A stretch of DNA of 64,000 nt from NCBI GenBank assembly GCA_012729315.1, contig JAAYDI010000103.1, forward strand, positions 1 through 64,000, in the 5' to 3' direction. Position numbers and translations under genes: made by a program. Source of the stretch: Planctomycetaceae bacterium. Lineage in GTDB: Bacteria; Planctomycetota; Planctomycetia; Pirellulales; Pirellulaceae. Of this stretch, positions 1 through 64,000 are shown in pieces (the first letter of the stretch is position 1; every line of letters begins with the position of its first letter). The notes beneath the pieces are model-generated. The model worked only from the letters and a program-made list of their open reading frames with translations. It was not told where the DNA came from and did not search any database.

Positions 1-173
1 AGAAGGGTGAGGTCAACGAGGGACTGCTGAACATGGTGGAGATGGCCTTCCGGGCCTACGACCCCTGCTTCGGCTGTGCCGCGCACACCCTGCCCGGACA
101 GATGCCGCTGGAAGTCCGTCTCCGCGACCCGCAGGGGAACCTGGTGCAACGGCTGACGCAGTACGTGGACTAG
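1..173 (+). CDS. [NiFe] hydrogenase large subunit, C-terminal end (partial)
   Basis: Only the last 57 residues are in the window; the gene is cut by the left edge. Seen: the motif DPCFGCAAH, the C-terminal CxxC pair that ligates the Ni-Fe site and the bridging metal position, followed by a 28-residue tail beginning TLPGQMPLEV. In this family the tail is removed by an endopeptidase that cuts after the motif histidine once nickel is inserted. The endopeptidase gene follows 85 bases downstream and the hyp genes after it, so this is the structural gene the operon serves. The TLPGQMPLEV tail looks more like group 3 (soluble, NAD(P)- or F420-type) enzymes than group 1, but one short fragment does not settle the class. 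Confidence 0.93.
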   Translation, partial: KGEVNEGLLNMVEMAFRAYDPCFGCAAHTLPGQMPLEVRLRDPQGNLVQRLTQYVD

Positions 174-258
174 GCGCCGGGCGCGCTCCGACCGCGGCGG
201 ATGCGTGATTCTCCGTCACGCGCGGTGTGTGCGGTGCGGTGGGTGGGAGTGATGTAAC

Positions 259-819
259 GTGACCGGTGCCGGATGCGATCCGAACGCGGCTCCGCCGGCT
301 GAACAGCCGCCGGCAGCACTGCGCCGTGCGGCTGTCGGCAAGACGCTGGTGATTGGTCTGGGCAACCCGCTCATCGCCGATGACAGTGTCGGGCTGCGCG
401 TGGTGGAGCAGCTCAAAAGCCGGCTGGCCGACTACTCAGGGGTCGACGTGACGGAAGACTACTGGGGCGGGCTGCGGCTGATGGAACGCATGATCGGGTA
501 CTCCCGCGCCATCGTGGTGGACGCGATCTGCACCGGTACCGCACCGCCCGGCACGATCCATCACTTGGCCGCCGATTCGCTGGCCACGCAGCGCAGCGCT
601 TCGGCGCACGACGTGAATCTGCCTACCGCGCTAGCGTTCGGCCGCCATGCCGGTGCGGAGCTGCCGGCGGACCAGGACGTACACCTGGTGGGCATCGAAG
701 CCCAGGATGTGATTAACTTCAGCGAACAATGCACGCCGGCTGTGACAGAAGCGATTCCCCGTGCCGTGGAGGAGGTTGTCCGGTTACTCGATGCCCTGCT
801 AGAAAGATCAGGAAGGTGA
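259..819 (+). CDS. Hydrogenase maturation endopeptidase (HycI/HyaD/HoxW type)
   Basis: 186 residues, GTG start. It cuts the C-terminal tail from the hydrogenase large subunit after nickel insertion, in the cytoplasm (peptidase family M52). The core starts near residue 30 with VIGLGNPLIADDSVG, the family's nickel-sensing acidic loop. A second acidic site lies in IVVDAICTG and the third metal ligand is probably the histidine in SAHDVNLP. A 27-residue Ala/Pro-rich N-terminal extension precedes the core; no good start lies closer to the core in frame, so the GTG is kept, but the extension could be untranslated. It sits directly behind the large-subunit gene, the usual place for the dedicated protease. 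Confidence 0.92.
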   Translation: MTGAGCDPNAAPPAEQPPAALRRAAVGKTLVIGLGNPLIADDSVGLRVVEQLKSRLADYSGVDVTEDYWGGLRLMERMIGYSRAIVVDAICTGTAPPGTIHHLAADSLATQRSASAHDVNLPTALAFGRHAGAELPADQDVHLVGIEAQDVINFSEQCTPAVTEAIPRAVEEVVRLLDALLERSGR

Positions 820-1029
820 TTTCAGCGGACAGTGTCGCGAACGACATACTGTTGCAGATGACGAAGGTCCTCGCCACACGGCTGGAAGACGCGCGGGTCC
901 AACTGGCTGCCTCGGACTGAACCGCCAGAGGTTGGTGCGGGCGGGCCGACTGTATACGATTGGAGTGCCAGGGCAGGAGCTGCCGTTGTCCGTCCGTGGC
1001 TGGTCCGTCCGTGGCAGGAAGGTGCTCGC

Positions 1030-1377
1030 GTGCACGAAATGTCGATCGTTCAGGCGCTGTTGGAGCAGGTCCAGTCCGAGGTCGAACGGGCCGGCCATCC
1101 GGGGCGCGTGGTGGCGCTCCACCTGGTGATCGGGCGCCTCTCGGGGGTGCATGTCGATGCGATTCGGTTCGGGTTCGACGTGCTGTCCTCCGACTCCATC
1201 GCCGCAGGGGCGGCGCTGTACATCGAGTGCCCGAAAGCCCGCTGCCACTGCGCCGCGTGTGGTGGTGAGCGGGAGATTGACGAGATTGTGATCGGCTGCC
1301 CGGACTGCGGGTCGGCCGCGATCACGATTCGTGGCGGCCAGGAGCTGCTGCTGCAGTCGATCGAGCTGGAAGAGTGA
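1030..1377 (+). CDS. hypA: Hydrogenase nickel incorporation protein HypA
   Basis: 115 residues, typical HypA length, GTG start. HypA is a cytoplasmic nickel metallochaperone that works with HypB to load nickel into the hydrogenase large subunit. It begins MHEMS, with the N-terminal histidine (residue 2) that binds nickel, and has a zinc knuckle of two CxxC pairs (Cys74/77 and Cys90/93) in CAACGG and CPDCGS. The start is fixed by the MHE motif. A 15-bp tandem duplication (988-1017) lies just upstream, and the short AGGAAGG within 1016-1022 is a plausible ribosome binding site. hypB follows closely, so they are probably co-transcribed. Confidence 0.96.
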   Translation: MHEMSIVQALLEQVQSEVERAGHPGRVVALHLVIGRLSGVHVDAIRFGFDVLSSDSIAAGAALYIECPKARCHCAACGGEREIDEIVIGCPDCGSAAITIRGGQELLLQSIELEE

Positions 1378-1413
1378 CGCGAGATTCAGCCGGCGGTGCC
1401 GGGGAGGCGACCT

Positions 1414-2070
1414 GTGAAAATCGTAGCCGCCAAAAAGATCCTGAAAGCCAACGATCAGCTGGCGAGCGAGAACAGGGCGGAGTTCGCCCGGGAGGGGGTG
1501 TTGTGTGTTAACCTCGTTGGCTCGCCCGGCTGCGGAAAGACCACGTTGCTGGAGGCCGTCTTTGCACAGCTGGCCCCGACGTTGAGCCCCTCCGTCATCG
1601 AAGGAGACATTGCCGGACAGGTCGATGCGGAACGCATGGAGCGGATCGGGATCCCCGTCGTGCAGATCAACACTGACGGTATGTGCCATCTGGAGGCCAG
1701 CATGATCGCGGCCGCGGCCCAGGGTATCGACCTGAAAAATGTGGATATGCTGTGGATCGAAAACGTGGGCAACCTGGTCTGTACCGCCGGTTACGACCTG
1801 GGCGAGCACCTCCGCATTGTTGTCCTGAGTACGGCGGAGGGAGATGACAAACTCATCAAGTACCCCGCGATTTTTCAGCGGAGTGATGCGCTGGTCATTA
1901 CCAAGACTGACCTGCTCCCCTACCTGAATTTCGATGTCGCCCAGGCGCGGGCCGGCATGCAGCGGCTGGCCCCGGAAGCCCGTGTCTTCGAAGTGTCCGC
2001 GACGACCGGTCACGGCGTGGCGGAACTGGTGCAGTGGCTGGTGGAGAAGCAGGCTGCGGCCCGGGACTGA
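1414..2070 (+). CDS. hypB: Hydrogenase nickel incorporation GTPase HypB
   Basis: 218 residues. HypB is a SIMIBI-class GTPase that powers nickel delivery with HypA. Seen: Walker A GSPGCGKTT near residue 38, EGDIAGQVDAERM, the metal-binding region MCHLEA, IENVGNLVC and the guanine-specificity motif TKTD. It lacks both the N-terminal CxxCGC high-affinity nickel site and a His-rich nickel-storage stretch, so it is the minimal form. I start it at the GTG at 1414 (MKIVAAKKIL) because GGGGAGG at 1401-1407 lies 6 bases upstream; an in-frame GTG at 1396 would add six residues with no ribosome binding site. Confidence 0.96.
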   Translation: MKIVAAKKILKANDQLASENRAEFAREGVLCVNLVGSPGCGKTTLLEAVFAQLAPTLSPSVIEGDIAGQVDAERMERIGIPVVQINTDGMCHLEASMIAAAAQGIDLKNVDMLWIENVGNLVCTAGYDLGEHLRIVVLSTAEGDDKLIKYPAIFQRSDALVITKTDLLPYLNFDVAQARAGMQRLAPEARVFEVSATTGHGVAELVQWLVEKQAAARD

Positions 2071-2112
2071 TGTGCGGGAGCGGTGGCGCGATGAGCAGCC
2101 GATGAGCAGCCC

Positions 2113-4413
2113 ATGAACGATTCGTCCATGTCTCGCCGGCTGGCCATCACCGTTCACGGGATTGTCCAAGGGGTCGGCTTTCGGCCCTTCGTGTTTCACC
2201 TTGCCCGGTCGGAGCGGCTCGCCGGCTGGGTGGTCAACGAGCCGGACGCGGTGCGCATCGAGATCCAGGGGCCGGCCTTGGAGGTGGCGCGGTTCGTCGG
2301 CCGATTGCGCGGCGAGTGCCCGCCGGCAGCACGGATCGAGCAGCTGGTTGTGACGGAACTGCCGCTGGTTGCCGCGGCGGGTGGAGTCGCGGGTGACTTC
2401 GAGATCCGGGCGAGTCAGGCGGGGGTGCAGCGGCGCCCGACCGTGCCCGCCGATCTGGCCACGTGCGCCGCGTGCCAGGCTGAGATAGCGAGCGCTGCGG
2501 AGCGGCGTTACCGGTATCCGTTCACGAACTGCACGAACTGCGGCCCACGCTGGTCGATCATCACCGGTTTGCCATACGACCGCGCGGAGACGTCGATGGC
2601 GCGTTTCCCGCTGTGCGCCGCCTGCCGCCGGGAGTACGAGGACCCGGCCGATCGCCGCTTCCACGCGCAGCCGATCGCATGCCCGGAGTGCGGCCCGCGT
2701 CTGCGCCTGCTGGATGCCACTGGCGCCGAGCTGGCCCACGGCTCTGCCGCGCTGGCAGAGGCCGCCCGCGCGGTGCGCGCCGGCCAGATCCTGGCTCTCA
2801 AAGGGCTGGGCGGGTTCCAGTTGGTGGTGGACGCCACAAACCAGGCGGCGGTCGAGGCGCTGCGCCGCCGCAAGCAGCGCCCTGCCAAACCGTTCGCCGT
2901 GATGCTGAGCGATCTGGATGCGGTGCGCGCCTGCTGTGTTGTGTCGCCGGGCGAGCAGGAGGCGCTGGTGTCGGCGCAGGCTCCGATCATGCTTCTGGAC
3001 CGTCGCCCCGATCTGGCGGGTCCAGCATGCATTGCGGAGGCCGTGGCACCAGGCAACCCGCAACTGGGCGTGATGCTTCCGTATTCGCCGCTGCATCACC
3101 TGCTCCTGGCCGACGTCCAGCGGCCGATCGTGTGTACCAGCGGCAATCGGGCAGAGGAGCCGATGGCGACCCGCACCGCGGATGCGCTGGCCCGGCTCGG
3201 CGGCATCGCCGATCTGGTGCTCACCCACAACCGTCCCATCGTGCGCCCCGTCGACGATTCGGTGGCGCGGGAGGAGGCCGGGCAACTGCAGTTGCTGCGG
3301 CGCGCGCGGGGTTTTGCCCCCCTGCCGCTCGCGCTGGATCGCGCCGTGCCCTGCGTGCTGGCTGTGGGAGGTCATCTCAAGAACACGGTGGCGCTGAGCA
3401 TCGGGCGCGACGTGGTCCTCAGCCCGCACGTGGGTGACCTGGACAACACGTTGAGCATGGCCGTGCATCGCCGCGCGGTGCAGGATCTGGTCGCTTTCTT
3501 CTGCGCGAAGCCGGAGATCGTCGCCTGCGACATGCATCCCGACTACGGTTCGACCCGCCATGCGGAAGAGCTGGCCGCCGCATGGCAGGTGCCGTTAGTG
3601 CGCGTGCAGCACCACCATGCGCATGTGCTGTCGGCCATCGCGGAGTGGCATCTGGCCGGACCGGTGCTGGGGCTGTCCTGGGACGGGACCGGCTACGGTC
3701 CGGACGGCACGGTGTGGGGAGGGGAAGCGATTGTCGTCGATGGTCCGCGCTGGACGCGCGTGGCCCATCTGCGCCCGTTCCCGTTGCCCGGCGGCGAGCG
3801 CGTGGCGCGCGAACCGCGCCGGGCGGCGCTGGGGATGCTGTACGCGCTGCAGCCGGCCCGCTGCGAGGAAGCGGCGCAGTGGTTTACGGCTGCCGAGTGG
3901 CACACGCTGCGGGCGGCGCTGGACCGCGGTCACCTGTTTCCGCTCAGCAGCAGCATGGGGCGGCTGTTCGACGCGGTGGCGGCTCTCTGCGGCCTGCCGG
4001 AGCGCGTGAGTTTCGAAGGGGAAGCGGCCATGCAGTTGGAGGCCGCAGTCGACTCTGGCGAAGCGGGCTGCTATCCGTTGCCGATAAGCCAGGCGGTGCC
4101 GGCCGTAGTGGACTGGCGGCCGCTGTTGGACCGGGTCCTGGAGGACCTGCATGCCGGCTGCCCGTGCGGCGTGGTGGCGGGGCGGTTTCACAACGCCCTG
4201 GCGGCACTGGCCGTGCAGCTTGCCCGCCGGGCAGCGTGTGAAAGAATTGTCCTTACCGGCGGCTGCTTCCAGAATCGGTGGCTGACGTGGCGGGTGCGCG
4301 CCGAACTGTCGCAGGCCGGATTCGAAGTGTACACTCATCAGCGTGTGCCTCCCGGCGACGGTGGGATCGCCCTCGGACAGGTGCTCGGTGCGGCCTTGCA
4401 GGTGGGAGCGTAA
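2113..4413 (+). CDS. hypF: Carbamoyltransferase HypF
   Basis: 766 residues, full length. HypF turns carbamoyl phosphate into carbamoyl-AMP and transfers the carbamoyl group to the C-terminal cysteine of HypE, the first step in making the cyanide ligands. Domains in order: acylphosphatase (residues about 5-95, GIVQGVGFRPFVF), two zinc-finger units (about 115-200, CAACQAE, CTNCGPRW, CAACRRE, CPECGPR), a YrdC-type domain (about 210-390) and a Kae1/TobZ-like domain (from about 400, with HHHAHVLSAIAEW and SWDGTGYGPDG). An 11-bp perfect tandem repeat (2090-2111) fills the space before the ATG, and no strong Shine-Dalgarno is visible. hypC starts 4 bases after the stop. Confidence 0.97.
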   Translation: MNDSSMSRRLAITVHGIVQGVGFRPFVFHLARSERLAGWVVNEPDAVRIEIQGPALEVARFVGRLRGECPPAARIEQLVVTELPLVAAAGGVAGDFEIRASQAGVQRRPTVPADLATCAACQAEIASAAERRYRYPFTNCTNCGPRWSIITGLPYDRAETSMARFPLCAACRREYEDPADRRFHAQPIACPECGPRLRLLDATGAELAHGSAALAEAARAVRAGQILALKGLGGFQLVVDATNQAAVEALRRRKQRPAKPFAVMLSDLDAVRACCVVSPGEQEALVSAQAPIMLLDRRPDLAGPACIAEAVAPGNPQLGVMLPYSPLHHLLLADVQRPIVCTSGNRAEEPMATRTADALARLGGIADLVLTHNRPIVRPVDDSVAREEAGQLQLLRRARGFAPLPLALDRAVPCVLAVGGHLKNTVALSIGRDVVLSPHVGDLDNTLSMAVHRRAVQDLVAFFCAKPEIVACDMHPDYGSTRHAEELAAAWQVPLVRVQHHHAHVLSAIAEWHLAGPVLGLSWDGTGYGPDGTVWGGEAIVVDGPRWTRVAHLRPFPLPGGERVAREPRRAALGMLYALQPARCEEAAQWFTAAEWHTLRAALDRGHLFPLSSSMGRLFDAVAALCGLPERVSFEGEAAMQLEAAVDSGEAGCYPLPISQAVPAVVDWRPLLDRVLEDLHAGCPCGVVAGRFHNALAALAVQLARRAACERIVLTGGCFQNRWLTWRVRAELSQAGFEVYTHQRVPPGDGGIALGQVLGAALQVGA

Positions 4414-4417
4414 CTCC

Positions 4418-4741
4418 ATGTGTCTAGGTATTCCCGGCAAAGTGCTCGAAATCCACACGCCCGACGGAGGCATGCCGATGGGGAAGGTGGAATTCGGGGG
4501 TATTGCGCGCGACGTCTGTCTGGTCTACCTGCCGGAAGTCGTGGTGGGCGACTGGGTGCTGGTGCACGTCGGCTTTGCTCTCAGCAAGCTGGACGAGCAG
4601 GAGGCCCGCGAGATCTTCTCGTACATCGAGCAGATTGGCGAGCTGGCGGAGGCGGATGAACTGGCGATGCCCGACGAGTTGCCCGACGAGTTGCCGGAGG
4701 CGCTGTCACCGGCAGAGCGAGAAGGCGAGGGGGCGGCGTGA
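4418..4741 (+). CDS. hypC: Hydrogenase maturation chaperone HypC
   Basis: 107 residues. HypC carries the Fe(CN)2CO unit with HypD and delivers it to the large-subunit precursor. The start is set by the invariant MCLGIPGKV, whose Cys2 is the essential iron ligand. The first about 75 residues are the usual HypC fold. The rest is an acidic Glu/Asp/Pro-rich tail, longer than typical HypC proteins of 75-95 residues. It includes a PDELPDEL repeat encoded by a perfect 12-bp tandem duplication (4669-4692). The stop overlaps the hypD GTG start by 4 bases, implying translational coupling. Confidence 0.95.
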
Positions 4742-5862
4742 AGTTCATTGACGAGTACCGTGACGCGGCGGCGACGCGACGGTGTGCTGAAGCGATCAGT
4801 CGGCTAGTGACACGCCCCTGGAAGCTGATGGAGATCTGTGGCGGGCAGACCCACGCCATCGTCCGCTTCGGGCTCGATGAGATATTGCCCGACGAGATCA
4901 CGCTCATCCACGGGCCCGGCTGCCCAGTCTGCGTGACGCCGATTGAGATGATCGACAAGGCGGTCGCGATCGCGTCGCGCCCGGAGGTGATCTTCTGTTC
5001 CTACGGGGACATGCTGCGCGTGCCGGGGTCCGCGCAGGATCTGCTCACTGTCAAATCGGCCGGGGGCGACGTGCGCGTAGTCTACTCGCCGTTGGACGCG
5101 GTCCAGCTGGCCCGGCAGCATCCCGACCGGCAGGTCGTGTTCTTCGCGATCGGCTTCGAGACCACCGCGCCGGCCAATGTCATGTCCGTGGTGCAGGCCC
5201 AGCGTCTGGGGCTGGACAACTTCTCCGTGCTGGTGTCGCATGTGCTGGTGCCCCCCGCGCTCCACGCGGTGCTCGGTTCACCTCGGAATCTGGTCCAGGG
5301 GGTTCTGGCGGCCGGGCACGTGTGCGCGGTGATGGGCACACGGGAGTACGAACCGATCGTGGCGCAGTACCACACGCCGATCGTCGTGACGGGGTTCGAG
5401 CCGCTGGACATTCTGCAGGGCATCTACATGTGCGTGCGGCAGCTGGAGGAAGGCCGTGCCGAACTGGAGAACCAATATGCTCGGGTCGTGCGGCCCGCCG
5501 GGAATCCCGCGGCGATCGCACAGGTGCAGCAGGTGTTGCAGACGGTCCCGCGCAAGTGGCGCGGCATCGGCGAGATTCCCGCCAGCGGCTGGGCGCTCCG
5601 CCCGGCGTACGCGGACTTCGACGCGGACCTGCGGTTCCAGGTTCAGCACGTGGCGGCCGCCGAGCCGGCTGAATGCCTGGCGGGGGAGGTGCTGCAGGGG
5701 CACCGTAAACCGCCGGAATGCCCGGCGTTCGGCCGTCGCTGTACCCCCGACAGCCCGTTGGGCGCCCCCATGGTGTCGGCCGAAGGGGCGTGCGCGGCGT
5801 ACTACCATTACCGGCGGCGAGAATCCCGCGATAGACCTGCAGAAGGTACCGAACCACGATGA
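4738..5862 (+). CDS. hypD: Hydrogenase Fe-centre assembly protein HypD
   Basis: 374 residues. HypD is the [4Fe-4S] scaffold on which the Fe(CN)2CO moiety is built together with HypC and HypE. Seen: [16 protein letters not shown] with the first essential cysteine, [21 protein letters not shown] and CAVMG. The C-terminal cysteine cluster contains [23 protein letters not shown] and EGACAAYY, which binds the iron-sulfur cluster. GTG start overlapping hypC by 4 bases; its stop overlaps the hypE start by 4 bases. All key residues are present, so it should be functional. Confidence 0.97.
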
Positions 5863-6929
5863 CCACTCCACCCGATCCGTTGCATGTGTCGTGCCCCGCT
5901 CCTCGCACCGACCAGAGCACCGTGCAACTGGCGCACGGTGGCGGCGGCCGCATGATGCGCACGCTGATCGAAGGAATACTGCTCCCCTGTTTCCACGGGG
6001 GGCAGGATGCCGGCAGGCGATTGCCCCCACACGACAGCGCTGTTGTGGATGTGGGGGGAACCCGCCTGGCCTTCACGACCGATTCGTTTGTCGTCAGCCC
6101 CTTGTTCTTCCCGGGAGGCGATATCGGCAAACTGGCGGTCTATGGCACTGTCAACGATCTGGCGATGGCCGGCGCGCGGCCGCTGTACCTGAGTTGCGGC
6201 CTGATTCTGGAAGAAGGCACGCCGCTGGACACCGTCCGGCGGGTCGTGCAGTCCATGCAGTGTGCCGCGGAGGAAGTGGGAGTGCAGATCGTCACCGGCG
6301 ATACCAAGGTGGTCGATCGCGGCAAGGCGGACGGGATCTTCATCAATACGGCCGGAGTCGGCATCGTGCCGGACGGCATCGAGGTCCATCCCGCGCGGGT
6401 CGCAGCCGGAGACAAGATTCTGCTCAGTGGTGACATCGGCCGCCACGGGATCGCCATCATGTCGCTGCGCGAAGGGTTGCAGTTCGACGGCGCGCCGGAG
6501 AGCGATTGTGCGTCGCTGGCCGATCTGGTCAGCCAGCTGACGCGCCTCGGTGCACGCCTGCACTGTCTGCGCGATCTGACGCGCGGCGGACTGGCTGCCG
6601 CTCTGATCGAGATCGCGGATCACGTCGGGGTCGGGATGGAACTGCACGAGACGGCTATCCCGATCGTGCCGCAGGTCCGCGGCGCGTGTGAGCTGCTGGG
6701 GCTGGACCCGCTCTACGTGGCGAACGAAGGGAGACTGGTGGCCATCGTGGAGCCCGGCGCCGCGCAGCAGGCGCTGGAGATCCTGGCGGCGCATCCGGCA
6801 GCACACGGAGCGGCTGTGATCGGAGAAGTCACGCAGCGGCATCCGCGCGAAGTAGAACTGCTCAATGCGTTCGGCACCGGCCGCCTGCTCGATCTGTTGT
6901 CCGGCGAACAGATGCCGCGCATCTGCTGA
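5859..6929 (+). CDS. hypE: Carbamoyl dehydratase HypE
   Basis: 356 residues, PurM/ThiL superfamily. HypE accepts the carbamoyl group from HypF on its C-terminal cysteine and dehydrates it with ATP to a thiocyanate, the source of the CN ligands. The diagnostic C-terminus PRIC is intact, with Cys as the last residue. Also seen: [11 protein letters not shown] near the N-terminus and the ATP-binding region [13 protein letters not shown]. It overlaps hypD by 4 bases (ATGA). It ends the operon; a weak 8-bp stem-loop follows at 6943-6977. Confidence 0.97.
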
Positions 6930-6942
6930 TCGCGCTGCCCGG

Positions 6943-6977
6943 CCGACGCAAGTGCAGCCCCCTGGGCAGTGCGTCGG
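6943..6977 (+). terminator. Weak stem-loop after hypE, possible terminator
   Basis: Perfect 8-bp inverted repeat (CCGACGCA / TGCGTCGG) with a 19-base loop, 13 bases after the hypE stop. There is no T-run, so intrinsic termination is uncertain; it may only protect the transcript end. Confidence 0.3.
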
Positions 6978-7014
6978 GCAATGCGTCTCGGGTGGATGGT
7001 ATCCGGGCCTGTGA

Positions 7015-7203
7015 TCGAAGTACACTGGCAGTACTGTGTCCCAGTGCCACCTGCTGCTGGAAGTCTGGCGGACTGCGCCCTACCTGCACGATGGACGCTA
7101 CACGACGGTCGAACAGCTGTTCACCGAAGGGCAGCACGGCGGTGCGGACCAGCTCGGCGCCGAGGAACTGGCTGATCTCGTCCAGTTCGTCCGGTCCCTG
7201 TAG
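7015..7203 (+). pseudogene. Remnant of a c-type cytochrome / di-haem peroxidase-like gene
   Basis: A short open frame (stop TAG at 7201) encodes VWRTAPYLHDGRYTTVEQLF, then an HG-rich turn, then LGAEELADLVQFVRSL. This matches the C-terminal end of planctomycete cytochrome c / di-haem peroxidase-like proteins, where the segment follows the last haem region and the LADLVxFLRSL helix closes the fold. The frame is closed upstream by a TGA at 7012. There is no haem-binding CxxCH, no ribosome binding site and no signal peptide, so only about the last 50 residues survive. The 83 bases before it and 103 bases after it hold nothing else I can identify apart from the stem-loop at 6943-6977. Family assignment is from memory of the motif. 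Confidence 0.75.
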
Positions 7204-7306
7204 TAGCCTGCCCCGTATTGGCCAATTGGTGCGCAACCGGTAGAAAGGGAGTGGCGGACCATGGCAGATGTAGACTAGAGGAATGTACAGCCGTGAGGAG
7301 AAGATG

Positions 7307-8335
7307 ATGCAATCTCGACCACTTGGAAGTTCCGGAATCCAGGCTTCAGTCGTCGGTTTCGGCGCGTGGGCTATTGGCGGATGGACTTGGGGCGGAGCCG
7401 ACGAACAGGATTCGATCCGCGCGATTCACGCGTTTCTCGATGCAGGAGGAACGCTGCTCGATACGGCCCCCATCTATGGTTTCGGCCGCAGTGAAGAAGT
7501 GGTCGGCAAGGCCATTGCCGATCGCCGCGACCGCGTGGTGCTGGCCACCAAGTGCGCCATGCGGTGGGATCTGACAGAGACGCAGAAGCGCCGCGCGTTC
7601 CGGAAATTCACGACGACCGACAAGATGTTCGACCAGCCGGGGGCCACATCCGCGGAGAGCTTCGACGTCTTCATCTACACAGGCACCGACGGCATTCGCG
7701 AGGAGGTTGAACGCAGTCTCCGACGCTTGCGCACCGACACGATCGACCTGTATCAGACACACTGGCAGGACGATTCGGTGCCCATCGAGGAGAAGATGGG
7801 AACGCTGGAAGAGCTCCGGAAGGAAGGCAAGATCCGGGCCATCGGCATCTCGAATGCCAGTCCTGCGCAGTTCGAAGAGTACTGCCGGTTCGGACAGGTT
7901 GACGCGGATCAGGAGCAGTATTCGATGCTCGATCGCGAGATGGAGAAAACCAATCTGCCGCTCTGTGCCAGCCGGCAGGTGGCGTTTCTGGCTTACAGCC
8001 CGTTGAGTCAAGGGCTGCTGACCGGCAAGATCGGGCCTGATCGCGAGTACCCGGAAGACGACCAGCGGCGGTACAAGCCTCGCTTCCGGCCGGACAATGT
8101 CCGCAAGGTGCAGGCGATGTTGGCGCGGATGCAGCCGATCGCCACGGAACGCGGTCTGAGTCTGGCCCAGCTGACGATGGCCTGGACTCTGGCGCAGCCG
8201 GGGTGCTCGCATGTGCTCTGCGGGGCCCGGACCGCACAGCAGGCTGTCGACAACGCAGCTGCCGGTTCTGTGGAGCTCAGTCCCGACGAATTGGCGACGA
8301 TCACCAGCGCTGTCGACGCTTACGATGGAGTCTGA
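7307..8335 (+). CDS. Aldo/keto reductase
   Basis: 342 residues. Cytoplasmic NADPH-dependent oxidoreductase of the aldo/keto reductase superfamily, general-stress/YhdN-like branch by appearance. Seen: N-terminal RPLGSSGIQASVVGFGAW, the catalytic Asp and Tyr in LLDTAPIYGFGRSE, the catalytic Lys in VVLATKCAMRW, YQTHWQDDS, and SPLSQGLLTGKI near the cofactor site. Start chosen at the ATG at 7307 because GAGGAG at 7295-7300 is 6 bases upstream; ATGs at 7283 and 7304 are in frame but less well placed. Substrate unknown. A sugar-isomerase-like gene follows 184 bases downstream, so a sugar or polyol substrate is plausible. Confidence 0.93.
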   Translation: MQSRPLGSSGIQASVVGFGAWAIGGWTWGGADEQDSIRAIHAFLDAGGTLLDTAPIYGFGRSEEVVGKAIADRRDRVVLATKCAMRWDLTETQKRRAFRKFTTTDKMFDQPGATSAESFDVFIYTGTDGIREEVERSLRRLRTDTIDLYQTHWQDDSVPIEEKMGTLEELRKEGKIRAIGISNASPAQFEEYCRFGQVDADQEQYSMLDREMEKTNLPLCASRQVAFLAYSPLSQGLLTGKIGPDREYPEDDQRRYKPRFRPDNVRKVQAMLARMQPIATERGLSLAQLTMAWTLAQPGCSHVLCGARTAQQAVDNAAAGSVELSPDELATITSAVDAYDGV

Positions 8336-8489
8336 TAGGGTGCGGGTCGGCCAGACGATGGCCGGTCCGTCTGGACGTGGTCGCCGTCTTGGAGAGAATG
8401 TGCGTGCGAGGTCTGCCGTGCCGGCGCTGCGCGATCCGCTGTGTGCAGCCCGCGCGGCGGGCGCGAAACAGTAGTATCCGATCCCACGT

Positions 8490-8515
8490 CAAGGAGACAT
8501 GACAAGGAGACCTGA
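8490..8515 (+). repeat. 13-bp tandem duplication carrying a duplicated ribosome binding site
   Basis: Two adjacent 13-bp units differing at one base, each containing AAGGAGA. The second copy is correctly spaced (9 bases) from the ATG at 8520. The first copy precedes an in-frame ATG at 8499 by only 2 bases. Confidence 0.85.
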
Positions 8516-8519
8516 CACG

Positions 8520-9374
8520 ATGAAGATCCAGACACCAGATCAGATTGGCGTATGCAGTTGGTCGCTCCAGGCCACCGGCCCGCAGGATCTGGCGGACAAG
8601 GTGCGCGCCCTGGGCCTGAAGAAGGTGCAGCTGGGGCTCACGCCACACCGCGACGACCCGGGCACATGGGAGGGCGTGCAGGAGATCTTGAACAAAGCGG
8701 GGATCTCGATCGTCTCCGGCATGTTTTCGACCGTGGGGGAAGACTACACCACGCCCGAGACCATCCGCCAGACGGGCGGCATCGTGCCCGATGAGCACTG
8801 GGAAGAGAACCAGAAGATTGCCTCAGAGGCCGCCGCGCTGGCCCGCCAGATGGGCCTTCGACTGGTGAGCACCCACGCCGGATTCCTGCCCCACGAGCGC
8901 AGCGACCCCGCTTTCGACAAGCTGACCGAACGCATGGTCGCGCTCGCCCAGATCTACGACCGCATCGGCAGTTCGCTGCTGCTGGAGACCGGCCAGGAAT
9001 CGGCCGATACGCTCCTGGCATTCCTGAACGAGCTGGCCGGTCGCGACGTCCGCAACGTGACCGTCAACTTCGATCCGGCCAACATGCTCCTGTACGATAT
9101 GGACGAGCCGATCGAGGCGCTCGGAAAGCTCGTGCCCCATGTGCAGCAGGTGCACGTCAAGGACGCCCGGCGGACCCGCGTCAAGGGAGCCTGGGGCGAA
9201 GAAGTGGTTGTCGGGACGGGCCAGGTGGACTGGGTGGCCTTTGTGCGGACGCTGGCGGAAGCGAACTACGAAGGTGACTACATCTTCGAACGCGAAGCGG
9301 GCAACGACCGGGTCGGCGACATTCAGAAGGGCATTCGGGCGCTGCAGTCCGCCATGCAGCAGGTCGGACCGTAG
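8520..9374 (+). CDS. Sugar phosphate isomerase/epimerase-like TIM-barrel protein
   Basis: 284 residues, xylose-isomerase-like TIM barrel (AP endonuclease 2 superfamily). Seen: IGVCSWSLQA at the first strand, LVSTHAGFLP, the metal-site strands LLLETGQES and VNFDPANMLLYDMDEP, the conserved VQQVHVKDAR, and a C-terminal YIFEREAGNDR. These are the usual divalent-metal positions (Glu, Asp, His, Glu). No signal peptide, so cytoplasmic. ATG start with AAGGAGA 9 bases upstream. Substrate cannot be read from sequence; members act on keto-sugars, inositol derivatives or hydroxypyruvate. Confidence 0.9.
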   Translation: MKIQTPDQIGVCSWSLQATGPQDLADKVRALGLKKVQLGLTPHRDDPGTWEGVQEILNKAGISIVSGMFSTVGEDYTTPETIRQTGGIVPDEHWEENQKIASEAAALARQMGLRLVSTHAGFLPHERSDPAFDKLTERMVALAQIYDRIGSSLLLETGQESADTLLAFLNELAGRDVRNVTVNFDPANMLLYDMDEPIEALGKLVPHVQQVHVKDARRTRVKGAWGEEVVVGTGQVDWVAFVRTLAEANYEGDYIFEREAGNDRVGDIQKGIRALQSAMQQVGP

Positions 9375-9404
9375 CGGCGCCGTCACGGAACGCGCAGCGA
9401 GGAT

Positions 9405-9440
9405 CTTGCCCTCTGCCTCCCGCGGGGAGGCAGAGGCAAG
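9405..9440. terminator. Bidirectional hairpin between convergent genes
   Basis: Sixteen-base-pair stem with one bulged C and a 3-base loop, in the 93-base gap between convergent genes. It could stop transcription from both sides. No T-run, but the stem is very stable. Confidence 0.75.
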
Positions 9441-9467
9441 ACCAGCTCCGGCTGACTGCTCAGTGCG

Positions 9468-10193
9468 TCAGGAGTCGCGCCGGGCTTTGAAGGGGAAGCT
9501 GCCGGTGTCTTCGCGCAGTCGATACTCGGCGTTGCCCTGCACGGTATCGCCGGTCACGGTGCCGCGGAACCTGACGTCGACATGCCTCCCTTCCGGCGAC
9601 TCGCCGCTTAACTGCATCTCGACACGGTCGGCCTGGATCGTCAGGGAGCGCGCCGGCAGTTCATGGTCGCCGTCGCTGTACCAGGCATAAAACCGGTTGT
9701 CCTTGCCGACGACCGTGACGGTCGCGTCGTACTGCTCGTTTTCCGGCGTGACGAAAGTGAGTTTCCACTTCATGGCCTCGTCGAATTCCGACAGCGCCAA
9801 TCGCCGGCCGTCGAACTTCCAGCTTCCGGTGTCTCCGCCGTCTCTGGCCCGATACGTAGCGGTGCCCGTGCACTGATCAGGGCTCTTGAGCCAGGCCTCG
9901 CAGGTGACTGTGATATCCGGCCGTTCCGGCGGGACGATGGAACCCACCAGTCTGTCCCCCTGCAGCCGCACATCCTTGAACGGTTTGAGTTCCCCTTTGA
10001 CGACGTACCACGCCATGTACTGTGCGTACTGGCGGCCGACGACCACGACGGGCTTGCGTTGCGCGCCGTCGGGGGTGGTGCACTGGAGCTGCCACACGCC
10101 GAGAATCTGCTGGTCAACATCGTTCGCCCGCGCCGCTCCCACGGCGGGCAGCGCAAGACAGCCAACTGCGATCATCATGACAAGACGTTTCAT
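9468..10193 (-). CDS. Secreted hypothetical protein, lipocalin-like beta-rich
   Basis: 241 residues. A clear Sec signal peptide (MKRLVMMIAVGCLALPAV, cleavage likely near AARA-ND) is followed by a beta-rich protein with no membrane segment. The mature part seems to hold two similar halves, each with a G-D-x-V/L...G pattern and an aromatic YAWYS/YMAWYV strand (residues about 30-130 and 130-241), suggesting an internally duplicated barrel. Lies 72 bases after the putative anti-sigma gene on the same strand, so probably the third gene of the sigma operon and possibly a target or signal component. I do not recognise a specific family. Confidence 0.7.
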   Translation of the reverse strand: MKRLVMMIAVGCLALPAVGAARANDVDQQILGVWQLQCTTPDGAQRKPVVVVGRQYAQYMAWYVVKGELKPFKDVRLQGDRLVGSIVPPERPDITVTCEAWLKSPDQCTGTATYRARDGGDTGSWKFDGRRLALSEFDEAMKWKLTFVTPENEQYDATVTVVGKDNRFYAWYSDGDHELPARSLTIQADRVEMQLSGESPEGRHVDVRFRGTVTGDTVQGNAEYRLREDTGSFPFKARRDS

Positions 10194-10265
10194 TGAGCAC
10201 TTCTCCTGATTGTGTAGACACGGAACATGAAACTCGAGTACAGGGTCGGGGCACCGTCAACGTCC

Positions 10266-11252
10266 CTATGGTACATGTTGTACTGCAGGCACGCCCTGGC
10301 AGTGCGCCGGATAGTCATACCACTGATCCGCGACCAGTTCCGCGGGCAGCAGTTCCAGTACGAGGGTGTTGTCGGGCGCCCAGCTGAGTTCGGCGCGCTG
10401 GATGATCCGGGATGCGTGGTCTGACCACAGCCGAATGATGGCCGGCAGATCGGCCCGGGCGCTGCGGCGCTGGCCCTGCAGCAAGTCCGCGACGCGCGGA
10501 CCGAACTGCACGCGGCTGACGGTCACGTCGTAATCGTGCTGCATCAGTTCAGCGACCGATGCCAGCTGCATCAAGGGGATGTGCCGCGACTCGAGCGACA
10601 GCTGCTGCACGAAGCGGAGCCCCACTTCATCCTGGGTCGCGCGGGCATCGATCCATTGGAAATCGTGAGACAGGAACACCTCCTGAGGCGGAACCACCAC
10701 CCAGAACTGATCGGCGTTTCGACCCAGCACCGCCTGATCGCAGACGATGACGAGTCCCGTGCGGCCGCGCAGGTACAGCCGGCCGGCAGGCTCGCCACCC
10801 GCCTCGCCCGCTGCTTGCACCCGCCGAAACGAATACACCCGGTCAGTCGCTTCGGCAGAGACCTCGTTGACGGCCGTCAGCACGTCGTCGGCCAGCGACT
10901 GCCGTGCAAACTGGATCCACGACCCCAGCACGACCACCAGGAGCACGGCGGCGGCGGTCAGCAGTGGCGCCCAGCGCAGCACGCGGGCGCGCGCCGGCAC
11001 CGTGGCTGCCGGCTCGTCCAACGCCTGCATCACCCGGCGTATCCGCCGCTCCCGCACGCGCGCGGCGTCGTGCGACATGTTCGACAGCAACGCATCGACC
11101 AGCAGCAGATCGGCAAGATACCGCTGCGTCACCTCTCCATGCTCTGACGGCGGGGACGCCGCTCCGGCTGCCGGCGTGCCGTCGTCGTGACCGTCGATCC
11201 AGGCGCCGGCTAAACGCAGCACATCTTCTTTCCAGGAGGGATCAGGGGTCAT
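10266..11252 (-). CDS. Single-pass membrane protein, putative anti-sigma factor
   Basis: 328 residues. The N-terminal about 90 residues are cytoplasmic-looking, helical and charged (RVRERRIRRVMQAL). One membrane helix follows at about 93-114 (WAPLLTAAAVLLVVVLGSW), then a periplasmic domain of about 210 residues. Its ATG overlaps the sigma-factor stop by 4 bases, the arrangement typical of sigma/anti-sigma pairs. No zinc-binding HxxxCxxC motif is present, so it is not a classic ZAS protein. The extracellular part (SFRRVQAAGEAGG..., LELLPAEL) has a lipoprotein-carrier-like feel, but I cannot name a domain. Role inferred from topology and coupling. Confidence 0.65.
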   Translation of the reverse strand: MTPDPSWKEDVLRLAGAWIDGHDDGTPAAGAASPPSEHGEVTQRYLADLLLVDALLSNMSHDAARVRERRIRRVMQALDEPAATVPARARVLRWAPLLTAAAVLLVVVLGSWIQFARQSLADDVLTAVNEVSAEATDRVYSFRRVQAAGEAGGEPAGRLYLRGRTGLVIVCDQAVLGRNADQFWVVVPPQEVFLSHDFQWIDARATQDEVGLRFVQQLSLESRHIPLMQLASVAELMQHDYDVTVSRVQFGPRVADLLQGQRRSARADLPAIIRLWSDHASRIIQRAELSWAPDNTLVLELLPAELVADQWYDYPAHCQGVPAVQHVP

Positions 11253-11788
11253 GGCTGATCAACCGGTGAACTGAGAGGCGCGAGTTTGCGTTCCATGCAG
11301 TCCAGAACCAGTGCCCGGGCGCGCTGCAGCCGCTTCTTGGCGGCCGCGATGCTCAGCCGGAGCGTATGGGCCAGCTGGGCGACCGCCTGTTCCTGAAAGT
11401 ACCGCAGCGTGACGACGGCGTGGTAATGCTCGGGCAGCGCCTGCACACAGCCCCGCAGCATCTCCAGCTTGTCCCGCCAGGTGTCGCCCGGATGATGGCC
11501 CAGCTGGGCCAGGCGGGCCTCGAGTCGATCCAGGATCGCCGGTGTATAGCGGCGCGCGCGCGCCTGGCGGTAGTGTGCCTGAAGCAGTTTTCTGGCAATG
11601 CCGCGCAACCAGGGCCCGAACGGTCGGGTATGGTCGAAATCGTCCAGCCGCCGCCACGCGACAACCATCGTTTCCTGAAACAGGTCATCAACGTCCGAGA
11701 CGTTGCCCAACGCCGACCGCAGATAGACAGTCAACATGTCGGCATGTTCGCGGACCAGCGTCTCAAACAGCTTCTTCGCATGAGACAT
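11249..11788 (-). CDS. ECF-family RNA polymerase sigma factor
   Basis: 179 residues. Region 2 is clear (VDDLFQETMVVAWRRLDDF, then PFGPWLRGIARKLL), and region 4 follows (ALPEHYHAVVTLRYFQEQ, VAQLAHTLRLSIAAAKKRLQ). Length and lack of regions 1 and 3 fit an extracytoplasmic-function sigma factor. GAGGAG lies 8 bases before the ATG. The overlapping downstream membrane gene is likely its anti-sigma factor. Planctomycetes have many such factors, so the regulon cannot be guessed; the co-oriented secreted protein is a candidate target. Confidence 0.95.
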   Translation of the reverse strand: MSHAKKLFETLVREHADMLTVYLRSALGNVSDVDDLFQETMVVAWRRLDDFDHTRPFGPWLRGIARKLLQAHYRQARARRYTPAILDRLEARLAQLGHHPGDTWRDKLEMLRGCVQALPEHYHAVVTLRYFQEQAVAQLAHTLRLSIAAAKKRLQRARALVLDCMERKLAPLSSPVDQP

Positions 11789-12021
11789 GCGTAACTCCTC
11801 TAACTACCGAATATTGTCGCCGGAGTCGCGGCGGTGACACAATTTCCCGCAGAATCCGCCACTTTTCCCGGGATCCGGCCTCGGCACGCCCCCACCACGG
11901 GCTGTCATGCCCGGCCGGCGGACCGGCTCAAACGGTGGTGTTCATACTATAGTCCCGGATGGTCAGAGGATAAGATGTGATTGAACTACGTCATGGACAC
12001 TCTGGATGCGGGAGCACCATC

Positions 12022-13701
12022 ATGAAGACCACACGCCGCGCCTTTCTCGCGACAGCCGCCGGTGTCGGCGGTTCTGTAGCGCTCGGTACCGCCGGTTTGA
12101 CGCAGGAGGTGGTCGACGCGGCTGCTCCGCCGGTGCGGGTCATGACCTATCACGGGCTGCGCCCGACCGACCCGGGTGGGCGGCTGGGGCTGCGCAATCC
12201 GGAGCGGGGCTGGCGTATCGAAACGATAATCGCCGAGCCGGCGCGGAAGACGTTCGGTCCCGCGCACCACCTGGTTGGAAGAGTCTCGCCGCTCTACCAG
12301 GAAGACTGGTGGATCCTGGATGCGGAACGTTTCGCGCCCTTTGGACTCACGCTGGTGCAGGCCTACTGTTATCTGACCGAATTCGCCGCCAGCCCGATCT
12401 CTGACGACAAGTTGCAGCGACTGCAGGCGAGTCTCGACAATCTGCGTCAGCGCGGTCTCAAGGCGGTACTCCGCTTTGCGTACGAGCGCCAGATGGGACT
12501 CAAGGAAGGGCCGACCCTGGACTGGGTGTTGCGGCACATCGACCAGCTCGAGCCACTGGTGCGCCGCAACGTCGACGTGATCTACGTGCTCCAGGCGGGA
12601 TTCATCGGTGCCTGGGGGGAATGGCACAACGCGGCCAAGATCGCGCCGGACGACTACGCTGCGCGGGCGGCCATCGTCAAACGCCTGCTGGAGGCCTTGC
12701 CGGAAGAGCGGATGCTGCAGGTGCGGGTCCCCAGGTACAAGCGGCTGGTCCTGCAGCAGCCGGCACTGGCCGCCTGGGGCGAAGTGACCGCCGACAACGC
12801 CTTCACCTCCACTCCGCCGGCCCGCATCGGGTTCCACAACGACGGCTTCCTCGCAGGACCGTCCGACGGTGGTACCTGGCCGGAAGAGCCGCACTTCGGA
12901 CAACCGGGCAATCCGGAATTCGATTACATGACGCGCGAGAGCTCGTTCGTGGCGGTGGATGGTGAACTGTTCTGGGGCGACCAGGGTTTCGACGGTGTGG
13001 CGGCGCGTGGCGCAGGGGTCGATGGGCTCAACGCCGCGGTCCGCATGCGCCTGCATCATTACAGCAGCTTCAGTCTGGCGCACAGCTACTCGGAACGGGA
13101 AGGGAAGCCCTACTCCATTGACTATTGGCTGCAGACGCCGGTCAAGGCGGACGCGCTGCAGCAGGCGGCGATGCCGCTGTCCGACGGCTGGTTCGCAGAT
13201 GGACTCGGGCAGCCGGCGGCCCGGAGCCAGTTTGAGTATATCCAGGACCATCTGGGATACCGGCTCGAACTGCAGAAGTCCACCATTCCGGCGCAGGTGA
13301 AGGGAGGCGTGGAATTCACGGTGGAGGTGGAACTCATCAACCGGGGCTTCTCCACGCTGCACAATCGCCGTCCCGTCTGCCTGACACTCATCGATCAAGC
13401 GGGACACGTGACGGAACTGGCGGTCACTGCCGCCGATCCGCGACAGTGGCAACCTTTCCGTCCGGGTGACGCCGAGTACACGCCGCTGGTCCACAAGATC
13501 ACCTGGACCGGGACGCTGCCGGCCCAGGTGGCACCGGGCTGGCAGCAGATTGGTTTGTGGCTACCCGACGCCGCGGAGTCGTTGCGCGGTGATGCGCGTT
13601 TTGCCGTCCGGGTGGCCAATCGCGACGTTCCCTGGTGGACGGGCCCGCGCGGCGAGTACGGCATCAACCTGCTGGGGATCATCGAAATTGCGGCCAGCTG
13701 A
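12022..13701 (+). CDS. Tat-exported DUF4874/DUF4832 protein
   Basis: 559 residues. Starts with a twin-arginine signal (TTRRAFLATAAGVGGSVALG), so it is probably exported folded. The N-terminal part (about 40-260) looks like DUF4874, a TIM-barrel-like domain seen near glycan enzymes (LRNPERGWRIE, LKAVLRFAYER, GAWGEWHN). The C-terminal part (about 270-559) looks like DUF4832 with a beta-sandwich end. GGGAG at 12010-12014 lies 7 bases before the ATG at 12022; upstream in-frame GTG at 11977 lacks a site. Probably acts on polysaccharide outside the cytoplasm, but no catalytic residues are proven. Convergent with the radical SAM gene. Confidence 0.8.
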   Translation: MKTTRRAFLATAAGVGGSVALGTAGLTQEVVDAAAPPVRVMTYHGLRPTDPGGRLGLRNPERGWRIETIIAEPARKTFGPAHHLVGRVSPLYQEDWWILDAERFAPFGLTLVQAYCYLTEFAASPISDDKLQRLQASLDNLRQRGLKAVLRFAYERQMGLKEGPTLDWVLRHIDQLEPLVRRNVDVIYVLQAGFIGAWGEWHNAAKIAPDDYAARAAIVKRLLEALPEERMLQVRVPRYKRLVLQQPALAAWGEVTADNAFTSTPPARIGFHNDGFLAGPSDGGTWPEEPHFGQPGNPEFDYMTRESSFVAVDGELFWGDQGFDGVAARGAGVDGLNAAVRMRLHHYSSFSLAHSYSEREGKPYSIDYWLQTPVKADALQQAAMPLSDGWFADGLGQPAARSQFEYIQDHLGYRLELQKSTIPAQVKGGVEFTVEVELINRGFSTLHNRRPVCLTLIDQAGHVTELAVTAADPRQWQPFRPGDAEYTPLVHKITWTGTLPAQVAPGWQQIGLWLPDAAESLRGDARFAVRVANRDVPWWTGPRGEYGINLLGIIEIAAS

Positions 13702-13770
13702 TGCGCTGGTCCGCACAGTCCAGGCAGGCCCGGATGGCTGGTGGATGCTGCCCGGCCGGACGCCGTATGG

Positions 13771-14856
13771 CTACACGGATGCTGGAGGTTCGTAGGCGCA
13801 GTCAGGTTCGGACGCCAGCGGATCGCCGGAGACCGCGTAGGCCCGTGCGCGGCTGCCGCCGCAGACGTAGCGGAACTTGCACACGCCGCACTTGCCGTGG
13901 AACTGGTCCGGATCGCGCAGCGCGCGGAACGAAGGGTGGTTCTGGTAGGTGTCGACCACATTCGCATCAGGAAACCGGCCGCACAGCAGCGGCATGAAGC
14001 CGGCGGGAAAGATTTCGCCGCGGTGTCCGACGAACATGACGCCCTTGCCATCGCAGACCCCCAGTGGTGCGCGATGACCGCGGTGCCGGCCCTCATCGGC
14101 CGACCCTTGCGGGCCGGCCAGCGGATCCCCGCCCTGCTGCATGACGAACCGCCGGTAGTGCGGGGCTTCGGTGGTCTTGACGCTATAGGGCTGCACCTGC
14201 GCGTGATGCCACAGCTTTTCGAACACCTCCTCCATTTCCTGCGCAGATACACGCTGCTCTTCCACACCGCGCCCGACCGGGATGAGGAAGAAGGTGGCCC
14301 ACATGGCGATCCCCTGGCCGGCCAGCAGCTCCGCCATCTGGTCGATCTGCCGGAAGTTGCGGCGGGTGATCGTGGTGTTTATCTGCACGGGCAGGCCGAG
14401 CTCGCGGGCGTTCTGCAGCATGATCAGCGTTCGCTCGAAGCTGCCTTCCCAGCCGCGAAACGCATCGTGGGTCCGCGCGTCCACGCCGTCGAGGCTGATG
14501 CCCAGCCGTTGGATGCCCGCGTCGCGCGCCCGGGCAAACGCCTCACGTGTGGCCAGCGGCGTTGCCGAAGGGGTGAGGGCCAGCTGCAACCCCTTGCCCG
14601 CCGCGTAGCGAATCAACTCGAACAGGTCCGCACGTTTGAGCGGATCGCCGCCGGTCATGACCAACACCGGAACCTTCGGAAAGGTCGTGATCTGGTCGAT
14701 CAGCGCCAACGACTGTGCGTGATTCAGCTCCAGCGGATCGGCCGCCTCCTGGGCCGAGGCGCGGCAGTGCTTGCAGATCAGATCGCACGCCTGCGTCACC
14801 TCGTAATAGAACATCAGGGGACTGTGCGAGAAATCGTCTTCAGTATAGTGCATCAT
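13771..14856 (-). CDS. Radical SAM/SPASM protein, AhbC/AhbD- or TIGR04053-like
   Basis: 361 residues. The radical SAM cluster motif is CDLICKHC (CxxxCxxC, residues about 24-31), followed by MTGGDPL and LGISLDGVDA. The C-terminal SPASM region has CGVCKFRYVCGG and a final cysteine in EPDCAYEP, for a second Fe-S cluster. It resembles proteins near the haem-synthesis enzymes AhbC/AhbD and the TIGR04053 group. Its ATG overlaps the hemG stop by 4 bases, so the two are translationally coupled, and a tetrapyrrole substrate is a reasonable inference. It could equally modify a peptide, since SPASM proteins often do, but no small precursor peptide gene is seen next to it. Confidence 0.88.
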   Translation of the reverse strand: MMHYTEDDFSHSPLMFYYEVTQACDLICKHCRASAQEAADPLELNHAQSLALIDQITTFPKVPVLVMTGGDPLKRADLFELIRYAAGKGLQLALTPSATPLATREAFARARDAGIQRLGISLDGVDARTHDAFRGWEGSFERTLIMLQNARELGLPVQINTTITRRNFRQIDQMAELLAGQGIAMWATFFLIPVGRGVEEQRVSAQEMEEVFEKLWHHAQVQPYSVKTTEAPHYRRFVMQQGGDPLAGPQGSADEGRHRGHRAPLGVCDGKGVMFVGHRGEIFPAGFMPLLCGRFPDANVVDTYQNHPSFRALRDPDQFHGKCGVCKFRYVCGGSRARAYAVSGDPLASEPDCAYEPPASV

Positions 14857-16295
14857 TTGTTCGCGCCGTTTTGCAGGTAGTCCACCACTCGCTGTGCTGC
14901 CTTCTCGCCGCCGTGAATGCAGACCGGCACGCCCACGCCTTCATACGCGTTCCCGGTCAGGAACAGGCCGCGGATCGCCGCTGCCCGCTCGTGAATCGTT
15001 GCCACACGCTCGCCATGCCCGACATAGTACTGCGGCATCGACGCCGGGAGTCGGGCGAGACGATGGAGGAGCGGCTCGCCACGGATGCCCAGCAACTGAG
15101 CCATCTCGCGGTGGGCGATGCTCAGCAACCGGTCATCAGGCAGTTCGAGCAGTTCCTCTTGCAGGGCACCACCGATGAAGACACGCAGCAGCACGTGCCC
15201 GTCCGGAGCACGGCCCGGGTATTTTACGCTGGCAAAGCTGCCCGAGATAATCTCCCGCTGTTCTACTGCCGGCACCACGAATCCAAAACCGTCCATCGGA
15301 TGAGACACCTGGTCGCGCTGGTACGCCAGGGACACAATACAGCAGCTCGAATGGTGGATCTGGGACACCTGGTCAGACAGGATGCCGTCAAGCGGCTGAA
15401 TCAACTCCGCGGTCGCCTTGGCGGGTGTCGCCAGCACAACCGCGTCGAACGCCGGGAGAGGCGGGTGGCGGCCTTCAAGTTCCAGCGTCCAGACGCCGTT
15501 CTGCTGCATTATGCGGCGGACGCCGGCCCCCAGCCGAATCGTGCCGGCCGGCAGGCGGTCGGCCACGGCCTGTACCAGGCTGAACATGCCGCGCCGCGGC
15601 GCCACGAACATGCTGTACCGTCCGCCGCTGGAGTTGCGGTCCGCTGAGGTACGCCTCCCCACCTGACGCATGATCGCTCGGATCAGACTGCCGTGCCCCT
15701 GCTCCATCTCGCGGAACCGGGGCATGGTCGCTTGCAGGCTCAGCAGGCGGGGATCGCCAGTGTAGATGCCGCCGATGAGCGGCTGTACGAGCCGGTCATA
15801 GGTTTCCTGGCCAAAGCGTCGCGTGACGAACGCCGCGAGGCTCTCGTCCCCCTCTTCCCGCCGCGGTGGCACGAAGAACTCGGCCGCCATACGCAGCTTG
15901 CCCCACGGGCTCAGAATGGGCGTCGTCACCACCGGCCACATGCGGCTGGGCGCCATGATGATGAACCCCTGCGGGATCCTGTGCAGCCGGCCCCTGCGCA
16001 CGACGAAGGCACCACGATGCTGATCGTCCGTTTCCAGCAACTGATCGGCAAAGCCAATGCGGCGGCAGAGCGCGATGCCCCACGGCACGTTGGTAATGAA
16101 ATTGTCGGGCCCCCATTCGAAGAGAAAACCGTCCTGCTCGGCGGTCTGCAGCACCCCACCCACGCGGTCGGCGCGGTCCACCAGCGTGACGGACAGTTGA
16201 GGCGCAAGCTCGGCGAGTCGATGAGCCGTGGCCAGGCCGGAAATGCCTCCACCAATGACCGCCACACGTGGGGCGGAAGTTGTCGGGTTATTCAT
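14853..16295 (-). CDS. hemG: Protoporphyrinogen/coproporphyrinogen oxidase (HemG/HemY type)
   Basis: 480 residues. FAD-dependent enzyme that oxidises protoporphyrinogen IX or coproporphyrinogen III in haem synthesis. The Rossmann motif VIGGGISGLATAHRLAE is near residue 12; DRVGGVLQT, EWGPDNFITN, LIGGIYTGDP and the C-terminal GNAYEGVGVPVCIHGG complete the family signature. Start at the ATG at 16295 (MNNPTTSAPRVAVIGGG), which leaves the usual short N-terminus; upstream in-frame codons encode no family sequence. Coupled to the radical SAM gene downstream. Whether it feeds a protoporphyrin- or coproporphyrin-dependent route cannot be told from sequence. Confidence 0.93.
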   Translation of the reverse strand: MNNPTTSAPRVAVIGGGISGLATAHRLAELAPQLSVTLVDRADRVGGVLQTAEQDGFLFEWGPDNFITNVPWGIALCRRIGFADQLLETDDQHRGAFVVRRGRLHRIPQGFIIMAPSRMWPVVTTPILSPWGKLRMAAEFFVPPRREEGDESLAAFVTRRFGQETYDRLVQPLIGGIYTGDPRLLSLQATMPRFREMEQGHGSLIRAIMRQVGRRTSADRNSSGGRYSMFVAPRRGMFSLVQAVADRLPAGTIRLGAGVRRIMQQNGVWTLELEGRHPPLPAFDAVVLATPAKATAELIQPLDGILSDQVSQIHHSSCCIVSLAYQRDQVSHPMDGFGFVVPAVEQREIISGSFASVKYPGRAPDGHVLLRVFIGGALQEELLELPDDRLLSIAHREMAQLLGIRGEPLLHRLARLPASMPQYYVGHGERVATIHERAAAIRGLFLTGNAYEGVGVPVCIHGGEKAAQRVVDYLQNGANK

Positions 16296-16599
16296 AGGAC
16301 GGTTTGCTTGCTCATACGGGGACGGCCATCGGCCAGGCACACCCGGGGTTAGCCGGTCCGGACAATGGGCCGGGGAAATGCGATCTGAAAAGACACTGAG
16401 TTGCCACCGCAGCCATCTGACGCATTGCGGCAGGGGGCGCTTCAGCGGCACGGAAACCGCCTGTCAGTTTAGCAGACGATCGCCGTTTGGCGCAGGGTAT
16501 CGGCGCTGTCGCCGACCGACCGACCGGCCGCTGCGGGCGGATCCAGGGAGCGCCCTCTGCTGTACCGGCGCCCCATGTCAGGGCAAAGTCAGCGCAAAG
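16296..16599. other. Intergenic region upstream of hemG
   Basis: 304 bases between the hemG start and the end of the HEAT/PmoA gene. No gene, RNA or hairpin is recognised. An 11-bp tandem repeat begins at its right end (16584). The hemG promoter should lie here. Confidence 0.5.
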
Positions 16600-16609
16600 T
16601 CAGCGCAAA
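16584..16609. repeat. 11-bp tandem repeat overlapping a stop codon
   Basis: Two perfect 11-bp units (CAAAGTCAGCG) plus 4 bases of a third. The stop codon of the leftward HEAT/PmoA gene lies inside the repeat, so the duplication happened exactly at the gene end. Confidence 0.9.
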
Positions 16610-19443
16610 TCGCACCACGTCCGATAGGCACGCGCGATGGTGGCTTCGTCGACAGCCCCGTCCCACGCCGCCACGCCATAGGTCACCTGAAGCGGCTGGT
16701 CACGCGTGATCTTCAGCTGCTGCTTGTTCAGGCCGGCTGCCGTGTCCAGATCCAGCGTGGCGCTGATATATGCAAAGGGGTCGTTCATCGTGAACCACGT
16801 GGCTGGGTGGCGCGGATTGCCCGGAGCGTCGAACATGGCGACCGTCACCGGCTTGCCGTCCGCGTTCCCGTACAGAGCGCACCAGGGGGCGCGCGTCAGC
16901 TTCTCCGACCCACGCACGGTCGTGCCCGCCTCGCCGCCCGGCGCCAGGAACGTCGCACCCGCGTCCATCGACTCGACGAACCGCGCGCCGAGTCCGAAGT
17001 AATGGCTGCCGCACAAGGTCACCTCCGGCTTCTCCGGCGTCGGCCTGAGCGTGGTGGCCCAGGTCAGCAGCGAAGCCGCTTCGATCACCCCGATATGGGC
17101 CGTGATCTCGCGCGACTCCACGGCCAGCACTTCGTTCTGGGGGCTCACCCAGTTGATCGTCTGCTTGATCACTGCCGTGCCGCCAGCGTCGGAGCGGGCC
17201 ATCGCCGTGCTCTCGGTCTGGACAGGGACCTGCCTGCCGTACTGGTGAGACGGCTCTTCGGACCAGAAATCACAGTTGTCGATGCCCACGGCGAACATCA
17301 GCGCCCGGTGGTGCACATGGTCGGCTGGGGAGTCCCGCAACAGTTGTGTTCCCTGCGGCGTGGTCCACTGCGCGACGTAGACTTTCATCGGATTCGGTTG
17401 TGAACGGTACTCGAGCAGCAGTTGTCCGCCACGTTCAATGGTCGTTACGCCATCCTGGACCACGATATTCAGCAGCTGCTGAACCCGTTCGAGATACCCC
17501 TTGGCGCGGGACTCCGTTTCCCCGCCCACCGCGGCGTGGATGACCGCCTGCATCGCTTCCGCCACGGCCTGTGGATCAGTCTGGATGGCGATCTGGGCGA
17601 TCGCGACAGCCACGGTGGCGGCTCGCGTCTTCAACGCGGCGTTGTCGAGTTGGGTGACGGCGATCCGCAGCGCCACGGGCGACGGATCGGCCGCCAGCAC
17701 ATTGAGCACCAGCTCGCGCTCTTCGTCACGCTGCGCGGCGGCCAGGGCCTTGGTGCACATGTCCATCTTCTCATCGTGTGGCAACCCGAACTGGCTGGCG
17801 ATCCGGATGTAGCCCCGGAGCACGCGGATCTTGAACTTCTCGTTGTTGATCGAATGCGCGAGATCCAGCAGGACCGGGCCGACATCGGCGCCGATCCAGG
17901 TGCCCAGGATCCGGGTGGCGGCGTCCTGCGTGTCGGGTCGCGCGTCGGTGGCGCAATCGGCCAGGCAGGCGAGTGCCACCGGCCCGCCCATGGCGCCGAG
18001 CTGTTCCAGCAGGATCGTCTTGGCGTCATCTGGAGCGCTGGCGAGTTTCTCGGTGAGCATCCGGGCGCAGGCGTCACGATCGACCATCCGCACACAGGCG
18101 GAAGTCAGTGCAAGCTGGGCTTGCGTCTTCTCCGCGTCACCGCGCGCCGCAATCACGGCCGAGACCAGCACCGGCACCTGCTCGAGTGGCACGGTTTCGC
18201 CTAGCGCCCGGAGCGCCGCGTTCTTGAGCGCCCCATCGGAATCGCTGGCCAGTTGCAGCAGCTGCGGCACCGCCGCCACGATTCTCCGCCGGCCAATGAG
18301 CTCCAGCGCCAGGATCTGGCTGGTCCCCCCGGGGCGTGCCAATTCCGCGATGATGGCCTCGTCGGTCTGGTGGCCTGGCAGGGCCGCCAATGTCGCGCGG
18401 GCCGCCTCCGCGAGTTGGGGATCGGGTCCGACCGCCAGTTGCCACACGGCGGGCAGTACCGTTGCGTCGCCGATCTGCTGCAGACTCGACAGCGCCGCTT
18501 GGCGCACCAGAGGGCTTTCTGCCTGCAGGGCCGCTGCGACTGGGCCGAGGGCCCGGGCATCTCCCAGGTCGCCCAACGCCAGGATCACGCCGGCGGCGTT
18601 CTCCGGCGGCAGTTCGTCCAGGCTATCGATCAGCGCCGGCACGACTTCCGCCGGCGGCAACTCGCGCGCCGCCCGCAGCGCGACGTCGAATGCGTCTGGC
18701 TCGCCCGCCCGCAACTGCTCAGAGAGCAGCGCGACGCCGCCGGAGCCACGGGCCAGTATGGCGCCGCGCAGCGCTGCCTGGCGGACGACCGCTGGCACGT
18801 CGGCGCTGCGCACGCGGTCGTACAGCGTCACGGCCTGCTCGCGCGCCCCCGCTTTGCTGCAGTTCTCAGCGCACACGATACAGCCGCGGGCGATGGCCGC
18901 GCGGTGTGGAGCGGCCTGGGTGGCGAGGGCGGCAGACAATGCGTCGACGGCGTCGGCGGTGGCCAGGCAGCCCAGCGCATGGGCCGCCGCGGAGGCGACT
19001 TCCACATCCTCGTGGGCCAGCCGCGCTGCCAGCGCGGACACGGCCTGCGCGTCCCGGCGGACACCCAGCGAGTTGATCACGCCGATGAGCAGCTGGCCGT
19101 CGAGCCGATCGAGCGACTGGCGCAACAGTGCATCGACGGCCGGGTCAGGGTTGGCCTCCAGGGCGAAGCGGGCATAGTGCGCGAGCTGCTTGTCCGCCAG
19201 CAGCGGCGCCAGGATCGGGATGACCTCCGCGGTGCCCCACACCGCCAGCTCTTCGAACGCGGCAGCTTTCTCCGCGGTCAGCTCGGCGGCTTCCAGAGCC
19301 CGCACGAGCCGCGCTTGCTTCGCGGCGGGCGATTCCGCTGCGGCATCGCCGCCCGCTCCCCCTTGCCCCCGCGCCACGCCAGCGGTGAGGAATGCCAGGC
19401 CGGACAGGCTGCCGACCAGCAGCAAATGTGTCAGGTGGTACAT
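16600..19443 (-). CDS. Exported HEAT-repeat protein with C-terminal PmoA-type (DUF6807) domain
   Basis: 947 residues. Signal peptide (MYHLTHLLLVGSLSGLAFL, cleavage near GVARG). Residues about 45-640 form many HEAT-like helical repeats (ALGCLATADAVDALSAAL, ALGDLGDARALGPVAAAL), a scaffold for protein contacts. Residues about 660-947 match the PmoA/DUF6807 domain (RSQPNPMKVYVAQW, DHVHHRALMFAVG, LTRAPWCALYG), named after a methane-monooxygenase annotation but common in planctomycete sugar loci and unrelated to methane oxidation. Start at the ATG at 19443, with GGAG about 8 bases upstream. The exported Gfo/Idh/MocA gene lies 59 bases upstream on the same strand, a common pairing for glycan use. 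Confidence 0.85.
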   Translation of the reverse strand: MYHLTHLLLVGSLSGLAFLTAGVARGQGGAGGDAAAESPAAKQARLVRALEAAELTAEKAAAFEELAVWGTAEVIPILAPLLADKQLAHYARFALEANPDPAVDALLRQSLDRLDGQLLIGVINSLGVRRDAQAVSALAARLAHEDVEVASAAAHALGCLATADAVDALSAALATQAAPHRAAIARGCIVCAENCSKAGAREQAVTLYDRVRSADVPAVVRQAALRGAILARGSGGVALLSEQLRAGEPDAFDVALRAARELPPAEVVPALIDSLDELPPENAAGVILALGDLGDARALGPVAAALQAESPLVRQAALSSLQQIGDATVLPAVWQLAVGPDPQLAEAARATLAALPGHQTDEAIIAELARPGGTSQILALELIGRRRIVAAVPQLLQLASDSDGALKNAALRALGETVPLEQVPVLVSAVIAARGDAEKTQAQLALTSACVRMVDRDACARMLTEKLASAPDDAKTILLEQLGAMGGPVALACLADCATDARPDTQDAATRILGTWIGADVGPVLLDLAHSINNEKFKIRVLRGYIRIASQFGLPHDEKMDMCTKALAAAQRDEERELVLNVLAADPSPVALRIAVTQLDNAALKTRAATVAVAIAQIAIQTDPQAVAEAMQAVIHAAVGGETESRAKGYLERVQQLLNIVVQDGVTTIERGGQLLLEYRSQPNPMKVYVAQWTTPQGTQLLRDSPADHVHHRALMFAVGIDNCDFWSEEPSHQYGRQVPVQTESTAMARSDAGGTAVIKQTINWVSPQNEVLAVESREITAHIGVIEAASLLTWATTLRPTPEKPEVTLCGSHYFGLGARFVESMDAGATFLAPGGEAGTTVRGSEKLTRAPWCALYGNADGKPVTVAMFDAPGNPRHPATWFTMNDPFAYISATLDLDTAAGLNKQQLKITRDQPLQVTYGVAAWDGAVDEATIARAYRTWCDLR

Positions 19444-19502
19444 GAACTGTGTCTCCAGGCAACGATGGTGTGGTGGTAGGCAGACACGCGCGCCGTCGGC
19501 GC

Positions 19503-20783
19503 TCAGGCGTGCCACGGTTCACGCAGCGCACGGCACCGCATGCGATTGGCTTCCGCGTCTCCGATGAACTCGTCCCGGGCCGGATCGAATTGCACCTTGC
19601 GCCCCAGCTGCCACGCGATGTAGGCCGCGTGGCAGGCAATGTGCGACTGGCAAGCGACCGCCGCATTCCCGGCCGGCATGCGGCGCGACTTGACGCACCG
19701 CAGAAACTCCAGGATGTGCGCGGTGGGCGTTGTGCCGGCCACGTCGAAGATCCGCTTGTCGGCCCGCAGGCTGGCCGGATGCATCTCGATGCGGCCGCTG
19801 TCCCCCGTTTCCACCCAGCCTTCGTCCCCTTCGAACCGCACGGCGCAGGTGCCCAGCCCCAGCCAACCTTTGTCGCGCATCACGAGCTTGACGCCGTTGG
19901 CATAGCGCGCCACGACATTGGTTGCCCCTTCCGGCTCATACTCCACCGGTGCCGTGGCATCGGCCTGGTTCGCCCACTGGCACAGGTCGACGGTGTGGGC
20001 GCCCCATTCCAGGATCCCGCCGCCGTGGAAGTCGTAGTACCCGCGCCAGGCCCCTTGCACGTACGACTCGTTGTACGGGCGCCACGGCACGGGCCCCAGC
20101 CAGCGCTCCCAGTTCACGACGTCCGGCGCCGGTTCCGGCTGCGGATCCAACCATACCTTTTTGGTCGCCGGATCGAGCGTGTTGGCGTGGACAGTGTGGA
20201 GCTGGCCCAGTCGGCCGCTGTGCGCCAGCTCGATGGCCAGGATGAAGTTGGCGATGTTCCGCCGCTGCGTGCCCGCCTGATAGACGCGCCCGTACCGTGC
20301 GATGTTGTCGGCCAGCGCGCGGCTCTCGGCAATCGACAGCGAACAGGGTTTCTCGCAGTACATGTCCTTGCCGGCGCGGGCCGTGACGATGGAGGCCTGG
20401 GTGTGCCACCGGTCGCCGGTGGCGATCAGACAGGCGTCGATGTCATCGCGCGCCAGCATGTCGAACATGTCCCAGTACGTCTGGCAGTCCGCGTTTCCGT
20501 ACCGGGCGTCAACCATCTGTTTGACCGCGTTGCGGCGTTCGGCACGGACGTCCGCCACGGCGACGAACTGGACTTCCGGCTGTTCAAGGAAGATCCCCAG
20601 GTCGTAACCGCCGCGCGAGCCGATACCAAGGCCGCCCATCACGATCCGTTCGCTCGGTGCGACATGGCCGTCACGGCCCAGCGCTGAACTGGGGACGAAC
20701 GTCGGCGCCAGCAGCAGTGCGCCGGCGCTGGCGGCGGACTGAAGAAATCGCCGTCGATCAAAGAGTTGCTTCGGGGCGCGCAT
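19503..20783 (-). CDS. Tat-exported Gfo/Idh/MocA family oxidoreductase
   Basis: 426 residues. Twin-arginine signal DRRRFLQSAASAGALLL near residue 9, so probably periplasmic and exported with its NAD(P) cofactor bound. Rossmann domain starts near residue 46 (MGGLGIGSRGG); VAVADVRAERR, LIATGDRWH and the family marker CEKPCS (Glu-Lys-Pro) follow. The C-terminal alpha/beta domain holds WGAHTVDLCQWA, whose His/Asp fit the catalytic pair. Substrate probably a sugar or sugar derivative. Likely co-transcribed with the HEAT/PmoA gene. Confidence 0.92.
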   Translation of the reverse strand: MRAPKQLFDRRRFLQSAASAGALLLAPTFVPSSALGRDGHVAPSERIVMGGLGIGSRGGYDLGIFLEQPEVQFVAVADVRAERRNAVKQMVDARYGNADCQTYWDMFDMLARDDIDACLIATGDRWHTQASIVTARAGKDMYCEKPCSLSIAESRALADNIARYGRVYQAGTQRRNIANFILAIELAHSGRLGQLHTVHANTLDPATKKVWLDPQPEPAPDVVNWERWLGPVPWRPYNESYVQGAWRGYYDFHGGGILEWGAHTVDLCQWANQADATAPVEYEPEGATNVVARYANGVKLVMRDKGWLGLGTCAVRFEGDEGWVETGDSGRIEMHPASLRADKRIFDVAGTTPTAHILEFLRCVKSRRMPAGNAAVACQSHIACHAAYIAWQLGRKVQFDPARDEFIGDAEANRMRCRALREPWHA

Positions 20784-20987
20784 CGTGGATTCATCTCCTT
20801 CGCCGGATGGGCAGGTGCTCGAGTGACCAGCGTCAGTTTCCCATTGTACTGCGTTGCGCGCTGCCGTGGGGCAGGGGGGGCCTGCGCCGCGGCAGGCGGC
20901 GAGCGGGTCCTTTACCCTGGTACGCCGGCACCCGGACCGCGGCCGGCGCTGGGTCTGCCGCGGGAACTCCTGGGGCGCCGTCCTCGC

Positions 20988-21836
20988 TCAGGTGGCGACC
21001 TGCTGCCCCGCCATGTTGGGCTGGTAGAAGATGCCGCGGCAGTACATCTTGGGGGCGAATCGCGGTCCCAGGTCGGTCAGCGATTCCGAGGCGCCTACGA
21101 ACAGATAGCCGGTGGGCGTCAACCGCTCGGCCAGCCGATGGAACAGGTTGCGACGTGTGGTGGGGTCGAAGTAGATGGCGACGTTGCGACAGAAGATCAC
21201 GTCGAATGGCCCCAGATCATGAAACGGCTCCAGCAGATTACGACGCTCGAACTGGACCAGCGCGCGGAGCGAGTCACGGACCTTCCAGTTCGCGCCGTCC
21301 CGTTGCATGTACTTATGGAGGTAGTTAGGGGGCATGCCGCGCCCGATTTCGTAGTTGGAGTAGGTGCCTCGGCAGGCCTGGGCGATCGAGGAGTCGGCAA
21401 TGTCCGTCCCCAGGATGTTGATGTTCCAGGAGGCGATGTTGGGGAGCAGTTCGCTGAGCACGATCGCGATGCTGTAGCATTCCTGGCCGGTGCTGCACGC
21501 AGCACACCAGAACCGGATGCGTTTGGAGAGGGGCGAGTTGGCCTTGGCGTCGATGATGTCGGGGATCACGCGATGCTTTAGGACGTTGAACGGTGAACCG
21601 TCGCGGAAGAACAGCGTCTCGTGGGTGGTGATCGCGTCGACGACTTTCGTACGCAGCTGCCGGTCGCCCGACAAGGCGCGGCGGCAGAGTTCGACATAAT
21701 TGTCGCAGCCGGCCTCGGCCGCGACCTGCGACAGGCGACTCTCGATCAGATACCCCTTGCTGTCGTCCAGTGCCAACCCACACAGCTGTTTGACGAGTTT
21801 GGCCAGCTCCAGCATATCCTGCGGTGTCACCGGCAT
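20988..21836 (-). CDS. cheR: Chemoreceptor glutamate methyltransferase CheR
   Basis: 282 residues, normal CheR length. Methylates glutamates of chemoreceptors using S-adenosylmethionine. Seen: N-terminal helical domain, then the methyltransferase core with FWCAACSTGQECYSIA, LGTDIADSSIAQA, DVIFCRNVAIYFD and LFVGASESLTDLG. Its start overlaps the end of cheB by 10 bases, so the methylation pair is coupled. It is the last gene of the leftward chemotaxis operon. Confidence 0.95.
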   Translation of the reverse strand: MPVTPQDMLELAKLVKQLCGLALDDSKGYLIESRLSQVAAEAGCDNYVELCRRALSGDRQLRTKVVDAITTHETLFFRDGSPFNVLKHRVIPDIIDAKANSPLSKRIRFWCAACSTGQECYSIAIVLSELLPNIASWNINILGTDIADSSIAQACRGTYSNYEIGRGMPPNYLHKYMQRDGANWKVRDSLRALVQFERRNLLEPFHDLGPFDVIFCRNVAIYFDPTTRRNLFHRLAERLTPTGYLFVGASESLTDLGPRFAPKMYCRGIFYQPNMAGQQVAT

Positions 21837-22951
21837 GCGAATTCCTTTCGTCGGACGAGTTGCACGATCTCGGTGGCGAGGCGCTCGGGAGGCCCCACGA
21901 GGTCGGCCAGTCCCTCCTCAATGGGCTGTCGCGGCATCCCGAACACGACACACGACTGTTCGTCTTGAGCCATGACGGTTCCGCCGCACTGGCGGATCAG
22001 CCGGCAGCCGGCAGCGCCGTCGTTGCCCATGCCGGTCATGATGAGGGCCAGGGAGTGGGCCCCATAGACGTCGGCGACGGAACGGAACAGGTAGTCCACA
22101 CTGGGCCGGCAACTGTTTTCACGTGGATCATCGGTGATGGCGATCTGCAGATTGTCGTCCTCCTTGGCCAGCCGCATCTGCCGGCCGCCCGGCGCGATGT
22201 AGACGTGCCCCGGCAACACCGGCTGTTCGTGTGCCGCTTCGCAGACCGAGATCACGCTGCGGCGGTCCAGGTCCTCGGCCAGCGAGCGGGTGAACACCGG
22301 CGGCATGTGCTGGACGATCAGCACCGGCACCGACAGGTCCGCCGGCAGTCGGGGGATCAGTCGTTGCAGAGTCTGAGGTCCGCCAGTCGAGATGCCGATC
22401 GCGACGACGCGAGGCGGTACAAGCGTCCGGGGCGCGGGCCGCGGGCCACTGCCGGCGGCCCCTGCCGGGACGCGGCCGGGAGTGGTCGGAGCGGAAGCCG
22501 GGTGGCGCACGGCGCCACCGAGCACTTGGCGGATCCGCTGCACGCGTCCCAGGCTGATGACGCGGCTGGCGAGCGACTCGCGCAGCTTGCGGGCGTTCTC
22601 CGCCAGATTGCCGGCGCTAGGTTTGAGGACGAAGTCGAGGGCTCCCAGTTCGAGCGCCGTGACGGTGGCCTGCGCGCTGTCGGCCGTCTGCGCGCTGAGC
22701 ATGATCACGCCCACCGACATGCCCAGCCGCTTAAGCTGCCGCAACGTCTCCAGGCCGTCCATGACCGGCATTTCCACATCCAGGGTGACGATGTCCGGAC
22801 GCAGCTGACGGATCTGTGTCAGTGCCATCCGGCCGTGCGCTGCGGTCCCGACAATCTCAATCCCCGGGGTCTGCTGCAGCGCCTCCGCGACGATCTTGCG
22901 ATAGATCGCAGTGTCGTCTACAACAAGTACGCGAATGGGTTCGTTTGACAT
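21827..22951 (-). CDS. cheB: Chemotaxis response regulator protein-glutamate methylesterase CheB
   Basis: 374 residues. N-terminal REC domain with phospho-acceptor Asp58 (VTLDVEMPVMDG), linker, then the CheB methylesterase domain from about residue 185. Catalytic motifs: GISTGG for the serine (usually GASTGG), IVQHMPPVF for the histidine and MGNDGAAG for the aspartate. Demethylates or deamidates receptors once CheA phosphorylates its REC domain. Lies 11 bases after cheW and overlaps cheR. Confidence 0.95.
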   Translation of the reverse strand: MSNEPIRVLVVDDTAIYRKIVAEALQQTPGIEIVGTAAHGRMALTQIRQLRPDIVTLDVEMPVMDGLETLRQLKRLGMSVGVIMLSAQTADSAQATVTALELGALDFVLKPSAGNLAENARKLRESLASRVISLGRVQRIRQVLGGAVRHPASAPTTPGRVPAGAAGSGPRPAPRTLVPPRVVAIGISTGGPQTLQRLIPRLPADLSVPVLIVQHMPPVFTRSLAEDLDRRSVISVCEAAHEQPVLPGHVYIAPGGRQMRLAKEDDNLQIAITDDPRENSCRPSVDYLFRSVADVYGAHSLALIMTGMGNDGAAGCRLIRQCGGTVMAQDEQSCVVFGMPRQPIEEGLADLVGPPERLATEIVQLVRRKEFACR

Positions 22952-22962
22952 GCCTATTCACT

Positions 22963-23424
22963 TCACTGCAGTGACAACGCTTCCTGGACGTTCAGAATCA
23001 GCAGGAGTTCGTTCTCCATGGCGTGCACGCCCTGAAGAAACCGCGTGTCCATGCTGTCGAAATTGGCCGGCAGTTCATCGATCGCATCGGTCGTGGTACG
23101 CACGACATCCGCGATCCGGTCCACGGCCAGGCCAATCCGCTCCCTCTCGAAGCGGATGATCACGTTGTGCGAGGGACGCGCCGGGATGTCCGACTTCACA
23201 CCGAGGATCGTGCGCGAGTCGACGACGGTGACCACATTGCCCCGCAGGTTGAGTACGCCGAGCACAAAGGGGGGTACATGCGGCAGCGGCGTCACGTCCA
23301 TCTGGCGGTTGATCTCTTCCACCTGGCGGATGTCCGCGCCCACCAGAAGATCACCTACATAGAAGGTCGCCAGTTCCAGCGTATCACTTGCTCCCGCAAG
23401 TGCGGGGGTTTCCACAGCGCTCAT
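22963..23424 (-). CDS. cheW: Chemotaxis coupling protein CheW
   Basis: 153 residues, one CheW domain. Links receptors to CheA. Seen: LATFYVGDLLVGADIRQVEE, VPPFVLGVLNLRGNVVTVVD and the C-terminal ENELLLILNVQEAL. Start set at the ATG at 23424 because AAGGAA lies 7 bases upstream; an in-frame GTG at 23448 would overlap cheA and has no site. Sits 10 bases after cheA. It exists although CheA carries two CheW-like domains of its own. Confidence 0.93.
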   Translation of the reverse strand: MSAVETPALAGASDTLELATFYVGDLLVGADIRQVEEINRQMDVTPLPHVPPFVLGVLNLRGNVVTVVDSRTILGVKSDIPARPSHNVIIRFERERIGLAVDRIADVVRTTTDAIDELPANFDSMDTRFLQGVHAMENELLLILNVQEALSLQ

Positions 23425-23434
23425 TTGTTGTTCC

Positions 23435-26173
23435 TTAGTAGGCAGCACACGCCAGGTCCAGGGACGGAGATGACGACGATATACCGGCTCGGGTGAGGTG
23501 CGTCATGATGGTGTTCAGCAGCTCTTCACGCTCGAGTTTGATGTGGTAGGCATCGATGCCCGCCGCTTCCCCGCGTTGAATGTCCGCATCGCTTCCGAGC
23601 GATGTCACGGCAATGATGGGGAGCCGGGACAGGGCCGCATGATTGCGGATGTTCTGCGCCAGTGCCAGGCCGTCCATGCGCGGCATTTCGATGTCGGTGA
23701 TCACCATGTCGAAGTGCTCCTCCGGTTGCTGCAGCAGCTCCCAGGCCTCCACGCCGTCCTCGGTGCCGGTCACGGAGTAGCCGACCTCCTGCAGCATGTC
23801 GGTGAGTTGGTTGCGGAAGAACGCGGAGTCCTCGACGACCAGCAGGCGGGCCGGGCCACGCTCCTGGCTGACCACCACCGCATCGGTCTGGGTGAACCAG
23901 TCGGGGAAGGCGAGCTCGGCCAGTTCGTACAGATTCAACAGCCGGGTGGTAGTGTCCTGCACGATGAGCGACCCGAGTATGCCGCGCTGCTTGAGCGTCC
24001 GTGTGTCGACGTTGGTCGGGATCTGGCCGATGTCGACCAGTTGGGGCACGATCAGGCCGATTTCGCGCTTGGCGACCGTGAACACGATGACCGACACGGT
24101 CGGCCGCGGCGGCGGTGGCTGGGCCGTGATCAGGTTCTCGATTCGCAACAGCGGCAGCGTGCCTCCGCGGTACTGCAGCACCTCCTGCATGCCGACCAGG
24201 GTGACACTGTCGCTGCGGATGCGTTCGAGCCGCGCGATCAGCTGCATCGGCACGCCGAACTGTTCGTCGGGGTGATTGCGCAGGATCAACGCCGTCTGCG
24301 TCTCCTCCGTTTCACCTTCGTTACTTTTGAGATGGGTGTTGTCCTCGCTGGTCACCTTCAGGTTCATATGGGTCGCGATGCCGGTCACGTCCAGGATGGG
24401 CGCCACGGTGCCGTCCCCCAGGACGGTCGCGCCAGCCAGGCAGGTGCTCTCCTGGATGTGGTGTCCCAGCGGCTTGACGACGATTTCCTCGGAGTCGGCC
24501 ACGCTGTCCACCACCAGTCCGTAGCGCAACGCTCCGGAGTCGACCACAATGATATAGACCGCCTTGGCGCTGGAGGCGCCCTCCGGCGCAGGGGCCGGGG
24601 CCATCGACAGGACATGGTTGAGACGGACGAGCGGCAGCAGGACGCCGCGGAGCCGGAACATCTCGGCGTTCTTGACGTGTTCGATCCGCTTGGCCACTTC
24701 CACGGCCCGGATGCGGACCAGCTCGTTGATGCTGGCCTGAGGGATGGCGAACTTGCGTGCGCCGCACCACACGATCAGCGAGGGGACGATGGCCAGGGTC
24801 AGCGGCAGACGTACATCGATCCGCGTGCCCGCGTTCATCGTCGTCTCGATGCTGACCGTCCCGCTCAGCTTCTCGATGTTGCTCCGCACGACGTCCATGC
24901 CTACGCCGCGACCGCTCACGTCGCTGACCTTCTCCGCCAGGGAGAAACCCGGCTGGAAGATCAGCCGGACCGCTTCCTGGTCGCTCATCTCGCGGGCCTG
25001 GTCAGGGGTAATCAGGCCACGGGTCACCGCCTTCTCCTTGACTTTCTGGGCATCGATGCCGCGGCCGTCGTCGGTGATCGAGATGTGGACCTTGCCAGCC
25101 TGGTGGAAGGCCCGCAGGTAGATCGTGCCCTGCGCCGGCTTGCCCTGCGCGACACGCTGCTCGGGCATTTCAATGCCGTGGTCGACGGAGTTGCGGATCA
25201 GGTGCGTGAGGGGGTCGCCAATCGACTCGATGATCGACTTGTCCACCTCGACGTCTTCGCCTTCCACGAGCAGTTGGCAGTCCTTCCCCAGCTTGACGCT
25301 CAGGTCGCGCACGATGCGGCGGAACTTGCTGAAGACGGTGCCGATCGTCTGCATCCGCGTGCGCATGATCGCTTCCTGCAAATCGGCCGTCACATGATCC
25401 AGGCCGGTGGCCACCGCGTCGATCTGATTCGTGTCGCGGGCTGCCACGACCTGCAGCAGCCGGTTGCGGCTGAGCACCAGTTCGCCGGCAAGGTTCATCA
25501 GGTCATCGAGCAGTTCGACTGACACGCGGATGCTCGCGTCCGCCGCACTCTTGCCGGTCAACTGCTTGGAGCTGTCCGCTCCGCTGGCCGGCTGGCTGGA
25601 AGCGTTGTGCGCGGCCGTGGCGGCCGTCCCGGCGGGAGTCGACTGCTCCAGCTCGGCGCTGTCCTCGTCGTCTTCCGTGTGGGGCGGCTGGCCTGCGCTG
25701 GCTGGTGCCGGGGCGGCTGGTGCCGGGGCGGCTGGTGCCGCCTGCGGTTCTGCCGCTGGTGCCGCGGCCGGGGCCGCCGACCGCGCACCGGACGCGATCC
25801 CCGCAAGCGCCTCGACGTGCTCGGTGATGTCCACTTCGTTGGAGGTGGCAGTGTCTCCCAGCAGGCGGCGCAGGACGTCCGCGCAGCGGAGCAGCACGTC
25901 GATGTTCGACGTGGTGGGAACCAGTTCGCGATTGCGGAACAGGTTCAGTATGTTTTCCATGTTGTGGGCCAGCCGGGAGATCGTGTTGAGCCCCAGGAAA
26001 CCGGCTGCTCCCTTGGCAGAATGGATTGCGCGGAAGACAGTGTTGACGAGGTCGGCATCGATGTTCTCGCCCGCGGACTCCATCGCGAGCAATTGGCTCT
26101 CGATGTCCGCAAGGTGCTCGAGCGACTCGACAACAAACTCCGCAATAAGATCCTGATCAGTGATGTTTGGCAT
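23435..26173 (-). CDS. cheA: Hybrid chemotaxis histidine kinase CheA with REC tail
   Basis: 912 residues. Order: Hpt domain with His51 (RAIHSAKGAAGFLGL); Ala/Pro-rich linker about 125-225, containing repeated APAAP units; dimerisation helices (LMNLAGELVLSRNRLLQ); HATPase with NSVDHG, DDGRGID and VSGRGVGMD; a CheW-like domain (about 480-620); a second CheW-like domain (about 630-760); and a C-terminal REC domain (about 775-905, VVEDSAFFRNQL, acceptor Asp in VITDIEMPRMDG). No P2 CheY-docking domain is evident. CheA with internal REC is usual outside enteric flagellar systems. ATG at 26173 preceded by GAGGAAG. Confidence 0.94.
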   Translation of the reverse strand: MPNITDQDLIAEFVVESLEHLADIESQLLAMESAGENIDADLVNTVFRAIHSAKGAAGFLGLNTISRLAHNMENILNLFRNRELVPTTSNIDVLLRCADVLRRLLGDTATSNEVDITEHVEALAGIASGARSAAPAAAPAAEPQAAPAAPAPAAPAPASAGQPPHTEDDEDSAELEQSTPAGTAATAAHNASSQPASGADSSKQLTGKSAADASIRVSVELLDDLMNLAGELVLSRNRLLQVVAARDTNQIDAVATGLDHVTADLQEAIMRTRMQTIGTVFSKFRRIVRDLSVKLGKDCQLLVEGEDVEVDKSIIESIGDPLTHLIRNSVDHGIEMPEQRVAQGKPAQGTIYLRAFHQAGKVHISITDDGRGIDAQKVKEKAVTRGLITPDQAREMSDQEAVRLIFQPGFSLAEKVSDVSGRGVGMDVVRSNIEKLSGTVSIETTMNAGTRIDVRLPLTLAIVPSLIVWCGARKFAIPQASINELVRIRAVEVAKRIEHVKNAEMFRLRGVLLPLVRLNHVLSMAPAPAPEGASSAKAVYIIVVDSGALRYGLVVDSVADSEEIVVKPLGHHIQESTCLAGATVLGDGTVAPILDVTGIATHMNLKVTSEDNTHLKSNEGETEETQTALILRNHPDEQFGVPMQLIARLERIRSDSVTLVGMQEVLQYRGGTLPLLRIENLITAQPPPPRPTVSVIVFTVAKREIGLIVPQLVDIGQIPTNVDTRTLKQRGILGSLIVQDTTTRLLNLYELAELAFPDWFTQTDAVVVSQERGPARLLVVEDSAFFRNQLTDMLQEVGYSVTGTEDGVEAWELLQQPEEHFDMVITDIEMPRMDGLALAQNIRNHAALSRLPIIAVTSLGSDADIQRGEAAGIDAYHIKLEREELLNTIMTHLTRAGISSSSPSLDLACAAY

Positions 26174-26201
26174 CACATTCTTCCTCGTACTTGAAGTCGT
26201 T

Positions 26202-26651
26202 TCAGCAGCTGGCGAATTCCGCCTCTTCCGCGGCGGACGCCAGCGCACGCCCACTGCGACGGGTCGTCGGAGCCTGCTCCACTTTGTGCCGGAGATAGCC
26301 CGTCTGTTCATGGCGCAGTCGAAAGCTGGCCTCTTCGAGTGCCTCCGGATCGATGGCGCCGATCTCGACCAGGCACTGGGGCAGCAGCGGTGTCCGCTGC
26401 GTCTGGAGGCGAAGCAGGTTGGCCACTTGCCGTTTGGTCAGGAACCCCAGTTCGATGGCGGTTTCCCCAAACGGCTTGCCGCCTTCCGCCTGTGCTTGAA
26501 GCACGGCAAACACCTGCTTCATCGTCAACCTGCCGGATTCCAGCGCCAGCCGGCCGAGCCGGGGACGCTGCTCCAGCTGCCATTCGACAGCCTCGACGAA
26601 CTGTTCGGCGGTAATGAAGCCATGCCGGACCAACGAAACTTCCAGGAACAT
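26202..26651 (-). CDS. Unrecognised protein with tandem helical repeats, head of chemotaxis operon
   Basis: 149 residues, cytoplasmic, not a standard chemotaxis component. It seems to hold two or three related helical units, for example LGRLALESGRLTMKQVFAVL and GETAIELGFLTKRQVANLL. Each has the pattern small-G-x-L/F-T-x-x-Q-V-x-x-L-L, like the N-terminal MshEN/GspE-N modules of type II secretion and pilus ATPases. The C-terminal about 35 residues are charged and low-complexity. Strong site GGGAGGGAG lies 9 bases before the ATG at 26651. It is the first gene of the leftward operon, 28 bases before cheA, so it is probably made with the chemotaxis proteins. Confidence 0.7.
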   Translation of the reverse strand: MFLEVSLVRHGFITAEQFVEAVEWQLEQRPRLGRLALESGRLTMKQVFAVLQAQAEGGKPFGETAIELGFLTKRQVANLLRLQTQRTPLLPQCLVEIGAIDPEALEEASFRLRHEQTGYLRHKVEQAPTTRRSGRALASAAEEAEFASC

Positions 26652-26991
26652 ATAGTTGTCTCCCTCCCCGTGTAGTGGGCGGACGCTCATTCTCAGAAGC
26701 ATAGCTTGCGGTATTGTGCGCGCCGGATGATGATGGGCAACAAGCAAGAAAAGCGGAGTGGTGCCGCGCGTCACAGTCGCGACCGGCCGCCGCGCGCGGC
26801 ACCGCCCGGCGCTGCGGCGGCCTGATTCCCAGGCATTCTCCCTGCAATCGGTACGATACCCCGCGGAAATCGGCCGGTTTGGCTGACTCCCCGCGGCTCC
26901 CGCGATGCGGTGATCTACAGTTCCCTTAAACGTGCGCGATCGGCGCTCGTTGGTGACAACGGTTCAGGGCATTGACAGACGGGGGGGAATC
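26652..26991. promoter_or_regulatory. Divergent regulatory region between chemotaxis half-operons
   Basis: 340 bases separating the leftward repeat-protein/cheA/cheW/cheB/cheR genes from rightward cheY/cheX. No gene or stable hairpin is recognised. Promoters for both directions should be here; I see no convincing sigma-54 or FliA-type consensus. Confidence 0.5.
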
Positions 26992-27366
26992 ATGGCTTCC
27001 GCGGTTCTCGTTGCCGACGATTCACGGGTCATGCGTCGCATCATCATCCGGGCGCTCAACGACATTGGGCTGGACCAGATCGTCGAGGCGAACGATGGCG
27101 ATGAGGCGCTGGCTGAGTTCGGTAAACAAGAATTCATGCTGGTGCTGACAGACTGGAACATGCCCAACAAGAATGGCCTGGAGGTCATTCAGGGCATCCG
27201 CGCCACCGGCTCGAAAGTCCCCATCATCATGGTGACCACGGAGTCGGAGAAAGCACGCGTTTTCAGTGCAATCGAGGCCGGTGTCACTGACTACTTGATC
27301 AAGCCGTTCGATGCAGAAACGCTGCGCGGTAAAGTGGAGAAACACGTCGCTATGCCGGCTTCCTGA
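26992..27366 (+). CDS. cheY: Chemotaxis response regulator CheY
   Basis: 124 residues, a stand-alone REC domain. Seen: acidic pair in VLVADDSRVMRR, acceptor Asp54 in LTDWNMPNKNG (the usual CheY block), Thr in VTTESEKA and the conserved lysine in YLIKPFDA. Start at the ATG at 26992 (MASAVLVADDS), preceded by a G-rich site GGGGGGGA. Carries the signal from CheA to its target. cheX follows on the same strand, 65 bases later. Confidence 0.93.
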   Translation: MASAVLVADDSRVMRRIIIRALNDIGLDQIVEANDGDEALAEFGKQEFMLVLTDWNMPNKNGLEVIQGIRATGSKVPIIMVTTESEKARVFSAIEAGVTDYLIKPFDAETLRGKVEKHVAMPAS

Positions 27367-27394
27367 TGCGTAGGTGGAAGTGGCACGCACCAGC

Positions 27395-27418
27395 ACTCGT
27401 ATTACAACTCGTATCACA
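27395..27418 (+). repeat. 12-bp near-perfect tandem duplication before cheX
   Basis: Two adjacent 12-bp units (ACTCGTATTACA / ACTCGTATCACA) differing at one base, in the cheY-cheX spacer. AGGA at its right edge lies 10 bases before the cheX ATG. Confidence 0.85.
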
Positions 27419-27431
27419 GGATCATCTGCTC

Positions 27432-27926
27432 ATGGAGTCGTTGACGGGACCGTTTGTGACGTCGGTAGCGGACATCTTCGCGTCCATGTTTGGTTGCAAG
27501 GTCGCACTCGCGGAACCGCAGCAGCGAGACAACATGCACGCGACGCGCGACGTCACCGGCATCATCGGCCTGACGGGTAAGGCGGATGGCAACATCGTCA
27601 TCAGCCTGGACTGCGAAGTGGCGCTCTCACTCACGGAAGCGATGCTGGGACAGCGCCCAGAACTGATCGACGAAAACGTGATCGATGCGGTCGGGGAGAC
27701 CGTCAACATCGTGGTCGGACAAGCCAAGGCCAAACTCGACTATCTGGCCCTTAACATCGGCATTCCCACCGTCGTGACGGGACGTGGCCAGTCGATCCGG
27801 TTCACCGGCCAGACCGTTCCGGTCTGGTTCGCCTTCACCTCCGCGTGGGGCGGGATCGACATGTGCGTCGGTCTGAGCGCTGTGTCGGCTTGTGCGTCAT
27901 CCCCGGAGCTCTGTGGCGCCTGCTGA
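27432..27926 (+). CDS. cheX: CheY-phosphate phosphatase, CheX family
   Basis: 164 residues. CheX/CheC-family proteins dephosphorylate CheY-P. The catalytic helix is seen as GETVNIVVGQAK, with Glu and Asn three residues apart (E-x-x-N), the phosphatase signature; only one such motif is present, as in CheX. Also PFVTSVADIFASMFG at the N-terminus. The last about 15 residues, with three cysteines, are atypical. Start at the ATG at 27432; in-frame codons back to 27366 overlap cheY and look random. Its place behind cheY agrees with the function. Confidence 0.88.
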   Translation: MESLTGPFVTSVADIFASMFGCKVALAEPQQRDNMHATRDVTGIIGLTGKADGNIVISLDCEVALSLTEAMLGQRPELIDENVIDAVGETVNIVVGQAKAKLDYLALNIGIPTVVTGRGQSIRFTGQTVPVWFAFTSAWGGIDMCVGLSAVSACASSPELCGAC

Positions 27927-27986
27927 TCTCCACGCACATTGCCTGCCCGGCGCGCCGCTGTTGGCCTGGAGCGCTCTCCGCGACGG

Positions 27987-29687
27987 TCAGCGCGCGGACT
28001 GTGCCGAGTCGCCGTCCTGCCTCGTGATCTCCATCGTCTCGGCGTCAGCGTTCTTGGCCTCGGGGCTGATCGCCTGCTGCTGTTCCGGACCTTCCTCGAC
28101 CACCGCGGAAGGATTCAGGACCAGCTGGTCCCCTTCCTTCAGCCCCTCGCGGATCTCCACGAACTTGTCGTTCGTCTGCCCCAGAACGACATCCTGGCGC
28201 CTGAGTTGGCCCCGTTCGGCCACATAGCACCAGCTGGCGTCGCGCCGCTGCACAATCGCCTGCACCGGGATACACAGCACGTTGGCCAGGTAGTTCATGT
28301 GGATTTCCACCACGGCAGTCATGCCCGGCTTGAGTTGTTCCACTTCCTGATCGATCGTGACGATGGTTTCGTATACCTTCGTGTCGGAGCTGAGCCAGTT
28401 GCCCGGGTCCGGCAGCACGGCAACTGATTCGACGGTGCCCTGATAGATGCGGTCGGGGAAGGCGTCGAGCCGAATGGTGGCCTCCAGACCGGGCCGGACG
28501 CGATCGACCACCGATTCATGGACGGCCGTCTTGACCCGCATCCGCGACAGATCGGGGATGCTCATCAGCGGCTGCCGTTCGCGGACGGCGGTTCCCGCCT
28601 TGATCAACGTCGACTGGCCCCCCCGCCGGCCCCCTTCCACGTAGTAGGCCACCATGCCGTTCTGTGGCGAGTAGATCTTGCATTTGCCCAACTGCTCGCG
28701 GTAGCGCGAGAGCCGCTCTTCTTCTCGCTTGAGCGACAGTTCCGAGGATTCCTTCCAGGCCTCTGCCTGTTCCAGCAGGGCGGCGTTTTCGACCACCACC
28801 TGTTCCAGGCTGCGGCGCGCTGTTTCGACCGCGCCCTCCAGCACCAGCCGCTTCTTGCGATAGTCGTATACGGTGAGTTCGCGCCGCCGCGCGTTCTGGC
28901 GCTTCAGCCCGCTCTTGGCACGCAACGCATTCAGCCGCGCCTGCGCCAGGTCTCCGGAACTCTTGTAACCCAGTTCGAACAAGTATTCCATGCCGACCAG
29001 GTTGCGGTCATCAATGGCCTTCTGCGCCTCCTGCTCCTGAATCGACAGTTCGATGTTCTGCAACTCGATCTGGTATGTCCCCCCGTGCTCATCCTCGTAT
29101 TGCCGCAGCGCCAAGTCGGCCAACTCCACGTCGAGTCGCGCCTTGGCCTCGGAAGTCTCGTTACGCGACTTCCGGTTCTCGTAATTCACCCGCGCTTGAA
29201 TCGCTATTGACCGCGCCAGCTCCGTGCTCAACACCTGGCTGTCCAGCCGTTCCTGGTGCGGCGCCGCGTCCAACTCGACAAGCAAATCACCCTTCTTGAC
29301 CGATATACCGTTGTCGACGATCCACAGGATCGGCGTTCCGTTGATGCCATCCCCTGGCACGTCTTCCACTTCGCACAAGATGTCCACGTTGTTCTGGCTC
29401 TCGATCGTACCACGCTCCGTCACCGTGATGGCCAGATCGCTGCGCTGGACCGTCGCGTAGACGAACTCCGAATCCGCATGAGCCGAATTGGAACGCAGGA
29501 TCACGAATGCCGCTACCAGCAAGAGCACCGCACACACCAGCACTGCCGCGATCTTCAGACGCCGACGCCGCAGTCGCCTCGACCGGCTCGGATCAAGTTG
29601 CCCTGCACGCGGTGACGGCACGGCCCCGTCCACCCGCAACACAGCCGTTTTACTTGCGTCCCGGTTCAATCCAGATGATGCCGTCAT
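27987..29687 (-). CDS. HlyD/MacA-type periplasmic adaptor (membrane fusion protein)
   Basis: 566 residues. An Arg-rich cytoplasmic N-terminus (RSRRLRRRRLK) leads into one membrane helix (about 47-68, IAAVLVCAVLLLVAAFVI). Then come a lipoyl/barrel-sandwich half (GTIESQNNVDILCEVEDV), a long coiled-coil hairpin (about 150-330), the second lipoyl half (CKIYSPQNGMVAYYVEGG) and beta-barrel/membrane-proximal domains. Such adaptors join an inner-membrane ABC or RND transporter to an outer-membrane exit. No transporter gene is next to it in the window, so the partner is unknown. ATG at 29687 chosen over a TTG at 29753; GGAG lies 10 bases upstream. Confidence 0.88.
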   Translation of the reverse strand: MTASSGLNRDASKTAVLRVDGAVPSPRAGQLDPSRSRRLRRRRLKIAAVLVCAVLLLVAAFVILRSNSAHADSEFVYATVQRSDLAITVTERGTIESQNNVDILCEVEDVPGDGINGTPILWIVDNGISVKKGDLLVELDAAPHQERLDSQVLSTELARSIAIQARVNYENRKSRNETSEAKARLDVELADLALRQYEDEHGGTYQIELQNIELSIQEQEAQKAIDDRNLVGMEYLFELGYKSSGDLAQARLNALRAKSGLKRQNARRRELTVYDYRKKRLVLEGAVETARRSLEQVVVENAALLEQAEAWKESSELSLKREEERLSRYREQLGKCKIYSPQNGMVAYYVEGGRRGGQSTLIKAGTAVRERQPLMSIPDLSRMRVKTAVHESVVDRVRPGLEATIRLDAFPDRIYQGTVESVAVLPDPGNWLSSDTKVYETIVTIDQEVEQLKPGMTAVVEIHMNYLANVLCIPVQAIVQRRDASWCYVAERGQLRRQDVVLGQTNDKFVEIREGLKEGDQLVLNPSAVVEEGPEQQQAISPEAKNADAETMEITRQDGDSAQSAR

Positions 29688-30068
29688 GTGGATACGACTC
29701 CGGCTGCTTGCCGTCAAGAACTGCCCGCAGCGACGGGTAAGATCAAGCACCAACCTGCCCGCCGACAGGCCTCGTGTCGCTGGCCAAGGAAGGTGAGGTT
29801 ACGTTCTTCATACTACCCGCCTGGCTGAACCGTGGCAACCGAGAAACCGCCTCTCGCACCCCTCTGGGACGCTTGACAGGCAGGAATCCCTCCCTTGTTT
29901 GGCGCCCCGCGCCGTCCACCCGTTAAACGTTGCCCGAGCGGTTGGGGGCCTGCAGGTGCTGACGGCCGTGGTGTCGCGTCTGCGATAGATCGGCTGGTTT
30001 TTCTTAATGTGCCGAGCCGTTCGTTCGGCAACAGTAAGTAATGTCAGTTTGTAGTGGAGAACACCACC
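29688..30068. other. Intergenic region between divergent genes
   Basis: 381 bases. No tRNA, small gene or strong hairpin found. The part near 29995-30010 (TTTTTCTTAAT) is AT-rich relative to surroundings and may belong to the promoter of the rightward gene. Confidence 0.45.
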
Positions 30069-30785
30069 ATGACGGACGACGAGTTGATCTTTGAGCATTG
30101 GCAGGCGATGGCGGAACTGCAGGTCCGGTTCATCGAGGCACTGGCCGCGTATAAGGTGGAGGCGGCGAAGGCGGAGCTGGTGTCCGCCGTCGCGGCTGGC
30201 GAATGGGAGGTTGCCCGCATGAAGGCGGACGTTGTACAGGAGCTGGAGGCCAGTCTGAAGCGGCTCACGCGCCTGCGCGGGATGACTGGGCGACGCGTCG
30301 CACGGCTGGAGCGGCACGCGCGCGATGTGGCCAAGATCCGCGACGGCGAGCATCTGGCGCCCAGCCAGCTGGCGCTCGTGTGGGGCGCCTACACGGTGTT
30401 TGAACGCCTGGCGCCGCCCGCCGTGCTGGCCGAGATCATCGCCACGCCGTTGCACGCCAATTCCCGGCTGGGCAGCAGCTACGCCGATCCCCGCCGGCCG
30501 CGCGGTACGTGTCCCGATCCGCCGCCGAACGTCGACAATGTGCACGCGCTGATCGGGTGGCTCAAACGCCGCGGTTATGTGCCGCGGCGCGGGACCGACG
30601 CCTATCGTCAGGTCAGCGGCGCAGTGGCGTCGATCGCCGGCGTGGCGCAGAGCGAGATACAGGCGCTGCAGGAGGCGCTCCGCCAGATGGAAGCCGGGAC
30701 CTACGATACCTGGCAGCCGGTGGCGATCGCCGCACTGCCGGACAGTGTGGACGTGAAGAAGATCATCAAACTGGGGACCAAGTAG
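30069..30785 (+). CDS. Hypothetical coiled-coil protein
   Basis: 238 residues, no signal peptide or membrane segment. Residues about 1-95 are strongly helical and rich in Ala, Glu and Lys (KVEAAKAELVSAVAAGEWE), likely a coiled coil. The middle is Pro/Arg-rich (SYADPRRPRGTCPDPPPN), and the end (about 155-238) looks like a small helical domain (NVHALIGWLKRRGYVPRRG). GGAG 9 bases upstream supports the ATG at 30069. I recognise no family. Its codon use looks like that of its neighbours, so it is probably a real gene. Confidence 0.65.
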   Translation: MTDDELIFEHWQAMAELQVRFIEALAAYKVEAAKAELVSAVAAGEWEVARMKADVVQELEASLKRLTRLRGMTGRRVARLERHARDVAKIRDGEHLAPSQLALVWGAYTVFERLAPPAVLAEIIATPLHANSRLGSSYADPRRPRGTCPDPPPNVDNVHALIGWLKRRGYVPRRGTDAYRQVSGAVASIAGVAQSEIQALQEALRQMEAGTYDTWQPVAIAALPDSVDVKKIIKLGTK

Positions 30786-30833
30786 TCAAGTAGCAAGGGG
30801 TGCGGAGTGAGCCTGGCGATCCCGGACCGCGCC

Positions 30834-30872
30834 GGTGCACGGGCCCCAGGGCGACCCGGGTGCACGGGCCCC
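30834..30872. repeat. 14-bp direct repeat in a GC-rich spacer
   Basis: GGTGCACGGGCCCC occurs twice with 11 bases between copies. The copies contain the palindrome GTGCAC and could pair locally; function unknown. Lies 49 bases after the upstream hypothetical gene. Confidence 0.7.
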
Positions 30873-30988
30873 TTTGCCCCGGTCGGCGCAGCCTATTATG
30901 ATGGTGATGTGGGGCAAGCCGAGCCAGCACCGGTAATGACACGCGATCTGGTCTGTGCGTGGCATACGATGCGGGAGGTAGTGTGAAG

Positions 30989-31666
30989 ATGAACGCTTTT
31001 CGGCAATGTGGCCAGCGGCTGTTGCGTTACTTCCTGGCGGGCGCTTTCGCGGTCCTGCCCTTGGTTGTGACCATTGCGATCGTGATCTGGGTGGCCGGAT
31101 TTCTGCAGCGGTTCCTGGGGCAGGACACGCCGATCGGGCGTATCGTGCGGAACCTCGGCTGGCAGTTCTCGCCAGAAGACAAGACGCTGGCCTACATCAT
31201 CGGCTGGGCGGTGGTGCTGGGCCTGGTCTTCCTGTTGGGGGTCGCGGTGGAAATGGGGGCCCGGCGTCTGATACAGTCGCTCACCGATGCGGTGCTCAAC
31301 CGCGTGCCGGTGGTGGGAGGTATCTACAACACCTCCAAGCAGCTCGTGTCCATGCTCGATCGGCAGGACCAGGCGGACTTGAAAGGCATGAGCGTCGTGT
31401 ACTGCATCTTTGGCGGATCGCAGGGGACGGCCTTCCTCGCGCTGCTCGTTTCGCCGCAGATCTACACCATCGACGGGCGCGATTACCAGATCGTCATTGT
31501 GCCGACCGCTCCGGTGCCGTTTGGAGGCGGGCTGCTCTTCGTGCCGACCGACTGTATCCGGGACGCCAACATGTCGGTCGACGGGCTGATGAGCATCTAC
31601 GTGTCGATGGGGGTCACGGCACCGCAGTTCGTGCGTCCGTCGATCACAGCTGCCGAGGCCGAATGA
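30989..31666 (+). CDS. DUF502 family inner-membrane protein
   Basis: 225 residues. Two membrane helices (about 14-36, YFLAGAFAVLPLVVTIAIVI, and about 66-88, YIIGWAVVLGLVFLLGVAV) followed by the family's conserved core (LNRVPVVGGIYNTSKQLVSM, FVPTDCIRDANMSVDGLMS). DUF502 proteins are widespread integral-membrane proteins of unknown function. GGGAGGTA at 30973-30980 fits the ATG at 30989. Ends 16 bases from the end of convergent birA. Confidence 0.92.
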   Translation: MNAFRQCGQRLLRYFLAGAFAVLPLVVTIAIVIWVAGFLQRFLGQDTPIGRIVRNLGWQFSPEDKTLAYIIGWAVVLGLVFLLGVAVEMGARRLIQSLTDAVLNRVPVVGGIYNTSKQLVSMLDRQDQADLKGMSVVYCIFGGSQGTAFLALLVSPQIYTIDGRDYQIVIVPTAPVPFGGGLLFVPTDCIRDANMSVDGLMSIYVSMGVTAPQFVRPSITAAEAE

Positions 31667-31682
31667 CCGGTGCTGCCGTGTG

Positions 31683-32510
31683 TCAGGCACGGTGCACGGG
31701 CTCCTCCTGCCCCCGTGTGGTGACCACTCCACTGCGACACAGTTCGCGGCCTGCCGGTGTGTCCACCAGCAAGGCGCCGGACTCATCGATCCCCTGGCAC
31801 AAGCCGACCGTAACACGCTGGCCGGCGTCCACCTGAATGTGGTGGCCAGTCAACATGCACAGTTCCTGCCACCGGCTGGCGAGCGCGGTATCAGCGCGGG
31901 CCAGCGCCGCCAACTGTTCGGCCAGCTGCCGCAACACATGCGTGAGTACGACGGAGAGATCGAACCGGTAGCCGGCAACATCGACCAACGAGGTGGCGGT
32001 GGCAGCTACGGCCGAAGGGGCAGCGGCCAGGGAGTTGTTCACGTTCAGGCCGATGCCGAGCACCAGCCGCGCCGGGGCCCGCGGCGAGGTCTCCGTCAGG
32101 ATGCCACAGATCTTGCGACATTGGACAAAGACGTCGTTAGGCCATTTCAGGCCGATCTGCAACCCCGGTCGCAGTTGCTGCAAGGCGTCGTAGACCGCCA
32201 GCCCGGCCGTCAGGGAAATCCGCAGCCAGGACGACTCGTCGCTCGAGGTGATCCGCGGCAGGATCAGTGAGAAGGTCAGCGCGCCGGGTGCCGACCACCA
32301 GCGATTCGTGCCGCGCCCGCGGCCGCCAGTCTGCATGTCGGAGAGCACCAGGGCCGGCAGCGCGAGCGCGGGGTCCTCGGCCCAGCGGATCGCGCGCGTA
32401 TTGGTCGACTCAATCTCCTGGTGGTGCTCGACTGTCTGGACAAATGTCGTGCGCCGAATCTGCTCCAGATCACGCTCCCCGAAGCTGAAAGCCCCTGCTC
32501 CATGCTTCAC
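31683..32510 (-). CDS. birA: Biotin-[acetyl-CoA-carboxylase] ligase BirA
   Basis: 275 residues, GTG start with AAGGG 7 bases upstream. Attaches biotin to carboxyl-carrier proteins through biotinoyl-AMP. Seen: EIESTNTRA, the biotin-binding GGRGRGTNRWWS, LKWPNDVFV with the catalytic Lys and GIGLNVNN. The C-terminal small SH3-like domain is present (HHIQVDAGQRVTVGLCQGID). It has no N-terminal helix-turn-helix, so it is a class I ligase and not a repressor. Confidence 0.95.
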   Translation of the reverse strand: MKHGAGAFSFGERDLEQIRRTTFVQTVEHHQEIESTNTRAIRWAEDPALALPALVLSDMQTGGRGRGTNRWWSAPGALTFSLILPRITSSDESSWLRISLTAGLAVYDALQQLRPGLQIGLKWPNDVFVQCRKICGILTETSPRAPARLVLGIGLNVNNSLAAAPSAVAATATSLVDVAGYRFDLSVVLTHVLRQLAEQLAALARADTALASRWQELCMLTGHHIQVDAGQRVTVGLCQGIDESGALLVDTPAGRELCRSGVVTTRGQEEPVHRA

Positions 32511-32703
32511 GCGTCACCCTTTCCCTGTCGGTGCTTGTGCTGGTACTGCATTCGAGTCACACTCGACATGAGTATGCTCGATTCCCCAGATCAGTCAACG
32601 ACAATCAGTCCACGACGCGCGTGGTGGCTCCCGGGATCCGCGGACAAGTGAGTGCCCTGCCGCCTGACGCATCCCGCCACGCCGCTGGAAAGGCAAGCCT
32701 CAG

Positions 32704-33456
32704 ATGGTCGCGCGACGGCACCGCAGTCCCCTGTTTCGAACCGCTGGCCAGCCCCTGGCGCTGGCCGTCGCGCTGTCCTACCCGACCGTGTTGACGCTCG
32801 TCTATTTTGTGCTGCTGGCGGACTGCGCGACAGGGGTCCAGCAGGCGGTGTTCGCGGTCGGCAAGACCGTCCAGTTCGTGTGGCCGCTGGTGTGGGTGTT
32901 CCTCGTGCTTCGGGAACGGGTGTCGTGGCGGTTCCCGGGCTGGCGCGGAGTCGGGGCCGGGATCTTGTTCGGGGCGGTCGTGGCGCTCGCCATGATCGGG
33001 CTCTACTGCGGCTGGCTGAAGCCGGCGGGATACCTGGACGGGCTGGAGCAGCAGGCGTTGGCCAAGATGCGCGATCTGGGGCTGGACAGCCTGTGGAAGT
33101 ACGCGGTCCTGGGGCTGTTCTACGCCCTGGTCCACTCGCTGCTCGAGGAGTACTACTGGCGCTGGTTTGTGTTCGGCCGACTGCGGCAGCACTGTTCGAT
33201 GGTGGGAGCCGGCCTCGTGTCGAGTCTGGGGTTCATGGCGCACCACGTCGTGCTGCTGGGGACCTACTTCGGCTGGGGCTCGCCCCTGGCCTATGTGTGC
33301 GCGGGTGGAGTCGCTGTCGGCGGTGGTGTCTGGGCGTGGCTGTACGCGCGCAGTCAATCGCTGATCGGCCCCTGGCTGAGCCACCTGCTGGTGGATGCTG
33401 CCATCTTCCTGATCGGCTACGATCTTGTACGGCAGTTGTTCCAGGTGGCGCAGTGA
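32704..33456 (+). CDS. CPBP family intramembrane metalloprotease
   Basis: 250 residues with about six to eight hydrophobic segments. The type II CAAX-protease-like (Abi/CPBP) motifs are present: EExxxR at Glu148-Glu149-Arg153 (SLLEEYYWRW), His180-His181 in FMAHHVV and SHLLVDA near residue 226. These are the metal and catalytic residues of glutamate intramembrane proteases. Substrate unknown. Stands alone between divergent birA and the convergent regulator pair. Confidence 0.9.
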   Translation: MVARRHRSPLFRTAGQPLALAVALSYPTVLTLVYFVLLADCATGVQQAVFAVGKTVQFVWPLVWVFLVLRERVSWRFPGWRGVGAGILFGAVVALAMIGLYCGWLKPAGYLDGLEQQALAKMRDLGLDSLWKYAVLGLFYALVHSLLEEYYWRWFVFGRLRQHCSMVGAGLVSSLGFMAHHVVLLGTYFGWGSPLAYVCAGGVAVGGGVWAWLYARSQSLIGPWLSHLLVDAAIFLIGYDLVRQLFQVAQ

Positions 33457-33574
33457 CGCGGCGTCTGTCCAAGCAGTGCGCCCACGCCGTATACCGGGTG
33501 AACTCGTGGAACGGCGCGTGATCTGCCGCATTACTCCCGCAAAGGTTGACTGGCGATGCGAAAAGTGAAGATCT

Positions 33575-34912
33575 TCAAATCGATCGAAGTCCGAGTTCGC
33601 GGAGCTTGTAGATCAGCGCCCGGCGGCTGATGCCCAGTCGCTTGGCAGTCTGGGTCTTGTTGTTCTGGCACTCGGCCAGCGTGGCCAGGATGGTCGCGCG
33701 TTCGACCTGCGACAGGCGGTTGGTATCTGCGGCCGGGTCGGTTGCTTCGCCCGTGACGGTCGCGATCTTGGGAGGCAGATGTTCGGGCAGGATGACATCG
33801 CCGCGGCAGAGCAGGCAGGCGCGTTGCATGGCGTTGCGCAGCTCGCGGACATTGCCCGGCCAGGCGTAGACGAGCAGGCTGCGACCAGCCTGGGGCGACA
33901 GGCGAACCGGCCCGCCGGCAAACTGGTGGGCGTAGTTGCGAGCCAGCGGCAGGATATCCTCACGGCGATTGCGCAGCGGCTCCACGACCACCTCGACCAC
34001 GTTGATCCGGTAGTACAGGTCTTCGCGGAACCGCTGGGCTTCCACTTCCTGTTCCAGATCGCGGTGGGTGGCCACGACCAGCCGTGTGTCGACTTGCACC
34101 GCGTCGTCACTGCCTACCGGTGTGATCGTTCCGGTCTCGATGGCTCTCAGCAGCTTCGGCTGGAGCGCCAGCGGCAGCTCACCAATCTCGTCGAGGAACA
34201 GCGTGCCGCCGCTGGCGGAGCGGAACACGCCTTCGCGCGCCTCGTACGCGCCAGTGAACGCGCCGCGACTGTGCCCGAACAGCTGGCTTTCGACCAGCGT
34301 CTCAGGCATACTGGCGCAGTTGGCGGCAACCAGAGGGCCGGCGGCACGCTGGCTCCACGCGTGGATCAGATGTGCGATCACCTCCTTGCCTGTGCCCGTC
34401 TCGCCGCGCACCAGCACCGGCGCATCGGACGGGGCGATGATGGCGACGGTGCGCAGGAGATGCCGCATCGCCGGGCTGGCGAAAACCAGGCCGGCCGGCA
34501 GCGGTGGGAGTTCCGGTTCGGCAGGCGGGTCGGCGCCCCGCGAGAGTCCGAGCGCATCGAGTACTGCCGCCCGCAATTCATCCAAATCGACCGGCTTGGC
34601 CAGGTAATCGTCCGCGCCGCTCTTGACAGCCGCCACCGCCTGACGCAGATCGGCGTATGCTGTGATCAGCAGCACGGGCTTGGCGGGGTCCAACTGCCGG
34701 ATGCGGGCCAGCGTCTCCATGCCGCTGATGCCTGGCAACCGCACGTCCAGCAGCACCATGTCGACCTGCTGCGCCGCGAGCAGCGCCAGAGCCTCCTCGC
34801 CCGAAGCCGCTTCGGCGGGGTGGCAGCCCAGCGTTTGGATGAACCCCGACAGCAACTCGCGTTGCCGCGGTTCGTCATCCACGATCAGCACTGTTTTCTG
34901 CGTGTGTGACAT
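33575..34912 (-). CDS. Sigma-54-dependent response regulator (NtrC/ZraR type)
   Basis: 445 residues. REC domain with Asp56 ([11 protein letters not shown]); AAA+ domain from about residue 135 with Walker A GETGTGKE and GAFTGA (intact sigma-54 contact loop); Walker [15 protein letters not shown]-finger region [15 protein letters not shown] Fis-type helix-turn-helix ends the protein ([19 protein letters not shown]). Activates sigma-54 promoters when phosphorylated by the kinase encoded just upstream; the two genes overlap by 38 bases. Target genes unknown. Confidence 0.95.
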
Positions 34913-36275
34913 CGATTCCGTCCAACTTGAAGACCGCGCCGCCGCCGTCACGCGGATGATACGATATCGTCCAGCCGTGCAGTGTGGCAATGTGCCGGAC
35001 GATGGCCAGCCCCAGCCCGGTGCCTTGCGCCCGAGTGGTGAAATACGGTGTGAAGAGCGACGGCCTGACCCCCGCTGGCACGCCGGGACCGCGGTCTGCG
35101 ACCTGAATCGACGCTGTTTTGTCCGATTGCGGCCGTACCCACAGCTCCACCTGCTGATCCGGCGGCGAGAACTGCACGGCGTTCTGCACCAGATTGAACA
35201 GGGCCTGCCGCAGCAGTTCCGAGTCGGCGCGCAGATGCCGCGTCGCCGGCGCTACTTCCCAGGTTAGTGACAGCCGGGCCGATTCGAGGTCCGGTTGCAG
35301 GATCACCGCCAGTTCGCGGCAGAATGCCTCGACGGCCACCGCTGTGAACTGGGGTTGATGCGGACGGGCGAAGGCCAGGAACTGGTTGATCCGGGCAGTG
35401 ACGCGATCACACTCTTCAAGCACCGACTGCGCAAACTGCTGCCGTTCCTCGTCCGACATACGGGACTGCGCCAGCCGCTGGGTCCATCCGCGGATCAGTC
35501 CCAGCGGATTACGCGTCTCGTGCGCCAGGCCGGCCGCCGCCTGGCTCAACTCCTGCAGATGACGCGTTTCGGTCTGGTACACACGCGCCTGCCCACGCGC
35601 GTCCGCCAGGCTGACCGTCGCCCACCACACCAGGCCGAGACAGATCGCCACCACACCGGCCGCGATCGTGGCCAACAGATGCGACCAGCGCGACTGAACG
35701 ATCAGCAGGTCGGCGCGGCTGCGGTCCAGCCACAGTTCCACGCGGAACATGCCGCCTGCGGCAAACGGTCCCGTGTTGTCGGGATCGTCGCCCCACCGCC
35801 GTAGTCCCAGGCCGCGTCCACGCCCTCCCCCGCCCCCGCGCATGCCGCCTCCCCCCGGACCCGCAGGCAACGGCTTGAGTTCGAACGTCTCTGTCACGCG
35901 CAGCGCGTGAGAGGGCAGGGTGTCCGTGTCTGGGCCAGGTGTGTCAGGGCCAGATGTATCGGCAGGCGGCACACCGGTGGCCTGCCCCGCCGCCAGGATC
36001 AGCTGGTCGTCGTCCGTATAGATGGCGACGGCGATCACGTCCGCCGATTCGGCCAACTCGTCGAGCAGAGCCTGGAGCTGCTCCTGGAAATACTGACCGA
36101 TGCGGCGGTGTGAGCCGATGCCGCCCACCAGCGCCGTCATGATCGAATGCGATTGCTGGTACAGCGATTCTTCGATCAGGGCCAGCTGCTGGCAGTAGTT
36201 GCGGTACTGCCACAGCCCGAGTCCCAGCCAAGCCAGGCAGAGTGCGGCGTAGATGATCAGCAGATGGCGTCGCAT
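34875..36275 (-). CDS. Membrane sensor histidine kinase, partner of the NtrC-type regulator
   Basis: 466 residues. Two membrane helices (about 5-23 and 200-223) flank a periplasmic sensor of about 175 residues. The sensor contains an unusual Gly/Arg-rich stretch at about 139-158 (GGGMRGGGGGRGRG) and a Pro/Asp run near 103-119. The kinase core has phospho-acceptor His252 (GLAHETRNPLG), N-box NLVQNAVQFS, DRGPGVP and GTGLGLAIV, of the NtrB/ZraS class. Overlaps the response regulator by 38 bases. The signal cannot be told; ZraS-like kinases sense envelope or metal stress. Confidence 0.93.
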   Translation of the reverse strand: MRRHLLIIYAALCLAWLGLGLWQYRNYCQQLALIEESLYQQSHSIMTALVGGIGSHRRIGQYFQEQLQALLDELAESADVIAVAIYTDDDQLILAAGQATGVPPADTSGPDTPGPDTDTLPSHALRVTETFELKPLPAGPGGGGMRGGGGGRGRGLGLRRWGDDPDNTGPFAAGGMFRVELWLDRSRADLLIVQSRWSHLLATIAAGVVAICLGLVWWATVSLADARGQARVYQTETRHLQELSQAAAGLAHETRNPLGLIRGWTQRLAQSRMSDEERQQFAQSVLEECDRVTARINQFLAFARPHQPQFTAVAVEAFCRELAVILQPDLESARLSLTWEVAPATRHLRADSELLRQALFNLVQNAVQFSPPDQQVELWVRPQSDKTASIQVADRGPGVPAGVRPSLFTPYFTTRAQGTGLGLAIVRHIATLHGWTISYHPRDGGGAVFKLDGIDVTHAENSADRG

Positions 36276-36657
36276 GGAGGTCGTCGCTCACTGTGTCGGC
36301 GAGGGGGGCGGCCGGGAGTTCGGCCCATACCCGCACAGCCCCGCCTGCCGTGGAGGCGGGCGGGCCGCGCCGTGGTCCAGCGACAGCTCACATCGACCGC
36401 CGGCGCACCTCATTGTACCCCATCCGTTGTACGCCATCCGGTGCGACCTGTCACGTGCTGTGCCATACTGGGCCGGCGCGGAATCGCGGATTCGCGGAAT
36501 CCCTGCTTGCATATTCCGGAGGCGACAGGTGAAATAGGAGCATCGTGACAGCGGGGCGGAACGCCGGGCCGCGGGCAACCGATCCGTGCGGGTAGGCGCT
36601 GCCTCGGTTTCAGCTGCCTCGGTTTCATTGGTGAAAACCCCAAACGTGGACGAAACG
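36276..36657. other. Intergenic region with a 15-bp tandem duplication
   Basis: 382 bases between divergent genes. A small GC hairpin (CCCGCCT/AGGCGGG, 36340-36360) lies 65 bases upstream of the kinase start, and a 15-bp tandem duplication lies at 36598-36627. No gene seen. Confidence 0.5.
36598..36627 (+). repeat. 15-bp perfect tandem duplication in a 5' leader
   Basis: Two identical adjacent copies of GCTGCCTCGGTTTCA, ending 30 bases before the beta-propeller ATG at 36658. Confidence 0.92.
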
Positions 36658-37503
36658 ATGAACGCATACAAAGGTCGTTTGTTCGGACTGGTCTGCGGTA
36701 CGCTGCTGGCGCTGGCGGCTGGCAGGCATCCGGCCTGGACTCAGGAACTGCAGTATCCGGTCGCGACGGCCGTGGCCGAGGACGGCACGCTCTTCATTGC
36801 CGATCGGGAGTTCCACGGGATCTGGAAATTCGCTGATGGCAAGCTGGAGAAATACTTCGAAGGCAGCCCCAAGTTCAGGACGCCCCTCAATGCCGTGCGC
36901 TGCCTGGCCTGGGACCACCAGGGCAAACTGCTGGCCGGCGACAGCGCGACGCGCGAGGTGTACCGGTTCGACGACGCCGGCCAGCCGGTGCCGCTGACAA
37001 AGGGCCAGATTGGCACGCCCACGGCGATCGCTGTGCGCAAGAGTGGCGAGATCCTGGTGGCCGACCAGGAACTGATGTACGTCTGGCGGGTGCCGGCCGA
37101 GGGGGGGGACCCGGTCAAGCTGGCGGAGGTGGCGGGGATTGTCGGGCTGTGCCTGGACCAGGACGACCAGTTGTGGGTCACGACTCGCCTGAAGCATCCG
37201 CTGCGCCGCGTGACGCCGGACGGCAAGGTGGAAGAGGTGCTGGCCGAGCGCCCGTTTCCCTACCCGCAGCACATCGTGCTCGACGAGCACAAGACGGCCT
37301 ACATTGCCGACAACTACGCGCAGACGATCTGGAAGGTCCCGGCCGGGGGCGCGCCGGAGACGCTGGTGGCGGGCGCGCCGCTTGTCGGTCCGGTGGGCAT
37401 CACGCGCGCGGGCGGGAACCTCTACGTGACCGATCCGAAAGCGCGGGCCGTGTTCCAGATCGACGCTGGCGGGCAGCTGACGCGGCTGGTTGGGGGCAAG
37501 TAA
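36658..37503 (+). CDS. Secreted NHL/SMP-30-like beta-propeller
   Basis: 281 residues. Signal peptide (about 1-29, cleavage near AWTQ-EL). The mature protein has about six repeats of the pattern x-G-x-L-x-I/V-A-D (DGTLFIADREFHGI, KSGEILVADQELMYV, EHKTAYIADNYAQTI, AGGNLYVTDPKARAV), typical of NHL/SMP-30 propellers. Such proteins bind ligands or act as lactonases, but catalytic metal residues are not evident. Start at 36658, where the signal peptide begins; an earlier in-frame GTG at 36586 would add non-signal residues. Convergent with the WYL gene, one base apart. Confidence 0.85.
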   Translation: MNAYKGRLFGLVCGTLLALAAGRHPAWTQELQYPVATAVAEDGTLFIADREFHGIWKFADGKLEKYFEGSPKFRTPLNAVRCLAWDHQGKLLAGDSATREVYRFDDAGQPVPLTKGQIGTPTAIAVRKSGEILVADQELMYVWRVPAEGGDPVKLAEVAGIVGLCLDQDDQLWVTTRLKHPLRRVTPDGKVEEVLAERPFPYPQHIVLDEHKTAYIADNYAQTIWKVPAGGAPETLVAGAPLVGPVGITRAGGNLYVTDPKARAVFQIDAGGQLTRLVGGK

Positions 37504-37504
37504 G

Positions 37505-38524
37505 TCACGGCACGTCCTGGTACAGGGCGGCCATCTGGCGGATCAGGCGAGCGATCGTCTGCCGGCAGGAGACGGGGGCGAGCACCTGTGCTTCGCTGCC
37601 CAGGGCCAGCACTCGGGGGATGATCTCCAGTTCATGGGCGGCGGTGACGGTCAGCTCGATGCTCCCGTCGCGCCGCGGCTTGACGACCTGCTGCGGATGC
37701 CACGGGTCTTCGCGCACCCACGGCGCGGCGCGGGCGCTGACATGGATCCGGAAGTTCCGCGGAGTGCCGCCCGAGAAGATCCCCAGGCTGTTCCCCAGAT
37801 ACTCGTCCACGCGGAAGCTGGCGTCCGGCTCGAACCAGCTGTCGAGCAGGGTGGCGCGCTGGAAGCGATCGAGTTTCCAGTGCCGCATCCGGTCCTGCCC
37901 CGCCGGGATCTCCCGGGCCGCGGCGATGATGTACAGACTGGACTGGTAGAACACGATCGCGTAGGGCTCGATATATCGCCGCGCGACCGGGCGCCCCGGC
38001 GGCTGGTAGTCGACCTCCACCACGCGGTGCTCGAGGATCGCGCGGTTGAGCGTCTTGAGGAACCCCTGTTTGGACGCGTAGGACTTGGCCGGCATGCCCA
38101 GGACGTACAGGACGCGGCGGTACTTCTCGTAATGCGCCGCGACCGCTGCCGGCAGCTCGTCACGCACCTTGTTCCAGAACGATTCGATGCCTTGCCAGAA
38201 CGGGGTGCCGAACAGGGGCAGGAGCAGATCGCGTCCGAGTGACAGGGCCATTAGTTCGGTGGCGGTGGCCGTGATCTTGTGCGGGCTTCTGGCGCGGGGG
38301 CCCAGCTTCCAGACCCTGCCGCGCTGTGTCGTCTGCACAGCCACGTCGATCCCGGCCGCCTGCAGTGCCTCCAGGTCCCGCCGCACGCTGCGCGGGTGCA
38401 GCGACGTGAGTCCAAGGTCGGCCACGAGCTCGTCTCGGATTTCTTCCAGCGTGCGTCCGAAACGGTAGTCCTCGAGGATCTGCAGGATCTTGTGCTGGCG
38501 GATCAGCTGCTCGTTGCGGGCCAT
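37505..38524 (-). CDS. WYL-domain transcriptional regulator
   Basis: 339 residues. N-terminal winged helix (about 1-75, HPRSVRRDLEALQAAGIDV) of the DeoR-like type, then a WYL domain (about 150-235) with IEPYAIVFYQSSLYIIAAA, where the eponymous motif is SLY. The C-terminal part resembles the WYL C-terminal extension. Such proteins are ligand-responsive regulators, often in DNA-damage or defence control. No defence gene is next to it here. queC lies 21 bases downstream of its start on the same strand, with this gene following queC. Confidence 0.9.
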   Translation of the reverse strand: MARNEQLIRQHKILQILEDYRFGRTLEEIRDELVADLGLTSLHPRSVRRDLEALQAAGIDVAVQTTQRGRVWKLGPRARSPHKITATATELMALSLGRDLLLPLFGTPFWQGIESFWNKVRDELPAAVAAHYEKYRRVLYVLGMPAKSYASKQGFLKTLNRAILEHRVVEVDYQPPGRPVARRYIEPYAIVFYQSSLYIIAAAREIPAGQDRMRHWKLDRFQRATLLDSWFEPDASFRVDEYLGNSLGIFSGGTPRNFRIHVSARAAPWVREDPWHPQQVVKPRRDGSIELTVTAAHELEIIPRVLALGSEAQVLAPVSCRQTIARLIRQMAALYQDVP

Positions 38525-38545
38525 GGCCTTCCCCGTTGCTGCGAG

Positions 38546-39253
38546 TCATGGCGAATGCGTGGCGTACCGGATCGGGTCAGTCACGTGGTTTGCGGTGAAC
38601 CCGCGCAGCCGGAGCAGGCAGGCATCACAGCGCCCGCAGGCCAGGTCGTCCGCCGGCGGCGCGTAACAGCTGGTCGTGAGCGCATAGTCGACCCCCAGTT
38701 CCAGACCGCGACGGATGATCTGCGCTTTGGTCCAGTCGATCAAGGGGGTGTGGATCGTCACCGGGCAGGTGCCTTCCACGGCACCCTTGGTAGCCAGGTT
38801 GGCCAGCGTCTGAAAGGCCGCGATGTACGCGGGCCGGCAGTCGGGATAGCCGCTGTAATCCAGCGCGTTGACGCCCAGGAAGATGTCACCGGTGCCCAGC
38901 GTTTCCGCCCAGGCCAGGGCGTAGGCGAGGAAGATTGTGTTGCGCGCCGGGACGTACGTGACGGGAATCCCCGCGCCGATCTCCTGCGGGGCGCGCGCCG
39001 TGGGTACCTCCAGATCGTCGGTCAGGGCGGAGCCGCCAAACTGCCGTAGATCGATGTCGCACAGCCGGTGTTCGACCACGCCCATCCGCTGGGCGATCCG
39101 CCGTGCGGCTTCCACCTCGCGCGCATGACGCTGTCCGTAGCGGAATGTCATCGCGTAGAGCGCGAACCCGGCGTGGCGCGCGATCGCCAGCGTGGTGGTG
39201 GAGTCGAGTCCACCGCTCAGGAGGATCACAGCCTGCTTCGTGAGGGCACCCAT
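38546..39253 (-). CDS. queC: 7-cyano-7-deazaguanine synthase QueC
   Basis: 235 residues. Makes preQ0 from 7-carboxy-7-deazaguanine with ATP and ammonia, on the way to queuosine. PP-loop [14 protein letters not shown] at the N-terminus; [19 protein letters not shown] and the zinc cysteines [17 protein letters not shown] near the C-terminus are all present. Start at the ATG at 39253 (MGALTKQ); an in-frame TTG at 39274 would add seven residues. Follows yraN in the same direction. No preQ1 riboswitch was seen in the 48-base gap. Confidence 0.95.
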
Positions 39254-39301
39254 GACCAGCGCATCGTAGTGCAAAGGCGGCTGCCGGGAAAGGGATGCCG
39301 T

Positions 39302-39733
39302 TTACCCGAGAAACTGCCCCCGGCCGGGCGGTTCGAACGCGTGAGGAATGTGCTCGATCACCGGCCGCCGCGCCCGCGCGGGCCACGTGATGGCCACGAC
39401 GTCGAACCGCGCGGGGTGTTCCAGCAGCCGGTGCTGGCGGAGGAACGCCAGCGCGGCGCGGGCCAGTCGCCGCTGCTTGCGCAGATCGACCGCTTCGGCC
39501 GGATGGCCGGCCTGGTCCGACCGCCGCGTCTTGACTTCCACAAAGACCACCACGCCGCGGTCCACCGCGACGAGATCCAGTTCGCCGAAACCAGTACGGG
39601 CCTGCCGGGCCACGATGGCGTAGCCCTGGCGGCGCAGGTAACGGGCGGCCACGGCCTCCCCCCGCGCGCCGAGGCGCGGTGGCGGGCGGTGACGCAGCCA
39701 GGCCCAGAGGCGCACCCACGCCTCGACCCGCAT
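39302..39733 (-). CDS. yraN: UPF0102 (YraN) family nuclease-like protein
   Basis: 143 residues. Restriction-endonuclease-like fold: GARGEAVAARYLRRQGY, then GELDLVAVDRGVVVFVEVKTR with the nuclease-type Asp...ExK residues. Exact role unknown; often next to rplS, as here. Its ATG overlaps the rplS stop by one base (TGATG), so it is translationally coupled. Confidence 0.93.
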   Translation of the reverse strand: MRVEAWVRLWAWLRHRPPPRLGARGEAVAARYLRRQGYAIVARQARTGFGELDLVAVDRGVVVFVEVKTRRSDQAGHPAEAVDLRKQRRLARAALAFLRQHRLLEHPARFDVVAITWPARARRPVIEHIPHAFEPPGRGQFLG

Positions 39734-40083
39734 CAGGTGCGGCGCTCCGCCAGCCGGACGGCCTTGCCCACGCGATCGCGCAGGAAGTACAACTTCGCCC
39801 GCCGCACCACGCTCGAACGCTTCACCTCGATCTGGCTGATGCGCGGCGAGTGCAGGGGGAACTTGCGCTCTACCCCCTCACCGGCCACGATCCGCCGCAC
39901 CGTGAACATCTCCCGCGCACCGCTGCCACTGCGGGCGATCACGGTCCCCGTGAAGATCTGCGTGCGCTCCTTGTCCCCTTCCAGAATCCTGGTGTGGACG
40001 TCGACCGTGTCCCCGATTTCGAACTGGGGGACCTCCGACTTGAGATGGTCCTTCTCGAGTTCGTCAATCAACTTGTTGGTCAT
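39733..40083 (-). CDS. rplS: 50S ribosomal protein L19
   Basis: 116 residues, normal length. Seen: PQFEIGDTVDVHTRILEG, the core IFTGTVIARSGSGAREMFTVRR, and GEGVERKFPLHSPRI...VKRSSVVRRAKLYFLR. Start at 40083 (MTNKLIDELEKD); it overlaps the trmD end by 20 bases. A structural protein at the 30S-50S interface. Confidence 0.97.
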   Translation of the reverse strand: MTNKLIDELEKDHLKSEVPQFEIGDTVDVHTRILEGDKERTQIFTGTVIARSGSGAREMFTVRRIVAGEGVERKFPLHSPRISQIEVKRSSVVRRAKLYFLRDRVGKAVRLAERRT

Positions 40084-40783
40084 GGGTGTGTCCCTGATTA
40101 TTGTCCAGCAGGTCGCTGCGACGCTGCCGGGTTCGTGCGTAACTCTGTGCGGCGCGCCACCGCGCGATCGCACCGTGATCTCCACTGACCAGGATGTCCG
40201 GTATCTTCAACCCGCGATACTCTCTGGGCCGCGTGTACTGGGCACATTCCAGCAGGCGGTTGCCGGACGAGAACGAATCGTCCACCGCGCTGTCGGCGTG
40301 TCCCAACACGCCCGGCACCAGCCTGATCACGGCATCGATCAACACCATGGCGGCGACCTCCCCACCGTTGAGCACGAAGTCGCCGATGGATATTTCGTCC
40401 GGCTGCAGGATGTCGATCACCCGCTGGTCAAATCCCTCGTAACGTCCACACAACAGGAGCAGTCGCGGACGCGCACTCAACTGCTCCACCACCTGTTGGT
40501 CCAGCCGCCGCCCCTGGGGTGTCAACAGCACCACATGCGCCGGCGTCGGATCCCGGGCCTGGACGGCTTCCACCGCCTCCACCACCGGCCCCACCATCAT
40601 CACCATGCCCGGGCCGCCGCCATACGGGCGGTCGTCCACCTGCTGGTGCCTGCCCTGCGCCCAGTCGCGCAGGTTGTGCAGCTGCACGTCGACCCGCCCC
40701 AGATCGATCGCCTTCTTCAGTAAGCTCTGACCGAGATACCCCGAGAAGATCTCCGGGAACAGGGTCAGAACGTCAACGCGCAT
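40064..40783 (-). CDS. trmD: tRNA (guanine-N1)-methyltransferase TrmD
   Basis: 239 residues. Methylates G37 next to the anticodon to prevent frameshifting. Seen: MRVDVLTLFPEIFSGYLGQS, DDRPYGGGPGMVM, and the SPOUT knot LLLLCGRYEGFDQRVID with SIGDFVLNGGE. Follows rpsP by 9 bases and overlaps rplS by 20; rimM, which often lies between rpsP and trmD, is missing here. Confidence 0.97.
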   Translation of the reverse strand: MRVDVLTLFPEIFSGYLGQSLLKKAIDLGRVDVQLHNLRDWAQGRHQQVDDRPYGGGPGMVMMVGPVVEAVEAVQARDPTPAHVVLLTPQGRRLDQQVVEQLSARPRLLLLCGRYEGFDQRVIDILQPDEISIGDFVLNGGEVAAMVLIDAVIRLVPGVLGHADSAVDDSFSSGNRLLECAQYTRPREYRGLKIPDILVSGDHGAIARWRAAQSYARTRQRRSDLLDNNQGHTHDQQVD

Positions 40784-40792
40784 CGCTCATCA

Positions 40793-41278
40793 TCACTCGC
40801 TGCTGCTGGACTCGCCGCCGCTGGCTCCCTCGCCACCCGCCGCCTCCGGCGCCGCGTCGGTGGCCGGCGCCGCGTCCGTGGCCGGCGCTGCATCCGTGGC
40901 CGGCGCTGCGTCCGTGGCTTCGGATGCCGGCTCTGCCTTCTTGGGCCGCGGCACGACCATCGGGGGCGGCGCCTGCGGTTTGCTGGTCTTGAGCCGTTCC
41001 AGCGCCGCCTGCTGCTGACTGACATGTGTCCCGTTCGTGCCGTACTTCTTGATCAGCACCCGCACCTTTTCGGACGGCAGGGCTCCGACGCCGAGCCAGT
41101 AGTCGATGCGCTCCGCCTTGAGGATCGCGCGCGCGTTCTCGTCCTTCACCATCGGATCGTAGTAGCCAAGCTCCTCAATGGCTTTGCCGTCCCGCGGCAT
41201 CCGCGCGTCCATGGCGCAGATGCGGAAAAACGGGCGGTGCTTTCTGCCCATCATCTTCAATCGTAAACGTACTGCCAC
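40793..41278 (-). CDS. rpsP: 30S ribosomal protein S16 with Ala-rich extension
   Basis: 161 residues, about twice the usual 80-90. The first about 80 are standard S16 (MAVRLRLKMMGRKHRPFFRI, EELGYYDPM, DYWLGVGALPSEKV). The rest is a low-complexity tail of ATDAAP units (four in a row, encoded by an 18-bp repeat) ending in Gly/Ser/Glu. Planctomycete ribosomal proteins often carry such tails, but the function is unknown. Repeat number may vary between strains. Confidence 0.95.
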   Translation of the reverse strand: MAVRLRLKMMGRKHRPFFRICAMDARMPRDGKAIEELGYYDPMVKDENARAILKAERIDYWLGVGALPSEKVRVLIKKYGTNGTHVSQQQAALERLKTSKPQAPPPMVVPRPKKAEPASEATDAAPATDAAPATDAAPATDAAPEAAGGEGASGGESSSSE

Positions 41279-41356
41279 GCAATTCTCCTTGTTGGAACTG
41301 GTCTGGTCGTTACGCGCGTCGAAATACCACGTGATATGTAGGTCAGCGCCGGTCGG

Positions 41357-42838
41357 CTACTCGGGACTGTTGTCGCCGTGTCGCCGCCGCCGCCGGAGTT
41401 CTTTCTCTCGCAGCTTCTTCAGGCGGGCACGTTCCTGGCTGGTCAGACGCTTGCCCGTCCCCTTCTTGACCTTCTGTATCCGTCCGCCCGGGTCCAGCGC
41501 GCCGCTCTGCTGCAACTGGCGGATCGCCTGCAGGCGGCCGCCCAGCCCCTTGCCGGCCAGGCTCTGCATGAACGGGGTCATCATGTCGAACTGCTTGACG
41601 AGCTGGCTGACTTCCTGGGCCTGCACGCCGGCGCCCGCCGCAATCCGCTGCCGGCGGCTCAGGTCGATCAGCTTGGGATTGCGCCGTTCCTCGCGGGTCA
41701 TCGCATTGATGATCCCCACCAGCCGCCGCATGCCCCCTTCCGTGTCCTCGTTCTGGATCGCCTTCATGGCCTCGCCCATCCCCGGCATGAGGCCGAGCAT
41801 CTTCTGCATCAGCCCCGGCTTGGCCATCCGTTCCAACTGGTCCCGGAAGTCGTCGAGCGTCAACTGGCCCTCGAGCATCTTGCGCTCGAGTTCCTGCTGG
41901 TTCTCCTCGTCCACCACCCGCCGCGCTTCGGTGAATAACTGGCGGATGTCCCCCATGCCCAGGATACGACTGGCCATGCCATCGGGATGGAACGGCTCCA
42001 ATGCGTCCAGGTGCTCCCCCGTCCCGATGTACTTGACCGGCACCCCCGTCACGTGCTTGACCGACAACAACGCGCCACCCCGCGCATCGCCGTCCATTTT
42101 CGTCAAGATCACGCCGTCGAGCTCCAACGCATCGTTGAACGCCTTGGCGCTGTTGACCGCGTCCTGACCCGTCATGCCGTCCACCACCAGGTAGACCTGA
42201 TCCGGCTGCACGCGGCGGTCGAGCCGCGTGAGCTGGCTCATCAGCTCCTGGTCGATCGCCAGCCGCCCGGCAGTGTCCAGGATCACGACGCGGATCTGAT
42301 CCTGTCGCGCCTGCTGCACCGCCTTCTGGCACAACGTCACCGGGTCGGTCGCCGACTTGTCCGAGTAGACGGCCACCCCCAACTGCTGGCCAATCACGTG
42401 CAACTGATCAATCGCCGCCGGTCGCTGCAGGTCCGCCGCCACCAGCATCGAGGGTGTCTTGTTCTCCAACAGCAGCGATGCCAGCTTGCCGCACGTCGTC
42501 GTCTTGCCCGAACCCTGCAGCCCGCACAGCATCAGGACCGTCACCTCGCCACGCAAATGCAGCGAGGGATCGACCGGTCCCAGCAACTGGATCAGCTCCT
42601 CATAGACAATCCCCACCACCTGCTGCGTGGGATCGAGCGACAACAGCACCCGCTCGCCCAACGCCCGCTCGGATACCCGTGCGACAAAGTCCTGCACCAC
42701 CGAGTAGCTGACGTCCGCCTCCAACAGCGACTGCTCGACCAGCTTCAGCCCGTCACGCATGTTGCGCTCGGTGAGCTTGCCTTTGCCGCGCAGCGACTTC
42801 AGCGCTCCTTGCAGGCCTTGTTGCAGCGATTCAAACAT
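41357..42838 (-). CDS. ffh: Signal recognition particle protein Ffh
   Basis: 493 residues. GTPase that guides ribosomes making membrane proteins to FtsY. N domain, then G domain with GLQGSGKTTTCGKLA, DTAGRL and TKMDGDARGG, then the methionine-rich M domain (MQKMLGLMPGMGEAMKAI, RIAAGAGVQ). The C-terminal about 40 residues are basic (RARLKKLREKELRRRRRHG), an RNA-binding tail longer than in E. coli. First gene of the ffh-rpsP-trmD-rplS-yraN-queC run; 78 bases separate it from rpsP. Confidence 0.97.
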   Translation of the reverse strand: MFESLQQGLQGALKSLRGKGKLTERNMRDGLKLVEQSLLEADVSYSVVQDFVARVSERALGERVLLSLDPTQQVVGIVYEELIQLLGPVDPSLHLRGEVTVLMLCGLQGSGKTTTCGKLASLLLENKTPSMLVAADLQRPAAIDQLHVIGQQLGVAVYSDKSATDPVTLCQKAVQQARQDQIRVVILDTAGRLAIDQELMSQLTRLDRRVQPDQVYLVVDGMTGQDAVNSAKAFNDALELDGVILTKMDGDARGGALLSVKHVTGVPVKYIGTGEHLDALEPFHPDGMASRILGMGDIRQLFTEARRVVDEENQQELERKMLEGQLTLDDFRDQLERMAKPGLMQKMLGLMPGMGEAMKAIQNEDTEGGMRRLVGIINAMTREERRNPKLIDLSRRQRIAAGAGVQAQEVSQLVKQFDMMTPFMQSLAGKGLGGRLQAIRQLQQSGALDPGGRIQKVKKGTGKRLTSQERARLKKLREKELRRRRRHGDNSPE

Positions 42839-43696
42839 GGCGATGTCCCGCCGACATCCAAGCAGGTGTATACAATTGGCCGTTCGAGTGGTCGGTTGAG
42901 TGGCCGTTCGGAGCCAGCACGCTCCCGAGCAGGTGCCCCCCGACGAGGGGATCTGCGCGGGAAAACTCGTATTCTAGCGGACGGACCCGGATTTTGTAAA
43001 TGCGCGGAGCGGGGCAAATCGGGCTTTTGGACTTTTGGGTTTTTGGACTTTTGGGTTTTTGGACTTTTTGGTTTTTGGGTTTTTGGACTTTTCGCTCTGG
43101 GGCTCTGACCGAGAGGCCGGCGCGCCGGGCCCGCCCGCGGGAAGTATCGCAGCGCGGTCGCAGCGGCTGTGGGAGATGGCCGGTAGGTTTGGAAGTGGCA
43201 GGCAGCTGCTGCATGAGGTGTCCGCTGTGTGGTGACAACGACTTGTGCGGTGGCAGTGACTTTGCCGATTGCGGCCGCTTGCGTGGGCTGCGCGGCATGG
43301 GGGGTTGGCGCATGTTTTTTCGCCGCGTGTTGGTGGGCGGATCCACGCGGAGGAGAACGCGGTACGCTGCGAACGGCGACCGTGGCGGCATGTGGTCTGG
43401 TTGTCGGGGTGCCGGCGAGACAACTTGAGATGTGGCGCGAAGAATGATGAAGAGACCGTGCGTGTCTATGTCGCGCCGTGAATTGCACGTTCTGCCATTG
43501 ATGTGGTAAAAAAACAGTGTAATGCCTCGTGGGGTGAGCCGAAGAACTGCGAATGATCGCGATCGGTGGGCTGTCGGATGGGTGCTGGGTTTGACAGCTG
43601 TGTCGGCAGAACCTAGATTTGCGCGGCCGTGTGCGGATGGTCGGCACTCAGTTGCCAGTTGCGCGGGGCGGAAGGAAGTTGTGAAGGGGGCTAGCG
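42839..43696. other. Large intergenic region, low-complexity repeat, no recognised gene
   Basis: 858 bases between divergent ffh and the DUF1573 gene, the longest gene-free stretch here. It contains the T-rich repeat array at 43024-43093. The remainder has several open frames with skewed composition (such as a Cys/Ala/Trp-rich frame near 43229-43447), but none has a family match or a good start. A degraded gene or an untranslated RNA cannot be excluded. Confidence 0.5.
43024..43093 (+). repeat. T-rich 16-bp tandem repeat array
   Basis: Two perfect copies of TTTTGGACTTTTGGGT (43025-43040 and 43041-43056) followed by about two degenerate copies. Strong T/G versus A/C strand skew in an otherwise GC-rich region. 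Not coding in any convincing frame. Confidence 0.9.
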
Positions 43697-44722
43697 GTGT
43701 ACCGTTCGTTGCTTTTGGGGTGCTTGTTGCTCGTGACTTCGGCGTCGAACGCCGACGCTCAGGCGTGGGCGCGCAAGATGTTCAAGGCGACCAGTCACGA
43801 TTTCGGCACAGTTGCCAAGGGGAGCAAGGCGGAGTACGAGTTCGAGTTCCAGAATATCTTTGAGGAAGAAGTCCACGTTGCCGGGGTGCGTAGCAGCTGC
43901 GGCTGCACGGAGGCGCAGGTGACGAAGCAGAATCTCAAGACCTGGGAGAAGAGCTCTATCCGGGCTGTCCTCAACACACGCAGTTTCGTCGGCCCCCGTA
44001 CGGCCACGCTGACCGTGATCTTCGATCGGCCGTATTCCGCGGAAGTGCAGTTGTCAGTGCGCGGGCACATCCGATCGGACGTGCTGTTCACGCCCGGCAG
44101 CGTAGCCTTCGGGGAAATCGAGCAGGGACGCGGCGCGGAACAGACTGTCTCGGTGTCGTATGCGGGACGTGGCGACTGGAAGATTGTGGACGTGCGCAGC
44201 GCGAATCCCAGTTTTGAAGTCGAGCTGACGGATGGTCCGCGCCAGTCCGGACGGGTCAGCTACACGATGCTGGTCCGGGTTAAAGGCGACGCGCCGGTCG
44301 GATACTTGCAGGACCAGCTGACGATCATCACGAACGACTCATACAAGAGTTCCCTGGAGTTACCGGTGGAAGGGCGCGTCGTGTCGCCCCTGACGGTCAG
44401 CCCGCCGTCGCTGTTCCTGGGGGTGCTCAAGCCGGGCGAGACGGTCGAGAAGCGGCTGGTTGTCAAGGGAACGAAGCCGTTCAAGATCCTGGGCATCGAA
44501 TGCGAAGGGGACTGTTTCCAGTTCCAGACGTCGGACAAGGCGACGGCAGCCCATCTGGTGCCGGTGACCTTTACGGCCAGCGATACGCCTGGCAAGTTCT
44601 CGCAGAAGATCGAGATCCGGACGGATCTGGGAGCAGGCGCTACGACGACGTGTGTGGCCACTGCCACGATCACCGCGGCGGACGCGTCGCCGACCGCAGT
44701 GAGCGACGACGGGTCGACCTAG
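43697..44722 (+). CDS. Secreted DUF1573 protein
   Basis: 341 residues, GTG start with AAGGGGG 6 bases upstream. Signal peptide (about 1-21, cleavage near ADAQ-AW). The DUF1573 domain (HDFGTVAKGSKAEYEFEFQN, SSCGCTEAQVTK with the family's CGCT) is followed by two or three further Ig-like beta-sandwich domains. These proteins are very common in planctomycetes and Bacteroidetes; function unknown, probably outer-surface or periplasmic. Divergent from ffh across the long gap. Confidence 0.93.
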   Translation: MYRSLLLGCLLLVTSASNADAQAWARKMFKATSHDFGTVAKGSKAEYEFEFQNIFEEEVHVAGVRSSCGCTEAQVTKQNLKTWEKSSIRAVLNTRSFVGPRTATLTVIFDRPYSAEVQLSVRGHIRSDVLFTPGSVAFGEIEQGRGAEQTVSVSYAGRGDWKIVDVRSANPSFEVELTDGPRQSGRVSYTMLVRVKGDAPVGYLQDQLTIITNDSYKSSLELPVEGRVVSPLTVSPPSLFLGVLKPGETVEKRLVVKGTKPFKILGIECEGDCFQFQTSDKATAAHLVPVTFTASDTPGKFSQKIEIRTDLGAGATTTCVATATITAADASPTAVSDDGST

Positions 44723-44738
44723 ACGGACTCGGCACGCC

Positions 44739-45379
44739 TCAGAAGTGCCTGGCTGTCTCTGCGATCTGGTTCAGGAATGCGCGCCGGATGGCGTCTGGGC
44801 GAACGCCTCGATCCAGGGCTCGGCCTGCGCCAGGGTTGCCCCGTACATGGCGCCTTCCCGCGGAGGCTGCCTGCCATACCAGTGGATGAGGTCGTTGCCG
44901 CCCGTGGTGAGCACCACCAGCCCCAGCGTCTCGGCCGCCTGCCGGGGCAGGTGTTCCTGCACGGCCTGCACGTGGTCGAGCGAGTTGGAGCCGGACACCG
45001 CGATGTTCAACGTCGACAGGTGGGGCAGCACGGCTGACAGGCAGAGGCCCGCCATGTCGGGGTGTTCGTCGGGCGGGCACGCCACCAGACGGCTGAAATA
45101 ACCGTGGGCGGCGGTCCGCGCACCAAGACCGGCAATGATGCTGTCCCCCACTCCCACCAGCAGCACCTGCCGGTCGGTCCAGGGCGCGGCGAACGCGTGG
45201 CGATCGACCGCCGGACCGGCTGGCCCGCTGCCCATCGGTCGCGCGAGCCAGAAGGCCCGCTAGGCGACACCCCCGCCGATCGCCAGCAGGCCGAGGGCCA
45301 GCCACACGGCCAGACGGCGACAGCGCCGCACGGCTACCGTACGCTGGTCCGCCACAGACGTAGGAGGTTCGCCCCGCAT
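44739..45379 (-). pseudogene. Disrupted SGNH/GDSL hydrolase gene
   Basis: The N-terminal part (start ATG at 45379) encodes MRGEPPTSVADQ and a membrane helix (LAVWLALGLLAIGGGVA). An in-frame TAG at 45260-45262 then interrupts it, after which the same frame continues RAFWLARPMGSG and reaches the catalytic-serine block LLVGVGDSIIAGLGA and block III TTGGNDLIHWYG. Near AEPWIEAFAQ the frame shifts. The other frame gives RPDAIRRAFLNQIAETARHF and a stop, which looks like the protein's natural C-terminus. The intervening region with the catalytic Asp/His is missing, so it appears deleted. A restart at the ATG at 45235 would give a 154-residue inactive fragment. Confidence 0.85.
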
Positions 45380-45395
45380 CACGCATGCTCCCCGA

Positions 45396-46787
45396 TCACC
45401 GTAACCGCATCGGAAAACTGCCCAGGACCACATGGGACGCGTGGCCGGCGTAGCCCGGCAGGTTCTGCGCCGGTTCCGGAATCAGTGCACCCAGCATGAG
45501 TATGTGATCGCCCGGCGCGTAGAAAGCCGCCGGATCAAGGCGGCTGACGACGCTGACCGAGCGTTTTTTGAGTGATGCCACTTCGAGTTCCGTCACGAAC
45601 AGCGCACCCTGCGGGCCGATCTGGCCCACAGTCCCGAACAGGAAGATGCCCTGGTTGGGCCGCTCGCGCTGATCCAGCCACTCGGTGGCCCGGTTGCCAA
45701 TCAGGGCGAGTTTCTTGGGCTGTCGCGCAAACGACGCCAGCAGGTCGCGCACGGCGGCGGCCAGTTCGCGCGCCTGGGCATCGCCCGGCGTCATGAAAGC
45801 CATGATTTCGCCCAGGTGGGCAAACGCCCGGTAGAACTCTTCCGAAAGACTCGCCTGCTGCGGCGCTGTCTGATCGGGGGATGTGTCCCACGCCACACTG
45901 GCCTGCAGGGCTTGCTCCAGCGCCGCGCGCAGGTCCGCGACGCTGTAACGGGGCAGCACCACGACGCTCGACGTCGCGGCATCTGTCTCCGCCGCATCAA
46001 CGTCGGCCGTATCAGCGTCGGTCGTATCAGTCTCCGCCGTATCAGCGTCGGCCGGTGCGGGGTCTGTCAGGTCGACGATCGTCGGCGCCGGTTCCTCCGC
46101 GGCCCCATCCGCTTCCGCGGCCCCGGGAGCATTCAGATCGGGCAGTGGGGACTCCCAGGTGCGTGGCGGCGTCGCGGCATGCGGCCGCTGGGCGAACTGC
46201 GACTCCGCGTCCAGTGCAGGGCTGGTCGACCCGATCCGCTCGGCATGCACGTCGGCATGGAATTTCGCCGGCACGACCCAGGGCACCAGTCGGCTCATGG
46301 CCGGACCAATCCCCAACAGGTCGCGTTTCCAGTCGGTCGGCACGCACCACCACAAAATGAACTGGGCCGCCGGCACTGCCAACAGCGCGCCTCCGACGAT
46401 CTTGGCAATCTCCCAGATGGTGCTGGTCGGCGGGCGCGCAGGGCGCCGCGCGTGCTCACGCGGCCTGGCACTGTCGTCACCCAGTCGTGCCGGGGTGAAG
46501 TCGAACGCCGGCAGCTGTTCGTCAGGCTCCCGCGGACCGCCTATATCAATGTCGATGTCCAGCTGCGGCATGCCGGACGTGTCGTGGTCATCCGACGCCG
46601 GCAACGCAGCCGATGTGGGGCCGTACTGGGCATCCTCCACTACGATCAAAGAGGGGGGGAGCTGCGCGAGGAACTCCTCAAGTCGACACTCGGCATTGCA
46701 CAGCGGGCACCGGACGATGGACGAGGGCCGAGCATCGACCGGCACCGTGACATTCTCGCGACAGGAAGGGCATGCAGCGACGATCAT
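45396..46787 (-). CDS. Membrane protein with N-terminal zinc ribbon, unrecognised family
   Basis: 463 residues. N-terminal zinc ribbon from two CxxC pairs (ACPSCREN and CPLCNAEC), then an acidic linker, one membrane helix (about 131-151, VGGALLAVPAAQFILWWCV) and a long Asp/Ala/Thr-rich low-complexity stretch (about 250-290, repeats of TADAD/TTDADT). The C-terminal globular domain spans about 300-463 (IGNRATEWLDQRERPNQGIF, LGALIPEPAQNLPGY). Lies 16 bases before the dead hydrolase gene in the same direction. The N-terminal pattern is common in planctomycete membrane proteins, but I cannot assign a function. Confidence 0.75.
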   Translation of the reverse strand: MIVAACPSCRENVTVPVDARPSSIVRCPLCNAECRLEEFLAQLPPSLIVVEDAQYGPTSAALPASDDHDTSGMPQLDIDIDIGGPREPDEQLPAFDFTPARLGDDSARPREHARRPARPPTSTIWEIAKIVGGALLAVPAAQFILWWCVPTDWKRDLLGIGPAMSRLVPWVVPAKFHADVHAERIGSTSPALDAESQFAQRPHAATPPRTWESPLPDLNAPGAAEADGAAEEPAPTIVDLTDPAPADADTAETDTTDADTADVDAAETDAATSSVVVLPRYSVADLRAALEQALQASVAWDTSPDQTAPQQASLSEEFYRAFAHLGEIMAFMTPGDAQARELAAAVRDLLASFARQPKKLALIGNRATEWLDQRERPNQGIFLFGTVGQIGPQGALFVTELEVASLKKRSVSVVSRLDPAAFYAPGDHILMLGALIPEPAQNLPGYAGHASHVVLGSFPMRLR

Positions 46788-46905
46788 GCTACGCTCCGGA
46801 TACCCAAAGGTCCGCCTGCAACCTGTTCCTCATGCAGCAAGTGTAGCAGGCGTTCGACAGGCGTGCCTAGACAAACCTGCGCAGCCGAGGCTCCCCGGGC
46901 GATTC

Positions 46906-47115
46906 TCACATGCCGAGGCTCTCTTCGATCTGCCGCGCCCGTTCGTCAAAGAAGAATTTCTCTTTTTTCTTCGACGGCGGCCGGTACGCCTTGCCCCAGG
47001 TCGCGTCCGGATCCTGGTATCCGCGATCCTCCTCGGGCTTGAGCAGGTGGCAGCCTGCCAGGAAGCTGGGGGCGGCCAGCAGGGCCAGGTACCGGACAAA
47101 TCGGCGACGTGTCAT
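46906..47115 (-). CDS. Small lipoprotein
   Basis: 69 residues. Starts MTRRRFVRYLALLAAPSFLAGC, a lipoprotein signal with the lipobox LAGC at Cys22 (an Arg-rich n-region also allows Tat export). The mature part is charged (KEEDR, PPSKKKEKFFFDERARQIEE). The lipobox fixes the start at 47115; a longer frame upstream would bury the signal. Function unknown. 118 bases separate it from the zinc-ribbon gene. Confidence 0.75.
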   Translation of the reverse strand: MTRRRFVRYLALLAAPSFLAGCHLLKPEEDRGYQDPDATWGKAYRPPSKKKEKFFFDERARQIEESLGM

Positions 47116-47493
47116 GACAGGCACTCTGGAAGGGAACCAAGATGTGGTCAGCCTCGGGGCACCGGCGGCGACCGAGGTGCTCAGCGGGACTGTCGCAGAA
47201 AGCGCGCCGGGCGTCGAGAGCAATCCGGCGGCGAGAAAAGGTGCAGGAACGCGGAGAGAGTGGTGGCCTTTATCTTCTTTGCTCTGTTTTCTCCTCTCTT
47301 CTGCTCTGTTTTTGCCGCTTCGCGGCAAAAATGCTAGCTGCCCCCTTTTTTCGGTCAAGATAAAGAATCCTGGTGGAGTTTGCCGATAAAGCGGACGCCG
47401 GCGGATGGGGGCCGACGTTGCAGTCGCTGCGCGGACTCAACCGCACGGGTGGTGAAGGGGGGAAACACGGACGGTCGGATACTCGGCTTCACC
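47116..47493. other. Divergent intergenic region with hairpin
   Basis: 378 bases between divergent lipoprotein genes. It contains an 11-bp direct repeat (TGCTCTGTTTT at 47280 and 47302) and the perfect hairpin at 47309-47331. No gene recognised. Confidence 0.5.
47309..47331. terminator. Symmetric T-GC-A hairpin, terminator-like
   Basis: Ten-base-pair perfect stem (TTTTTGCCGC / GCGGCAAAAA) with a 3-base loop. Its A- and T-runs make it look like an intrinsic terminator in either direction. It lies in a divergent region upstream of both genes, where a terminator is not expected, so it may act as an attenuator or mark the end of an unseen transcript. Confidence 0.55.
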
Positions 47494-48504
47494 ATGCGCT
47501 TTGGTTTGTTGCTTAGTCTGGTTTGCCTGTTGTGCGGCGGTTGCGCGGCGATCCCGGAGGTGACGCGCGTACCGCAGTACCACAATCCCTTCCCGCAGTT
47601 GCACCGTGTGGCCATCCTGCCGTTCTACAATCTGTCGGCCGAACCGACGGTCAGCCAGGACGACGTGGCGCTGGCCTATTACGGGGAACTGCAGCAGATT
47701 CCCGGATTCGAGGTCATGCCGCCGGGGGTGGTGAAGCAGTGGTTGATGGCCAACCGGGTCGAGATTGATGGAGCGACCGACTTCCAGATGCTGGCGCGGC
47801 GTCTCGGCGTCGACGTCGTCATTCGTGGGGCGGTCACCGAGTATTCACCCTATTTTCCGCCGCGGCTGGGCCTGGCCGTCGATTGGTTTGCGGCCAATCC
47901 GTCCTTCCATCCGATCCCACCCGGCTATGGGCTGCCCTGGGGCACAACTCAGGAAGAGTACATTCCTGATTCGCTGGTGTACGAAGCTGAGTTTGCGTTG
48001 GCGCGCGAACAACTTGCGACGCAGACGCCGGACATTCCCCCGGAGATCGACCAGAAACAGCCGACATCAGCCGTGCGGCACGCGCGGCACGCGGCGGTGC
48101 CCGACTCGAATCCCGCCGCGGCGGACCCTTCACCGGAGTTGCCCGCGAGCGACCTGGCGGAGTTTCCTGCCGACTGGCCGGATCCGCGCGGCTTCATACC
48201 GCCTCCGCCGTCCCCGGTCAGGCCGCCGTATCGTCCTCAGTACGAGCCGATCATCACGCACACGCGACTCTACATGGGCAATGACCTGCGGGTGACCGAT
48301 TGCCTGGCGGACTACGTGAATGCGCGAGACGATGCGCGGGATGCGGGGTGGCAGGGGTATCTGGAGCGCAGCGACGACTTTATTCGTTTTTGTTGTTATC
48401 TGCATGTGACAGAGACATTGGCGGCGCGTGGTGGGGCGGGAAAACCGCGAGTGGTGTGGAGATGGCCAATTGGCCGATATGACGTAGGGACGGGCCGGCG
48501 ATAG
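47494..48504 (+). CDS. Lipoprotein with CsgG/GNA1162-like N-terminal domain
   Basis: 336 residues. Lipobox in LLCGGC-AA sets the start at 47494. Residues about 35-130 resemble the anticodon-binding-like domain of CsgG-type proteins (HRVAILPFYNLSAEP, YGELQQIPGFEVMPPGVVK, LGVDVVIRGAVTEYSP). The middle is Pro-rich and probably disordered (about 190-270, PPPPSPVRPPYRPQ). The C-terminal part (LYMGNDLRVTDCLADYVNAR) seems specific to this group. Likely on the periplasmic face of the outer membrane. No curli genes are nearby, so a curli role is not supported. Confidence 0.7.
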   Translation: MRFGLLLSLVCLLCGGCAAIPEVTRVPQYHNPFPQLHRVAILPFYNLSAEPTVSQDDVALAYYGELQQIPGFEVMPPGVVKQWLMANRVEIDGATDFQMLARRLGVDVVIRGAVTEYSPYFPPRLGLAVDWFAANPSFHPIPPGYGLPWGTTQEEYIPDSLVYEAEFALAREQLATQTPDIPPEIDQKQPTSAVRHARHAAVPDSNPAAADPSPELPASDLAEFPADWPDPRGFIPPPPSPVRPPYRPQYEPIITHTRLYMGNDLRVTDCLADYVNARDDARDAGWQGYLERSDDFIRFCCYLHVTETLAARGGAGKPRVVWRWPIGRYDVGTGRR

Positions 48505-48564
48505 TCCGGCAGCACCGCCCCATCGTGCACCGCACCTGCCATCGTCGAGAGGAGAGCACCTGAG

Positions 48565-48825
48565 GTGACCAAGGACATCAACGTATTAGCGCTGGTAAAA
48601 GGCAAGGAACGCTACATCTTCCTCTTTGACGACGATAATCGGGCCGAGGCGCTGCGCACCTTGGGGCGATACGCCTCCAATCAGGAGCTCAGTTTCACCT
48701 GGTACGATGCGGCGGTATTGAGCCAGAAGATCCGGCAGACGGTTCCGCCGCCGAAGCGGCCACTGCCGCTGCGCCGGTTCGAGTTGCCGCGGGCCAAGGA
48801 CCGGCAGGGCGACGATCTGCTCTGA
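48565..48825 (+). CDS. Small conserved hypothetical protein
   Basis: 86 residues, GTG start with AGGAGAG about 9 bases upstream. Soluble, basic C-terminus (PPPKRPLPLRRFELPRAKDR). The compact N-terminal block LALVKGKERYIFLFDDDNRA is followed by a helix (EALRTLGRYASNQELSF), which suggests a small alpha/beta fold. I have seen similar short proteins beside xer genes in planctomycetes but cannot name a family. The recombinase gene follows 26 bases later, so the two are probably co-transcribed. Confidence 0.7.
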   Translation: MTKDINVLALVKGKERYIFLFDDDNRAEALRTLGRYASNQELSFTWYDAAVLSQKIRQTVPPPKRPLPLRRFELPRAKDRQGDDLL

Positions 48826-48851
48826 AACTCACGTCGTCTGCTGGGCGTGCC

Positions 48852-49757
48852 ATGCAATCAGCCACTGCGCGGTTCCTGCGTTACCTGCAGGTGGAACGGA
48901 ACGCGTCCGACCTGACGATCAAGTCGTACCGGGAGGACCTGACGGCGCTGATGGAGTATCTCGGCGGCACCACGGGGGTGGTGCCGCGCCCCTCCGAGAT
49001 CACTCCATTGGACCTGCGCCAGTATGTCTCGGCACTGCATCAGGCCGGCTATGCCAAGAGTTCCGTGGCCCGGCACCTGGCCACGTGTCGCAGCTTCTTC
49101 CGGTTCGCCCAGCGGGAGGGCTTGAGCCAGCAGAATCCGGCCAAGCCGCTGCGCAATCCCCGCCCCGACCGAAAACTGCCCCACTTCCTCACGACGGACG
49201 AAATCACACGGTTGCTCGAGGCACCACCGACCGACCATCCGCTGGGGCTGCGCGACCGTGCGCTGCTCGAGACCACCTACTCGGCTGGCCTGCGCGTCAG
49301 CGAACTGGTGGCGATCAACGATGACGATCTGGATCTGGAGGGCGGCCTGGTGCGTGTGCAGGGCAAGGGACGGCGCGAACGCCTGGCACCACTCGGGCGC
49401 TGGGCGGTGTGGGCGATTGTCCGGTGGATGAAGGTGCGGCCTGCGCCGCGCCGCCCGCAGGCCGACCGGCCCCTGTATCTCAACAGATTCGGCAATCGGC
49501 TTACCACGCGCAGTGTCGCGCGGATGCTCGAGAAATACCTGAAGCAGACCGGACTCGACCGCCGTACCTCGCCGCATACGCTGCGACACAGCTTCGCCAC
49601 CCACCTGCTCGATCGGGGCGCTGACATCCGCAGCGTGCAGGAACTGCTGGGACACAAGAGCCTGATCACCACGCAGATCTACACCCATGTCAGCACGGCC
49701 GGGCTGCGGGAAGTGTACGATCGGGCTCACCCGCGGGCCCATCCGCAGCCGCGGTGA
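48852..49757 (+). CDS. Tyrosine recombinase XerC/XerD
   Basis: 301 residues. N-terminal core-binding SAM-like domain (RFLRYLQVERNASDLTIKSY), then the catalytic domain with Arg (YSAGLRVSELV), Lys (VQGKGRRER), His/Arg (HTLRHSFATHLLDRGAD), His (LLGHKSL) and nucleophile Tyr (TTQIYTHVST). Resolves chromosome dimers at dif. All catalytic residues are present and the context is housekeeping, so it is not an integrase of a mobile element. XerC and XerD cannot be separated from sequence alone. Confidence 0.93.
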   Translation: MQSATARFLRYLQVERNASDLTIKSYREDLTALMEYLGGTTGVVPRPSEITPLDLRQYVSALHQAGYAKSSVARHLATCRSFFRFAQREGLSQQNPAKPLRNPRPDRKLPHFLTTDEITRLLEAPPTDHPLGLRDRALLETTYSAGLRVSELVAINDDDLDLEGGLVRVQGKGRRERLAPLGRWAVWAIVRWMKVRPAPRRPQADRPLYLNRFGNRLTTRSVARMLEKYLKQTGLDRRTSPHTLRHSFATHLLDRGADIRSVQELLGHKSLITTQIYTHVSTAGLREVYDRAHPRAHPQPR

Positions 49758-49787
49758 CGATCCATCCACGACACCCCGTCCGGCGCG

Positions 49788-50423
49788 TCAGACCAGGTCC
49801 TTCTTGATGGCCCACACAGCGGCCTGCGTGCGATCCGCCACGTCGATCTTGCGCAGGATGTTCTGCACGTGCTCTTTGACCGTTTCGATGCTGATCCCGA
49901 GCGAACGGCCGATTTCACGATTGCTCAACCCCAACGCCACGTGCCGCAACACCTGCAGTTCCCGGTTGGTCAACGGAATTTCGCTCCGGTCCACCCGCTC
50001 CCGCCGCCGACTCATCGTCTCCTTCACGCGGTGCAGAATGCTGTCCTCCGAAGGGGGTTCACCCGCCGCGGCCCGCGCGATCGCGGCAATCAACTCCTGG
50101 CGACTCGAATCCTTCAGCACGTAGTCGGACGCCCCCAACGCCACGCTCCGCGCGACATACGTTGGGTTGTCGTAGGTCGACAGCATGACGATCCGCACGT
50201 CCGGTTTCTTCCTGCGGATCTTCTCCAACGCCACCAGCCCGTCGCTGTCAGGCATCCGAATGTCCATCAGTACGACGTCCGGATCGTGCTTCAGCGTCTG
50301 CTCAACCGCCTGTTCGCCATTTTCCGCCTCACCCACAATGGTGATGTCGGAATCTTCCAGCAATCGTGCCAATCCCCTTCGCACGACTTCATGATCGTCG
50401 GCCACAAGCACCTTGATGGGCAT
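49788..50423 (-). CDS. NarL/FixJ-family response regulator
   Basis: 211 residues. REC domain with Asp54 (VVLMDIRMPDSDG) and conserved Lys (DYVLKDSSR); LuxR-type helix-turn-helix at about 145-205 (LTNRELQVLRHVALGLSNRE, GISIETVKEHVQNIL). DNA-binding regulator activated by phosphorylation. No partner kinase is adjacent; the gene is divergent from a sigma-54-type regulator across a 411-base gap. Confidence 0.94.
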   Translation of the reverse strand: MPIKVLVADDHEVVRRGLARLLEDSDITIVGEAENGEQAVEQTLKHDPDVVLMDIRMPDSDGLVALEKIRRKKPDVRIVMLSTYDNPTYVARSVALGASDYVLKDSSRQELIAAIARAAAGEPPSEDSILHRVKETMSRRRERVDRSEIPLTNRELQVLRHVALGLSNREIGRSLGISIETVKEHVQNILRKIDVADRTQAAVWAIKKDLV

Positions 50424-50834
50424 GCCACACTCCTCTCCAGACAGTACATCTACCCCCCCTGACGTGCCAGACTTTTCCCTGTGCCAACTTTAAGTCTACC
50501 TGGATAGGCGTTGCTGACCAGAGGCGATCTACCCAGAATGACTAGATTCTCGGTGGCGTCGCGTATGGTCTCATGCGTTTTCGGCCGGGCATCCAGTGTG
50601 TACGGCCTTTTGGCGGGAGCGGCGGTACGGCGCTGCGGATTCTGTGGGTTGTGTGGCCGGTCGGACAGGGTGGAGAAATTGCATCGTCGAAAGTGGACAA
50701 CGCTAATCCTAAGCTACGTTTGAGTGAGAAAACGCAACGTCGGGCGGGGTCGTCCGACCGTCTGTTACCTGCCTGTCGGCAGCCGCGTGCAAACGCCTGG
50801 TCAGCCAAGCCCCCAGGACGAAGGCCACGACACC
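50424..50834. promoter_or_regulatory. Divergent region between two response-regulator genes
   Basis: 411 bases, relatively AT-richer near 50480-50560 (CAACTTTAAGTCTACC). On the minus strand the motif TTGGCAC recalls a sigma-54 -24 element, but no matching -12 GC is at the right distance. Promoters for both genes should be here. No small gene seen. Confidence 0.45.
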
Positions 50835-52223
50835 ATGAGCAGAGGTTCGCTATTGCTGGTTGATGACGATCGTCACGTGCTGGACTCCATGGCCGGCTGG
50901 CTACGGGAGCAAGGGTACGAGGTGACGGCGGCCGCCACATATCAGCAGGCGCTCGAGGAACTCGACGCGCAGCCTCCCGAACTGCTGTTGGCCGACGTGC
51001 GGCTGCAGGACGGGGACGGCTTCGACCTGTTGGCGCACAGCCGCCGGAAGTATCCTGGCGTCCCGGTGATTCTGATCACCGGTTACGGCACGGTGGAGAC
51101 TGGTGTGGAAGCGATTCGGGCCGGTGCCTTCGATCTGCTGACCAAGCCGCTGATCGACCAGGAACTGGAATTGTCAATTGAACGCGCCCTGTCGCAGCGG
51201 AAGGTGCTGGAAGAGAACAAGCATCTGAAGGACCAGCTTGACCTGCGGTACGGCATGGAAAACGTCGTCGGCCACGATCGGCGCATGCAGCGCATTTTCG
51301 ACATGATCGACAGCGTGGCCGACACGAAGGCAACGATTCTGATCACGGGTGAGAGCGGGACCGGCAAGTCGATGATTGCCCGGGCGATTCACCGCCGCAG
51401 CGGGCGGCGCGATCGCGCGTTCGTCGAAGTGGCGTGCGGTGCGCTGCCCGAGTCGCTCTTGGAGAGCGAGCTGTTCGGGCACGTCGCCGGAGCGTTTACG
51501 GGCGCCGTGTCCGAGAAGATCGGCAAGTTCAAGCAGGCCGATGGCGGCACGATCTTTCTGGACGAGATCAGCACCGCATCTCCCAGCATGCAGGTGAAAA
51601 TGCTGCGCGTGCTGCAGGAATTCGAGTTCGAGCAAGTGGGGGGCACGAAGACGTTCCACGTGGATACCCGCGTCGTGCTGGCCACTAACGAGAACCTGGC
51701 ACAGGCCGTGGCGGCCGGCCGGTTCCGCCAGGATCTCTATTACCGGGTCAACGTTATCAATATTGAGCTGCCGCCGCTGCGGGAACGCATCACGGACATC
51801 CCGCTGCTGGCACTGCATTTTCTGCATGAAGTCCGTGAGGATGCCAACAAAGACGTCACTGGATTCAGTGACGAAGCGATGGCAGTGCTCCAGCATTACA
51901 GCTGGCCGGGCAATGTGAGGGAACTGCAGAACGTCGTCGAACGCGCCGTCCTGCTCGGCAAGGGACCGATTATCACGGTCGCCGATTTCCCGGATCATCT
52001 CCTGGCCGGAGCCTCCATCCAGACGCCCTCCGCCACCGGCCAAACGCTGAAAGAAGCTTTGGCCGGTCCGGAGCGGCAGATCATCCTGGGCGTCCTGCGC
52101 GCCAACAACTGGAACCGCAACGTCACCGCCGAATCGCTGGGCATCAACCGCACCACGCTCTATAAGAAAATGAAGCGGCTGGGGCTGGAGGAGCCGGCCG
52201 ATACGTCGGCGGCCGGGTTCTGA
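50835..52223 (+). CDS. Sigma-54-dependent response regulator
   Basis: 462 residues. REC domain with Asp54 ([13 protein letters not shown]), AAA+ domain with GESGTGKS, intact GAFTGA and [15 protein letters not shown]-finger region [14 protein letters not shown], and a Fis-type helix-turn-helix ([20 protein letters not shown]). Start at 50835 ([12 protein letters not shown]), where the REC fold begins. No kinase gene next to it; sucCD follows 253 bases downstream on the same strand, but co-regulation is not shown. Confidence 0.94.
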
Positions 52224-52476
52224 ACTGCACGGCCAGCATCCGGGGCAGACCACCAGACGTACCTGAACCTCTCGGCGGCACCCCCGGCTGTCACATCCTG
52301 GAACGTACCTCCCGGCGCTCGGAGACGCGTCGCACGTCCACGGCGCGGATGCGCGCGCGGCCTTCACCGCCCCCAGTCGAGCAGCCGGTCCCGCCTCGGA
52401 CTCGTGCCCTTTCCCGTCGCGGAGGGCAGTTCTACAATCGCCTCGGGTTCAAGTCGGCGCAGCGAGGGACGCACTG

Positions 52477-53679
52477 ATGAAGATCCACGAATTCCAGGCG
52501 AAGCACATTCTTCGCGAAGCGGGGGTGACCGTCCTGCCGGGCATGGTGGTGCGAGGGGCGGACGAGGCAGAGGACGCGTTTCACCAGTTGGACGGCAGGG
52601 TGGCGGTCGTCAAGGCGCAGATTCACGCGGGTGGCCGGGGCAAAGGCACCGTCTGGGACGATCCGGATCAGCGCGGCGTGCAGCTGGTCCGCAGCGGTGC
52701 TGAGGCGGCCCGCGCGGCCAGTCGTCTGCTGGGCAAGAAACTGATTACCATCCAGACCGGGCCAGAAGGCCGGCTGGTGCGGCAGGTCCTGATCGAAAAA
52801 GGGTGCGACATCAGCCGGGAGTTGTACCTGGGTGTCGTGCTGGATCGGGCGGCCGCCCGGCCGGTGCTGATGGCATCCAGTGAGGGAGGGGTGGAGATCG
52901 AGACCGCCGCCGCCCAGACGCCGGAGCAAATCTTCAGGGAACACTTCGACCCGGCCACCGGTCTGCGCAGCTTTCAGGTCCGCAAGCTCTGTGCGAAACT
53001 CGGGCTGACCGGTCCCCTGGTCCGGTCTGCGGACCAGTTCATGAAGGCGGTCTGCCGGACGTTTGTGCAGTACGACTGCAGTCTGGTTGAGACCAATCCG
53101 CTGGTGGTGACTGCGGACGGCCAGTTGGTGGCGCTCGACGCCAAGATGACCTTCGATGGCAACGGCCTGTTTCGCCATCCCGAGATTGCCAGGTTACGCG
53201 ATCTGGAGGAAGAGGATCCGGTGGAGGTCGGCGCGGCCGACGCGGGACTCAGCTATGTCAAGCTCGACGGCAACATCGGCTGCCTCGTCAACGGCGCCGG
53301 GCTGGCGATGAGCACGATGGATCTGATCAAGCTGCACGGCGGCGAACCGGCCAATTTCCTGGATGTGGGTGGCGGCGCGGACACCGAGCAAGTGACGCAG
53401 GCGTTTCGCATCCTGCTGGATGATCCTCACGTGCGCGGTGTGCTGGTGAATATATTCGGCGGCATCGCGCGGTGTACCACCATCGCGCAGGCACTGTTGG
53501 AGGCATCGCGGCAGGTCGATTTCCATGTGCCGCTGGTCGTCCGGCTGGAGGGGACCGAAGTGGAAGAGGGACGCCGCATGCTGCGCGACAGCGGGCTGAA
53601 TATCATTCCGGCCGACAGCCTGACCGATGCGGCGCAGAAGATCGTCGCCGCGGTGGCAGCGGGCACACGCGACGGTTGA
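52477..53679 (+). CDS. sucC: Succinyl-CoA ligase, beta subunit
   Basis: 400 residues. Forms succinate and ATP/GTP from succinyl-CoA with SucD in the TCA cycle. ATP-grasp N-terminal half starts [31 protein letters not shown] is typical, and metal/nucleotide residues lie in DAKMTFDGN. The C-terminal ligase half has [20 protein letters not shown] and [13 protein letters not shown] with GAGGGA about 7 bases upstream. sucD follows after 61 bases. Confidence 0.97.
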
Positions 53680-53740
53680 GGCGGGCACAGCGGGCGGGGC
53701 GGCCGAGCGGACGGGGCAAGTCGAAGGACGGGGACATGTC

Positions 53741-54634
53741 ATGAGCATCCTGGTCGACAGCCAGACACGCGTGATCTGCCAAGGTATCACCGGCGCTGCC
53801 GGCAGTTTCCACACCCGGAGCTGCCGGGCCTACGGCACGAAGATGGTTGGCGGCGTGACGCCCGGCAAGGGAGGCACGTCAGTCGACGGTCTACCGGTGT
53901 TCGACACGGTCGAGCAGGCCGTGTCACAGACCGGCGCGGACGCGACCATGATCTTCGTCCCGGCACCCTTCACGGCCGACGCGATCCACGAAGCGTTGGA
54001 TGCCGGCATCGGCGTCATCGTGGTGATTACGGAAGGCGTACCGGCGCTGGACATGGTGGGCGTGTGTGCCGCGGTGCGGTGCCGCAGCGCTCGGCTCATC
54101 GGTCCCAACTGCCCCGGGGTGATCACCCCTGGCGCCTGCAAGGTCGGCATCATGCCGGGATACATCCACCAGCGCGGGTCGGTCGGCGTGATCAGCCGCA
54201 GTGGTACGCTGACCTACGAAGCGGTCTGGCAGACGACGCAGGCCGGTCTGGGGCAGTCGACCTGCGTCGGGCTGGGGGGGGACCCGCTGGTCGGCACGTC
54301 CTTCATCGAACTGCTCGCGTTGTTCCAGGCAGACCCACAGACGGAATCCATCCTGATGATTGGCGAGATCGGCGGGTCGGCCGAAGAGGCGGCGGCCGCC
54401 TACGTGAAGGAGCACGTTACCAAACCGGTCGCGGCGTTCATTGCAGGACGGACCGCGCCGCCCGGCAAACGCATGGGACACGCGGGGGCGATCATCTCGG
54501 GGGGCAAGGGCACGGCGGACGAGAAGATCGCGGCGCTGCGCGCGGCCGGGATTGAAGTGGCTGAGAGCCCGGCCGACATGGCCCAGGCCGTGCTGCGCGC
54601 CATCGCGCGGCGTCAGGGCCAGAGACCGCTGTGA
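53741..54634 (+). CDS. sucD: Succinyl-CoA ligase, alpha subunit
   Basis: 297 residues. CoA-binding and phosphohistidine-carrying subunit. Seen: [20 protein letters not shown] with the CoA-binding Rossmann fold, [13 protein letters not shown], and the active-site His in [15 protein letters not shown]. Start at the ATG at 53741 (MSILVDS), with a purine-rich GGACGGGGA upstream. Slightly fewer cysteines than sucC; no oddities. Confidence 0.97.
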
Positions 54635-54656
54635 ACGGCCTCCAGTGCCCATCCGA

Positions 54657-54684
54657 TCGGCCGCTCAGAATCGGCCGCTCAGAA
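54657..54684. repeat. 14-bp perfect tandem duplication overlapping a stop codon
   Basis: Two identical copies of TCGGCCGCTCAGAA. The second contains the stop codon (54679-54681) of the leftward DUF6268 gene. In the sucD/DUF6268 convergent gap. Confidence 0.92.
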
Positions 54685-55773
54685 GTCGAATCCGGCCCGG
54701 ACCATCAGTGTGTCAGCCGGCTTGTAGTCGGGGATCGGCGATTCGAATTCGATGTTGCGGCTGAACACGTAGCCCACTTCGCAGCGCACCGATCCGCCCC
54801 CCGGTTTCTTGCGTTCGATCCCGGCGTACACACGCCAGTCGACAATCTCGATCATGTCCCAGGAATCCATCCCGTTGCGCACCGAATACGTGTCGCCGCC
54901 GAACTCCCCGGCGACGTACACCCAGTCCTCGTGCAACGCGGACGCTGTGAAGCGATACGCGAACAGGGGACGCGGAAAGACGATCTCCAGGTGGACGTCG
55001 TCGTGCGGGTCCCAGATGACGCCGCCCGCCGGCAGCCAGTTGAAGGTGAAACGGCTCAAGTACAGAACGCCGGCGAGCACCTGCACGCGACCGGGCACCC
55101 AGTCGCAGCGCACCAGCGCCTTCCCCTTCGTGCGATACGCGTCCCCCTGCAGGTTGTCGAAGTCGCTGTAGACCCCGGGGGTCACCGCCAGGATGCCCAT
55201 CCAGCGGTCGGTGATCTTGGGCAACCACATCAGGTCCAGATAGGCGTCGTAGAGTCGGGGGGGCAAGTGGGGAGTGCGGGGTCCGTCGAGCGGCGTGGCG
55301 TCGAACCCGGAGGTAATCAACAGCGGAAAATCGCGCGTCGGCAGCGGCAGGGCCACCGTCACGAACGATCGGGCTTCGACCATCCCGAAATCCTCGTCTC
55401 CCCCCCGATCCAGCCAGGCGCCGGAGAGCGACAGTTTCTGGAAGAACCCGTTGCGGTGCGACGCGATGCGGCCCGTCTCCATCGTCAACTCATCGCCCGG
55501 GTCGAGCGGATCGAACGGCGGCGCACTGCCGAGCGTGGTCCCCAGACTCGCAAGCTCAGCGGTCATCCAGCCTGGGGGCGGCGGGAGCGTGGACTCGTCG
55601 TCCGCCTGCCAGTTTGTCTCGGGCAGACGCACATGCGGCACCGCGTCCGCCAGGCCGGGAGCCGCGTCGGGCCATGTGGCCAGACCGGCGGGGGCCAGGA
55701 CCTGGGCCGCCAGCGCCGACGCCCACAGAACCGCCGTGCCCGCTGCCACCGCGTATCGAAGCCATTTGCTCAT
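54679..55773 (-). CDS. Outer-membrane beta-barrel protein, DUF6268 family (copy 1)
   Basis: 364 residues. Signal peptide (about 1-23). A Pro-rich stretch follows, then alternating beta strands with aromatic ends that fit a beta-barrel (GFFQKLSLSGAWLDRGG, LYLSRFTFNWLPAGGVIWD, WVYVAGEFGGDTYSV). The protein ends in an aromatic residue, MVRAGFDF, the usual signal for outer-membrane insertion. Related to the gene 3 bases upstream, which shares LRIM/GIFTDF-type strands and the MVRAG ending. Function unknown. Confidence 0.83.
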   Translation of the reverse strand: MSKWLRYAVAAGTAVLWASALAAQVLAPAGLATWPDAAPGLADAVPHVRLPETNWQADDESTLPPPPGWMTAELASLGTTLGSAPPFDPLDPGDELTMETGRIASHRNGFFQKLSLSGAWLDRGGDEDFGMVEARSFVTVALPLPTRDFPLLITSGFDATPLDGPRTPHLPPRLYDAYLDLMWLPKITDRWMGILAVTPGVYSDFDNLQGDAYRTKGKALVRCDWVPGRVQVLAGVLYLSRFTFNWLPAGGVIWDPHDDVHLEIVFPRPLFAYRFTASALHEDWVYVAGEFGGDTYSVRNGMDSWDMIEIVDWRVYAGIERKKPGGGSVRCEVGYVFSRNIEFESPIPDYKPADTLMVRAGFDF

Positions 55774-55776
55774 CGG

Positions 55777-57117
55777 TCAGTAGTTCCAACCGGCGCGCAC
55801 CATCCAGGAATCTCGCAGCGAGTGTGTCTCCAGGGGACTCTCGACGTACACGACTTCACGATCGGTCACCCACCCCAGTTCGACGAAGCCGGTACGCCGA
55901 CCCTGTTGCAGCAGTGCCGCCTGCCCCCACTCGATCCCGAGAAACAGGCGGATGTCGTTGATGTCGATCCGGTCGCCCACGTCGCCTTCGCGTTTGACGG
56001 TCCAGGCCCCACCCCCGTACTCCCCGCCCACATACCACCACAGGTCGTGGTTGCCGAGCGTGGTCAGGTGCTGCGCGAGTTTCGGATGCGGGAAGAACAC
56101 GTCGAACCGCGTCTGGGCGTTGGGGGTCCACAAGAGCCCAAAGGCCGGGAGCAGTTTCAGGTCGTTGCGGTCAATGTAAATGACCCCCGCCCGCACCGAT
56201 GTGGTGGGCGTGGTCTGAACTCGAAACAGCCCCTGACCCATGATCCGCAGACTGTTGATGTTGAGTGTCTCGAAGTCGGTGAATATCCCCGTCCGCGCGC
56301 CCACTTCTCCCCCGAAGGCCTTCGTGGGGTCCGACGACCACCCGAAGTCGACGAAGGCACTGTAGGCCCTCCCCGGCAGGTCTCCGGCCGGCGCCCGCGG
56401 GCCCGACCAGAGATGCAGCGAAAAAGACGGCGCCACGAACAGCGGCTGCGTGCTGAACAGAAAATTCGGAAACGCGGCCAGCACCGAGAAGTCGAAGTCG
56501 TTGATCCCCAGGCTGTCAAAGCTGTCCGCGCTGTCCACCCACGTGTATCGCGCGCGGGGAGTAAGGAACTGCGTCGAAGGCAGACTCCACGGTACCGGCG
56601 CCAAGCCGCTTGGGTACAGCGACGGAGGGGTCGCGGAGGGGACCGAACCGGGCGGGTAAACACCGTAGGGCGATTGCGAATACGGCGCTCCCAAAGTGTC
56701 CCCCGCTCCCCCCGGATACACGGGGACCGTGTTCGGAGCCGCGCTGATCCCCGGTGGCAGCGGCGTGCCGTACGCGGGAGGGGGCGTGCCGTACGCAGGA
56801 GGTGGCGCGGTGAGCACCGGCGGAGTCGTGTACGACGGTGGTCCGATCAGCGAAGAGGGCGACGACGTTCCACCCGGGTTGGCCGAATACGGGTCAAACG
56901 CCGGCGTGCCGAGTGTGGACGGTGCGGTTGACGGCGGATACACGCCACTGGTGCCCTGCGGCGGATACACACCCGTGCCCTGCGGCGGATACACACCCGA
57001 CGGAGACGCGCTCGGCGCCGTATCCGGAAAGCGGACCGTCGGCTGTGACACGGCCATGTCAGCCTGCGTCACCACCAGCACGACCGCCAACACGAGCTTT
57101 GCCAGAGGGTGTTCCAC
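55777..57117 (-). CDS. Outer-membrane beta-barrel protein, DUF6268 family (copy 2), Pro-rich
   Basis: 446 residues. Signal peptide (about 1-24), then a Pro/Gly/Ser/Tyr-rich region (about 25-175) containing a short repeat of GVYPPQGT and PPAYGTP units, probably extended and surface-exposed. The barrel domain (about 190-446) parallels copy 1 strand by strand and ends in the aromatic MVRAGWNY. Probably arose by tandem duplication; copy 1 lacks the long repeat. The repeat region is encoded by direct repeats and may vary in number. Confidence 0.83.
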   Translation of the reverse strand: MEHPLAKLVLAVVLVVTQADMAVSQPTVRFPDTAPSASPSGVYPPQGTGVYPPQGTSGVYPPSTAPSTLGTPAFDPYSANPGGTSSPSSLIGPPSYTTPPVLTAPPPAYGTPPPAYGTPLPPGISAAPNTVPVYPGGAGDTLGAPYSQSPYGVYPPGSVPSATPPSLYPSGLAPVPWSLPSTQFLTPRARYTWVDSADSFDSLGINDFDFSVLAAFPNFLFSTQPLFVAPSFSLHLWSGPRAPAGDLPGRAYSAFVDFGWSSDPTKAFGGEVGARTGIFTDFETLNINSLRIMGQGLFRVQTTPTTSVRAGVIYIDRNDLKLLPAFGLLWTPNAQTRFDVFFPHPKLAQHLTTLGNHDLWWYVGGEYGGGAWTVKREGDVGDRIDINDIRLFLGIEWGQAALLQQGRRTGFVELGWVTDREVVYVESPLETHSLRDSWMVRAGWNY

Positions 57118-57376
57118 GACAGACCAGGCCCGAGGGAAGTGAAAACTGTGCCCGACCAGATTCCGACCAGGGAGGGGTTAAATATCAGAGACAACCCCCG
57201 CGGTCAAGAGAGATCCGGGCCGAGCACACCCTGAGGGGACCAGTTTGCAGGCCCGCCGAAAGAACCTCTTGCCAAACGGCGGAAATACTCCCATCCTGGG
57301 TATGCGGTTTCTCCTTCATCACCCCGCCCCATGCCGGGGGTATGGCAGCTATGGTGCTCGCTTCATTGTCGCAGCG

Positions 57377-59080
57377 TCAGGATGCGAGCAGTTTGAATTG
57401 GCGCACGTCGACCAGTCCGCGGTCGGTCAGGCGCAGCTCCGGAATGACGGGCAGGGCCAGGAACGAGAGCGTCGCGAAGGGGGCGGGCAGCGGCGAGCCG
57501 AGGCTGGCGGCCGCCCGTTCGACGGCTTCGAATTGCGGCACCACGTCACGCAGCGGTTGGTCCGACAGCAGTCCGGCCAGGGGCAGTGGCAGGGCGCTGA
57601 TCACCTGGCCGGCGTCGACGGCCACGAGTCCGCCGCCGAGTCGTTCGAGTTCGCGTATCGCCACGTACAGATCCGGATCGTTCACGCCGGCGGCCACGAT
57701 GTTGTGCGAATCGTGAGCGACGGACGAGGCGATGGCGCCGCGCCGGAGTCCCAGCCCGTGGACCAGGCCGAGGCCGATGTTACCCGATGCCGTATGCCGT
57801 TCCACGACGACCAGTTTCAGCAGGTCGCGTTCGGTATCGGCTTCGATGCGGCCAGCATTGACGCGGGGCGCGATCCGCACGCTCCGGGTGATGATCTGGT
57901 GGGGCACGATTTCGATGACCGGGTGATGCCACGTGTCGGCCGCCAGGGCGAGCCGATCGACCGGGAACGGTTGGATGTGCATGGTGTGGCGCAGGGCCGA
58001 GGGGGCGTCATGCGACGGCGTGAACAGCGGCTGGCCGGCGCGTGCGACCAGCCGGCCGTGATGCACGACGAGTTCCGCGCGCAGTTCGCGGAGGTCGCTC
58101 AGGACAGCCAGGTTGGCCCGGTAGCCCGGTGCGATTGCGCCGACGTCGCGGACGCCGAGGTACTCGGCCGTGTTGATCGTCGCCAGCTGAATGGCGCGCA
58201 CGGGCTCCAGCCCCAGCTGGATCGCCTTCCGCACGACGGCGTCGATATCGCCGTCACGCAGCAGGTCGGAGCAGCTGCGGTCATCGACCACGAAGAGGCA
58301 GCGTTTGTAGGTCTGGTCGGTTACCAGCGGCAGCAGCGTGGCGAGGTTCTTCTCGGACGAGCCTTCGCGGATCATCACGTACATGCCTCTGCGCAGCTTT
58401 TCCTGGGCTTCGTGGTATGTCGTGGATTCGTGGTCCGAACGGATGCCGCAGGCGAGATACGCGTTCAGATCCTTGCCGCTCAGCCCGGGCGCATGCCCGT
58501 CGATCACGGTGTGCCGGGCCGCGTCGAGCTCGGCCAGGACCTGGGCGTCGCCGGCCAGCACGCCGGGATAATTCATCATCTCGCCGAGCCCGGCCGTTTC
58601 GTTCCAGGCGAGGATCTCCCGGATGTCCTCGGCGGTGAGGCGGGCACCGGCGGTCTCGAGGTGCGTGGCCGGCACGCACGAGGGGGCCATCAGGTACAGG
58701 TCCAGGGGCAGCGACCGGGCGGCGTCGAGCACGTATCGGACGCCCGCCACGCCCATCACATTGGCCACTTCGTGAAGGTCGGTCACGATGCCGGTCACGC
58801 CGCGGGGCACCACCGCCTCGGCGTACCCGGCGATGTGCAGCATCGAACTTTCTGTGTGGACATGTCCATCGATGAACCCGGGGACGACGAACTGCCCCTG
58901 CAGATCGATGACTTCCCGTCCGCGCTCGTAGTCGCCGACCCCGGCGATCCGGTCCCTCCAGATGGCGATGTTCCCGCGTTCGAGCTCCCCGCTCAGCGTG
59001 TTGACAATTGTGGCGCGGGCCAGGATCAGGTCAGCCGGAGCAGTGCCCCGCGCCACGGCAATCAACTGGCTCAGGCTCAT
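57377..59080 (-). CDS. ade: Adenine deaminase
   Basis: 567 residues, amidohydrolase superfamily, close to the usual 570-580. Converts adenine to hypoxanthine. Seen: GFIDGHVHTESSML with the metal-binding HxH, TDLHEVANVMG, GEMMNYPGVL, IDGHAPGLSGKDLNAYL and IRSDHEST, the family's metal and active-site blocks. The hpt gene stop abuts its start, so product channelling from adenine to hypoxanthine to IMP is an obvious pathway. Confidence 0.95.
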   Translation of the reverse strand: MSLSQLIAVARGTAPADLILARATIVNTLSGELERGNIAIWRDRIAGVGDYERGREVIDLQGQFVVPGFIDGHVHTESSMLHIAGYAEAVVPRGVTGIVTDLHEVANVMGVAGVRYVLDAARSLPLDLYLMAPSCVPATHLETAGARLTAEDIREILAWNETAGLGEMMNYPGVLAGDAQVLAELDAARHTVIDGHAPGLSGKDLNAYLACGIRSDHESTTYHEAQEKLRRGMYVMIREGSSEKNLATLLPLVTDQTYKRCLFVVDDRSCSDLLRDGDIDAVVRKAIQLGLEPVRAIQLATINTAEYLGVRDVGAIAPGYRANLAVLSDLRELRAELVVHHGRLVARAGQPLFTPSHDAPSALRHTMHIQPFPVDRLALAADTWHHPVIEIVPHQIITRSVRIAPRVNAGRIEADTERDLLKLVVVERHTASGNIGLGLVHGLGLRRGAIASSVAHDSHNIVAAGVNDPDLYVAIRELERLGGGLVAVDAGQVISALPLPLAGLLSDQPLRDVVPQFEAVERAAASLGSPLPAPFATLSFLALPVIPELRLTDRGLVDVRQFKLLAS

Positions 59081-59653
59081 CTATTCCTCCACGACACAGA
59101 CGTCGCACAGGTTCCGGTATTGCTCGTCGCAGTCAATACCGTATCCGACCACGAACTGATCGGGAATAGCGATGCCGACGTAATCCACGTGGATGTCGAC
59201 CTGCCGGCGGGAGGGCTTGTCGAGCAGTGTGCAGATTTTCAGCGTTGCTGGCTCGCGTTGCCGCACGTAGTCGGCGAAATGGCTGAGCGAGAGTCCGGTG
59301 TCCACGATGTCATCGACGATCAGCACGTGCCGGTCCCGGACCGGGACCTCCAGGCCGTGGAGCATCTTGACCTGGCCGGAGCTGACGGTCTGTGAACCGT
59401 AGCTCGACAGCCGCACCAGATCGATGGTGACCGGGAAGTCCAGGTATCGGATGAGATCGGCCAGGAAGACGAAGGAACCTTTGAGGATGCCGATGATCAG
59501 CGGGTACCGCCCCTGGTAGTCTCGCGTAATCTCCTGGGCCAGTCGGCGTACCTCGCGCGCCAGCGTCTGCCGCTCGATCAACACGCGTAGCCGCTGCGGC
59601 GCGGCGCCGGCTGCAGGGGAGTCGGCTGGCGGCGGAGGACAATCGTCTGTCAT
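59081..59653 (-). CDS. hpt: Hypoxanthine phosphoribosyltransferase
   Basis: 190 residues. Makes IMP (or GMP) from hypoxanthine or guanine and PRPP. The PRPP loop HVLIVDDIVDTGLSLS is intact. An acidic/Pro/Ala-rich N-terminal extension of about 24 residues is unusual. The last base of its stop codon directly precedes the ade start: the two genes abut with no gap. Together they form a purine salvage module. Confidence 0.94.
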   Translation of the reverse strand: MTDDCPPPPADSPAAGAAPQRLRVLIERQTLAREVRRLAQEITRDYQGRYPLIIGILKGSFVFLADLIRYLDFPVTIDLVRLSSYGSQTVSSGQVKMLHGLEVPVRDRHVLIVDDIVDTGLSLSHFADYVRQREPATLKICTLLDKPSRRQVDIHVDYVGIAIPDQFVVGYGIDCDEQYRNLCDVCVVEE

Positions 59654-59687
59654 GGCTGCAATCCCTGGCTGCCTCGCCGCGCGCGGC

Positions 59688-60611
59688 TTACTCCACCAGC
59701 ATGCCGTCGAGGCGCCGTTCGCGGGGGTCCTTCAGGCTGTCGGCCAGCTTGTTGAGAGCCTCGGTCTCGATCTGCCGGACACGTTCGCGGGTGAGTCCGA
59801 GTCGTTGGCCGATCTCCTTGAGCGTGTGGGGTTCGGAGTCATTGAGTCCGAACCGCATGCGCAGCACCGTGGCCTCGCGCTGATCCATCGTTTCGATCAT
59901 CTTCATCACGTGCCGGAGCGCATCGTGTTCGACCAGTTCATCTTCGGGGGTCTTCATCCGCTCGTCCATGATCATTTCGCCCAGCGACCAGCCGGCGTCC
60001 GCCTGGTCGGTCTGGGGTGTGGAGTTGTAGATGCGGATGGCCTTCTTGATGATGGGCAATTTCTTGCGTGGCAGTCCCAGCACGCGGGCGATCTCTTCGG
60101 GCGTGGGAGTGCGTCCAAGTTCCTCGGTGAGCCGGGCGTTGGCCCGTCGCCACTTGGACAGCAGTTCGACCATATACGCGGGGATGCGGATGGTCTTGGC
60201 GGAGTTGATCAGCGCCCGCTTGATGGACTGTTTGATCCAGTAGCTGGCATAGGTGCTGAATCGGGTGCCGACGGCCGGGTCAAAACCTTCGACGGCGCGG
60301 AGCAGACCGAGATTGCCCTCTTCGATCAGGTCCTGCAGGCTCAGTCCCTTGCCGGTGTAACCCCGCGCGATATTCACCACCAGTCGCAGGTTGGCGCGCA
60401 CCATGCGGTCCCTGGCGCGCACGTCGCCTTCGGCGATCCGATCGGCGAGGTCCTGTTCTTCCTGGGCGGACAGCAACGCGGTTTCGTTGATCTCGCGCAG
60501 GTAGGTCTCGAGCGGTGTCTGGAGACTGCTGGACGCTCGCCGCCCGCGTCGCGGGGTCGGGGTCGAATCGTGCTGGTCGTCGTGTGTTTCGGGAGACTGT
60601 TTGGCGGGCAT
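59688..60611 (-). CDS. RpoD/RpoS-family sigma factor (group 2)
   Basis: 307 residues. Has region 1.2 (LQTPLETYLREINETALL), region 2 with NLRLVVNIARGYTGKGLSLQ and FSTYASYWIKQSIKRAL, region 3 (ELGRTPTPEEIARVLGL) and region 4 (TLKEIGQRLGLTRERVRQIE). Region 1.1 is missing and the N-terminus is short and polar, so it is an alternative rather than the housekeeping sigma factor. Start at the ATG at 60611 (MPAKQSPE); a TTG at 60620 is in frame but weaker. Lies 34 bases upstream of hpt. Confidence 0.93.
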   Translation of the reverse strand: MPAKQSPETHDDQHDSTPTPRRGRRASSSLQTPLETYLREINETALLSAQEEQDLADRIAEGDVRARDRMVRANLRLVVNIARGYTGKGLSLQDLIEEGNLGLLRAVEGFDPAVGTRFSTYASYWIKQSIKRALINSAKTIRIPAYMVELLSKWRRANARLTEELGRTPTPEEIARVLGLPRKKLPIIKKAIRIYNSTPQTDQADAGWSLGEMIMDERMKTPEDELVEHDALRHVMKMIETMDQREATVLRMRFGLNDSEPHTLKEIGQRLGLTRERVRQIETEALNKLADSLKDPRERRLDGMLVE

Positions 60612-60745
60612 AGTACTCAACTGTCGGAGTGCGTCTGTGGAGGTAATCCGTCACACATGACTATCGTCGCTCGCTTCCGGAGCACTGCAGGCAACCGACA
60701 AGTCGACGGAGTGCGCTAGCTGTACCCGCGGTTAGGAAGGTAGCG

Positions 60746-60782
60746 AAAAAAACGACCCCGCTGGCGGTTCGCCGCGGGGTCG
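60746..60782 (-). terminator. Rho-independent terminator after rpsA
   Basis: Nine-base-pair GC stem (CGACCCCGC/GCGGGGTCG) topped by a second short stem, followed on the minus strand by seven Ts. It lies 57 bases after the rpsA stop and is the clearest intrinsic terminator in the window. Confidence 0.92.
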
Positions 60783-60839
60783 GGTGGGCTTGTCGTGGGG
60801 CACGTACCGGCCGCTGCCGGACGAATCCGTCTGATCTCG

Positions 60840-62669
60840 CTAACTGGCATCTTCGGCGGAGGACGCATCATCCTCCGCATCGCTGTCGTGCCGCTCCGGT
60901 TCGAGCGGCTTGATGAGCGGGCCGGCATCGCCCAGGCCCCCCTTGAGCTCGTGGCGGGGCTTCTCGCGGCCCGGCGGCGTGTGCCGATCGCTCCCGGACT
61001 CCTCCTCCTCGGCCCATTCGACCCGTTTGCGGGACAGGCCGATCTTCCGGTCCTCGGTGTCGACGCGCAGGATCTTCACCTCGATCTCCTCCGCGACCTT
61101 GACGATCTCTTCGGGGTTCTCCACCTTGTGGTCGGCCAGTTCGGAGATATGGAGCAGCCCTTCCAGGCCGTCCTCCAGCCCGACGAAGACGCCGAAATTG
61201 GTGATCTTGGTGACCTTGCCGCGGACCACCTGGCCCGGCTGGTACTTGTTGGGAATGTCGTGCGCCCAGGGGTCCTGATCGAGCTGCTTGAGGCCCAGGG
61301 CGATGCGGCGGCGCTCCTGATCGACCGACAGCACCTTGCACTCCACCTGCTGCCCCTTCTCCAGCATCTCGCTGGGGTGGCTGATCTTGCGGGTCCACGA
61401 CATGTCGGACACGTGCAGCAGCCCGTCGATCCCTTCTTCCAGTTCGATGAACGCGCCGTAATTGGTGAGATTGCGGACCTTGCCCTTCACGATACTGTCC
61501 GTCGGGTAGCGGTCTCCGACCGTCGTCCACGGGTTCTCCTGGGTCTGCTTCATGCCCAGCGAGAGCTGTTGCCCGCTCCGGTCTACTGCCAGGATCACGA
61601 CATCGATCTCGTCGCCGATCTGTACCAGCTCGCTCGGATGATTGATCCGTTTGGTCCACGACATCTCGCTGATGTGCACCAGCCCTTCGATGCCGGGCTC
61701 GAGCTTCACGAACGCGCCGTAGCTCATGACGTTGACGACTGTGCCGCGGACCTTGCTGTTGACCGGGTACTTCTCCTCGACATCGTCCCACGGGTTGGCC
61801 TGCTTCTGCTTCAGGCCGAGCGCGATCTTCTGTTTTTCGCGATCGATGTGCAGGATCATGACCTCGATTTCCTGGTCGATGGAGACCATTTCCGAGGGAT
61901 GTCCGATCCGTTCCCAGCTCATGTCGGTGATGTGCAGCAGGCCATCGATGCCCCCCAGGTCGACGAACGCCCCGAAGTCGGCGATGTTCTTGACGACGCC
62001 CCTGCGGAGCTGGCTCACTTCCAGTTCGCCGAGCAGCTGCTCGCGGTCCTCTTCCCGTTGTTTCTCGATCAGCGACCGGCGGCTCACGACGATATTGCGG
62101 CGGGCTTCGTCGATCTTGAGCACCTCGCACTGCACGACGCGCCCGATGTAGTCGCCGATATCGCCCGGGCGGCGGATGTCCACCTGGCTGGCCGGCAGGA
62201 AGACGTTGACGCCGATGTCGACCAGCAGGCCACCCTTGATCTTGCGGGTGACGGTTCCGGTGACGACCTGTCCCTCCTGGACGGTCTTCATCATCTTTTC
62301 CCACTGCAGGATCTTTTCGGCCTTGCGCTTGCTCAGCCGCACCATGCCGTGGGGATCGTCCGCCATCCCCGTCTCGTCTTCCACCTCTTCGATCAGCACC
62401 TGAATCGTCTGCCCGACTTGCGGCGGCTCTTCATGCTCATCCCATTCGTCACGGGCGATGGTGCCTTCACTCTTGTAGCCGACATCCACCAACACAGTTT
62501 CATTATCGATCCGCACGATTCGGCCGTCGACGATCTTGTTGACATCAAAGTCCGAGTCGTTTTCGATTTCGGTGACGATCATTTCCGTAGCGTCACCCAT
62601 GGCCGCTTCGAAGTCGGCTTTCAGAGAGGGGTCACTTTCCAAACTGCGAATGAGATTTCGATTTACCAT
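60840..62669 (-). CDS. rpsA: 30S ribosomal protein S1
   Basis: 609 residues, six S1 RNA-binding domains (about 47-115, 132-199, 219-287, 305-373, 390-459, 477-546), each with the FGAF/YGAF-V-GLLHISD pattern. It helps mRNA bind the 30S subunit. The first two domains are more diverged (KIKGGLLVDIGVNVFLP), as is usual. An acidic C-terminal tail (about 550-609) is extra. Single gene, followed by a strong terminator. Confidence 0.97.
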   Translation of the reverse strand: MVNRNLIRSLESDPSLKADFEAAMGDATEMIVTEIENDSDFDVNKIVDGRIVRIDNETVLVDVGYKSEGTIARDEWDEHEEPPQVGQTIQVLIEEVEDETGMADDPHGMVRLSKRKAEKILQWEKMMKTVQEGQVVTGTVTRKIKGGLLVDIGVNVFLPASQVDIRRPGDIGDYIGRVVQCEVLKIDEARRNIVVSRRSLIEKQREEDREQLLGELEVSQLRRGVVKNIADFGAFVDLGGIDGLLHITDMSWERIGHPSEMVSIDQEIEVMILHIDREKQKIALGLKQKQANPWDDVEEKYPVNSKVRGTVVNVMSYGAFVKLEPGIEGLVHISEMSWTKRINHPSELVQIGDEIDVVILAVDRSGQQLSLGMKQTQENPWTTVGDRYPTDSIVKGKVRNLTNYGAFIELEEGIDGLLHVSDMSWTRKISHPSEMLEKGQQVECKVLSVDQERRRIALGLKQLDQDPWAHDIPNKYQPGQVVRGKVTKITNFGVFVGLEDGLEGLLHISELADHKVENPEEIVKVAEEIEVKILRVDTEDRKIGLSRKRVEWAEEEESGSDRHTPPGREKPRHELKGGLGDAGPLIKPLEPERHDSDAEDDASSAEDAS

Positions 62670-63013
62670 TGCACACTCAATTGCCCAGCACCCAGCGCGG
62701 CGGACCGAATCGTGTCTTCTCTACTCGGCCGGCGCCGGCAGCTCAGCGGATCGCCGCTGGTCGGCGGACAAGGGGGGGAACCTGGAGCCATCTCGCGCCG
62801 GCCCGACCGCCACCCTGGCGATCGTCACAGGAGGCCTGTCGCGAAACTCACAAATCTAGCAGAACCTCGGACATGGGACAACCTCGGCGGCACCGACCCC
62901 GCGTTGACGATGGGCCAGAATCGTGCTAAACATTCGCCACATTCACCTTCACCGCGCACAGGGCGCGGGCAGGGGTTCTGGAGAGGCTTGTGACCGGAGG
63001 AGGACCAACGAGC
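62670..63013. promoter_or_regulatory. Divergent intergenic region upstream of rpsA and DUF6800
   Basis: 344 bases, no gene recognised. GGAGGAGGA at 62996-63004 is the DUF6800 ribosome binding site. rpsA is often autoregulated through its leader, but I see no clear conserved structure. Confidence 0.5.
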
Positions 63014-63199
63014 GTGGGTTCCATCGAACGCAGAAAAGAGTTGAAGCGCCGCCGCCATCGCCGCATGAAAGTCGCGCGGCTCAAACAGCGTCTCACGAAG
63101 GCCACGGCTTCGGAAAAGGCCGCGATTGCGGAAAAAATCCGGCGTCTCTCGCCGGGCGGCGCCGTCATCGTCGCCCAGCTGGGACTGGAAGAGAAGTAG
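63014..63199 (+). CDS. DUF6800 family small basic protein
   Basis: 61 residues, GTG start 9 bases after GGAGGAGGA. Starts MGSIERRKELKRRRHRRMKV: very Arg/Lys-rich, likely nucleic-acid binding, then a helix (SEKAAIAEKIRRLSPGGAVIV). DUF6800 is, as far as I know, essentially planctomycete-specific and of unknown function. Lies between rpsA and dnaK, which suggests a housekeeping role. It resembles S21-type proteins in being tiny and basic, but lacks the S21 motif. Confidence 0.8.
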   Translation: MGSIERRKELKRRRHRRMKVARLKQRLTKATASEKAAIAEKIRRLSPGGAVIVAQLGLEEK

Positions 63200-63210
63200 C
63201 TGGGAAGCAG

Positions 63211-64000
63211 CTAGTCCTGCACTTCGAATTCCGCGTCGATCGCATCGTCATCACCGCCCGAGCCGGCTTGCCCCTTGGTTTGTGAGCTGGCCTGATCGGG
63301 TTGGGGTCCGGCCTGAGCGCGCTCGTAGAGCGTCTTGCTGAACGCCTGCGATGCCTGCTCCAGTTCGCTGATCGCCGAACGGATGGCCTGAGTGTCGCTG
63401 CCTTTGGCCACCTCGCGCGTCTTCTCCACGGCCTTTTCCAGGGGGGCCCGGTCGTTCTCCCCCAGTTTGTCGGCGTTCTCCCGCATCAGCTTCTCCAGCT
63501 GGTAGCACATCTGGTCAGCCTGGTTGCGGGCCTCCACCAGCTCGAATTGACGCCGGTCCTCTTCCGCGTGGGCCTCCGCGTCTTGCCGCATCCGCTCGAT
63601 CTCCGTGTCCGACAGACCGGCCGACTGCTCGATGCGGATCGTTGCCTCTTTCTGAGTCCCCAGATCCCGCGCGCCGACGTTGAGTATCCCGTTCTGGTCG
63701 ATGTCGAACTTCACCTCGATCTGCGGCACGCCACGTGGAGCGGGGGGGAGCCCTTCCAGGTTGAACTCACCCAGCAAACGGTTATGCGCCGCCATCTTCC
63801 GCTCGCCCTGGAACACCTTGATCGTCACCGCCGTCTGCATGTCCGCCGCCGTGCTGAAAACATTCTTTTTCTCGACCGGAATGGTCGTGTTCCGCTCGAC
63901 CAGCGGGGTCATGATGCCCCCTTCCGTCTCGATGCCGAGCGTCAACGGCGTCACGTCCAGCAGCAGCACGTCCCGGCGGTCGCCAGCCAGTACGCTCCCC
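63211..64000 (-). CDS. dnaK: Chaperone DnaK, C-terminal part (partial)
   Basis: The gene runs off the right edge; the C-terminal about 263 residues are seen. Includes the end of the nucleotide-binding region and the linker ([17 protein letters not shown]), substrate-binding beta-sandwich ([35 protein letters not shown]) and helical lid. The C-terminal tail is acidic and Gly/Asp-rich, ending AEFEVQD, close to the usual EEVD-like DnaK end. Convergent with the DUF6800 gene, 11 bases apart. Confidence 0.97.

Follow-up and report, generated by a model that had tools for sequence, protein, structure and literature searches.

A small MshEN_N-type repeat protein encoded before cheA in a planctomycete: a candidate c-di-GMP receptor of the chemotaxis operon

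The chemotaxis operon and its first gene

The window, by which we mean the whole stretch of 64,000 nucleotides that was analysed (contig JAAYDI010000103.1 of a Planctomycetaceae bacterium), contains a chemotaxis operon with the gene order P0001-cheA-cheW-cheB-cheR, together with a cheY-like and a cheX-like gene that are divergent from it (Table 1). The stop of the P0001 gene is separated by 28 bases from the ATG of cheA, and 340 bases lie between the start of cheY and the start of the P0001 gene. No terminator-like site was found on the minus strand between the P0001 gene and cheA; a sigma-70-type scan of positions 26100-27100 gave no promoter, and the sole terminator-like site in that interval is on the plus strand, a count at chance level. 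The open reading frame of P0001 is genuine: it opens with an ATG at 26651, immediately 5' of which stands the purine-rich ribosome-binding sequence GGGGAGGGAG. The two statements from which the first-pass annotation of this DNA set out, namely that there is a 149-residue protein here and that this repeat protein heads a chemotaxis operon, are thus upheld, the one by these start signals and the other by the Pfam identities of cheA, cheW, cheB and cheR.

In the genome to which the window belongs there are nine GGDEF matches, two chemoreceptor signalling domains, one CheA hit and one flhA-type match, and CheW domains are confined to the CheA and CheW of the window. The assembly is 97% complete and is divided into 213 contigs, so that further chemotaxis sets could be missing from it, and the operon described here is probably, as judged from these domain matches, the genome's sole chemotaxis system. 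Because GGDEF matches and flhA are both present, c-di-GMP turnover and a flagellum are likely in this organism. Elsewhere in the window, at 33575-36275, the translated reading frames appear to encode a sigma-54-type response regulator and a histidine kinase in tandem.

The first-pass annotation had also described P0001 as a series of tandem helical units of the pattern GxLTxxQVxxLL, and this description holds for two clear copies (GRLTMKQVFAVL at residues 40-51 and GFLTKRQVANLL at residues 69-80), a third, looser one (GFITAEQFVEAV at residues 11-22) and a fourth, degenerate one at residues 98-109. The period of the repeat is 29 residues: self-identity at this offset is 0.207 over residues 1-116, a value which is reached at the same offset by a fraction of 0.0001 of 20,000 composition shuffles, and at any offset from 15 to 59 by 0.76% of 5,000 shuffles.

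Table 1. Coordinates in the window of the chemotaxis genes and of the features within P0001
Feature	Position	Strand	Basis
P0001, stand-alone MshEN_N-type repeat protein, 149 aa	26202..26651	-	ORF, NF053729 match, AlphaFold2
Repeat unit 1, residues 1-29; degenerate, E4 at motif Gly position	26565..26651	-	AlphaFold2, repeat analysis
c-di-GMP motif I, residues 31-54 (R31 L32 G33 ... G40 ... L51 ... Q54)	26490..26561	-	NF053729; motif definition PMC5013675
c-di-GMP motif II, residues 60-83 (P60 F61 G62 ... G69 ... L80 ... Q83), 5-residue spacer before	26403..26474	-	NF053729
Repeat unit 4, residues 88-116; degenerate, P91 at motif Gly position	26304..26390	-	AlphaFold2, repeat analysis
cheA, 912 aa: Hpt, dimerisation, kinase, two CheW-like stretches, receiver	23435..26173	-	Pfam
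cheW (longest ORF; true start perhaps slightly downstream)	22963..23448	-	Pfam
cheB	21827..22951	-	Pfam
cheR	20988..21836	-	Pfam
cheY-like receiver, divergent (start set at an ATG)	26992..27366	+	Pfam
cheX-like phosphatase, divergent (longest ORF)	27366..27926	+	Pfam

Sequence, predicted fold and pocket of P0001

The NCBI curated model NF053729, which represents the MshE-type c-di-GMP motif, matches P0001 with E 4.4e-17 and 61.6 bits against a cut-off of 38, in two stretches of which the best covers residues 31-83 and all of the profile (positions 1-53 of 53). The segment 26403-26561 by itself scores 39.5 bits, barely above that cut-off, and 5 of 14 control genomes gave matches with this model. 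When solved structures were searched with phmmer, PilF was matched with E 3.3e-8 (best stretch, chain residues 298-384) and MshE with E 2.8e-6. Plasmid records contained no match to P0001 at E up to 0.01.

The AlphaFold2 model of P0001 has a pLDDT of 90, with a block confidence that is 96-98 for residues 11-110 and weak in the tail beyond about residue 120, and consists of four helix pairs (3-9/15-28, 32-38/44-57, 61-67/73-86 and 90-96/102-126). Foldseek aligns the model with MshE bound to c-di-GMP (5htl) over 57 columns with an rmsd of 0.6 Å, 40% identity and a probability of 1.00, at an E of 0.03 which is modest because the matched part is short. With VIA-align the same structure is the top fold match (58 residues, rmsd 1.3 Å, Z 12.3, with the caution that for helical repeats a Z below about 13 can reflect merely a common arrangement), and the runners-up are crystal structures of PilF GSPII-B with c-di-GMP (Z 10.2-10.9). 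The specificity of the match to MshE comes from the sequence motif, beyond the helical-repeat arrangement, and the four-helix fold of MshEN_N is present in the predicted model. As judged by profile and by predicted structure, then, P0001 is a member of the MshEN_N group.

Two weak Pfam names for P0001, FumaraseC_C (0.0017) and DUF4388 (0.0087), were judged to be misleading. By fold, fumarase C-terminal domains rank just below the MshEN entries (Z 8.4 and lower), and this likeness was read as a helical-hairpin shape held in common, because the c-di-GMP residues and their spacing are specific. The paired-hairpin fold that P0001 shares with the C-terminal domains of fumarase and aspartase, at Z up to 8.4, lies in residues 32-88 (26388-26558).

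The Pfam MshEN model PF05157 does not match P0001 at E up to 10, nor does Pfam find the T2SSE domain PF00437 in it, and this protein of 149 residues is not an ATPase of the GspE/PilB type. In both secretion ATPases of the window's own genome PF05157 is found (residues 89-174 and 169-254) just after the motif (about residues 34-87 and 116-166); since this part is absent from P0001, we infer that P0001 corresponds to the ligand-binding N-subdomain of MshEN without the C-subdomain. These two ATPases are adjacent to each other (contig C145:1618-5078) and are the other two matches to the MshEN motif in the genome. The resemblance to MshEN and GspE-N that had been proposed from the letters of the sequence therefore stands for the N-terminal, c-di-GMP-binding half and fails for the part described by PF05157; the profile search and the structure prediction that had been suggested as checks gave, respectively, a match above the cut-off over all 53 positions and a model that superposes on MshE.

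The residues of MshE that contact the ligand in the pocket formed by both motifs (G11, Q32, G40 and Q61) are present in P0001 as G33, Q54, G62 and Q83, and the arginine and glutamine residues that the first-pass annotation had left unconfirmed are found as R31, Q54 and Q83. R31 fits the R/K/L of the first position of motif I, and the leucines L32, L51 and L80 are retained. P0001 departs from the published 53-residue motif at A36, R41, V47, P60, F61, A65 and V76, of which V47, V76 and F61 stand in place of leucine (F61 at the position of a pocket leucine), while P60 occupies the position of the second arginine and lies outside R/K/L. PilF GSPII-C, for which c-di-GMP binding is reported, has a proline at the same position of motif II (PMC11731258). 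R41 aligns with I19 of MshE, and I19R is among the eight changes named for XpsE, a non-binder which shows that MshEN-type domains can lose binding; the V. cholerae MshEN_N by itself (residues 1-62) binds c-di-GMP with a KD of 0.35 uM (PMC5013675). The R41 position is highly variable across the P0001 family.

In an alignment of 19 members there is no variation at G33, G62 or Q83 and very little at Q54 or L51, and 27 of 27 aligned members (P0001 and 26 relatives from named genomes) match NF053729 at E 0.001 or better. The larger set of 61 family rows, from which the duplicate place L075 and the fragment L043 had been removed, allows rows linked to cheA to be compared with the others: G33 is present in 16/17 against 39/44, Q54 in 15/17 against 41/44, G62 in 17/17 against 40/44 and Q83 in 16/17 against 42/44. 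The exceptions in the pocket include a fusion within CheA (L067), which has G at position 54, and the rows L060, with E at 54, and L071, with A at 83; the position of G40 is occupied by R in 12 of the 17 cheA-linked rows. Unit 1 is degenerate in P0001 and its glycine is retained in many relatives, so that those relatives may, by their sequences, hold a second c-di-GMP site. Stand-alone relatives of 120-165 residues from Desulfobacterota, Nitrospirota and others (L084, L086, L088, L092, L095, L109 and L118) have an intact-looking first motif and possibly two such sites.

Recurrence beside cheA and in fusions

A search with P0001 alone gave matches in 10 of 60 near relatives, and none in G001, the sole genome of the same genus that was searched. 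With a profile built from eight members, 195 of 296 genomes of the order were matched at E 1e-5 or better, and among the matches listed short frames predominate at the strong end and frames of about 575 residues at the weak end. Around the stronger matches of both searches 62 stretches, representing 61 distinct places, were fetched; the weak frames of about 575 residues, which are ATPases by the two examples tested in the window's genome, were left out apart from a few that were chosen.

In 16 of the 62 stretches the start of a CheA is found no more than about 300 bases from the module, or from the frame that contains it, and on the same strand; the module is a separate gene in 11 of them, part of a receiver-module fusion in four and part of CheA itself in one. 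The four receiver-module proteins before cheA (L024, L066, L068 and L069) are from four genomes of one genus, and their domains were assigned by Pfam in L024 and by BLAST match and frame length in the other three. The fusion within CheA, L067, is a single protein of 1026 residues that consists of an Hpt domain, an MshEN-type module, a second Hpt domain and the CheA core. Forty-five of the 61 distinct places have no cheA directly downstream, a count that includes two stretches (L038 and L043) which end too early to judge; their neighbours are varied and in many cases are not chemotaxis genes, examples of unrelated ones, named by reading the sequence, being a glycogen branching enzyme and an HD-domain protein. 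The row with the highest identity to the window, L028, carries cheY, cheX and mshEN in that order and divergent from its cheA. In L015 a cheA and the module gene converge, the end of cheA lying about 0.7 kb away.

On a tree of 56 rows, of which 17 including the window are cheA-linked and from which L075, L043 and five divergent rows (L023, L070, L072, L074 and L076) were left out, the cheA-linked label requires 6 changes, compared with 14.7 in shuffles, none of 500 of which was as low. The number of independent gains beside cheA is uncertain, in that 6 changes are a minimum and 3 are forced by well-supported branches. The tree does not resolve the nearest relatives of the window, which no starred group contains, and L071 and L017 have long branches.

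Among the 66 genomes of the order-wide sample that belong to the window's family the CheA dimerisation domain is found in 46, with 102 hits in total, and a relative of P0001 adjoins CheA at 12 of these 102 hits. A relative at E 1e-10 or better is present in 22 of the 66 genomes; it is adjacent to CheA in 12 of the 22, and four of the 22 have no CheA hit. For these family-level counts coordinates were compared by eye and the table was counted by hand. In the 22 genomes about 0.04 adjacent pairs would be expected by chance, as against the 12 seen, on a rough estimate which assumes 2-3 CheA, a reach of 5 kb and genomes of 6-7 Mb and which ignores kinship. Within one genus the pair occurs in five genomes, a similar cheA-cheW without the gene in two, and the gene without an adjacent cheA in one. 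When twelve other, selected CheA stretches were scanned with three profiles at E up to 10, none contained a relative.

At the level of the phylum 61 of 392 genomes were matched at E 1e-12, 53 of them outside the order, and CheA is present in 39 of these 53. In five genomes outside the order (G442, G512, G516, G422 and G469) a match and CheA are no more than about 3 kb apart; in three of the five stretches concerned (L171, L173 and L175) the match was not called as a gene by a simple gene caller, and there the link to CheA rests on coordinates. In L172 the order is a receiver gene, an unnamed gene, mshEN, cheA, cheW, cheB and cheR. Residues 176-234 of the CheA-like protein at L171:3997-6399 (+) match the module weakly (E 1.9e-6). 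A scan of named genomes was seeded with a four-member alignment, 80 of its 115 relatives being taken, and the best seven named matches to the P0001 profile (L077-L083) are all from Planctomycetota assemblies.

The module is also joined to CheX. A protein of 435 residues with the order receiver-module-CheX follows cheA-cheW in L174 (8815-10122, minus strand), and a module-CheX-receiver protein is encoded in L138, the CheX part being above the Pfam cut-off in both. In three Bacillota stretches (L097, L102 and L105) module proteins of about 300 residues come directly after a CheY-like receiver gene, and in two of them the second half is CheX-like, just under the Pfam cut-off in L102 and weakly by an NCBIfam CheX model in L097; such proteins may, on this domain evidence, be c-di-GMP-linked CheY phosphatases.

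The P0001-type gene is thus a recurrent but optional companion of cheA. The conserved linkage that the first-pass annotation had put forward for checking is borne out insofar as the gene recurs beside cheA elsewhere, and falls short insofar as this holds at a minority of the CheA hits of the family; a structural match to MshE and a link to cheA in other genomes, the absence of which that annotation had named as counting against its proposal, have both been found.

Candidate function and comparison with known systems

The position of the P0001 gene before cheA, which recurs in some other planctomycetes, suggests that c-di-GMP may tune chemotaxis signalling. The reading that we hold with moderate confidence, from sequence and predicted structure, is that P0001 is a stand-alone c-di-GMP receptor made of MshEN_N units which docks on the CheA complex or on CheY/CheX and tunes the output of chemotaxis. 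Units 2 and 3 (residues 31-83) would form a four-helix pocket for one c-di-GMP, each guanine lying against one glycine and a hydrophobic cluster and both glutamines contacting the ribose-phosphate, and units 1 and 4 would extend the solenoid and provide a surface for the partner. P0001 is probably produced together with CheA, CheW, CheB and CheR, and would most likely dock on the CheA signalling complex or on the CheY/CheX output; binding of c-di-GMP would alter the contact of the solenoid with CheA or CheY/CheX and so tune the output, with the result that the level of c-di-GMP would shift the flow of phosphoryl groups and hence the response of what is probably a flagellar motor. Ligand binding, the partner and the sign of the effect are parts of this scheme that we infer.

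If P0001 binds c-di-GMP, its target could be the CheY/CheX branch, at the step where CheY is dephosphorylated, instead of CheA itself. This is suggested by the CheX fusions L138 and L174, both over the Pfam cut-off, by the Bacillota proteins that follow a CheY-like gene and end in a CheX-like part (near the cut-off in L102, weak in L097), by the cheY-cheX-mshEN order of the row most identical to the window, and by the divergent cheY-cheX of the window itself. We nevertheless think it unlikely, for it is CheA that adjoins the module on the same strand in 15 stretches and is fused to it in another, and in L172 a receiver gene and an unnamed gene precede mshEN and cheA. Rather less probable still is a pocket so degenerate that binding has been lost and P0001 serves as a structural repeat protein, a constitutive scaffold of the chemosensory array. 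R41, P60, F61, V47 and V76 are off the strict consensus, R stands at the G40 position in most cheA-linked rows, the CheA fusion and L060 are without Q54 and L071 is without Q83, and XpsE provides a precedent for the loss of binding (PMC5013675); against this, both glycines and both glutamines are conserved in most of the very divergent members, and P0001 scores above the cut-off of NF053729, a model that all of the aligned members match.

It is also conceivable that the neighbourhood is incidental, and that these proteins are a general family of small c-di-GMP receptors of planctomycetes which come to lie near cheA by chance. The many places without cheA directly downstream, a large part of them among unrelated genes, and the four genomes with a strong match and no CheA hit agree with such an account, which we regard as improbable in view of the excess of adjacent pairs over the number expected (a rough estimate that ignores kinship) and of the recurrence of the link in several lineages, in three architectures and in five more genomes outside the order.

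Returning to P0001 as a receptor that tunes chemotaxis output, a wider proposal, which we put forward tentatively and regard as possible rather than probable, is that in planctomycetes and some other bacteria small c-di-GMP-gated MshEN_N solenoids serve as adaptors that feed the CheA phosphorelay, the same module having been moved among separate genes and fusions with receiver, CheX and CheA. The analysis also offers a testable function for the family to which these small MshEN_N repeat proteins belong, and which in the members scanned was missed by the Pfam MshEN model. With a dedicated c-di-GMP module encoded alongside CheA, the messenger would feed directly into the kinase or into the kinase output; the c-di-GMP inputs to chemotaxis known to us have as their targets receptors, the methyltransferase or the motor. 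In planctomycetes the change between swimming and attached cells has a central place in the life of the organism and is poorly understood.

The closest structural parallel is the MshEN domain of MshE from Vibrio cholerae (5HTL), with its PilB and GspE relatives: P0001 shares with it two 24-residue motifs with a 5-residue spacer, the four-helix fold (in a predicted model) and the glycines and glutamines of the pocket. P0001 differs from MshE, PilB and GspE in that it is without the PF05157 part and the T2SSE ATPase, and from MshE in that it consists of four tandem units and is a separate protein in a chemotaxis operon. A further paper concerns a GspE of Leptospira (PMC12943098). GSPII-C of PilF from Thermus thermophilus is the best sequence match of P0001, and has three copies of the motif besides the shared proline (PMC11731258). 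The module of PilF differs in belonging to a traffic ATPase.

MapZ is a PilZ adaptor (CheR1), Cle is CheY-like and Cbp1 is a PilZ chemoreceptor; all three differ from P0001 in the type of domain and in the point of entry, which is the methyltransferase, the motor and the receptor, respectively. Through such proteins c-di-GMP acts on the chemosensory pathway or on the motor (PMC6370697, PMC5677366, PMC6454048). The remark of the first-pass annotation that this possible link between c-di-GMP and CheA signalling was, to its knowledge, undescribed was too strong, because Wang et al. had stated in 2016, in one sentence which cites their Supplementary Table 4, that CheA and CheX domains occur in association with MshEN (PMC5013675). 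The likeness to P0001 lies in a c-di-GMP module tied to CheA or CheX, and the difference in that their statement concerns domain associations, while P0001 is the product of a separate small gene before cheA (PMC5013675). In the open-licence literature searched, no separate small MshEN protein was found for cheA operons or for planctomycete chemotaxis. The kind of receptor is therefore already known, and what seems to be new here is the separate small MshEN_N gene product before cheA.
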